Part shown: in pieces, positions 1 to 35,955 of the stretch
How positions within the stretch are numbered: position 1 is the stretch's first letter
Layout: every line of letters starts with the position of its first letter
Source of the DNA: Deltaproteobacteria bacterium
GTDB lineage: Bacteria > Desulfobacterota > Desulfobulbia > Desulfobulbales > Desulfocapsaceae
Length of the DNA: 35,955 nucleotides
Direction: 5' to 3'
Assembly (NCBI GenBank): GCA_024280265.1
Contig: JAJRQL010000220.1
Coordinates: forward strand, 1-35,955
Notes under the pieces: model-generated
Databases searched by the model: none
Seen by the model: only the letters and a program-made list of their open reading frames with translations
Told to the model about the DNA's origin: nothing
Made by a program: the position numbers and the translations under genes

Positions 1-303
1 CTTTTAAGGAGGTCGGCTGCGAATTTTTTTACTTTGTCAAGGAAAAAGTGTGTCTATTTTGAAAAATAACTGCTTTATTTAACATGCAAAATCCTTACCG
101 GACACTACTGAATATGTGTGCTTGTTTGTGGTTTTTCTCACGTGAAACATTGCAGTGCCTTCTATTTAGTTGTTATTACGAAATATATTTAACATACAAG
201 GCACTTTTGCGCAATCAATTAACTGGTAATATTGTTGTATTTATAGATAGTTAAACTAAAATGGCTTTTTACGAATCCATCATACTCTAACAAGGAGACA
301 ATT
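1..303. other. AT-rich upstream region without a gene
   Basis: I see no coding sequence here. The stretch is AT-rich and ends in the ribosome binding site (AAGGAG, about 293-298) of the NifX-like gene. A 13-base sequence, ATTTAACATRCAA, occurs twice in direct orientation at 77-89 and 187-199, which could be a repeated operator. At about 262-280 the minus strand carries GATGGATTCGTAAAAA, close to the terminus of the fold-back repeat at 29718. Confidence 0.6.
219..248 (+). promoter_or_regulatory. possible sigma70-type promoter of the NifX-like gene
   Basis: TTAACT (219-224) and TATAGA (243-248) are separated by 18 bases. Each matches the consensus at 4 of 6 positions, so this is a weak to moderate candidate about 55 bases upstream of the start codon. 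A sigma54 alternative was checked (GGCAC near 200) but the GG-to-GC spacing is wrong. Confidence 0.3.
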
Positions 304-693
304 ATGCGAGTTGCAATACCAACAAATAATCCCGGTGGTATGGAAGCATCAAGATCTGATCATTTCGGTCATTGTGATGTGTTCACTCTGGTCGACATAG
401 ACAACGAAAAGAAAATCAGCGCAGTTGAGACTCTGCCCGTTCCGGATCATGACGCCGGAGGGTGTATGGTTCCGGTGAAGGTGCTTAGTGATGCAGGTGT
501 CAACGCAATAGTCGTTGGTGGAATTGGAGCTAGGCCCATGCAGGGTTTTTCTGAAGTCGGGATTGAAGTATACTGGGCTGACAAAAATTCCATACCGGAC
601 GCCACGTCTGTTATGGAGAAGTTTACAGCCGGTCTGCTTCCTAAAATGAATGCTGATCAGGCTTGCAAGGGTGGTAGTAACTGTCATAATTAA
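304..693 (+). CDS. NifX/NifB-type dinitrogenase Fe-Mo cofactor family protein
   Basis: The 129-residue protein matches the small FeMo-co biosynthesis/NifX-like family (PF02579 type). It opens with MRVAIPTNN, has SDHFGHCDVFTLVDID, and a GGCMVPVKVL ... AIVVGGIGARPM core typical of these RNase H-like single-domain proteins. The C-terminus adds a short Cys-containing tail (ACKGGSNC). Family members bind or carry iron-molybdenum or related metal clusters; in non-diazotroph anaerobes they are common as orphans of unknown client. No nif genes are in the window, so a nitrogenase role is not supported. The start is set by AAGGAG seven bases upstream. A DUF134 regulator follows 278 bases downstream, a recurring pairing in anaerobes. 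Confidence 0.85.
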   Translation: MRVAIPTNNPGGMEASRSDHFGHCDVFTLVDIDNEKKISAVETLPVPDHDAGGCMVPVKVLSDAGVNAIVVGGIGARPMQGFSEVGIEVYWADKNSIPDATSVMEKFTAGLLPKMNADQACKGGSNCHN

Positions 694-755
694 TGCTTGC
701 TGAAAGCGTTTGATTTTGGGAGATGATGGGGTATATAGAACAGATACTTTTTGGA

Positions 756-791
756 AAATGGCGGGTTTAATTGGGAATAAGCCCGCCATTT
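756..791. terminator. strong hairpin after the NifX-like gene
   Basis: AAATGGCGGG (756-765) and CCCGCCATTT (782-791) form a perfect 10-bp stem with a 16-base loop, 63 bases after the stop codon. Only a short T run follows on either strand, so it may be a bidirectional terminator or an mRNA-stabilising stem. A second small hairpin, GTCCCC-TT-GGGGAC, lies at about 825-838. Confidence 0.5.
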
Positions 792-971
792 ATCACCCTG
801 AATCTGTGAGCGTTTGCAGGTGATGTCCCCTTGGGGACGAGTGAATTGTTTGTCTCGTATGTGTGATTTTTTGTGTTGATAAATCAATGTGCTGAGCAGT
901 TAAATTCACAAAATTGTTACGGATACAGGCTTTATATACAGGCACCTGCATTACAACAGAGCTGATAAGAG

Positions 972-1256
972 ATGTCACCGAGACCGAAAAAACTCAGGAA
1001 GTGTGAGGGGAAATTTTGCGGACGGGCCTTTAAGCCTACCGGGACTCCATTATCAAAACTGGAGCAGATTGAACTTTTTCGTGATGAGATGGAAGCCCTG
1101 CGCCTGTGTGACAGGGACGGTCTTACTCAGGAAGAGGCCGGTTTGAAAATGGGTGTTTCCCGTGGTACCATACAGCGCATTATCACCATTGCCAGGAAAA
1201 AGACTGCTGAGGCGATTTCAGAGGGTAAGGCTTTGGTGTTTGTGGGTGATGAGTGA
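972..1256 (+). CDS. DUF134 family putative DNA-binding protein
   Basis: This is a 94-residue protein of the DUF134 family (PF02001 type). It starts with a basic arm (SPRPKKLRKCEGKFCGRAFKP) containing two cysteines, followed by EMEALRLCDRDGLTQEEAGLKMGVSRGTIQ, a sigma-region-4-like helix-turn-helix at about residues 38-70. The protein probably binds DNA. Family members often lie beside NifX-like proteins, as here, suggesting they regulate or partner with them, but the target is unknown. The ribosome binding site is weak (AAGAG directly before ATG). A 278-base gap with hairpins separates it from the upstream gene, so separate transcription is possible. Confidence 0.85.
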   Translation: MSPRPKKLRKCEGKFCGRAFKPTGTPLSKLEQIELFRDEMEALRLCDRDGLTQEEAGLKMGVSRGTIQRIITIARKKTAEAISEGKALVFVGDE

Positions 1257-1269
1257 TAAAAATGTTTGC

Positions 1270-1388
1270 GTCAAACAGTGATGGCGTCATAAAAAAACTT
1301 TCCATCCGCTTTGTTGCTGCAAGTTAGCTTTGGTAAACAATAAGTCACTATGCGAAATGAATCAGAAATTACGAGCTTGTCAAACAGT
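1270..1388. repeat. partial fold-back repeat flanked by 10-bp direct repeats
   Basis: GATGGCGTCATAAAAAA starting at about 1280 begins a stretch of about 40 bases similar to the left arm of the element at 29718-29845 (both continue into a GTTGCT... segment). The right arm is absent. GTCAAACAGT occurs immediately before it (1270-1279) and again at 1379-1388. That is consistent with an insertion and target duplication, or with a chance direct repeat. Confidence 0.4.
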
Positions 1389-1417
1389 AACCACCAGCAA
1401 AGGGGTTGGGCGTGACA

Positions 1418-3007
1418 CTAGATGTTCTCTCTGGTCTTGTGAAAGTCAATATCCGGCCACTTTTCCATAAAGAAATTAAGCATCCACTCGTTTTGTGCCA
1501 GATAGGTGAGGAATCCTTCTGCATCTGTTGCCAGTGATCCCTGGTTCTTCTGCTCAAATTCAGCTAGTTTTTTCTTATCTTCGCACTCAATCCAGCGTGC
1601 CGCCTGGTAATCAATGGGTTCGTAAATTGCCTCAACCCCGTATTCATTTTTCAGTCTGGCAACGGTCACTTCAAACTGGAGCACACCAACGGCACCCATG
1701 ATGTGAGAGGTGCCTGTCATGGGGCGAAAAACCTGAATTGCTCCCTCTTCGGCAAGTTGCTGCAGGCCTTTTTGGAGCTGCTTCATCTTGAGAGGGTTTT
1801 TCAGGATGACACGGCGGAAATGCTCCGGGGCAAAGTTTGGAATTCCGGTGAATTTGAGTTCTTCTTTGGGTGTGAAGGTATCACCGATCTTGATGGTACC
1901 ATGGTTGTGGAGGCCGATGATGTCACCTGGCCAGGCCTCTTCAACGTTGGCTCTGTCCTGGGCCATGAAAATGGTGGCATTGGATAGAGTGATGTCTTTG
2001 CCGAGACGGTGATGTTTCACTTTCATCCCCCGGGTAAATTTTCCGGAACAGATACGCAAAAATGCAATACGATCCCGGTGTGCAGGGTTCATGTTCGCCT
2101 GTATTTTAAAGACAAATCCTGAGAAACTCTCTTCGTCAGGATGTACGTCACGACTGGCAGCAGCCCGAACACTTGGGGGCGGGGCCATTTCAACAAAGGC
2201 ATTGAGCAGTTCCTGAACGCCAAAATTGTTGACTGCCGAGCCAAAAAACACAGGTGTCTGGCTGGCACTCAGGTAATGCTCATACTCAAAGGGATTGGCA
2301 GCGCCTTCGAGGAGTTCTATGTCATCCCGGAGCAGGTCGGCATCGTATTTTCCCAGGATTTCATCCAGTCGGGGATCTTCAAGTGATTCGATGGTGATCC
2401 CACCCTGGTCTCTTGTTTCATTACCGGCAGTAAAGAGGTGGATCTGTTTTTTATAAAGGTTGTAGACGCCTTTGAATGTTTTTCCCATGCCTATGGGCCA
2501 GGACATGGGAGTGCACTCTATCTGAAGTTTGTCTTCGATGTCAGCCAGGATGTCAAGAGGATCCATTCCTTCACGATCAAGCTTGTTGATGAAGGTGATG
2601 AGTGGAGTGTTGCGCATTCGGCAGACTTCCATCAGTTTCTCTGTCTGGGTCTCAACCCCTTTGGCCGAATCAATCACCATAATGGCCGAATCCACTGCTG
2701 TGAGCACCCGGTAGGTATCCTCGGAGAAGTCCTGATGTCCGGGGGTATCAAGAAGGTTGACTTCATATTCCCCATAGGTGAACTTCATTACTGAAGTGGT
2801 GACAGAGATACCGCGTTCCTGTTCAATGGCCATCCAGTCACTTGTGGCATGGCGGTCAGCCTTACGGGACTTAACTGCTCCGGCCATATTGATAGCCCCT
2901 CCATAGAGGAGTAGCTTTTCGGTGAGGGTTGTTTTTCCCGCATCAGGGTGGCTGATGATACCAAAGGTTCGTCTCTTGGCTATTTCCTGTTACAGCTGTT
3001 TACTCAT
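1418..3007 (-). CDS. prfC: peptide chain release factor 3 (RF3), interrupted by an in-frame TAA at codon 6
   Basis: RF3 is a translational GTPase that recycles RF1/RF2 from the ribosome after termination. The reading frame gives the whole family architecture: G1 loop [10 protein letters not shown], switch [20 protein letters not shown], then [24 protein letters not shown] and a C-terminal FHKTREN. From the ATG at 3007-3005 the frame is 530 codons (529 residues plus stop), the same length as E. coli RF3. Codon 6 (2992-2990) is TAA: MSKQL[16 protein letters not shown]. The next ATG (2887) lies after the G1 loop, so starting there would lose nucleotide binding. No GTG or TTG start lies between; an AUA codon two codons after the stop is the only near candidate. 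The true stop is TAG. Confidence 0.9.
2990..2992 (-). other. in-frame TAA stop within prfC
   Basis: Minus-strand codons read ATG AGT AAA CAG CTG TAA CAG GAA ATA GCC AAG. The base after the stop is C, a context known in E. coli to weaken termination. One substitution from CAA (Gln) or GAA (Glu) would produce it. Confidence 0.9.
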
Positions 3008-3041
3008 TTTAAGAATCTGTTTAGATTTTTAGGGTTTTGTA

Positions 3042-3071
3042 GTATAAAAACAGCCGGAAGGCTGAAGCTGT
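3042..3071 (-). terminator. terminator- or attenuator-like hairpin in the prfC leader
   Basis: On the minus strand CAGCC-TTCC-GGCTG is followed at once by TTTTTATAC. An alternative pairing, ACAGC with GCTGT, uses overlapping bases. It lies about 35 bases upstream of the prfC ATG with no minus-strand gene above it, so it could act in the leader. TATACT at the end of the T run could equally be a -10 element. Confidence 0.35.
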
Positions 3072-3177
3072 ACGGGTGGATGAACACCGTTTTAGTCTTT
3101 CGTCTGTTTGTTCTGTGGAGCAAAGAGTGGAACATAGGCGTTTTTGTCCGGAAAGAAAACTAAAAAGCGAGTGGAGC

Positions 3178-4248
3178 ATGGAAACAAATCGAAGAATTCT
3201 GGTCACCGGTGGTTGCGGGTTTATCGGTGCCAATTTTGTACGCCTTCTTCTGGCTCATCAGCCAGACTGGCGGGTGATCAACCTGGATAAGCTGACCTAT
3301 GCCGGAAACCTCCAGAATCTTGAAGGAGTTGTGGAGGGGGAGCAGTATCGATTTGTAAAGGCTGATATCTGCGATGCTAGTGCAATGGAGGCACTCTTCG
3401 TTGAAGAACAAATTGATCTTGTGGCTCATTTTGCTGCAGAGTCCCATGTGGACAGATCCATAACCGGGCCTGCAGCTTTTATCCAGACCAACATCGTTGG
3501 CACCTTTACGCTCCTTGAGGCAGCAAGAAAGGCCTGGCTGTCCGACACCTGGAAGGGCAATGATCCACGCTTTCTCCATATCAGCACAGACGAAGTCTAT
3601 GGCTCCCTCGGGGATACCGGGATGTTCACTGAAACCACCCCTTTTGATCCCCGTTCACCCTATTCGGCATCAAAGGCATCCTCAGATCATCTTGTGAATG
3701 CCTATCTTCATACTTATGACCTGCCAGTGCTTATAACCAACTGTTCAAATAACTACGGTCCTTATCAGTTTCCGGAAAAACTTATTCCCTTGGTCTTTCA
3801 CAACTCCACGACCGGAAAAGAGCTGCCCATATATGGTGATGGAAAATATGTGCGTGACTGGCTCTACGTGAAAGATCACTGCGAGGCCATTGTTGAGGTT
3901 CTCATAAAGGGGAAGATCGGTCAGTCTTATAATATCGGGGGGAATAACGAGAAGCAGAATCTTGAGGTGGTGACGCTTATCTGTGATACCCTGGATAAAA
4001 AAATAGGCCTCCCAGTTTCAGGAGCGCCTCGCAGGGAATTGATAACCTTTGTGAAAGACAGGCTGGGTCATGACAGGCGATATGCCATTGATGCCTCTTT
4101 TATAAGGGAACAGTTGGGATGGGAGCCAAAGGTCACCTTTGAAGAAGGGATTGAGAAGACTGTGGACTGGTACCTGGCCAATCAGGACTGGGTTGGCTCT
4201 GTGATAGATGGGACGTATCTGAAATATTATGAAAAAATGTACGGATAG
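3178..4248 (+). CDS. rfbB: dTDP-glucose 4,6-dehydratase
   Basis: This enzyme converts dTDP-glucose to dTDP-4-keto-6-deoxyglucose, the second step of dTDP-L-rhamnose synthesis. The 356-residue protein is an extended SDR: Rossmann motif [11 protein letters not shown] near the N-terminus, [18 protein letters not shown] and the catalytic YSASK. The open frame extends upstream to 3076, but the ATG at 3178 has GTGGAG just before it and gives [12 protein letters not shown], the usual family start. The gene is followed by rfbC after three bases and in the same reading frame (TAG ATA ATG). It is divergent from prfC. The rest of the rhamnose pathway (rfbA, rfbD) is not in the window. Confidence 0.95.
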
Positions 4249-4251
4249 ATA

Positions 4252-4800
4252 ATGAAAATAACCGCAACAGCAATCCCCGAGGTTCTTCTGGTGGAACCCA
4301 CTGTGTTTGGAGATGACCGGGGGTTCTTTTTCGAGAGCTTTAATGCCAGGAAATGGCAGGAACTCACTGGGTTGGGAACTTCTTTTGTTCAGGATAATCA
4401 TTCTCGTTCTGTCAAGGACGTGCTTCGAGGTGTCCATTATCAGATTCAGCAGCCCCAGGGCAAACTGGTGCGGGTGGTGGTCGGTAAAGTCTTTGACGTG
4501 GCTGTGGATTTGCGAAAAGGCTCACCCACGTTTGGTAAATGGGTGGGAGAGTGCTTAAGCGCAGACAATAAAAAGTGCCTGTGGATTCCCGAGGGATTTG
4601 GCCACGGGTTTCTGGTTCTGTCGGATGTAGCGGAGTTTTTGTATCGGACCACTGACTTTTATGCACCGGAGCATGAGCGCTGTATCATCTGGAATGATCC
4701 GGAACTCGGCATTGAGTGGCCACTGGCAGGAAGGGCTCCTATGCTCTCTGCAAAAGATGCTGAAGGTAGCAGCCTGGCTGATGCTGAACTGTACGAATAG
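4252..4800 (+). CDS. rfbC: dTDP-4-dehydrorhamnose 3,5-epimerase
   Basis: This cupin-fold enzyme epimerises dTDP-4-keto-6-deoxyglucose at C3 and C5, the step after RfbB. The 182-residue length is standard. Family motifs are visible: GDDRGFFFESF, RGVHYQ (catalytic His), QGKLVRVV, VAVDLRKGSPTFGKW, IPEGFGHGFLVLSD and a YAPEHERCIIWNDPELGIEWP end. The start follows rfbB by three bases with only a weak GGAT-like ribosome binding site, so translational coupling to rfbB is likely. Its TAG stop lies two bases before a fold-back repeat. Confidence 0.95.
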   Translation: MKITATAIPEVLLVEPTVFGDDRGFFFESFNARKWQELTGLGTSFVQDNHSRSVKDVLRGVHYQIQQPQGKLVRVVVGKVFDVAVDLRKGSPTFGKWVGECLSADNKKCLWIPEGFGHGFLVLSDVAEFLYRTTDFYAPEHERCIIWNDPELGIEWPLAGRAPMLSAKDAEGSSLADAELYE

Positions 4801-4802
4801 AT

Positions 4803-4947
4803 AGTGGCTGTCCAGAAAAGGCCTTTTTCTCCTGATTCTTCATTGCGTCACATTTTGTGTCATTAAGACGCACTCCAGTATGTTGAGACAATTGAAAATA
4901 TTTGCACCTCGATGTAGAAGAAAAAATCTCATTTCTGGGCGGACACT
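4803..4947. repeat. fold-back (MITE-like) repeat with 16-bp imperfect terminal inverted repeats
   Basis: The left end AGTGGCTGTCCAGAAA and the reverse complement of the right end (AGTGTCCGCCCAGAAA) match at 13 of 16 bases. The arms stay roughly complementary to a centre near 4875 (ACTCCAGT). The element is 145 bp and encodes nothing. Its core (about 4867-4915) resembles the core of the element at 29718-29845. It sits between rfbC and a convergent gene, where it could also end transcription. Confidence 0.65.
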
Positions 4948-4968
4948 GGATACGGGTTTGTGAGGGCG

Positions 4969-5166
4969 TCAGCGGCGGTTTAAATTACAGTCGCCAACCT
5001 GGTCTAATGCCCTTGAAAGGTGTTCGAAGAAGTTTCTGGCCTCTATGTCGTCGGGGGTATGTTCAAGTATCCCCTCATAGATGGTGAAGAGTTTTGTCAG
5101 CACCTGGGGGATATCTTCATCCTCCAGGTCCCCAAGTAATTCCCAGAGATCGTTTGTATCTGTCAT
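4969..5166 (-). CDS. small acidic conserved-looking hypothetical protein
   Basis: This 65-residue acidic protein (MTDTNDLWELLGDLEDED... ending CNLNRR) has no domain I can name. It looks like a real gene: strongly biased, mainly helical composition, a start 15 bases after the exoribonuclease stop codon on the same strand, and a close fit up to the edge of the fold-back repeat. It contains one Cys. It is probably cotranslated with the exoribonuclease gene. Its function is unknown; a partner of the nuclease is a guess from position only. Confidence 0.65.
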   Translation of the reverse strand: MTDTNDLWELLGDLEDEDIPQVLTKLFTIYEGILEHTPDDIEARNFFEHLSRALDQVGDCNLNRR

Positions 5167-5181
5167 CTTCTGCTGTTTTTT

Positions 5182-7179
5182 TTACCACTCAAACCGTAAT
5201 GTGTTGTCGAGCGCATCCACCCGGGTGAGCTTAACTGATATTCTGCAACCGGGCTCCGGCCGATTTCTGGTTGGTGTTGGCAGATCTATATTTAAAAGGA
5301 TATCAGTGAGCAAAAGAAAGGTTCTTTTGGGTCCGGATTCCAGCACCAGGGCGTTATGGGGCTGGCCCTTCCTTGCTTCCAGATATTTAAGCAGCCAGTA
5401 ACGGTGCCGTTGCTGTCTCACATTGTTTGCCCGCGCCAGGGTACGCCCGATAACCGAAGTGAAATCCTTACACATTTCTTCAGTGAACCGAATCTCTTCG
5501 CGACGAACCAAAGAGTGGATCTGATGCTGCATAACAAGATCCAGGAGACGGCGGATGGGTGATGTGACAGTGGTGTACTGGGTGACCCCAAGACCACTGT
5601 GCGGCTGGGCATTGATGAGCAGCTCTCCACGGGACAGCATCTTTCTCTGTTTGGAGTTGAGGAAGAGGTCGTTGTCGAGGCCGTGAACCACCCGTTTTCT
5701 TGGCGGTTTCTGGGCCCTGAACAGCCCGGGTGCCATACGGTCGGCAACGTATCGTGCCGCCTGGGTGTTGGCGAGAATCATCATTTCCGAGATAAGGGTT
5801 CGAGATGGTGTATCGGTATCTGCCAGACTGACCTGCACTTTTGTGCCATCATGGATGTGAATATTCACATCAGGGAAGGGCAGCAACAGCGCTCCGGCGT
5901 CAAGTCGTTTGTTTCGTAATTTGCGGCGCAGGTCATTGAGAATGGCAAGTTCGGGATCGGTCTTAATCAGGGAGTCGGCTTCCTCATAGGTGAGGCGTCT
6001 GGCTACTTTTATGATTGATGGAAAGATACGGAGCTTGAGTACTTCTGCCTCGTCTGAGAGGAGAATCATAAAACTCAGTGCCGCCCGGAGCTCACCCTGG
6101 ATCAGACTGCATATTCCCTGGGAAAGATGTCGTGGCAGCATGGGAATCTGACCTTCAGGGAAGTAAATCGAGATGCCGCGCTGCATCGCTTCAATGAACA
6201 AGGGGTCTTCAGGGCGCACATAATGGGCTACGTCGGAGATATGGATACCAACCAGAAAGTTTTCTCCCTGCTGCTCAACGGTAACAGCATCGTCGAAATC
6301 AAGGGTGGTTGGGCCGTCAATGGTCATTGGACGCAGGTTGGTGAAGTCCTTTCTCGCGGGATCCTGAAAGAGTTTATCTACTCCCTGCTGGAGCAGCATT
6401 TCGGCCTGCTGAATTCCTAAGAGTGGAAAAACAACGGGGAGGTTGTTGCGAAGTAGCGGAATATTCTCATTGGCATCCCAGATACCTGCTTTTACCAGAA
6501 GGTGAAAGGGGTCATGGGGTCTGTTGAAGCCTGCAGCTTTAAGGATTTTACGGGCGATATCAGCATGCTTGGAGTCCGCACCTGCAATGTAGAAATCGCG
6601 GATTATGGCCAGGCATTCTTCCCCATTACTGCCAATTTCAAGGTCCCGTTTGCTGCTGTGAACTTTTTTGAGAAATTCTGCGCCCATGGCGATAAGAGCC
6701 TGGATCCTCTCTTCTTTTTCTCTCTGGTTGCGCAGTTGTTCGACCTGCTCTGCTGAGTGGGCAATCACCTTGTTTTCTTTGTACTTGAAAAAGAGACGAT
6801 CCATGAATACAGAACGGAGGAAGGCCGCAACAATGTCGTCATCTGCATCCTTGCCAAAGCTGAGTTCGGCCAGAAATGCTGGCTGAAATGTGTCCGATGG
6901 TTCATCCGAGGTGAGCTCCCAGATTTCCTGGAGATTTATTTGCTCCATGAGACATTTTCTGGTCTCTGCTGTTTCCTGGAGTTGCCTGGTAAGTTCTTCA
7001 CGCGGGAGTTCCACGGAGTGATTTTTCTCAGAGCAGTGTACCACACGAGACAGGGGGAGATTCATTTCCCGGCCGTTCTGATTGATCAGGCGTAAACGTT
7101 TTGCCTGGGCGCCAGTGATATAGGCACAGAGGAATTTACCACTATCCAGATATTCTATGAGTTTTCCTACTGTTGCCAC
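5182..7179 (-). CDS. RNB-domain (RNase II/R family) 3'-5' exoribonuclease
   Basis: The 665-residue protein contains the RNB catalytic domain. The signature TIDGPTTLDFDDAV (about residues 290-303) holds the conserved Asp residues for Mg2+. VGIHISDVAHYV, PMLPRHLSQGICSL and TSPIRRLLDLVMQHQI follow in order. The roughly 280-residue N-terminal part is not a clear pair of cold-shock domains, and there is no long basic tail as in RNase R, so it is closer to RNase II-like proteins of delta-proteobacteria; I do not choose between rnb and rnr. It degrades single-stranded RNA from the 3' end. The start is GTG with AAGGCGA upstream. It is divergent from era and shares a palindromic region with it. Confidence 0.88.
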   Translation of the reverse strand: MATVGKLIEYLDSGKFLCAYITGAQAKRLRLINQNGREMNLPLSRVVHCSEKNHSVELPREELTRQLQETAETRKCLMEQINLQEIWELTSDEPSDTFQPAFLAELSFGKDADDDIVAAFLRSVFMDRLFFKYKENKVIAHSAEQVEQLRNQREKEERIQALIAMGAEFLKKVHSSKRDLEIGSNGEECLAIIRDFYIAGADSKHADIARKILKAAGFNRPHDPFHLLVKAGIWDANENIPLLRNNLPVVFPLLGIQQAEMLLQQGVDKLFQDPARKDFTNLRPMTIDGPTTLDFDDAVTVEQQGENFLVGIHISDVAHYVRPEDPLFIEAMQRGISIYFPEGQIPMLPRHLSQGICSLIQGELRAALSFMILLSDEAEVLKLRIFPSIIKVARRLTYEEADSLIKTDPELAILNDLRRKLRNKRLDAGALLLPFPDVNIHIHDGTKVQVSLADTDTPSRTLISEMMILANTQAARYVADRMAPGLFRAQKPPRKRVVHGLDNDLFLNSKQRKMLSRGELLINAQPHSGLGVTQYTTVTSPIRRLLDLVMQHQIHSLVRREEIRFTEEMCKDFTSVIGRTLARANNVRQQRHRYWLLKYLEARKGQPHNALVLESGPKRTFLLLTDILLNIDLPTPTRNRPEPGCRISVKLTRVDALDNTLRFEW

Positions 7180-7234
7180 GCGCTATCGCCTTTTTGCTCA
7201 AATGGTGAAAAAAAAGATGTTTTCTGGTGATTTT

Positions 7235-7260
7235 GTTATACTCTGATTGTAAAGTATAAC
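7235..7260. promoter_or_regulatory. palindromic operator candidate between the exoribonuclease gene and era
   Basis: GTTATACT, ten bases, then AGTATAAC form a perfect 8-bp inverted repeat between two divergent genes. It overlaps the -35 of the proposed era promoter. It could bind a dimeric regulator or simply contain back-to-back -10-like hexamers. Confidence 0.4.
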
Positions 7261-7274
7261 CTTCCTACTATAGT
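7247..7274 (+). promoter_or_regulatory. probable sigma70-type promoter of era
   Basis: TTGTAA (7247-7252), a 16-base spacer and TATAGT (7269-7274) lie about 60 bases before the era start. Confidence 0.45.
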
Positions 7275-7336
7275 GTGTTTTTTAATTTTGGGCACTTTAA
7301 AAAAGAATTATTTTTTCATAAAAAAGGATTGAGAGA

Positions 7337-8263
7337 TTGATAAATATAAACGATTTCCTGGGAGAAAGCATTCGATCTGGAATGGTAGCCATTGTCGGTC
7401 CTCCCAATTCCGGTAAATCAACATTGATGAACCAGTTTCTTGGCCAGAAGATTTCCATTGTCAGCCATAAACCACAGACCACCAGAAACCGCATTCTCGG
7501 AGTGGTAAATGGTGATGATTATCAGATAGTTCTTCTTGATACTCCCGGATTGCATAAGGCACGGCAACCGCTGAATCGTGAGATGGTGCGAATTGCCATG
7601 GAGAGTCTCAAGGAAGTTGATGTAATTCTGTACATGATAGATGTTTCTCTGCCTCTTCCTGAAAAGGTGGCAAAAGAGAAGAACAAAGAGATGATAGAAC
7701 AGATGGATGGCGTTGAAGCTCCGGTTATTCTTATCTTGAACAAGGTGGATCTGCTCGACAAGGAGCGGTTGCTGCCAATGATACAGCATTACTCGGAACT
7801 CTATCCGTTTCACAGTGTGATGCCCCTTTCTGCTTTTACCGGAGAAGGCACCGATGTAGTGATTGAGGAGTTACTTGAGCTTTTACCCATGGGGCCACGT
7901 TATTTTCCTGAAGATATTCCAACGGATGCCACCGAACGTTTTCTGGCTGCTGAAATTGTGAGAGAAAAGGTGTTTTTGCTCACAGGACAGGAAATTCCAT
8001 ATTCTTCAGCTGTGATCATCGAATCGTTTGAGGATGATGAAAAAAAGAAAATGACCACCATTCATGCAACCATTGTTCTGGAGAGGAACTCTCAGAAGGG
8101 GATAGTTATCGGGAAGGGAGGAAAGAAACTTAAGAGTATCGGTATTGCCGCACGCAGGGATATAGAAAAGCTGTTGGGTCAGAAGGTGTTACTGAAGCTC
8201 TGGGTAAAAGTTAGAAAGAACTGGTCAAAAGATGAGCGCTTTTTAAAAGAGTTGGGATTCTGA
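7337..8263 (+). CDS. era: GTPase Era
   Basis: Era is an essential GTPase that binds the 3' end of 16S rRNA during 30S subunit maturation. The 308-residue protein has G1 GPPNSGKST, the effector region KPQTTRNRI, G3 DTPGLHK and G4 NKVD, then a C-terminal KH domain with GIVIGKGGKKLKSIG and an LWVKVRKNW end. The length matches the family (about 300). The start is TTG at 7337, nine bases after AAGGA. It stands alone between divergent and convergent neighbours. Confidence 0.95.
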   Translation: MININDFLGESIRSGMVAIVGPPNSGKSTLMNQFLGQKISIVSHKPQTTRNRILGVVNGDDYQIVLLDTPGLHKARQPLNREMVRIAMESLKEVDVILYMIDVSLPLPEKVAKEKNKEMIEQMDGVEAPVILILNKVDLLDKERLLPMIQHYSELYPFHSVMPLSAFTGEGTDVVIEELLELLPMGPRYFPEDIPTDATERFLAAEIVREKVFLLTGQEIPYSSAVIIESFEDDEKKKMTTIHATIVLERNSQKGIVIGKGGKKLKSIGIAARRDIEKLLGQKVLLKLWVKVRKNWSKDERFLKELGF

Positions 8264-8272
8264 CTAATAACT

Positions 8273-8327
8273 AGTGTCCGTCTCTGGGCAGACACTACCC
8301 CCCTTAAATACTCAGGGGGAGTTACTC
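8273..8327. other. paired hairpins in the convergent era/ctpA gap
   Basis: AGTGTC (8273) and GACACT (8291-8296) bound a 24-base palindromic unit whose two halves look like the termini of the 4803-4947 repeat fused together. CCCCCC (8298-8303) then pairs with GGGGG (8315-8319). The two hairpins lie between convergent stop codons and may terminate both transcripts, although no T run is present. Confidence 0.4.
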
Positions 8328-9743
8328 CTCTTTCTGCAGAGGTGATTCGGTTTCATCTATTGCAGAGCTGGTTCTGTACTCAGTGTAAAGATTAAGACTC
8401 TTCAGGATGTTTAAGGCACTGCGGAGTTGATTGTCTTTTTTAAGTCGTTCTGCAATGTCTTGCCGTTCTTTCTTTGATGAGAAATCATCTTCTGTTTCAG
8501 AAACCTTCTCTGTCGTCTTCTTTGCTTCAATGCTGCTGTTTAAAAGGTGGTTTTTGAGATCAGCTTCTCTTAAAAAATCTGGTAATACCCGCTCTTCTTT
8601 CTGCTGTTTTACAAATGGGATATAGGGTACTTCCACATCAGGAACAATTCCGGTTGCCTGGATCGACCTGCCGTTGGGGGCGAAGTAGCGGGCTGTTGTT
8701 ATTCTCAGGCCAGATCCTTCGGGCATGGGCAGGATGGTCTGTACTGATCCTTTGCCAAATGTCTGTGTTCCGACAATTACACCGCGTTTATGGTCCTGAA
8801 TGGCACCGGCAACAATTTCTGAGGCGCTTGCTGACCCTTCATTCACCAGGACAACCAGAGGGTATAGGTTTTTGCCGTTGTTGGAATGGGCCTGGAAGGT
8901 CATGTTCTGTTCCTGGATTCTACCCTTGGTGTAGACCACCAGCCCTTTTTCCAGAAAGATATCTGAGATTGAGATCGCCTGATCAAGAAGCCCGCCAGGG
9001 TGGTTGCGGAGATCAAGGATGAGACCTTTGATGTGATTCTTTTTCTCCAGTTTCTGCAACAGTTCTTTGACGTCCTTTGTGGTTTGTCCCTGAAAGTTAG
9101 TGATCCTTATATAGGCAAAGCCAGGTTCCAGAAACATGCCCTTTACGCTGTGGAGTGAGATAATATCACGGGTGATGGTGAAATCTTTTAACTCCTTCCA
9201 GCCGTCACGATATACTGAAATGCTCACATCGGTGCCCTTGGGGCCTCGAAGGAGTTTTACCGCCTCCATGGACGGCATGTTCTTGGTGACTTTCCCATTG
9301 ATTTTTACGATCAGGTCTTTGGCTACGAGGCCAGCTTTGTCTGCAGGAGTACCTTCAATTGGAGAGATGACAGTAAGGATGCCATCGCGGATGGTGACTT
9401 CAATACCAATTCCAGAAAATTTTCCTCTGGTCTCCTCCTGCAGTTCGTCAAAGTCTTCTGCAGTGAGGAAGGAGGAATGGGGGTCGAGAGAGAAGAGCAT
9501 TCCGCTGATGGCGCCTTCGATGGTCTTCTCTGCATCTATCTCATCTATATAGTTTTCCTGGAGTATGCTGAGAACGTTGGCAAAGGTTTCCAGTTGCCGG
9601 TAGGTGGCTTCGCGTTGATCCTGTGATATGGCTGCGTACAGGGATGGACTGCCGCAGCTGGAGAACGAGAGTATAACAAAGATAAATGATAATAATTTCA
9701 CGTGGTATCCGTCAGTATTGTTTGAGAGTCTTGACAAAGGCAT
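8322..9743 (-). CDS. ctpA: C-terminal processing (S41 family) periplasmic protease
   Basis: This is a carboxy-terminal processing protease, 473 residues. In order it has an N-terminal export signal (hydrophobic KLLSFIFVILSF, with Cys30 nearby that could be lipidated), a PDZ domain (about 108-190, GKFSGIGIEV ... GTPADKAGL) and the S41 peptidase core. NEGSASASEIVAGA (about 301-314) holds the catalytic Ser and FGKGSVQ the catalytic Lys (331). The charged C-terminal 80 residues are variable. Such enzymes trim periplasmic proteins, in several bacteria peptidoglycan hydrolases. It lies 60 bases downstream of envC on the same strand, a common order (ftsEX-envC-ctpA). An alternative GTG start 14 codons further in would shorten the leader. 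Confidence 0.9.
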   Translation of the reverse strand: MPLSRLSNNTDGYHVKLLSFIFVILSFSSCGSPSLYAAISQDQREATYRQLETFANVLSILQENYIDEIDAEKTIEGAISGMLFSLDPHSSFLTAEDFDELQEETRGKFSGIGIEVTIRDGILTVISPIEGTPADKAGLVAKDLIVKINGKVTKNMPSMEAVKLLRGPKGTDVSISVYRDGWKELKDFTITRDIISLHSVKGMFLEPGFAYIRITNFQGQTTKDVKELLQKLEKKNHIKGLILDLRNHPGGLLDQAISISDIFLEKGLVVYTKGRIQEQNMTFQAHSNNGKNLYPLVVLVNEGSASASEIVAGAIQDHKRGVIVGTQTFGKGSVQTILPMPEGSGLRITTARYFAPNGRSIQATGIVPDVEVPYIPFVKQQKEERVLPDFLREADLKNHLLNSSIEAKKTTEKVSETEDDFSSKKERQDIAERLKKDNQLRSALNILKSLNLYTEYRTSSAIDETESPLQKEE

Positions 9744-9803
9744 CTTTCAGGGGAGTTATGAGAATAGTCTGATCATAATAATAAAATAAAGTAGCCGTCC
9801 CTA

Positions 9804-11045
9804 TTATGGCAGAATAAGGTCGTTGTTGTCAAGCCACTGCAGAGGGTCAAGTGGTGTGGAACCATGACGGATTTCCAGATAAATACCCTCTTCCATGAGT
9901 GTCGCAGTGTCACCTGTGAGTCCTATGGGGTCTCCCTGCTCCACCTTGTCGCCTTCGTGTACCAGCAGTTTTTCGAGGCGTGACAGGATAGAGAAGTATT
10001 GAAAACCATGGTCAATGATGACCGTATTACCGTATCCATAGAGATAGGAGGCGTAGCGTACTTCACCTTCAAAAATCGCCCGGACCGGATGAGTACCTGT
10101 CGTGGCGATGGTGATTCCCGTTGTTTTGCCACTGACGCCAAGGCGGTTTTTCCGTTCCTGGCCAAAGCGCGCAATGACTGTGCCATGGATGGGGGAGGGG
10201 TGCCTACCTCTGTCGAGCAGGAAGCCCTGGTCAAAAAGTTGGTCTTTCCTCTTGAAGGCCTCCAGGGAGCTGGAAAGGTTATCTGCAACTTTCTTCATCT
10301 CTCTTACGGCCTGTTCGTGAAGCTCTTTCTGGGTCTCTATCTGACTGAGAAGCGTTTCTTTTTCACTTTTGATGGTGTTGATTTTTTCCTGCTCTTCTCT
10401 GGCCTGAGTGATAAAATCATTGAGTATGGTTTTTTCAAGACTGAGAATCTCTTTTGTGCTCTGTAATTCTGCTATGGTATCACGGTAAACATTGATGAGC
10501 CCATTGTCATAGTCGATCAGGCTGGCAAAGGCATCTCTGAACTTGAGCATCTGAGGCATGCTTTCTGTGGAAAAGGCGACATTGGCAATGCCGATTTTCC
10601 CCATCTTGTAATATGCCTTAATTCGAACCTGGAGATGTTCCTGGACATTCTTTTTGGCCACTTCTGCTTCTTGAAGTTCACGTTTCTTGGCAGCAATCAG
10701 CTCTTCCTGTTTTATCATTTGAGCTTCAAGAAGGCGAAGTTTCTCTACCTGGGCAATAAGCCTGTTGTTAATTGCGTCAAGTTCGTCAAGGAGGCTGCGT
10801 TGCTTTTTTTTACTGGATTCTATCTGTAACTGTTGTCCGGCAATTCCTTCCTGGAGTTTGTTGATGTTGATACGGTACTTATTGATACCCTGTACAATAC
10901 GACTTTTTTCTGCCCTTCTGTCTATTTGTGCATGGCTGGCTGATGTCAAAGGCAGGGAAATGAGTAGAAGACAGAGGAGCAGTGCTGAAAGTTTCCTGTG
11001 AGTTGTGATCCTGAACTGTCGGGGTACAGTACCTGGCAAAAACAT
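9804..11045 (-). CDS. envC: EnvC-like murein hydrolase activator with degenerate LytM domain
   Basis: The 413-residue protein has a signal peptide (KLSALLLCLLLISLPLTSASHAQ), a long coiled coil (about residues 45-280) and a C-terminal LytM/M23-like domain. The zinc ligands of active M23 peptidases are missing: the usual HxGxD region reads TTGITI and the HxH motif reads GIYLEIR, as in EnvC. It should therefore activate amidases rather than cut peptidoglycan. The ATG at 11045 overlaps the ftsX stop by one base (TGATG) and gives a proper signal peptide; the open frame continues upstream within ftsX but that part has no signal character. The operon position next to FtsEX fits FtsX-dependent control at the division site. 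Confidence 0.88.
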   Translation of the reverse strand: MFLPGTVPRQFRITTHRKLSALLLCLLLISLPLTSASHAQIDRRAEKSRIVQGINKYRININKLQEGIAGQQLQIESSKKKQRSLLDELDAINNRLIAQVEKLRLLEAQMIKQEELIAAKKRELQEAEVAKKNVQEHLQVRIKAYYKMGKIGIANVAFSTESMPQMLKFRDAFASLIDYDNGLINVYRDTIAELQSTKEILSLEKTILNDFITQAREEQEKINTIKSEKETLLSQIETQKELHEQAVREMKKVADNLSSSLEAFKRKDQLFDQGFLLDRGRHPSPIHGTVIARFGQERKNRLGVSGKTTGITIATTGTHPVRAIFEGEVRYASYLYGYGNTVIIDHGFQYFSILSRLEKLLVHEGDKVEQGDPIGLTGDTATLMEEGIYLEIRHGSTPLDPLQWLDNNDLILP

Positions 11046-11932
11046 CAGATTCTGAGGAATTTTCTGATGGAGGTGTAGCTGCCTATACTGCAGAGGCAGA
11101 TGGATGACATGATAATAAGGAGAATGACACTGGGAGGGAAAAAAGTAAATTGAAACAGGGTCAACAGTCCAGGGCCGGTGAAATGGGCAGTTATCCATTG
11201 GAACAGACCATAGAGTGCTGAAAGTCCGATGATGGAACCCATAAATCCCTGGAGAATACCTTCAATAAGAAATGGTGCTCGTATGTAACTGTTGGTGGCC
11301 CCAACAAGTTTCAGCAGTTCCAGCTCGTCCTGGCGGCCCATGATGGTGAGCCTGATGGTGTAGGCAACCATGAACGTGGCGGTGAGAATCAGGAGGGTTC
11401 CACTGAGAAGAACCACGATGGTGAGCAGTCGGGTAAAGTAGTAGAACCGTTCCACCCACTCCTGGCCATACTGTACTTTTTCAGTACCGGGGAGGTTCGC
11501 GAGGTATTCTGAGAAAAGTTTGATCTGATTGTAGCCGCGCAGGCTCTTTAAGGGCACAACCTCAATGGAGGCGGGAAGGAAATCTGTGGGAATATCCTGA
11601 AGGACATCGGAATTTTCGCCTAGCTGCTTCGCAAAGCGTTGGTATGCCTCTTCTTTTGAGATAAAATGGATTTCCTCCACATCATCAAAATTCTGGATTT
11701 TACGGCGTAACTGCTCCTGCATCTGCGGCCCAGGTTCGTCTTCAAGGTATACAATGAGGCGGAGGTCATCACTCAGTCTGTCGCCTGCACCAAGCATGTT
11801 GGTGTAGATGAGATAGAAAAATGCAAAGATGAGTACAGAAAGACTTACTGTCAGGAACGTCATGAGCTGTGATGTCCATGTCTGGTGAAGGTTGCGCCCC
11901 GTCTGCCTGAAGACTGCAAACCAGAAATTCAT
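11045..11932 (-). CDS. ftsX: cell division protein FtsX (permease-like subunit)
   Basis: FtsX is the membrane subunit of the FtsEX complex, which relays ATP-driven changes to periplasmic EnvC. The 295-residue protein has the expected topology: one N-terminal membrane helix (about 22-45), a periplasmic loop (DLRLIVYLEDEPG ... VQYGQEW), and three C-terminal membrane helices with ELELLKLVGATNSYIRAPFLIEG, the cytoplasmic coupling segment. The start overlaps the ftsE stop by four bases (ATGA). Confidence 0.93.
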   Translation of the reverse strand: MNFWFAVFRQTGRNLHQTWTSQLMTFLTVSLSVLIFAFFYLIYTNMLGAGDRLSDDLRLIVYLEDEPGPQMQEQLRRKIQNFDDVEEIHFISKEEAYQRFAKQLGENSDVLQDIPTDFLPASIEVVPLKSLRGYNQIKLFSEYLANLPGTEKVQYGQEWVERFYYFTRLLTIVVLLSGTLLILTATFMVAYTIRLTIMGRQDELELLKLVGATNSYIRAPFLIEGILQGFMGSIIGLSALYGLFQWITAHFTGPGLLTLFQFTFFPPSVILLIIMSSICLCSIGSYTSIRKFLRI

Positions 11933-12603
11933 TTCAGGCTCCCCCTGGTGAGGGAATGGATATTGCCATCACGCAGTTCCATGATCCTGTGGTTGCCCTG
12001 CTGGTAAATGGAATCATCATGGGTGGCAATTACTATGGTGGCACCAGCTTTATTGGATCTGGTAAGGAGTTCCATGACCCGTTCGGTGGTTGCTGCGTCA
12101 AGATTCCCCGTTGGCTCATCCACCAGAATCAGGCGCGGTGAATTGGCCACAGATCTGGCCAAAGCTACACGCTGCTGTTCTCCACGGGAGAGCTCACCGG
12201 TGAGGGTGTTGTGTTTGTCCACGAGTTGCAGCTGGCCCAGAAGGTCACGGACCCGGTGTCTGATGGCCCGCGGGTTTTTGTAGGAAACTTCCATGGCAAT
12301 GGCGATATTCTCGGCAACCGTACGGTTGCTGAGGAGTTTGAAGTCCTGGTAAGCTACTCCTATCTTCTGTCTCAGATGGGCAAGGTCTTTACCCTTGAGT
12401 TTGTTGATATTGTATCCGGCAACTTCAATGAGACCATTGCTCGGGGTCTCCATGTTGCAGATGAGTTTAAGGAGGGTGGTCTTCCCGGCACCACTCCTCC
12501 CGATGAGGAAAAACATCTCTCCAGTTGCAATGGATAGAGAAACGTCAGAGAGCGCTGTTATGTTCGGATCGTAGGTTCGACTCACCTTGATCATTTCGAT
12601 CAT
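11929..12603 (-). CDS. ftsE: cell division ATP-binding protein FtsE
   Basis: This is the ABC ATPase of FtsEX. Visible motifs are Walker A GRSGAGKTT, Q-loop AYQDFKLL, the signature LSRGEQQRVALARS, Walker B LILVDEPTGNLD and the H-loop IVIATHD. The ATG at 12603 (MIEMIKVSRTY) gives 224 residues, the usual FtsE length, and has AGGTA seven bases upstream. A GTG at 12651 would add 16 unlikely residues. It follows the cooC-like gene by about 70 bases on the same strand. Confidence 0.93.
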   Translation of the reverse strand: MIEMIKVSRTYDPNITALSDVSLSIATGEMFFLIGRSGAGKTTLLKLICNMETPSNGLIEVAGYNINKLKGKDLAHLRQKIGVAYQDFKLLSNRTVAENIAIAMEVSYKNPRAIRHRVRDLLGQLQLVDKHNTLTGELSRGEQQRVALARSVANSPRLILVDEPTGNLDAATTERVMELLTRSNKAGATIVIATHDDSIYQQGNHRIMELRDGNIHSLTRGSLK

Positions 12604-12675
12604 GGTGTTACCTGGTGTTGGTCGATCTTCTATGTATTCTTGACTGGACACGGATAATAACGAATATTGGACGAA

Positions 12676-13434
12676 TTAGGAGAAAATTCTGTCGAACATG
12701 TCATTGATTGTCTGGATAATGTCTGCAGAATCATCGAGGTCAATATACGATTCCCCGCTGAGTTCCTGATTAATGAGCACATCACTTGAGGGGATGATTC
12801 CGCCAAGCTCCATGCCGGAATCGGCAACAGCAGCATCAATTTTCTCCTGCAGCGCAGGGGGGATGGGGTGTGGTGCCCGATTTACCAGGAGATACTGTTT
12901 TTTGATCTCGAGTCCAAGGGGTTCAGTGATATCTGAAATACGTTTTGCTGTGAGTATTCCACGGGCTGACGGGTCGGAAGTGACCAGCAGGTAGTCAATG
13001 GTGCGCATGTTCATACGGCTGAGATGTTCCATGCCGGCTTCGTTGTCAACGATTATATACTTATAATTTTCAGCAAGTTTGCCCATGGTCATTGCAAGAT
13101 ACTGGTTGGCGGCGCAATAGCAGCCGGGACCGTCGGGCTGTCCCATTACCAGAAGGTCAAAACCACTCTCCTCAATAAGTGCCTGGTGAATTTTCATTTC
13201 CATGAATTGGTCCCGGGTCACATTGGGGGGGAGTTCTCCTTTCAATTCTTTGCGGATCTGGCCCAGTGTCAGATCGACGTCAAGTCCGAGAAGTTCATTG
13301 AGATTGGCGTTTGCATCAGCATCAACAAGCAAAAAAGGAGTTTCTTTTTTCTTCAGTAAATATCTGGTAAGCAGGGCGGAGGTGGTGGTTTTTCCCGTCC
13401 CGCCTTTGCCTGCCATGGCAATTACTTTTGTCAT
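12676..13434 (-). CDS. cooC: CooC-type nickel/CODH maturation ATPase (MinD/ParA-like)
   Basis: The 252-residue P-loop ATPase has the deviant Walker A GKGGTGKTTT (residues 10-18), DADANANLNELLG, and GPGCYCAAN with a Cys-x-Cys pair (105, 107). That pair is the metal-binding feature of CooC, which helps load nickel into carbon monoxide dehydrogenase. The family also includes AcsF and other MinD-like proteins, so the client is not certain. No CODH gene is in the window, and the gene instead leads the ftsE-ftsX-envC-ctpA strand. It is divergent from ileS. Confidence 0.8.
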   Translation of the reverse strand: MTKVIAMAGKGGTGKTTTSALLTRYLLKKKETPFLLVDADANANLNELLGLDVDLTLGQIRKELKGELPPNVTRDQFMEMKIHQALIEESGFDLLVMGQPDGPGCYCAANQYLAMTMGKLAENYKYIIVDNEAGMEHLSRMNMRTIDYLLVTSDPSARGILTAKRISDITEPLGLEIKKQYLLVNRAPHPIPPALQEKIDAAVADSGMELGGIIPSSDVLINQELSGESYIDLDDSADIIQTINDMFDRIFS

Positions 13435-13651
13435 TCGTAATCTCTAAATATAATGAATAGAAATGAATTTAATGAAATATCCAACACTACTACTGTAATT
13501 AAGGCATTCACTGTTGTCAAATTTAAAGCTGGGTTCAATGGTTTTTACCATTTTTCCTTGCATCTTAAACTGCAGTTGGTAAATTTAACGATTTTACTGT
13601 TGTATATTGGATACGTTAAACTGAGCACCGTGTTTATATAAGGAGGGACTT

Positions 13652-16486
13652 ATGGATTACAGGGATACCCTGAATCTACCGCAGACCAAGTTTAAGATGA
13701 AGGCCAATCTGAACCAGAAAGAGCCAATGTACCTTAAACGCTGGGAAAAAGAAGATCTGTATGGAATGCTTCAGGAGCATGGTGAGGGAAAGCCTCTCTA
13801 TGTTCTTCACGACGGCCCTCCTTATGCGAATGGGCATATCCACCTGGGTACTGCCTTTAACAAGATTTTAAAAGATATCATTCTCAAGTCCCGCCGTATG
13901 GCCGGCTTTCAGGCCCCGTATATTCCCGGTTGGGACTGTCATGGTCTCCCCATTGAGCACAATGTTGATCAGGAACTTGGTGAGAAGAAAAATACCATTC
14001 CCAAAGTAGCCAAACGTGGGGCATGTCGCAAATATGCAGAAAAATGGATAAAAACCCAGAAGGCTGAGTTTAAACGACTGGGAGTCCATGGTGACTGGGA
14101 CAAACCGTATCTCACCATGAATTTTGACTATCAGGCAACCATTGCCGGAGAGTTTAATAAATTTCTTCTCTCGGGATCTGTTATTCGTAACAAGAAACCG
14201 GTGTATTGGTGTTCTACTTGCACTACTGCCCTTGCCGAGGCAGAGGTAGAATATTATGACCACAGTTCCCCGTCAATTTACGTAAAGTTTCCTGTTCAGG
14301 AGGACTGGTCAGATGTTGATCCAGCCCTTGCTGGAGATAAGGTCTCTGTTGTTATCTGGACCACCACTCCCTGGACTCTTCCTGCAAATCTCGCGGTGGC
14401 TTTTCATCCCGAATTCGAATATGCAGCCGTGAAGACAGGTTCCGAAACCCTGATTTTGGCAAAGGAAATGGTCGAAGTGGTAATGGCAGAGATGGAAATT
14501 AAGGATTATTCCATTGAAGCCACTTTTTCTGCCACCGGGCTTGAAAACCGGAAATGCCGCCATCCTTTTCTCGATCGGGATTCTCTGATGGTACTCGCCA
14601 GCTATGTCACCCTTGAGGCTGGTACCGGTTGTGTACATACTGCCCCCGGTCATGGTGCTGACGATTATCTCACAGGACTTCGCTACGACCTTGAAATCCT
14701 CTCTCCTGTTGACAGTGAAGGACGTTATACAGCAGAGGCAGGGAAATATGTCGGTCAGCAGGTTCCAGCTGTGAACAAGGTTATCAATGCGGATATGGCT
14801 GCAAGTGGAGTTCTTCTCCATGAAGATAGAATAGAGCACAGTTACCCTCACTGCTGGCGTTGTAAAAAACCGGTTATGTATCGGGCAACACCGCAGTGGT
14901 TCATTTCCATGGAGGTGAATGATCTTCAGAAAAAGGCCCTGGTCGAGGTTGAGAATGTGCAGTGGACTCCGGCGTGGGGTATGCAACGTATTCATTCCAT
15001 GGTCGAGAATCGTCCTGACTGGTGTCTGTCGCGTCAAAGGACCTGGGGCGTTCCCATAACAGTTGTCAGTTGCAGGAGTTGCGGCGAGGTCGTGAAAAAC
15101 GAGGCCCTTGTTGCGCGCATTGATGAGCTGTTTCGCAAGGAAGGTGCTGATGCCTGGTTCCGTCATGAACTGTCTGAGTTTCTTGAAGAGGGGCATGTCT
15201 GTTCCTCCTGTGGGGGGACTGATTTTGAGAAGGAAGAGGATATCCTCGATGTCTGGTTTGACTCGGGAAGCTCCCATGCAGCGGTTGTTGAGGCGCGTCC
15301 TGAACTCCACGCTCCAGCTGATCTCTATCTTGAGGGAAGTGATCAGCATCGTGGCTGGTTTCAGAGTTCCCTGCTTACTTCGGTGGGAACCAAGGGGCGG
15401 GCACCGTATAAAGGTGTGTTGACTCACGGGTATGTAGTGGATGGGCAGGGAAAGAAAATGTCCAAATCCATTGGTAATGTTGTGGCTCCCAGTGAAGTTA
15501 TTCAGAAGTTTGGCGCGGAAATCCTGCGGCTCTGGGTGTCCAGTGAAGATTACCGGGATGATGTGAAAGTCTCGGACGAGATTCTTAAACAGGTGGCTGA
15601 CAGTTATCGGAAGATTCGTAATACAATACGCTATATGCTTGGTAATGTTACAGACTTTGACCCATCGCTTCATCGAGTTACCTTTGAGGATATGGAAGAG
15701 ATTGACCGCTGGGCACTGGGACGTTTTGAAGAGCTACGGGATAAAATAACTACTGCCTATGACCGTTACGAGTTTCATCCCATTCATCAGGCACTCAATT
15801 ATTTCTGTGGCACCACCATGAGTTCCTTTTATCTAGACATCTTAAAAGACAGGCTCTACTGTTCCGGTACCGATTCATCGTTGCGGCGCTCAGCCCAGAC
15901 TGTGCTTCACGAAATTCTTGGCGGTCTGTTGCAGCTTATGAGTCCGGTACTCACCTTCACCACTGCCGAGGCCTGGGAACATTTTAAGGCTTTAGATGAT
16001 AAGGCACCATTATAGGAGAGTATCTTTTTCACAGAATTTCCTGCTGCAGCTCCTGAACGACGCGACATCTCTCAGGAACAGCGCTGGGAAAAACTCATTC
16101 AGGTGCGTTCGGTTATTACCAAAGCGCTGGAGACAGCCCGTCGTGAAAAGATCATTGGTCATCCGCTTGAGGCCGAGGTAATTATTGAGATGAGTGGGGA
16201 ATGGGCAGAATTTATTAAAAACGAGTGGAACCAGGTGAAGGAAATCTGTATTATCTCCGAGCTTACCCATTGCGACGATAGAGAAGATTTTGCTGAGTTG
16301 GATTTTGTGGCCAGCGAAGAGATCCCCGAGATCTCTGTTGCCGTACAGGCTGCAAGTGGTGAGAAATGTGAGCGTTGCTGGACCCGCGATTCTTTTGTTG
16401 GTTCTAACTCAGATCATCCGCAGCTTTGCAAGAGATGTCTTGATGTTGTGCTTGCCATGGATAGTCAGGAACAGGCAGCAACGTGA
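13652..16486 (+). CDS. ileS: isoleucyl-tRNA synthetase, interrupted by an in-frame TAG at codon 788
   Basis: IleRS charges tRNA-Ile. The frame holds the class Ia signatures: HIHLG (residues 62-66), the editing (CP1) domain, KMSKS (602-606), the anticodon-binding region, and a C-terminal zinc finger with CERC (906, 909) and CKRC (926, 929). The total is 945 codons including the final TGA, normal for bacteria. Codon 788 (16013-16015) is TAG; the same frame resumes at once (ESIFFTEFP ... WEKLIQVRSVITKALE), so nothing but this codon is damaged. Termination there would remove about 157 residues, including the zinc finger. AAGGAGG precedes the ATG. It heads a long operon with lspA, fabD and the biotin genes. 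Confidence 0.95.
16013..16015 (+). other. in-frame TAG stop within ileS
   Basis: Codons read GCA CCA TTA TAG GAG AGT ATC TTT. One substitution from CAG or GAG would produce it. The downstream 157 residues align with the family in the same frame. Confidence 0.93.
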
Positions 16487-16968
16487 TGCTCTCCATAGTT
16501 CTGGTTCTGCTGGTGGTTGTTCTGGATCAGGTAACAAAATTTCTGGTTGTAAACAGCTTTCAACTGTATGACTCACTGGAGATCATCCCCGGTTTCTTCA
16601 ATTTGACCTACCTTACCAACAAAGGTGCGGCTTTTGGTTTTCTGGCAGGGGTGGATGCAGCATGGCGGCACTATTTTTTCCTCAGTCTGGCATCTATTGC
16701 TCTGGTGCTGCTCGTTGTGGCATGGTTTCGTCTGCACCGGGATCACAGATTTTACGGTCCAGCCCTGGCGCTTATTGCAGGAGGTGCAATAGGTAATGTA
16801 ATTGATCGGGTGCGAGTTGGCGCGGTGGTTGATTTTCTGGATTTTTATGTTGCAACCCACCATTGGCCAGCCTTCAACGTTGCAGATTCAGCCATCAGTA
16901 TAGGCGTGGTGTTTTTTTTGCTGGGCAATTATCTGGAAGAAAGACAGAAAAAACATAGAGAGAAATAA
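16486..16968 (+). CDS. lspA: lipoprotein signal peptidase (signal peptidase II)
   Basis: LspA removes signal peptides from lipidated prolipoproteins in the inner membrane. The 160-residue protein has four membrane helices and the aspartic protease motifs GNVIDRVRVGAVVDF (Asp116) and FNVADSAISIG (Asp134). The ATG at 16486 shares one base with the ileS TGA (TGATG); a GTG three bases earlier is an alternative. The ileS-lspA order is widespread. Confidence 0.95.
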   Translation: MLSIVLVLLVVVLDQVTKFLVVNSFQLYDSLEIIPGFFNLTYLTNKGAAFGFLAGVDAAWRHYFFLSLASIALVLLVVAWFRLHRDHRFYGPALALIAGGAIGNVIDRVRVGAVVDFLDFYVATHHWPAFNVADSAISIGVVFFLLGNYLEERQKKHREK

Positions 16969-16976
16969 GGATACAA

Positions 16977-17921
16977 ATGAAAACAGCAGTTCTTTTTCCC
17001 GGACAGGGATCTCAGTTTTTAGGCATGGGACGTGAATTTGTTGATTCGGACAGTGATTGCGCCGCCATCATGGAGATGGCTGCATCGGTATGTGATTTTC
17101 CTTTGGAAGATCTTATCCGGAATGGTCCCCTGAAGGAACTTACCCGTGCTGTCCACCTTCAGCCAGCCATTACTGTAACCAACCTTATCTGCTACCAGGG
17201 TTTTAAAAAGACTTGGGGAGACGGTCTTTCCAGGGCCTGTTTTGCCGGCCATTCCCTGGGTGAATACTCGGCTCTTTGCGCCGCAGGTGTGCTGTCTGTA
17301 AAGGATACTATTCGTCTGGTGATTAAGCGTGGCGCACTCATGGAGCGGGAAGGGAAGATTAATCCCGGTGGTATGCGAGCTGTGATCGGTAAAACCATCG
17401 ATGAGGTTGAGGCGATTATAGCACAGTGTGCTGATGCCGGGATTGTGACTGCTGCCAACCATAATACCGAGCTGCAGATTGTTATATCAGGCTCCATTGC
17501 AGGCCTGGATGCGGTTGAAAAAATCGCTTTCGAAGATGGTGCCAGGGTGATTCCCCTTGCAGTGAGTGTTGCCAATCACAGTCCTCTGGTGGCTGCCGCG
17601 GTGCCTGACTTTGCAGATTTTATGGAAGGGGTTGAGTTTAATGTTCCGGGAAATCCCGTCTATCTTAATGTCTCAGCCTCCCCTGAGCAGGATACTGATA
17701 AAATAAAAAAGATGATAGCCGCCCAGATTGCTTCACGAGTTCGCTGGTTTGAGATTATCAGTAGCATGATACATGAAGGGGTCGATACCTTTGTTGAAGT
17801 GGGGCCGAAGACTGTTTTGAAGGGTATGATGAGAAAGATTGTGCCCAAAGGCTACAAATATAAGGCCCTGCAGTTTGATACTCCGGAAGGGCTTGAAAAA
17901 TGTCTATCTAAACTGGTTTGA
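16977..17921 (+). CDS. fabD: malonyl-CoA:ACP transacylase
   Basis: FabD moves malonyl from CoA to ACP. The 314-residue protein has the N-terminal LFPGQGSQFLGMG, the nucleophile motif GHSLGE (Ser93), the VANHSPL histidine and FVEVGPKTVL. It sits eight bases after lspA and 37 bases before bioB. Malonyl-ACP is a substrate of BioC in the same transcript, so its position links fatty acid and biotin synthesis. Confidence 0.95.
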   Translation: MKTAVLFPGQGSQFLGMGREFVDSDSDCAAIMEMAASVCDFPLEDLIRNGPLKELTRAVHLQPAITVTNLICYQGFKKTWGDGLSRACFAGHSLGEYSALCAAGVLSVKDTIRLVIKRGALMEREGKINPGGMRAVIGKTIDEVEAIIAQCADAGIVTAANHNTELQIVISGSIAGLDAVEKIAFEDGARVIPLAVSVANHSPLVAAAVPDFADFMEGVEFNVPGNPVYLNVSASPEQDTDKIKKMIAAQIASRVRWFEIISSMIHEGVDTFVEVGPKTVLKGMMRKIVPKGYKYKALQFDTPEGLEKCLSKLV

Positions 17922-17958
17922 TTCTTTTCAAACTGACTCCATTCTCTTAGGTGCCTCA

Positions 17959-18945
17959 ATGATCAATAAGTACTTAACAATAGTAAGGGAAGGAGGAGAG
18001 CTTGATTTTGATCAGGCAATACTGCTGGCAGAGCAGGCAGACTTGGAATCATTGCTTGCTGCAGCCTCTGAGCTGGGTAAAGCGTTCCACGGGGCAGGAT
18101 TTGATCTCTGCTCCATCATAAATGCCAGGTCTGGTCGGTGTTCTGAGGATTGTCGCTACTGTGCCCAGTCCAGTCACTATAATACCAGTATTTTGACATA
18201 TGACCTGGTGGATTCCGGAACGGCCATGGCTCAAGCTGTTGCCAATGATGAGTATGGCGTGAAACGCCTCTCGCTGGTGACTGCCGGTCGCAGCCTCACT
18301 GTTTCACAGTTGGATTCCATGGGTGTTCTTTATGCGGAAATGGCAGAGCGCACCAGCCTGCTTTTCTGTGCTTCCATGGGCTTGCTTACCAGAGAGAAAG
18401 CAGAGCTTCTTGTGTCTTTTGGCGTTCGTCGCTACCATTGCAACCTCGAGGCCTGTAAAGACTTCTTCCCATCCATCTGCACCACCCATACCTGGCAGGA
18501 TAAGGTGGAAACACTGCAAATTGCCAAGGCAGCCGGCATGGATCTCTGTCCCGGTGGTATCATTGGTATGGGGGAAACACTGGATCAGCGTCTGCAGCTT
18601 GCCTTTGAACACCGTGATCTGGAAATTCTCTCTATTCCCATAAATATACTTACTCCAATAGATTCGACTCCCCTTGAGGGGATTGAGCCTGTTTCCCTGG
18701 AGGATGTTCTGCGCTGTGTGGCCCTGTTTCGCTTTATTAATCCCCGTGCAGTTATACGTATTGCAGGAGGGCGTGATCGTTTTGGTGACGATCAGTACCA
18801 GCTTTTCTCCTCTGGTGCCAACGGAGCCATTGTGGGTGATTATCTTACCACCGGAGGTGCAGGAGCAGTCAGAGATCTGACAGAGTTGGCCCGGCTTGGC
18901 TTTGAGGTTCCGAAACAGAATCCGGACAGCAGTGATGACAGCTGA
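17959..18945 (+). CDS. bioB: biotin synthase
   Basis: BioB is the radical SAM enzyme that inserts sulfur into dethiobiotin. The 328-residue protein has the CSEDCRYC cluster motif (Cys61, 65, 68), YHCNLEA and FFPSICTTH (ligands near the auxiliary cluster), GGIIGMGET and RIAGGRD (conserved Arg). The start at 17959 (MINKYLTI) has AGGTG upstream and matches the family; the open frame continues back into fabD out of frame. It is first of the contiguous bioB-A-F-G-C-D set. Confidence 0.95.
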   Translation: MINKYLTIVREGGELDFDQAILLAEQADLESLLAAASELGKAFHGAGFDLCSIINARSGRCSEDCRYCAQSSHYNTSILTYDLVDSGTAMAQAVANDEYGVKRLSLVTAGRSLTVSQLDSMGVLYAEMAERTSLLFCASMGLLTREKAELLVSFGVRRYHCNLEACKDFFPSICTTHTWQDKVETLQIAKAAGMDLCPGGIIGMGETLDQRLQLAFEHRDLEILSIPINILTPIDSTPLEGIEPVSLEDVLRCVALFRFINPRAVIRIAGGRDRFGDDQYQLFSSGANGAIVGDYLTTGGAGAVRDLTELARLGFEVPKQNPDSSDDS

Positions 18946-20224
18946 AGAGCTGCTTGCCTTCGATCGGCGGCATATCTGGCATCCATATTCATCCATAAAC
19001 AGTACCCTTCCTCTCTATGCCGTTGAATCTGCCGAAGGAGTTCGGATTCGACTGGTCGATGGCCGTGAACTCATTGATGGTATGGCATCCTGGTGGTCTG
19101 TGATCCATGGCTATAATCATCCGGTACTGACCGAAAAACTTCAGGAGCAGGCTGGTCTTCTCTCCCATGTGATGTTTGGTGGATTAACCCATGAACCGGC
19201 TGTTGAACTTGCCCGGCTTCTTGTTGAAATCACCCCCGATCCCCTCGATCTTGTTTTTTATGCCGATTCCGGTTCCGTTGCTGTGGAAGTTGCCATGAAA
19301 ATGGCCATTCAATACTGTTTCGCGGCAGGAAAACCTGACAAAAAACGTTTTCTCACCGTGCGTTCAGGGTATCATGGAGATGTGTTTCACTGTATGGCGG
19401 TCTGTGACCCGGTGGGTGGTATGCATCAAATCTTTAAAGGTGTTTTGCCAGAATATTTTTTTGCCGACAGGCCTGAGTGCGCTTTCCATGATGACTGGGA
19501 TGAGTCTGATATCAGTTCCTTTAAAAAACTCATCACCGAAAATCACGGAAGGCTCTGTGCGCTCATTCTGGAACCCATAGCCCAGGGTGCCGGTGGCATG
19601 CGTTTTTATCATCCCGAATATCTGCGTCAGGTGCGTGCGCTGTGTGATCAGTATGACGTTCTGCTGATAGCTGACGAGATTGCCACCGGATTTGGACGCA
19701 GTGGAAAGCTTTTTGCCTGTGAGCATGCAGGAATTTCCCCCGATCTGCTCTGTCTCGGAAAAGCGCTCACCGGTGGCTGTATGACTCTGGCAGCAGTGCT
19801 GGCAACACGGTCTGTGGGGGAAATGATCTCTGGGGGGGAGCCGGGAGTATTTATGCATGGTCCCACCTTTATGGCCAATCCTCTGGCCTGTTCTGTGGCT
19901 CACGCTTCTGTGCAACTCCTCCTCGATTCCAACTGGAAGCAGAGAATCAGCAGTATCGAGTCAGGTTTACGCCAGGGGCTTGCTCCTTGTCCTGAGTTTG
20001 AGAATGTGGCAGGTGTGAGGGTACTTGGTGCAATTGGAGTAGTAGAGATGAAGGATGTTGTGGTGATGGAGGAAATTCAGCCCGCATTTGTTGAAAAGGG
20101 TGTGTGGGTACGTCCCTTTGGGCGTTTGATCTATGTGATGCCGCCCTATTGTATGGCGCAGGAGGATCTGTCACTGCTGACAACGGCCATCTGTGAAGTG
20201 GTTGCGGAGCAGTTGTCGCAATGA
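18935..20224 (+). CDS. bioA: adenosylmethionine-8-amino-7-oxononanoate aminotransferase
   Basis: BioA aminates KAPA to DAPA, usually with SAM as the amino donor. The 429-residue length equals E. coli BioA. Motifs are HIWHPYSS, DGMASWWSVIHGYNHP, YADSGSVAVEVAMKM, SGYHGD, IADEIATGFGRSGKLFACEH and the PLP lysine in LGKALTGG (Lys276). The start at 18935 overlaps bioB by 11 bases. Confidence 0.95.
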   Translation: MTAEELLAFDRRHIWHPYSSINSTLPLYAVESAEGVRIRLVDGRELIDGMASWWSVIHGYNHPVLTEKLQEQAGLLSHVMFGGLTHEPAVELARLLVEITPDPLDLVFYADSGSVAVEVAMKMAIQYCFAAGKPDKKRFLTVRSGYHGDVFHCMAVCDPVGGMHQIFKGVLPEYFFADRPECAFHDDWDESDISSFKKLITENHGRLCALILEPIAQGAGGMRFYHPEYLRQVRALCDQYDVLLIADEIATGFGRSGKLFACEHAGISPDLLCLGKALTGGCMTLAAVLATRSVGEMISGGEPGVFMHGPTFMANPLACSVAHASVQLLLDSNWKQRISSIESGLRQGLAPCPEFENVAGVRVLGAIGVVEMKDVVVMEEIQPAFVEKGVWVRPFGRLIYVMPPYCMAQEDLSLLTTAICEVVAEQLSQ

Positions 20225-21399
20225 CCTCCAGGTACTCAAAAAGATTACGCGCTTTAGAAGCAAAAGGCCGTCTTCGGAAAATGATACCACTGCAGCATGA
20301 GGGTGGTTTGGTACGGTACAGGGGGCGGGCCCTGCTCAATCTCTGTTCAAATGACTATCTCGGACTGGGACAGGACACAAGGTTGCGGCAGGTTTTTTTT
20401 CAGAGCCTTGATTCTGCTGAATGTGACCTGTGGGGTTTTGCTGCGGCATCATCACGACTGCTCACCGGAGACAACCTTCTTGCACATCGCCTTGAAAATG
20501 AGATAAGGGAGGCTTATGGCAGTGAGGATGTCCTGCTGTTTAACTCCGGTTATCATGCCAACATAGGGATATTGCCAGCTCTCTTTGGTAAAGGAGATCT
20601 TGTCCTGTCTGATAAGCTGAATCACGCTTCGATCCATGATGGATTAGTTCTTAGTCGTGCGGCCCACAAACGCTACCGACATGGGGACTACGAACAACTC
20701 CACGCTCTGTTGACCCGGTACAGGGCAGAATACGAACAGGTGGTTATCGTCACGGAGTCTGTTTTCAGTATGGACGGCGATGAGGTCGATCTTTCTCGAC
20801 TGCTTGCACTGAAACAGGAATTTGATGTAAAAATTTATCTTGATGAGGCCCACGGAGTAGGATTGTATGGAGAAAATGGTCTCGGCAAGGCGGAGGAAAA
20901 AGGAGTTCTTCAGGAGATCGATTTTCTGGTGGGGACCTTTGGGAAAGCCCTGGCTTCTGTCGGTGCTTTTATTTGTTGTTCCAAGGAAATAAGGGACTAT
21001 CTGGTGAACCACAGCCGCTCGTTGATATTTACCACAGGACTGCCTCCGGTGACGCTGAACTGGAATCACTTTGTCTTTAAAAAGATGCTTGCAATGCATC
21101 AGGAACGAAAACAGATCAGCCAGATTTACCGGCAGTTGCGTGATGCCTTGAAAGGGAAGGGGATTGCCACCCGTGGCAGCACTAATATTGTTCCGGTTAT
21201 TGTTGGTAAAGACAGAACCGCCCTCAATATGGCGGAACAGATGCAGGAACTCGGGTATCTTGTCCTTCCGGTTCGTCCCCCCACAGTCCCTGAAGGTACT
21301 GCCCGTTTCCGGTTTTCAATCTGTGCTGATATGGTGTGGCAGGACATAGAGGAACTGCCGGAGAAGATCGAACGTATGTTGAAGGGAGTTTGCAGGTGA
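20221..21399 (+). CDS. bioF: 8-amino-7-oxononanoate synthase
   Basis: BioF condenses pimeloyl-ACP (or -CoA) with alanine, using PLP. The 392-residue protein has LCSNDYLGLG, FNSGYHANIG, TESVFSMDGD, YLDEAHGVGLYG and the PLP lysine in TFGKA (Lys242). It overlaps bioA by four bases (ATGA) and the downstream bioG start by four bases (GTGA). Confidence 0.95.
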   Translation: MTSRYSKRLRALEAKGRLRKMIPLQHEGGLVRYRGRALLNLCSNDYLGLGQDTRLRQVFFQSLDSAECDLWGFAAASSRLLTGDNLLAHRLENEIREAYGSEDVLLFNSGYHANIGILPALFGKGDLVLSDKLNHASIHDGLVLSRAAHKRYRHGDYEQLHALLTRYRAEYEQVVIVTESVFSMDGDEVDLSRLLALKQEFDVKIYLDEAHGVGLYGENGLGKAEEKGVLQEIDFLVGTFGKALASVGAFICCSKEIRDYLVNHSRSLIFTTGLPPVTLNWNHFVFKKMLAMHQERKQISQIYRQLRDALKGKGIATRGSTNIVPVIVGKDRTALNMAEQMQELGYLVLPVRPPTVPEGTARFRFSICADMVWQDIEELPEKIERMLKGVCR

Positions 21400-22109
21400 G
21401 AAGTAAATGGCTGCAACAGGGAAGAAGCGACAGGCTGATCCTGTTCTGCAATGGCTGGGGGATGGACGAGAATCCATTTCTGCCACTTGATTGCCATGAT
21501 TGGGACCTCCTCATGCTCTATGATTATCAGAGTTTGACTGTTGTTGAAAATCTCAAAGAACTATTGCAGCGGTATGAGGAGACCGTACTTATATCCTGGT
21601 CCATGGGGGTCTGGGTGGGGCAGCAGCTTTTTGCACCGTTTCGTGCTTGGCTTTCCGGGGCTCTTGCCATAAACGGAACCCTCCGTCCTGTTGATGACAA
21701 CGGTGGTATACCTGAGGCGGTGTTCAGGGCAACTCTTGCTGCTTTTAATGAAAAACAGCGCTTGAAATTCTATTATCGGATGTGCAGAGAGAGAGAACTG
21801 TATAAAACATTTCTTGAGTATCAGCCCAGGCGTAATCTTGCCAGTCAGCACAGGGAGCTTGAGTACCTGCTGCAAAATGTCACGTCGTGTTCCTGTGAAC
21901 ACTCTATTTACAACAGTGTTGTGGTAGCAGATCGTGACCATATTATGCCAACGAAAAACCAGATTCATTTCTGGGAGGATCGTTTTTTCAGGCTGGTAGG
22001 TGGTTCACATTTTATTTTTTACAGTTACAAAAGTTGGGATGAGCTTGCTGCAGAAGCAGAAAAAAACGAGGCCTTAACGGGAATGGTGGATGGTTTTAAC
22101 TCTGAATAA
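21396..22109 (+). CDS. bioG: BioG-type pimeloyl-ACP methyl ester esterase (DUF452)
   Basis: BioG is an alpha/beta hydrolase that removes the methyl group from pimeloyl-ACP methyl ester, doing the job of BioH in E. coli. The 237-residue protein opens with KWLQQGRSDRLILFCNGWGMD, a BioG hallmark, has the nucleophile motif SWSMG (Ser69), ADRDHIMPT near the acid, and GGSHFIF for the His. The start is GTG at 21396, overlapping the bioF stop and preceded by GAAGGGAG. It partners BioC, which lies next. Confidence 0.9.
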   Translation: MRSKWLQQGRSDRLILFCNGWGMDENPFLPLDCHDWDLLMLYDYQSLTVVENLKELLQRYEETVLISWSMGVWVGQQLFAPFRAWLSGALAINGTLRPVDDNGGIPEAVFRATLAAFNEKQRLKFYYRMCRERELYKTFLEYQPRRNLASQHRELEYLLQNVTSCSCEHSIYNSVVVADRDHIMPTKNQIHFWEDRFFRLVGGSHFIFYSYKSWDELAAEAEKNEALTGMVDGFNSE

Positions 22110-22860
22110 ACAGAAGATTGCTCAATGTTTCCGTAGAAGTATGGAAAGCTATGACGAGGCGGCCATTGTCCAGAATGCACTTGCCGGACGACTGGTGCGT
22201 GCTCTTGAGGAACTCCCGGATACGGCTTTCAGGCGAGTGCTTGAGATAGGCTGTTGTACCGGAGTTCTCACTGAAATGCTCTGCAGAGAGAGACAGGTGA
22301 GAACTCTTTTTCTCAACGATCTGGTACCTTAATTTGAAGATCAGGTGCTGCAGAGGCTGGATGCCTTTCAGGGGATGGAAAAGATCCCGAGTTTTGGTGA
22401 CATTGAAGATCTGGAGTTACCGCAGGATCTCTCTCTGGTGCTCTCCGGGGCCACGTTTCAATGGCTCAGTGATCTGCCAGTTTTTTTTAAAAAACTGGCC
22501 GCAGTGCTTCAGCCGGGGGCCTATCTGGCATTTTCCCTGTTTGGTCCCGGAACCTTGAAAGAATTTTCCAGTATAACTTCCGTTGCCCTGCGCTATTTTT
22601 CTGATGATGAGATACTTTCATTTATTGAGGCCGATTTTGCAGTGATGTCTCACGAATCCTATGAGGATACAATTTTTTTTCCTTCGGTGCGGGAAGTACT
22701 GGGACATATTCGGGCAACCGGAGTTGGTGGTGTGTCGCAGTATCAGTGGACCAGGGAGCGTTTGCGATCTTTTGGAGCGCAGTATGTTACTGACTTTATG
22801 CGGGAAGATGGTGTTCCGGTGTCCTATGTCTCGTCTACCTTTGTGCTGAGGAGACGCTGA
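22090..22860 (+). CDS. bioC: malonyl-ACP O-methyltransferase BioC, interrupted by an in-frame TAA at codon 81
   Basis: BioC methylates malonyl-ACP to start pimelate synthesis. The full frame is 257 codons including the stop, close to E. coli BioC (251 aa). SAM motif I reads LEIGCCTG (residues 51-58), where GCGTG is usual: codon 56 is TGT for an expected GGT. Codon 81 (22330-22332) is TAA after LFLNDLVP, and homology resumes at once (FEDQVLQRLDAF ... LVLSGATFQWL ... LAFSLFGPGTLKE ... YVSSTFVL). A truncated 80-residue product could not work. The gene overlaps bioG by 20 bases and bioD by one base. It has two lesions in one gene, so real decay is more likely here than in prfC or ileS. Confidence 0.88.
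22330..22332 (+). other. in-frame TAA stop within bioC
   Basis: Codons read CTG GTA CCT TAA TTT GAA GAT CAG. One substitution from GAA (giving LVPEFED, a natural sequence for this strand end) or from CAA would produce it. Confidence 0.9.
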
Positions 22861-23555
22861 TGACGGTAACCTGTATAAGCGGCATTGATACGGATATTGG
22901 CAAGACAGTAGCCACCGGTTTGCTGGCAAAGGTTCTTCGGACGCACGGTAATACCGTGGTAACTCAGAAAATTGCCCAGACCGGCTGTGCTGGCATTGCT
23001 GAAGATATTGTACAGCATCGTCATCTGATGGGAATTGATTTGCTCCCTGAGGATATTAGTGGTGTGACGTGTTCTTTTGTCTTCGAAAAGGCCTGTTCTC
23101 CACACCTTGCAGCTGAACTTGGCGGAGGTCACATCGACCCTGCAGTGATAACAGCTGCGACCCGGCAACTGGCTGCCAAATATGAGCATGTCCTCCTTGA
23201 GGGTGCCGGGGGGCTCATGGTCCCCCTGAACCGGAAGGTGACCTTTCTGGATTATATTGAGGAACAGGGATATCCGCTGATCCTGGTTACCAGTCCACGG
23301 CTGGGGTCTATCAATCACACCCTTTCAGCACTTGAGCTTGCCAAGAAAAGGGGGATTACGGTCAAGGGGCTTGTCTATAACTGTTATGATGTGACCGATA
23401 CAGCAATCTGTGACGATTCAAGGCGACTGTTTGTTCATCAGCTGAAAAAATATTCCTTTGAGGATGTACTTGTAGATATGGAGAATGTTGGATACTATCA
23501 GAAGAACGAGATAGAGTTTGACTGTCTCCGTCTGTTTGATGTGAAGGGATCCTAA
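22860..23555 (+). CDS. bioD: dethiobiotin synthetase
   Basis: BioD carboxylates DAPA and closes the ureido ring with ATP. The 231-residue protein has the P-loop GIDTDIGKTVAT, KIAQTGC, CSPHLAAELGG, LLEGAGGLMVPLN and LVTSPRLGSINHT. It starts within the bioC stop codon (TGATG). It is the last recognisable biotin gene. Confidence 0.93.
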   Translation: MTVTCISGIDTDIGKTVATGLLAKVLRTHGNTVVTQKIAQTGCAGIAEDIVQHRHLMGIDLLPEDISGVTCSFVFEKACSPHLAAELGGGHIDPAVITAATRQLAAKYEHVLLEGAGGLMVPLNRKVTFLDYIEEQGYPLILVTSPRLGSINHTLSALELAKKRGITVKGLVYNCYDVTDTAICDDSRRLFVHQLKKYSFEDVLVDMENVGYYQKNEIEFDCLRLFDVKGS

Positions 23556-23564
23556 GGAGCGATA

Positions 23565-23783
23565 ATGATATATTTACAGAAAAAGATATGCCTCAGTTGC
23601 CGGAAGTTCCGCCTGGAAGATCCTTACTCCGGAGTGTGTCGTGTTGACAAAAGTGTGGCGCAATACCCATTGAAAATCACAGAAGATACTTGCGAGCAAT
23701 GGATTGACGGTGGACATCAATACCACATTCGTTGCGGTTGGATCAACAGTACCCTCGAAAAGGGAGAAAAAGAAAAACAGTAA
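23565..23783 (+). CDS. 72-residue Cys-containing hypothetical protein at the end of the biotin operon
   Basis: This small protein begins MIYLQKKICLSCRKFRLEDP and holds five cysteines (9, 12, 25, 43, 57) in CLSC, GVCR, TCEQW and RCGW contexts. The arrangement suggests a zinc or iron-sulfur site, but I cannot name a family. It starts nine bases after bioD with a good AAGGAG site and is followed by a terminator, so it is part of the transcript. A role in cluster supply to BioB or in metal-related regulation is a guess from position. Confidence 0.75.
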   Translation: MIYLQKKICLSCRKFRLEDPYSGVCRVDKSVAQYPLKITEDTCEQWIDGGHQYHIRCGWINSTLEKGEKEKQ

Positions 23784-23796
23784 TTTATGCCGTGAT

Positions 23797-23832
23797 CCGG
23801 CCCCTCTCTAGAGGGGGCCGGTCTCCTTTTTT
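23797..23832 (+). terminator. intrinsic terminator of the ileS-bio operon
   Basis: CCGGCCCC and GGGGCCGG form a GC-rich 8-bp stem (23797-23821) followed by TCTCCTTTTTT. It lies just after the 72-residue gene. Confidence 0.85.
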
Positions 23833-23894
23833 CCATTTTGACACCCAGCCTCCCTCCTGAAAACCGGTTCTTTTCAGCCCTCCGATACCGGACA

Positions 23895-23923
23895 TTGTTT
23901 TTTTCCTTTTCATTCGTTATAGT
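23895..23923 (+). promoter_or_regulatory. good sigma70-type promoter of the TPR lipoprotein gene
   Basis: TTGTTT (23895-23900), exactly 17 bases, then TATAGT (23918-23923). It lies between the operon terminator and the next start codon. Confidence 0.6.
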
Positions 23924-23987
23924 GTGGTGAATTTAAGTGAAATATCACCCTTTTGGGCTCTCTTTTCAAATTCCAGCACAGGTGCTT

Positions 23988-26831
23988 ATGATGGTTTGTC
24001 AAAGGAAGTTTGTTGATCAGTTGTTAATGGTTTCAGGACTGCTGCTTGTTCTGGCTGGAGGGTTTGGTTGTTCAGGAGAAGATCCTGATGAGTTATTTCA
24101 GAAAGGAGTTGAGGCCATCGCAGCCGAGAATCCTGAAGAAGCGATAATCTGGTTCAAAAAGGCCTTGCAGCTTGATCATGAAATGCCCCTGGCTCATTAC
24201 AGGCTGGGTCAGATTTACCACCAGAAAGGTAACGCTAAGGTGGCCTATGGACAGTTATACAGGGCTGTTCAACTGGACCCGGAACTGAAGGAGGCGAGAA
24301 AGGAGCTGATATTTCTCCTTGTCGAAAATCGTGACCTGGATCAGATTGTAAGCACCTGTGAAGACTATTTGAAAATTAATGGGGATGATGAAGAGGTATA
24401 TCTGATATTAGGGAACTCTCTTGCCTATCAGAAGAAGTTCGATGAGGCTGCGGCCATTCTCAAAAGTGCATCTGAAAAGTACCCTGAAAACGAAACTATC
24501 CTGATAAATCTTGCCAGGATTCATGTGATAAATGGTGCTGTCGAGGTGGGACGTACCATGCTTGAAAATCTTGTAAAAGAGAGCCCTGCAAATATTGATG
24601 CCCGGATATCACTCTCTGAAGTATATGGGGTGATAGGGCGTTACGATCTCACTCTCCTGACCCTCGAATCGTTGAAAAAGGACTTCCCGGAAGACACCCG
24701 ATCCTATCAGCTTCTGGCGCAACTCGCTCTTAAGAAGAATCATCCGGAAGAGGCCATGACTGTACTCAGCGAGGCTGAGAGTAAAGGGGTCCATGATTCA
24801 GGGATATTCAGGATGCAGGCCATGATCCTGCATCGTGACGGGAACAAGGAAGAGGCGTTGAACTATTTTAAGAAAGCAGTCGATTCTGCAACAGAAGAGA
24901 GCCGCTCCCTCAATCAGATGATACTGGCTGATTATTATTCATACCTGAAAAAATATAAAGAGGCGCAACAGATTCTAGAGACCGTAATTTCTGAGGACTC
25001 CAGTAAGAAGAAATTGAAGTCAAGGGTCGTTGAATTGTTTCTTCTTCAGGGAGAGTTTGAGCAGGCCAAAAGTTCTGTAGATGCACTTTTAGAGGAAGAT
25101 AGCGGGGACGCACGGGGGCACTACCTGAAGGGTCTTATGATGATGCGGGAAAAAGATGTTGCGGCCGCCCGGAAACAGTTCTCGAAGGCTCAGGAACTGG
25201 CCCCTGATGCTGCTGAAAATCAATTTATGTACGGTCTCACTTTTGTTGATGAATCCCAGGATATTTCCATTACTGAGATAAGTGAGGCGGTGAAAAAGAA
25301 TCCGAATTTACTGAAAGCCAGAATGGCCCTTGCTGAGTTATGTGCAAAAAAAGGTGATTTTCAGGCCAGTCTCGAGGAGCTAGATCGGATCATCGAAAAA
25401 CAGCCCCATGAGAAAAGAGCCCGGGTGTTACGGATCTCCGTTCTTCTTAAAATGTCCCGGCCTGAGATGGCCCTTGCCGATGCCCAGTACCTTGTTGAGA
25501 ATGAGCCTGAAGTGTCCTGGCACAGGTTCCGATTAGCTGAGATCTATTTTTTCACTAAAGAGTACGATAAGGCCTTACCACTCTATTTAACACTTCAGGA
25601 AGAAAAACCTGACAGCGTTCAGGTCCTCAACAGGATCATTTCCATTCATATGCTGAACAGTGAACAGGACAAGGCACTTGAGATTGTAGATACCTTCCTG
25701 GTAAAGTATCCTGATAGCAGTGGGGCAGTACTGACAAAAGCCAAAATATATCTGTCCCAGGGGTATCTTGAGCTGGCCGAGAATGTTCTGTTAGCGGAGG
25801 TGGAGAAGGGTAGGGATGTGGCATCACTGCTCATGCTGGCTGGGTTGTATCAGACGAAAAAAGATAATGATCAGGTTGTATACTATTATAAAAAAGCACT
25901 TGAGATACTTCCTGGTAATGTTTCGGTTCTAATGAACCTTGCCGATTTTTATTTGAAAAATGAAATGTATCGCCAGTCAATTGAGGTATACGAGGAGGTA
26001 CTGGAGCAGAAAAGTGATTTTCTGGCTGCCATGAACAACCTTGCATTTCTCTATACTGAAGTTGGAGGAAATCAGGATCGAGCCCTCGAGTTGGCAGTAA
26101 CAGCGGCTAAAGCTCTCCCGGAAAATCCTGATGTCGCTGATACTCTCGGGTGGATATATGTGGTGAGGCAATCATACACCCAGGCTGAACCTTATCTGAA
26201 ACAAGCGTTGGAAGCCAGACCGGATAACCCGACGATCCTGTATCATATGGGAATGCTCCGGCTGGGGCAGCAGAGATTTGATGACGCCAAAGTGCTCCTT
26301 ACAAAAGCCAGCCAGCAAGAAATCAGTGCTACTGAACTGGCTAAGGTCGATGAGGCTCTCAGTCTGCTGCAGGAAAGACAGGGGGGGATGGAAAAGGCTG
26401 TTGCTGTTTATGAAAGTGGTGATGTGACCCAGGCAACAGAGCTCTTTGAAGAGCTGCTTGCATCAGGATATTTTAATAGTGAAGTTGCTGCAAATTTGGC
26501 CATCCTCTACGTAGAACGGGGTGGTGAGAGTGAAAAGGCCATGGAGCTGGCACTGAAGGCCTATGATAGTCAGCCTGAGAATGCCCTGGTGCTGGATGCT
26601 TTGGGGTGGGTTTACTTCCACCGGGGATCCCTTCTTCTGGCAAAACAGTATATAGAAAAGTCCATAGAGCAGGATGTGGGCTATGGAAGGGCCCATGTGC
26701 ACCTTGCTGCGATATATCTGAAGAAGGGCGATATTGAAGCCGCAAGAGATTCTTTGAAAGCTGCTGAGACCATGGAGTTGGCAACAATTGACAAGCTGAA
26801 GCTGAAAAAGATTCTGGCAAACACTAACTAA
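23988..26831 (+). CDS. PrsT-like TPR-repeat lipoprotein of the exosortase/EPS system
   Basis: The product is a 947-residue protein with an N-terminal hydrophobic segment ending at a lipobox-like GGFGC (Cys28; the -3 residue is Gly rather than Leu), followed almost entirely by tetratricopeptide repeats. Examples are ENPEEAIIWFKKALQLDHEMPLAHYRLGQIY, ALYYYKKAL-type units, and two similar copies of LALDTLGWIY/VLDALGWVYFHRG near the end. Length and layout match the PEP-CTERM-system TPR lipoprotein family (PrsT), found beside exosortases and EPS genes. It probably scaffolds export in the envelope. A GTG at 23937 could add 17 residues, but AGGTG before the ATG at 23988 and the compact leader favour the latter. 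It converges with the SLBB gene 31 bases away. Confidence 0.8.
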   Translation: MMVCQRKFVDQLLMVSGLLLVLAGGFGCSGEDPDELFQKGVEAIAAENPEEAIIWFKKALQLDHEMPLAHYRLGQIYHQKGNAKVAYGQLYRAVQLDPELKEARKELIFLLVENRDLDQIVSTCEDYLKINGDDEEVYLILGNSLAYQKKFDEAAAILKSASEKYPENETILINLARIHVINGAVEVGRTMLENLVKESPANIDARISLSEVYGVIGRYDLTLLTLESLKKDFPEDTRSYQLLAQLALKKNHPEEAMTVLSEAESKGVHDSGIFRMQAMILHRDGNKEEALNYFKKAVDSATEESRSLNQMILADYYSYLKKYKEAQQILETVISEDSSKKKLKSRVVELFLLQGEFEQAKSSVDALLEEDSGDARGHYLKGLMMMREKDVAAARKQFSKAQELAPDAAENQFMYGLTFVDESQDISITEISEAVKKNPNLLKARMALAELCAKKGDFQASLEELDRIIEKQPHEKRARVLRISVLLKMSRPEMALADAQYLVENEPEVSWHRFRLAEIYFFTKEYDKALPLYLTLQEEKPDSVQVLNRIISIHMLNSEQDKALEIVDTFLVKYPDSSGAVLTKAKIYLSQGYLELAENVLLAEVEKGRDVASLLMLAGLYQTKKDNDQVVYYYKKALEILPGNVSVLMNLADFYLKNEMYRQSIEVYEEVLEQKSDFLAAMNNLAFLYTEVGGNQDRALELAVTAAKALPENPDVADTLGWIYVVRQSYTQAEPYLKQALEARPDNPTILYHMGMLRLGQQRFDDAKVLLTKASQQEISATELAKVDEALSLLQERQGGMEKAVAVYESGDVTQATELFEELLASGYFNSEVAANLAILYVERGGESEKAMELALKAYDSQPENALVLDALGWVYFHRGSLLLAKQYIEKSIEQDVGYGRAHVHLAAIYLKKGDIEAARDSLKAAETMELATIDKLKLKKILANTN

Positions 26832-26862
26832 TGTGGCTCAAGGCGTTTTCTTTATTGTGCCG

Positions 26863-28095
26863 CTAAGGGATATAAATAATGTCATCGGCTTTTAACTGGA
26901 AGTCAACGTCAGGTTGTTCAGCTTTCAGAGCTTTATCATAATTGTAAGTAAGGTTTTTTTGCTTGCCGTCTACTCTGCGAATGATGAAAATATCATTGGT
27001 GTCGGCAAAAGTGTTAACGCCTCCTGCCTGAGCAATGGCTTGAAGAGGGGTCATCCCGGGAGTAAAAGGTTGCAGACCACGATTGTTGCTGCCCGGGCCG
27101 GTAATTGTGATGGTTTCGGGTGCGGCGACCAGGTTACCGGTTCCATCTGCAGAAACCATTTCGCTTCTGGGTACTCGAACGATATCTCCACCCTGGATTG
27201 CTGGAAAAGATGCGGGACTGCTGGCTGCACTGGAGTCGAATAAGCCCTTCATGTTGAATATCTCTCTGGCACCATCAGCTCGCATGATCTGGATTTCCGA
27301 GAGATCAGCATTTGCAGTTTCCCCCCCTGCGGTGATGAGGAGATCGAGTAGGTTTGTCCCTTTTCCTTTGGGAACAGGGTAAATACCAGGATTGCGCACA
27401 GCACCAAAGATACGTATCTTTGAGGTATTGAGCATGGACTCATCACCGCTGAGATCATCTGCTGCAACCATCAGGGGAACAAATACGGTGTCATTTTCAA
27501 TCAATTTTGGCAGAATGGCTGTGTTTCCCTCAAGGAGGTATTGCTGGATATTGGCGTGGATTTGCTGAGGAGTGCCATCTTTTATTCTGGTGATTGTTAC
27601 TCGGGCAAGATCGGCTCCTTCCAAACTCCCGCCTGCCTGGCTGAGAATTGTCTGAATATTTGCGGATTCCGGTATATTGTACCATCCGGGATTAACTACA
27701 TGGCCAAGGATCTGGATATAGTGCCTTTTTTCAATGAGATTCACAGAGGCGTGATCGCTCTTGGAAAGATATTTTGGCAGGTTGTCGGTGAGCATTTGAC
27801 TGATCTGATTTGTGGTGTAGCCGGATATTTTGATATTCCCCTGGCTTGGGAGGAAAATAAACCCGTGCCGATCTACCTCTACTTTCTCTTTAAAGTAGTT
27901 TCTTTCAGTGGGAGAAAATTCGCTGGTCACTTCTTTTGGAATGATGACATAAAGAAGGTCGCCATTGTCAATTATGGCGCTGGTATCCTTGGGAGATTCG
28001 GCAGCACAGGCAGAGCCGATCAGCAAAGCAATAAGGATTGGAAGAGCTGGAAGAGATACAAGGAAATATTTTACCGTATGAGGTATTTTGTTCAT
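26863..28095 (-). CDS. SLBB-domain polysaccharide export protein (Wza-like)
   Basis: The 410-residue exported protein has an N-terminal signal (VKYFLVSLPALPILIALLIGSACAA), a polysaccharide export domain (GDLLYVIIPKE ... VDRHGFIFLPSQGNIKISGYT, about 45-125), and three SLBB-type repeats: IQILGHVVNPGWYNIP, IRIFGAVRNPGIYPV and ITITGPGSNNRGLQPFTPG. Wza-like proteins form the outer-membrane pore for exopolysaccharide. Cys near the signal cleavage site might be lipidated, but the lipobox is poor (GSAC). The ATG at 28095 has AAGGA eight bases upstream; an upstream ATG at 28149 gives an unlikely leader. It is divergent from galE. Confidence 0.85.
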   Translation of the reverse strand: MNKIPHTVKYFLVSLPALPILIALLIGSACAAESPKDTSAIIDNGDLLYVIIPKEVTSEFSPTERNYFKEKVEVDRHGFIFLPSQGNIKISGYTTNQISQMLTDNLPKYLSKSDHASVNLIEKRHYIQILGHVVNPGWYNIPESANIQTILSQAGGSLEGADLARVTITRIKDGTPQQIHANIQQYLLEGNTAILPKLIENDTVFVPLMVAADDLSGDESMLNTSKIRIFGAVRNPGIYPVPKGKGTNLLDLLITAGGETANADLSEIQIMRADGAREIFNMKGLFDSSAASSPASFPAIQGGDIVRVPRSEMVSADGTGNLVAAPETITITGPGSNNRGLQPFTPGMTPLQAIAQAGGVNTFADTNDIFIIRRVDGKQKNLTYNYDKALKAEQPDVDFQLKADDIIYIP

Positions 28096-28439
28096 GGGGT
28101 GTCCTTGAATAGGGCTGAATGAGTAATGAAATTTCAACAATATTACCACCTTTCACATTGACTTGGCAATAGAGTTTCCTGGCCGGATGTCCAAGTTGTA
28201 GAGACTTGAATTTATAGCATGTTTTCGGGGTGACAAAGGATTGATCTTGAATTGAGTTCGCAATAGTGTTATGTCGCAAATTGGTTTATAAAAACGAATA
28301 GTTAATCCTGAACCCCAGGTGTCTTTGTAAGTTCCCCCGGTATGTGTAACGATTTGTTGTCGTCGAGACAAAGTAACCTAATGGATTACTGTCAAACGTG
28401 TAACGATTCCAGGCTAACATAAAAAATGGGTATAAAAAT
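28096..28439. other. divergent intergenic region with an 11-bp direct repeat
   Basis: This 344-base gap separates the SLBB gene and galE and encodes nothing I can support. GTGTAACGATT occurs twice in direct orientation (28344-28354 and 28398-28408), 54 bases apart, about five helical turns. It is a candidate pair of regulator sites serving one or both genes. Confidence 0.5.
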
Positions 28440-29453
28440 ATGAATGTTTTAGTGACCGGTGGTGCTGGCTATATCGGGAGTCATACCTGTCTCGAATTGC
28501 TGGCGGCCGGAAATCGTGTGATTGTCCTCGATAATCTGTCTAACTCTAGTCGGGAGGCATTAAACCGGGTTAAAAAAATAACCGGAAAACAGGTGCAGTT
28601 TTTTGAGGCAGATCTCCTTGACTCCGCTGCTGTTGCTGGGGTCTTCAATGCCTGCCCTGACATAGATTCTGTCATCCACTTTGCCGGATTGAAGGCTGTG
28701 GGAGAGTCTGTTGAGCAACCCCAGAGGTATTATGAAAATAATGTGACAGGGACTCTTAATCTCACCCGGATCATGGCAGAATACAATGTGAAAAACATAG
28801 TTTTTTCCTCTTCCGCCACAGTTTATGGCGATCCGGCTACAGTACCCATAACGGAAGACTTTCCACTCTCCTGTACCAACCCGTATGGACGCAGCAAATT
28901 AATGGTGGAAGAAATTCTCAGTGATTTAAATGTTGCCGATCCCCTGTGGAATGTGGCCCTTCTTCGCTATTTTAATCCTGTGGGAGCCCACGAAAGCGGC
29001 ATGATTGGAGAAGACCCCAATGGTATTCCAAACAACCTGATGCCCTATATTTCTCAGGTGGCAGTGGGCGTCCTTGAAGAGCTCTCAGTTTTCGGGAATG
29101 ATTATCCAACTCCTGATGGAACCGGCGTGCGTGATTATATTCATGTGGTCGATCTGGCTCAGGGGCACCTGAAAGCCCTCGAAAAATTGTCCACCAGTCC
29201 CGGTGTGGTTGTTTATAATCTGGGTACAGGCAATGGTTTCAGTGTACTTGATATGGTGCATGCCTTTGAAGAGGTGTCCGGTAAGAAGGTTACCCATAAG
29301 ATTACAGCAAGGAGGGTTGGTGATATTGCTCAATGTTATGCAGATCCGGGGCTTGCTGCAACAGAACTTGGCTGGGAGGCGAGCCGTGGCCTGGATGCAA
29401 TGTGTAAGGATACCTGGCGCTGGCAGTCTCGGAACCCCAAGGGATACCGCTGA
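28440..29453 (+). CDS. galE: UDP-glucose 4-epimerase
   Basis: GalE interconverts UDP-glucose and UDP-galactose with bound NAD. The 337-residue length is standard. Motifs are [31 protein letters not shown], the [10 protein letters not shown] strand with catalytic Ser, and YGRSK (catalytic Tyr and Lys). [18 protein letters not shown] follows. There is no clear ribosome binding site before the ATG. It supplies precursors for the surrounding EPS genes. Confidence 0.95.
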
Positions 29454-29717
29454 TTGTGTCAACTGTTGCCAGGCAGGTTATTTGTTATAATAAGTATTTT
29501 GCTTCATAAAAACTGCAATAAAAAACAGCTAAGCGAGGCACGAGACTCCGAGAAACCGTGAAAGCTTTTTGGAATTAGAAAGTTAGAGTCAGAGTTCCCA
29601 CCGGGGCACTTACGCCCCTCAAGGGGTACAGAAAAGAGTCCAGTGACTCTAAAAAGTTTTCGGACTTGTCGGGTTAGAATATCTTTTGGGGGATGGTTTG
29701 TGGTATATTTGAATTCT
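29454..29717. ncRNA. structured non-coding region upstream of ugd (candidate RNA element)
   Basis: No ORF is supported between galE and ugd. From about 29541 to 29672 several nested helices can form. They are GAAAGCTTTTT (29560-29570) with AAAAAGTTTTC (29651-29661, one G-U), TTAGAGTCA (29583-29591) with TGACTCTAA (29644-29652), and an inner GGGGC/GCCCC hairpin (about 29603-29617). TCCGA/TCGGA and GAC/GTC lie outside. The first two helices overlap by two bases and so would partly compete. It may be a small RNA, a leader of ugd, or a mobile-element remnant. I recognise no known family. Confidence 0.4.
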
Positions 29718-29845
29718 GATGGCGTCGTAAAAAACTCTTCACCTCCTTCGTTGCTTCATATTTTCAATTATTACGACGTGCTCTAGTATGCCGAAACAGT
29801 TGAAAATGTCTCTGCCTTGGATGCGAAGTTTTTTGTTTAGCCATC
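29718..29845. repeat. fold-back (MITE-like) repeat with GATGGC termini
   Basis: GATGGC (29718-29723) and GCCATC (29840-29845) bound a 128-bp imperfect inverted repeat centred near the CTAG at 29783. Its core, around CTCTAGTATG ... CAGTTGAAAATG, matches the core of the 4803-4947 element, but the termini differ. Its left arm is shared with the partial copy near 1280. It ends 66 bases before ugd. Confidence 0.6.
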
Positions 29846-29911
29846 TACAATTTCAGGTTTCTAAGAGACCATCAATTTGATTAACTGAAAATCTTATATC
29901 GGAAATCGCTT

Positions 29912-31222
29912 ATGAATATAACAATGATTGGAACGGGCTATGTTGGCCTTGTTACGGGAGCCTGCCTGGCAGAGTTTGGGCATCGGGTTATCTGTATGGA
30001 CAAAGATACTGAAAAGATCAACAGTCTTCTGGGTGGAGAAATTCCCATCTATGAACCCGGGCTTGATGCCCTGGTCGCAAAAAATGTAAAGGATGGCAGA
30101 TTGAAATTTTCTTCTGACCTTGCCGATTGTGTCCCTGATGCTCAGGCCATTTTTATCGCAGTGGGTACTCCATCATCGCGGCGTGGTGACGGGTATGCGG
30201 ATCTCAGTTATATATATTCTGCAGCAAAAGACATAGCTGGACATCTGTCCGGTTATACAGTCGTGGTGGATAAGAGTACGGTTCCAGTTGGTACCGCGAG
30301 GCAGGTTCTGAGAATTATAAAAGAAGCCAATGCAGAAGCAGACTTTGACGTTGCATCTAATCCTGAATTTTTACGGGAGGGTGCAGCTATAAGTGACTTT
30401 ATGCGGCCTGACCGGGTAGTGGTTGGTACTGATTCGGACAAGGCGCGTGAGGTGATGAAAGAGGTGTATGATCCTCTCTATCTTCTCTCCACCCCTTTTG
30501 TTTTTACCGGTCTTGAATCAGCTGAACTTATTAAATATGCAGCCAACGCCTTTCTGGCCATGAAAATATCTTTTATCAATGAGATGTCCACCCTTTGTGA
30601 AGAGGTAGGGGCTGATGTGGTTGATCTTGCCAAAGGTATTGGCCTTGATGGCAGGATCGGCAGCAAGTTTCTCCATCCCGGACCCGGCTATGGTGGGTCA
30701 TGTTTTCCTAAAGATACCATTGCCTTGTTGCGAATTGCCCAGGAAAATGGTGTCACAGCACGTTCTGTTGAGGCCGCAGTTGAAATAAATGCAGCCCAGA
30801 AGGCAAGAATGGTGAAAAAAATCCGGGATGCATTGGGAGGGAATGAGGCTGGGAAAACCATTGCAGCACTGGGACTGGCCTTTAAACCCGAAACAGACGA
30901 TCTGCGCGAATCGCCACCTCTGTCCATTCTTCCGTCTTTGGTTGAAAAAGGTGCCATTGTCAGGGCTCATGATCCGCAGGCCATGATAGAGGCAAAGAAG
31001 ATGTATCCCGATTTTACTTATGTAAATAATGCTTATGAGGCCTGTGAAGGGGCTGATGTGGTTGTTCTTTTCACTGAGTGGAATCAATATCGTGCATTAA
31101 ATCTTAAAGAGTTGAAAGAAAAAATGACAGGCTCTGTTTTTGTTGATCTGCGCAATGTGTATTCACCAAAACTGATTGAAGAGGCCGGTTTTACATATCA
31201 TGGACTTGGCAGGAAATTTTGA
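29912..31222 (+). CDS. ugd: UDP-glucose 6-dehydrogenase
   Basis: Ugd oxidises UDP-glucose to UDP-glucuronate with two NAD+, a precursor for acidic exopolysaccharide. The 436-residue protein has the NAD motif MIGTGYVGLVTGACLA, KSTVPVGTA, SNPEFLREG, ELIKYAANAFLAMKISFINE, and the catalytic Cys264 in GPGYGGSCFPKDT. C-terminal GLAFKPETDDLRESP is also present. It is preceded by the structured region and repeat rather than directly following galE. Confidence 0.95.
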   Translation: MNITMIGTGYVGLVTGACLAEFGHRVICMDKDTEKINSLLGGEIPIYEPGLDALVAKNVKDGRLKFSSDLADCVPDAQAIFIAVGTPSSRRGDGYADLSYIYSAAKDIAGHLSGYTVVVDKSTVPVGTARQVLRIIKEANAEADFDVASNPEFLREGAAISDFMRPDRVVVGTDSDKAREVMKEVYDPLYLLSTPFVFTGLESAELIKYAANAFLAMKISFINEMSTLCEEVGADVVDLAKGIGLDGRIGSKFLHPGPGYGGSCFPKDTIALLRIAQENGVTARSVEAAVEINAAQKARMVKKIRDALGGNEAGKTIAALGLAFKPETDDLRESPPLSILPSLVEKGAIVRAHDPQAMIEAKKMYPDFTYVNNAYEACEGADVVVLFTEWNQYRALNLKELKEKMTGSVFVDLRNVYSPKLIEEAGFTYHGLGRKF

Positions 31223-31304
31223 AGTAATTATATTACCGTCACCTGACCCTGTTGCAGCTGGCCGTCCTGGTGACCAGTGAATTCTGAAAGAAGAAGAATA
31301 AAAT

Positions 31305-32723
31305 ATGTATGATTCTCGTTCAATAGAGCTGGATAGAACAGTTTTTCTTCTCGATGTGCTCATATCTGTATCGGTATTTATTTTTTCGTTTCAAATAAGA
31401 AACTTTTTTCGTTTAGACGGTGAAGTAGATCTTTATAGCCACCTGTTCCTTCTGCCCCTTTTGCTGGTTTTAATTATCAGCCTTCTCTCAAATTTCGGGG
31501 CGTATGATCTCCCGCGAAATTCCACCGCTGTTCGATATGTGTGGGCAGTGTTCCGGGCTGTGTTCCTTGGAGTTGGGGTTGTCCTGATTCTTCTGTTCCT
31601 GTTCAAGATTCAATATATCAGTCGTGCGGTAATTATAACATTTGCAGCTACTGAGTTTATGGCTCTCGCTCTTTTCCGTATTGCTGTCAGAAGGTACTAT
31701 TTTTATTTAATAGCCACAGGAAAATATTCTTTAAAAGTTCTGGTTGTCGGCACAGGAGACAGGGCTAAGGATTTAATTGAAGAACTTGGCAGGCAGGCGG
31801 ACTGGGGAGTCAAAATAATTGGCTACCTTGATCCTGATCCTGATCCTGAGCGTGTCGGGAGGGAGATCAGGGGTGCTGTGGTTCTGGGGACCTTGGGTGA
31901 TATTGATAAATGTTTGAAAAATCATGTAATTGATGAAGTGATTGTTGCGATACCACGATCCATGCTGGAAGATGTCGAATCCATAGTTATTGCTTGTGAA
32001 GAAGAGGGCATTAAACTTCGTTTTATGGTGGACATTTTTAATGTCCGGGTGGCGAAAATTTCTCTGACGCTGCTTGGTGAAATTCCACTGTTGACAATGG
32101 AATCAGTTGTTCAGGATTCTACGCAACTATTGCTGAAACGTATCTTTGATTTTTCGTTCACTCTTCTGGCAATGCCTTTTGTCCTTCCGGTGATAGCACT
32201 TGCAGGGCTTGCTATAAAGATCGATTCCCCGGGACCTGTCTTTTTTGTTCAGCAGCGGGTCGGGTTGCGAAAACAGATCTTTCCCATGATCAAGTTGCGC
32301 TCCATGTATAACGATGCAGAAGGGAGACTGGTGGAAATAGAACATCTGAATGAAGCAGAAGGGCCCATCTTCAAAATGGAAAACGATCCCCGTATCACCC
32401 GGGTTGGCAGATTTATACGACGTACCAGTATAGACGAATTGCCGCAGTTGTTTAATGTGCTGCGCGGGGAGATGAGTCTGGTGGGGCCTCGTCCCATGTC
32501 CATTCGCGATGTGGAGCTGTTTGACAGGGGTATTCAACGCAAGCGTTTCAGTGTGAAACCGGGGCTGACCTGCATCTGGCAGATCTCGGGGAGAAGCGAT
32601 CTACCCTTTCACAAATGGTTGGAACTTGATCTTGAATATATTGAAAACTGGTCCCTGGCATTGGATTTGAAGATATTGCTTAAAACCCCTTGGGCAGTAC
32701 TCAGTGCAAAAGGAGCGGCCTGA
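31305..32723 (+). CDS. polyprenyl glycosylphosphotransferase (EPS-initiating sugar transferase, WbaP/EpsB type)
   Basis: The enzyme transfers a sugar-1-phosphate from a nucleotide sugar to undecaprenyl phosphate, starting EPS repeat-unit synthesis. The 472-residue protein has several N-terminal membrane helices (about residues 12-125), a Rossmann-like region (VLVVGTGDRAKDLIEEL ... IIGYLDPDP), another hydrophobic segment (about 290-310), and the C-terminal transferase core KIDSPGPVFFVQQRVGLRKQIFPMIKLRSM, DELPQLFNVLRGEMSLVGPRP and KPGLTCIWQISGRS. This layout is that of exosortase-associated sugar transferases. AAGAAGAAG precedes the start. Confidence 0.9.
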   Translation: MYDSRSIELDRTVFLLDVLISVSVFIFSFQIRNFFRLDGEVDLYSHLFLLPLLLVLIISLLSNFGAYDLPRNSTAVRYVWAVFRAVFLGVGVVLILLFLFKIQYISRAVIITFAATEFMALALFRIAVRRYYFYLIATGKYSLKVLVVGTGDRAKDLIEELGRQADWGVKIIGYLDPDPDPERVGREIRGAVVLGTLGDIDKCLKNHVIDEVIVAIPRSMLEDVESIVIACEEEGIKLRFMVDIFNVRVAKISLTLLGEIPLLTMESVVQDSTQLLLKRIFDFSFTLLAMPFVLPVIALAGLAIKIDSPGPVFFVQQRVGLRKQIFPMIKLRSMYNDAEGRLVEIEHLNEAEGPIFKMENDPRITRVGRFIRRTSIDELPQLFNVLRGEMSLVGPRPMSIRDVELFDRGIQRKRFSVKPGLTCIWQISGRSDLPFHKWLELDLEYIENWSLALDLKILLKTPWAVLSAKGAA

Positions 32724-32756
32724 TGCCTGGTGTATTGTCGAGCAACATGGAGAATA

Positions 32757-33586
32757 ATGGGTAAAATAAAAGCATGGAAAATAGTTTTAATCATACTAAC
32801 TGGTGCATTTTTGTTGCTGCATATATGCCGGCCTTTCAGATTCTTGTTGAAAAATGGCTGAATTCTGAAGAGTATAGCCATGCCTTCCTGACCCTTCCTC
32901 TTCTTGTATATATGGTATGGGGAAACAGAGAAGAGCTGCAGAACAGGCCGCCACGCTATTCCTCGACCGGCCTGGCTCTTGTTCTTGTTTCCACCGCCTG
33001 CTATCTTTTTGCACTCTTGACTCAGGTACCCACCTTTATCTCTCTGTCTCTCTATTTCACCCTTGTTGGTGTTCTGATTTACCTTGCCGGAATCCAGTCT
33101 GTCAGGTTGCTCTTTACCCCTTTGATTCTGCTTCTTATCCTTATTCCAGTTCCGGAACAGCTTTACATTAAGCTTACTTTTCCTCTGCAGCTGAAGGTGT
33201 CACAGGTGAGTGAAGTTTTGCTTGAGTTGTTTGGTGTTCCCGTTTTACGGGAGGGAAACGTGATGCATAGCCCTGGCAAGAGTTTTGAAGTTGTGGAAGC
33301 GTGCAGCGGGATGCGTTCCATCATTACTCTGCTTACTCTCAGTCTTATCATGGGATATTTCATGCTGAAGAGAAGGGTGGCTAAAATCATCTTGCTGCTA
33401 ACCTCCATTCCAATTGCCATAGCTGTAAATATTCTCCGGGTGAGTGCAATGATACTGCTCTATCATTATTTTCAGTTGGATCTTTCTGTGGGTTCTCTTC
33501 ACACTTTTACAGGCCTTCTGGTTTTCGTCCTTGCCTTTGTCATGCTGTTGTTGGTCCACAAAGTACTCGAGTATAGGGAGATTTAA
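32757..33586 (+). CDS. exosortase, apparently frameshifted near its start
   Basis: Exosortases are polytopic membrane cysteine proteases/transpeptidases that process PEP-CTERM-like tails. The main frame (from 32774) holds the catalytic triad: Cys177 in VVEACSGMRS, Arg222 in VNILRVSAM and His243 in GSLHTFTG (numbering from 32774). The best start, however, is ATG at 32757 with GGAG just upstream. It reads MGKIKAWKIVLIILTGAF, a typical N-terminal helix, then runs out of frame and stops at 32859. Adding one T to the T5 run at 32808-32812 joins it to VAAYMPAFQILVEKWLNSEEYSHAFL. The ATG at 32774 has no ribosome binding site and yields a polar, atypical start. The exosortase subtype is not determined. 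Confidence 0.85.
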
Positions 33587-34218
33587 TGAACGGAAAACTT
33601 CTGATACTAAGTGCTGTTTTTTTATTTACTACGGTTTTTGTTTCAGGCAAAAGCGGTGAGGTAGATGTCAGTAAACCTCCATTGGAAACATATTTTGAAC
33701 AAATTAACGGCTACAGGCTTCTTCAGAAGGTTACCATGGACAGCAGTGCCCTGGAACTTCTGAAACTGGATGATTATCTGTTTGCAGAATATGGTGGACC
33801 AGAAGGAAATGTAACCCTGTATATAGGGTATTATTATACGGCGGATAAGGCTTCAGCTGCCCATTCTCCTCTGATCTGTTATCCTTCTCAAGGCTGGAAA
33901 ATTGAAAGCCGACAGGAGGGTCAACGCCTCAATGTGGGGCCATTTATCGTCCGTTATAAAGAGATTGTAACATCCCTTGGAAAACAGAGGGAACTCGTCC
34001 TGTATTGGTTTCAGGCAGGACATGATACCAATGAAGAGGCTTTTAAAAACAAAACCAACGTCGCATTGAACAAGTTGCTGAACAAAGGGGAACAGCATGC
34101 CTTTGTCCGTATTTCAGTGTTAATCGATGATTCCGGGATTGAGCCTGCAAAAGAACGTGCGGTGGATTTTATTCGAGAATTTTATCCCCAATTTATCCGT
34201 TTTGCAGATGCAAGGTGA
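33586..34218 (+). CDS. epsI: EpsI family exosortase-associated protein (DUF3485)
   Basis: The 210-residue protein has an N-terminal hydrophobic segment and the EpsI signature AHSPLICYPSQGW (His93, Cys98). Family members are encoded next to, or fused to, exosortases in EPS loci; their exact chemistry is not established. The start overlaps the exosortase stop by one base (TAATG), so the two are translationally coupled. Confidence 0.88.
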   Translation: MNGKLLILSAVFLFTTVFVSGKSGEVDVSKPPLETYFEQINGYRLLQKVTMDSSALELLKLDDYLFAEYGGPEGNVTLYIGYYYTADKASAAHSPLICYPSQGWKIESRQEGQRLNVGPFIVRYKEIVTSLGKQRELVLYWFQAGHDTNEEAFKNKTNVALNKLLNKGEQHAFVRISVLIDDSGIEPAKERAVDFIREFYPQFIRFADAR

Positions 34219-34306
34219 AGCATTTTTAATGCATTGAGTTTTCTTTGGATTCGTTAATTTCTTACAGATCAATGTGTCGCGTTGTCGGGGCTGATGGTTG
34301 TCTCAT

Positions 34307-34340
34307 AGAAAACAATTAGAGTAAGAGAAAACAATTAGAG
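34307..34340. repeat. short tandem direct repeat before the pyruvyl transferase gene
   Basis: AGAAAACAATTAGAG occurs at 34307-34321 and again at 34326-34340, offset 19 bases, immediately before the ribosome binding site AAAGG. It might be a duplication affecting leader spacing. Confidence 0.6.
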
Positions 34341-34355
34341 AAAGGCTTTGTTATT

Positions 34356-35624
34356 ATGCGGTTTTCACTTTTCGGGGCAGCACCAGACACCGGAAACCTG
34401 GGTGTTTCAGCGCTCTGCTATTCCATACTTTATACCATTGCCAGGCAGTTACCTGAGGCTCGGATAACTGTTTTTGATCATGGCCGCGGTAGAGAGACTC
34501 AGAATATTGATTTTGGAAGTGGTCAGCAGGTCACTTTTTTTCGGCAGGGGGCTGTAAATTCACGACGTTTTTACCGGCCTGAGAACCTTAGAGTGATGCA
34601 GCTTGCGGGGCTGTTTGGTGGCCTTGGCAATGGCGGAATCAAGACTATTTTGCAGTCGGATACTGTACTTGATATCAGTGGAGGGGACAGCTTTACTGAT
34701 CTCTACGGAAAACGTTGTTTTGACACCATCATACTTCCGAAATTACTCACCCTTCAACTGGGGAAACCACTTGTTCTTCTTCCTCAGACATATGGTCCTT
34801 TTTCCAGTGGTTCCTGTGAGAGGAAGGCTGCAGAGATCGTCAAAAATGCAAGATGCGCCTGGGCACGTGATGCTCGAAGTTTCTCGGTGCTGAAAGACCT
34901 GCTGGGGTCCTCCTTTGACTCTTCCATTCACAGATGCGGAGTGGACGTTGCCTTTGGTTTACCCACCATAAAGCCGGCTCATTTATCACAGGAAATGGAG
35001 ATCTGTTTCAACTCATCTGCTGCAAAAGTCGGGATAAATATCAGCGGCCTTATCTATAATGATTTCGAGAGATCCAGAGAGCGGTTTGGGTTTCGGGCTG
35101 ATTATAAACAAGTTGTATTGGATCTGATAAAACGATTTCTGTCAGAGACAGATTGCACTATATGTCTTATCCCCCATGTAATCACCCCAGAGGGGCATCA
35201 CGAGTCCGATCTGGATGCCTGCCATGAAGTTTTTTCCAGGCTCACCGATGAAAGAATGAAGAGACGGATAGTAATCGCTCCGGCTTACGAAAATCCTTGT
35301 GAAATAAAGTGGCTTATCAGTCAGTTTGACTGGTTCTGTGGCACAAGAATGCATGCAGCAATTGCCGCATTGTCATCAGGAGTGCCTGTCTCTGCAATAT
35401 CCTATAGTCCCAAAACTCTGGGAGTTTTTGAGAGCTGTGGCCAGGGTGATCACGTGGCTGACCCGCAGATTATGGATGAGGTAACCATTGGAGAGATATT
35501 GTGGAATTCTTGGGAAAATCGGAAGGTGGCACGGTTGAAATATGCCTCGACTCTACCAAGTGTGAAGATACTTCTGGAGGAGCAAGCGAGTCTTTTCCCC
35601 GGTGACTGCAGTGGGGCGGCATGA
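34356..35624 (+). CDS. polysaccharide pyruvyl transferase family protein
   Basis: The 422-residue protein belongs to the polysaccharide pyruvyl transferase family (PF04230), which typically adds pyruvate ketals to EPS sugars. Visible features are the N-terminal FGAAPDTGNLGVSALCYSIL, VLDISGGDSFTDLYG, VLLPQTYGPF and C-terminal WFCGTRMHAAIAALSSGVPVSAISYSPKT. It follows epsI by 137 bases and belongs to the same locus. Confidence 0.88.
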   Translation: MRFSLFGAAPDTGNLGVSALCYSILYTIARQLPEARITVFDHGRGRETQNIDFGSGQQVTFFRQGAVNSRRFYRPENLRVMQLAGLFGGLGNGGIKTILQSDTVLDISGGDSFTDLYGKRCFDTIILPKLLTLQLGKPLVLLPQTYGPFSSGSCERKAAEIVKNARCAWARDARSFSVLKDLLGSSFDSSIHRCGVDVAFGLPTIKPAHLSQEMEICFNSSAAKVGINISGLIYNDFERSRERFGFRADYKQVVLDLIKRFLSETDCTICLIPHVITPEGHHESDLDACHEVFSRLTDERMKRRIVIAPAYENPCEIKWLISQFDWFCGTRMHAAIAALSSGVPVSAISYSPKTLGVFESCGQGDHVADPQIMDEVTIGEILWNSWENRKVARLKYASTLPSVKILLEEQASLFPGDCSGAA

Positions 35625-35637
35625 CTAGTCACACAAA

Positions 35638-35656
35638 AGCCTGAGCACTTCAGGCT
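35638..35656. other. small hairpin after the pyruvyl transferase gene
   Basis: AGCCTGA and TCAGGCT pair with a five-base loop. There is no T run, so terminator activity is doubtful. Confidence 0.25.
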
Positions 35657-35788
35657 GGAGTTACCCCATCTGTTAATGAAACTCTGAAACAACCTGGACA
35701 GGTGCCTGCAACGAAAGAGACAGGTAGGAGGCTGGCCATATCTCTTTTTGAGTGGCCTAATTTTAAGAAATCAATTCCGGTGGTGCAA

Positions 35789-35955
35789 TTGTTACAATCT
35801 GGTAAACAGTTATCTCTTAAAATCAGTGCAATCAGCAATTGGTTACCACTGGTAGTCAATTTTCTGGTTGGGATACTCCTCACCCCCGTCCTGATAAGAG
35901 AATTGGGCAAGACACCTTATGGAATATGGGTGTTGGCTGGGTCGCTGGTGGGTTA
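35789..35955 (+). CDS. polysaccharide flippase (Wzx-like), N-terminal fragment cut by the window edge
   Basis: The frame reads SLKISAISNWLPLVVNFLVG, then ILLTPVLIRELGKTPYGIW, typical of the first membrane helix and following loop of oligosaccharide flippases, and is open to the window end. The start is uncertain. No in-frame ATG is present; TTG at 35789, with GGTGG upstream, gives a normal family N-terminus, and GTG codons at 35780 and 35783 are alternatives. It would move lipid-linked repeat units across the inner membrane in this EPS locus. Confidence 0.7.
   Translation, partial: MLQSGKQLSLKISAISNWLPLVVNFLVGILLTPVLIRELGKTPYGIWVLAGSLVG

Follow-up and report, generated by a model that had tools for sequence, protein, structure and literature searches.

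The gene ileS, which encodes isoleucine--tRNA ligase, is interrupted by an in-frame TAG in a draft genome of Desulfocapsa, and its reading frame continues intact behind this stop codon. This raises the question of whether the TAG is a wrong base, a real mutation, or a codon that is read as an amino acid. The locus lies in a window of 35,955 nucleotides (the whole stretch of DNA that was analysed), which is a single contig, JAJRQL010000220.1, of a draft MAG of 3.33 Mb. This MAG consists of 281 contigs and is 96% complete and 1.3% contaminated; its close relatives bear the name Desulfocapsa. The following features of the window are referred to below.

13652..16486, + strand: ileS, isoleucine--tRNA ligase, interrupted frame of 943 sense codons and one internal TAG, ending in TGA
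16013..16015, + strand: TAG, ileS codon 788, at a variable linker position
16016..16483, + strand: 156 sense codons 3' of the TAG, zinc finger included (protein 903-932), still under purifying selection
16103..16486, + strand: ORF of 127 aa with a GTG start, taken from a mechanical ORF list, a possible but disfavoured translation restart
22090..22860, + strand: bioC-like malonyl-ACP O-methyltransferase gene, the second broken gene in the window, with TAA at 22330-22332 where the sister genome has GAA

The interrupted ileS frame

Translation of 13652-16486 on the + strand begins with the ATG at 13652 and ends with the TGA at 16484-16486, right where the next ORF begins (GTG 16483), which we take, from its position and sequence, to be lspA-like. 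The in-frame TAG claimed in the original prediction is present at 16013-16015 as codon 788 and is the sole internal stop, so the frame is not an uninterrupted one. When read across the TAG, the product scores 948 bits against TIGR00392, above the curated cut-off of 621, and aligns with its relatives end to end at up to 93% identity. The 944 codons also match solved IleRS chains (8c9e and 1ffy/1qu2; 917-921 residues) from end to end. The gene thus resembles known bacterial IleRS in its full-length alignment, in having all domains and in its C-terminal four-cysteine zinc finger, but differs from these in the TAG at codon 788, which is confined to this assembly.

Pfam places the catalytic domain at residues 28-641, the anticodon-binding domain at 685-845 and zf-FPG_IleRS at 903-932. 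The TAG falls inside the anticodon-binding match and N-terminal of the zinc finger, in line with the earlier statement that truncation at residue 787 would cost the zinc finger and the end of the anticodon-binding region. An intact frame with four zinc cysteines had also been described behind the TAG, and the codons there are indeed open through the zinc finger; the 157 codons given at the time include the final stop, i.e., 156 of them are sense codons. In a comparison with the sister MAG G010, in which changes were polarised with five further relatives, 14 amino-acid changes on the own branch and 14 on the sister branch were found before the TAG, and 7 on each branch after it. The dN/dS after the TAG is 0.12, and the sister-to-outgroup range for the same stretch reaches 0.13. 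The earlier remark that relaxed selection is not evident therefore still holds after the equal counts of 7 and 7. Judged by these comparisons, the stretch 3' of the TAG has been maintained as protein-coding under selection that is not relaxed, a pattern that an error would leave just as well as readthrough or a very recent mutation.

Codon 788 in relatives and the search for recoding

Conservation of the TAG would be expected of a pyrrolysine system, but a stop at codon 788 occurs in none of the 98 homologous loci that were aligned (in some cases two of these represent one and the same contig), and none of the apparent stops in other relatives lies at this codon. Codon 788 is a variable site in this alignment, at which relatives have E, K, S, A, T, D, N, P, G, R, Q or L, with E and K being the commonest. 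In the nearest relative (93% identity) the codon is CGG, and those found at this position include AAG, GAG, CAG, AAA and CGG, which are one to two substitutions away from TAG. A TAG common to G004, G005 and others was considered and rejected; codon 941 of G004 is the normal end of the gene, and G005 has AAA at codon 788.

Pyrrolysine decoding was tested because other marine Deltaproteobacteria are documented to use it (PMC8318568). No PylS above the cut-off was found in the own genome; there were weak matches alone, in frames of 462-819 codons, and such matches occurred likewise in control genomes. The search is able to detect PylS, as one of the 14 control genomes, Methanosarcina acetivorans as expected, came out over the cut-off. 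Likewise, the own genome yielded no PylD and no match to the tRNA-Pyl pattern with up to 3 mismatches allowed, and a CUA anticodon is absent among the recovered tRNAs, which are an incomplete set (e.g., one Ser anticodon only). TAG acts as an ordinary stop in this genome, where it terminates 113 of the 650 scored ORFs. A search of the genome's own contigs for another ileS, which had been named as one way out, found none, excluding this option within the 96%-complete assembly; apart from some weak ones, the remaining class I hits fit ValRS (C205) and LeuRS (C77).

Broken genes across the genome

Gene breaks, by substitutions as well as small indels, are several-fold commoner here than in the sister genome, and they include single-copy essential genes and all three stop codons. 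In a reciprocal comparison, 15 of 142 genes were broken here versus 2 of 145 in G010 (Fisher p = 0.0009), which corresponds to about 10% and 1% of the compared genes, respectively. By fixed criteria against G010, the 15 broken genes comprise 7 with interior stops and 8 with frameshifts. One of the two breaks in G010 lies at residue 23 of a glnS frame, upstream of the start predicted in that genome itself, so the counts, if anything, understate the contrast. When the relatives G009, G010 and G015 were compared together, no breaks were found among them in the region of the window. A coding-score screen combined with Pfam and NCBIfam over 1.08 Mb, about a third of the genome, gave several further genes with single in-frame stops past which the protein continues. 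An enrichment of TAG (5 of 10 candidates) in the first coding-score screen was rejected after homology revealed TAA and TGA breaks and frameshifts too. Some of the candidates from the screen looked like adjacent separate genes, e.g., a lipB-like gene after a biotin/lipoyl gene, cheB-cheR, and an AMP-binding enzyme followed by an ATP-grasp CoA ligase.

The ffh, glnS, aroC, talC-like aldolase, ccsB and prmA-like genes are frameshifted, as is dapA by a looser screen, and stops break mutY (TAG), the bioC-like gene (TAA), an SDR and an MCP-hemerythrin. The stop codons at the breaks are TAG and TAA, and TGA occurs outside the compared set, in a bactofilin gene. Also outside this set are pilM and clpX, each with an in-frame TAA (in clpX within the only match over the cut-off), and a PhsA-like molybdopterin oxidoreductase and a histidine kinase that are interrupted by TAG. 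The indels are mostly 1-base deletions, several of them in short A-runs, i.e., AA to A in ffh, A6 to A5 in dapA and A4 to A3 in the talC-like gene. In ffh, which encodes the signal recognition particle protein (G000:C236, L220, around 18761-18788, - strand), CTTCAAG of the sister reads CTTCAG; the two halves lie in different frames and cover family positions 1-295 and 292-428. This ffh is the sole copy, with no second one found at the family cut-off in the own genome. A ClpX/HslU-like ATPase gene at G000:C49:40753-42231 (+ strand) lies in pieces, and its in-frame TAA was counted in the clpX family search; it is possibly another assembly break.

A genome-wide excess of breaks that takes in essential single-copy genes, the mark of assembly error, is thus present, and ileS is not a lone exception, as other core genes are broken as well. 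As a rule of thumb, and by our own estimate, about 1 in 20 random coding substitutions yields a stop. The 7 interior stops in the roughly 166 kb of compared coding sequence would then correspond to somewhat less than one substitution error per kb. Such a rate would be in keeping with an assembly of low coverage or without polishing, and also with the fact that ileS shows no visible excess of changes on its own branch.

A wrong consensus base and its alternatives

Given that 15 of 142 genes are broken here versus 2 of 145 in the sister, with essential genes among them, the TAG in ileS is very probably a wrong base in the consensus and not a new reading of the genetic code. Loss of both ffh and ileS would, to our knowledge, be incompatible with life in any bacterium. 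The organism could not survive all of these breaks, and decoding of UAG cannot mend frameshifts or TAA, which points to poor consensus accuracy as the simplest common cause. The TAG at 16013-16015 would then be a substitution error in the draft MAG that belongs with the other errors, and the ileS of the living organism would be an ordinary uninterrupted gene. The technical cause may be low coverage, a mixture of strains or reads that were not polished. What counts against an error is that the break in ileS is a substitution, whereas indels make up half of the defects catalogued. Unpolished long-read assemblies are known to suffer from homopolymer indels that lead to frameshifts and premature stops (PMC8306402, citing Watson and Warr 2019). 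The present genome resembles these in its many interrupted core genes, its indels in short homopolymers and the intact sequence past each break; it differs in that substitutions account for about half of its breaks, whereas that paper mainly concerns homopolymer indels. Among the three options originally offered, the wrong base is thus strongly supported by the broken share of genes, and the second ileS and readthrough are not; for readthrough or recoding no machinery was found, and TAA, TGA and frameshift breaks in other core genes would be left unexplained.

A recent real nonsense mutation, tolerated via low natural readthrough or confined to part of the population, is unlikely. One or two substitutions would be enough to create TAG from the codons of the relatives, and no trace of relaxed selection is expected if the mutation is very recent, but the truncation would remove the zinc finger and cut into the anticodon-binding domain with no second ileS present in the assembly, and the TAG is accounted for without such a mutation by the excess of breaks, including frameshifts, across the genome. 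We regard it as very unlikely that the TAG is real and that a working IleRS arises either by readthrough, through a suppressor tRNA that the assembly lacks, or as two separately translated pieces. The specific form of the latter, in which a 787-aa N-terminal subunit ends at the TAG, translation restarts at GTG 16103 and the pieces assemble, is scarcely credible. E. coli IleRS that has been cut can reportedly reassemble in vivo, according to Shiba and Schimmel. The linker that holds the TAG is indeed variable, the stop overlaps with an AGGAG motif, and the in-frame GTG 29 codons downstream opens an ORF that contains the zinc finger; however, the AGGAG is about 85 bases upstream of this GTG and far too distant for a ribosome site, protein conservation sets in directly behind the TAG (9-12 of 12 residues equal to those of relatives), and no relative is split.

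Decoding of UAG as an amino acid, either pyrrolysine or one carried by a dedicated amber-suppressor tRNA, is extremely improbable. It has its precedent in the pyrrolysine-decoding marine Deltaproteobacteria (PMC8318568), with which the present case shares the broad lineage and an in-frame UAG with conserved sequence beyond it; several genes here have an internal TAG, and a suppressor tRNA could be absent from an assembly whose recovered tRNA set is incomplete. Against it stand the lack of PylS over the cut-off, of PylD, of a tRNA-Pyl pattern and of a CUA anticodon among the recovered tRNAs, the frequent use of TAG as a terminator, and the breaks by TAA, TGA and frameshift. Moreover, ileS is not a methylamine methyltransferase gene. 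Equally remote is genuine genome decay, e.g., in a symbiont that became restricted to its host only recently and carries many true pseudogenes; such decay would account for many broken genes in a single genome; however, the sole ffh, clpX and ileS are among the broken genes, the size of 3.3 Mb is normal for the genus, and selection on ileS is unchanged.

If the TAG is such a wrong base, it would have no bearing on the biology of the genetic code. It serves as a warning that a draft scored as 96% complete and 1.3% contaminated can carry about one in ten genes broken, and a lone interrupted essential gene in such a draft should therefore not be taken as recoding. Such cases can be settled quickly by counting broken genes reciprocally between the draft and a sister genome. 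In the wider group, another draft genome (L132, JAHJLI010000307.1) was found to have a single in-frame TAG in ileS, at the equivalent of codon 428; no PylS over the cut-off was found in L132, and its TAG is probably an error or the sign of a pseudogene as well.
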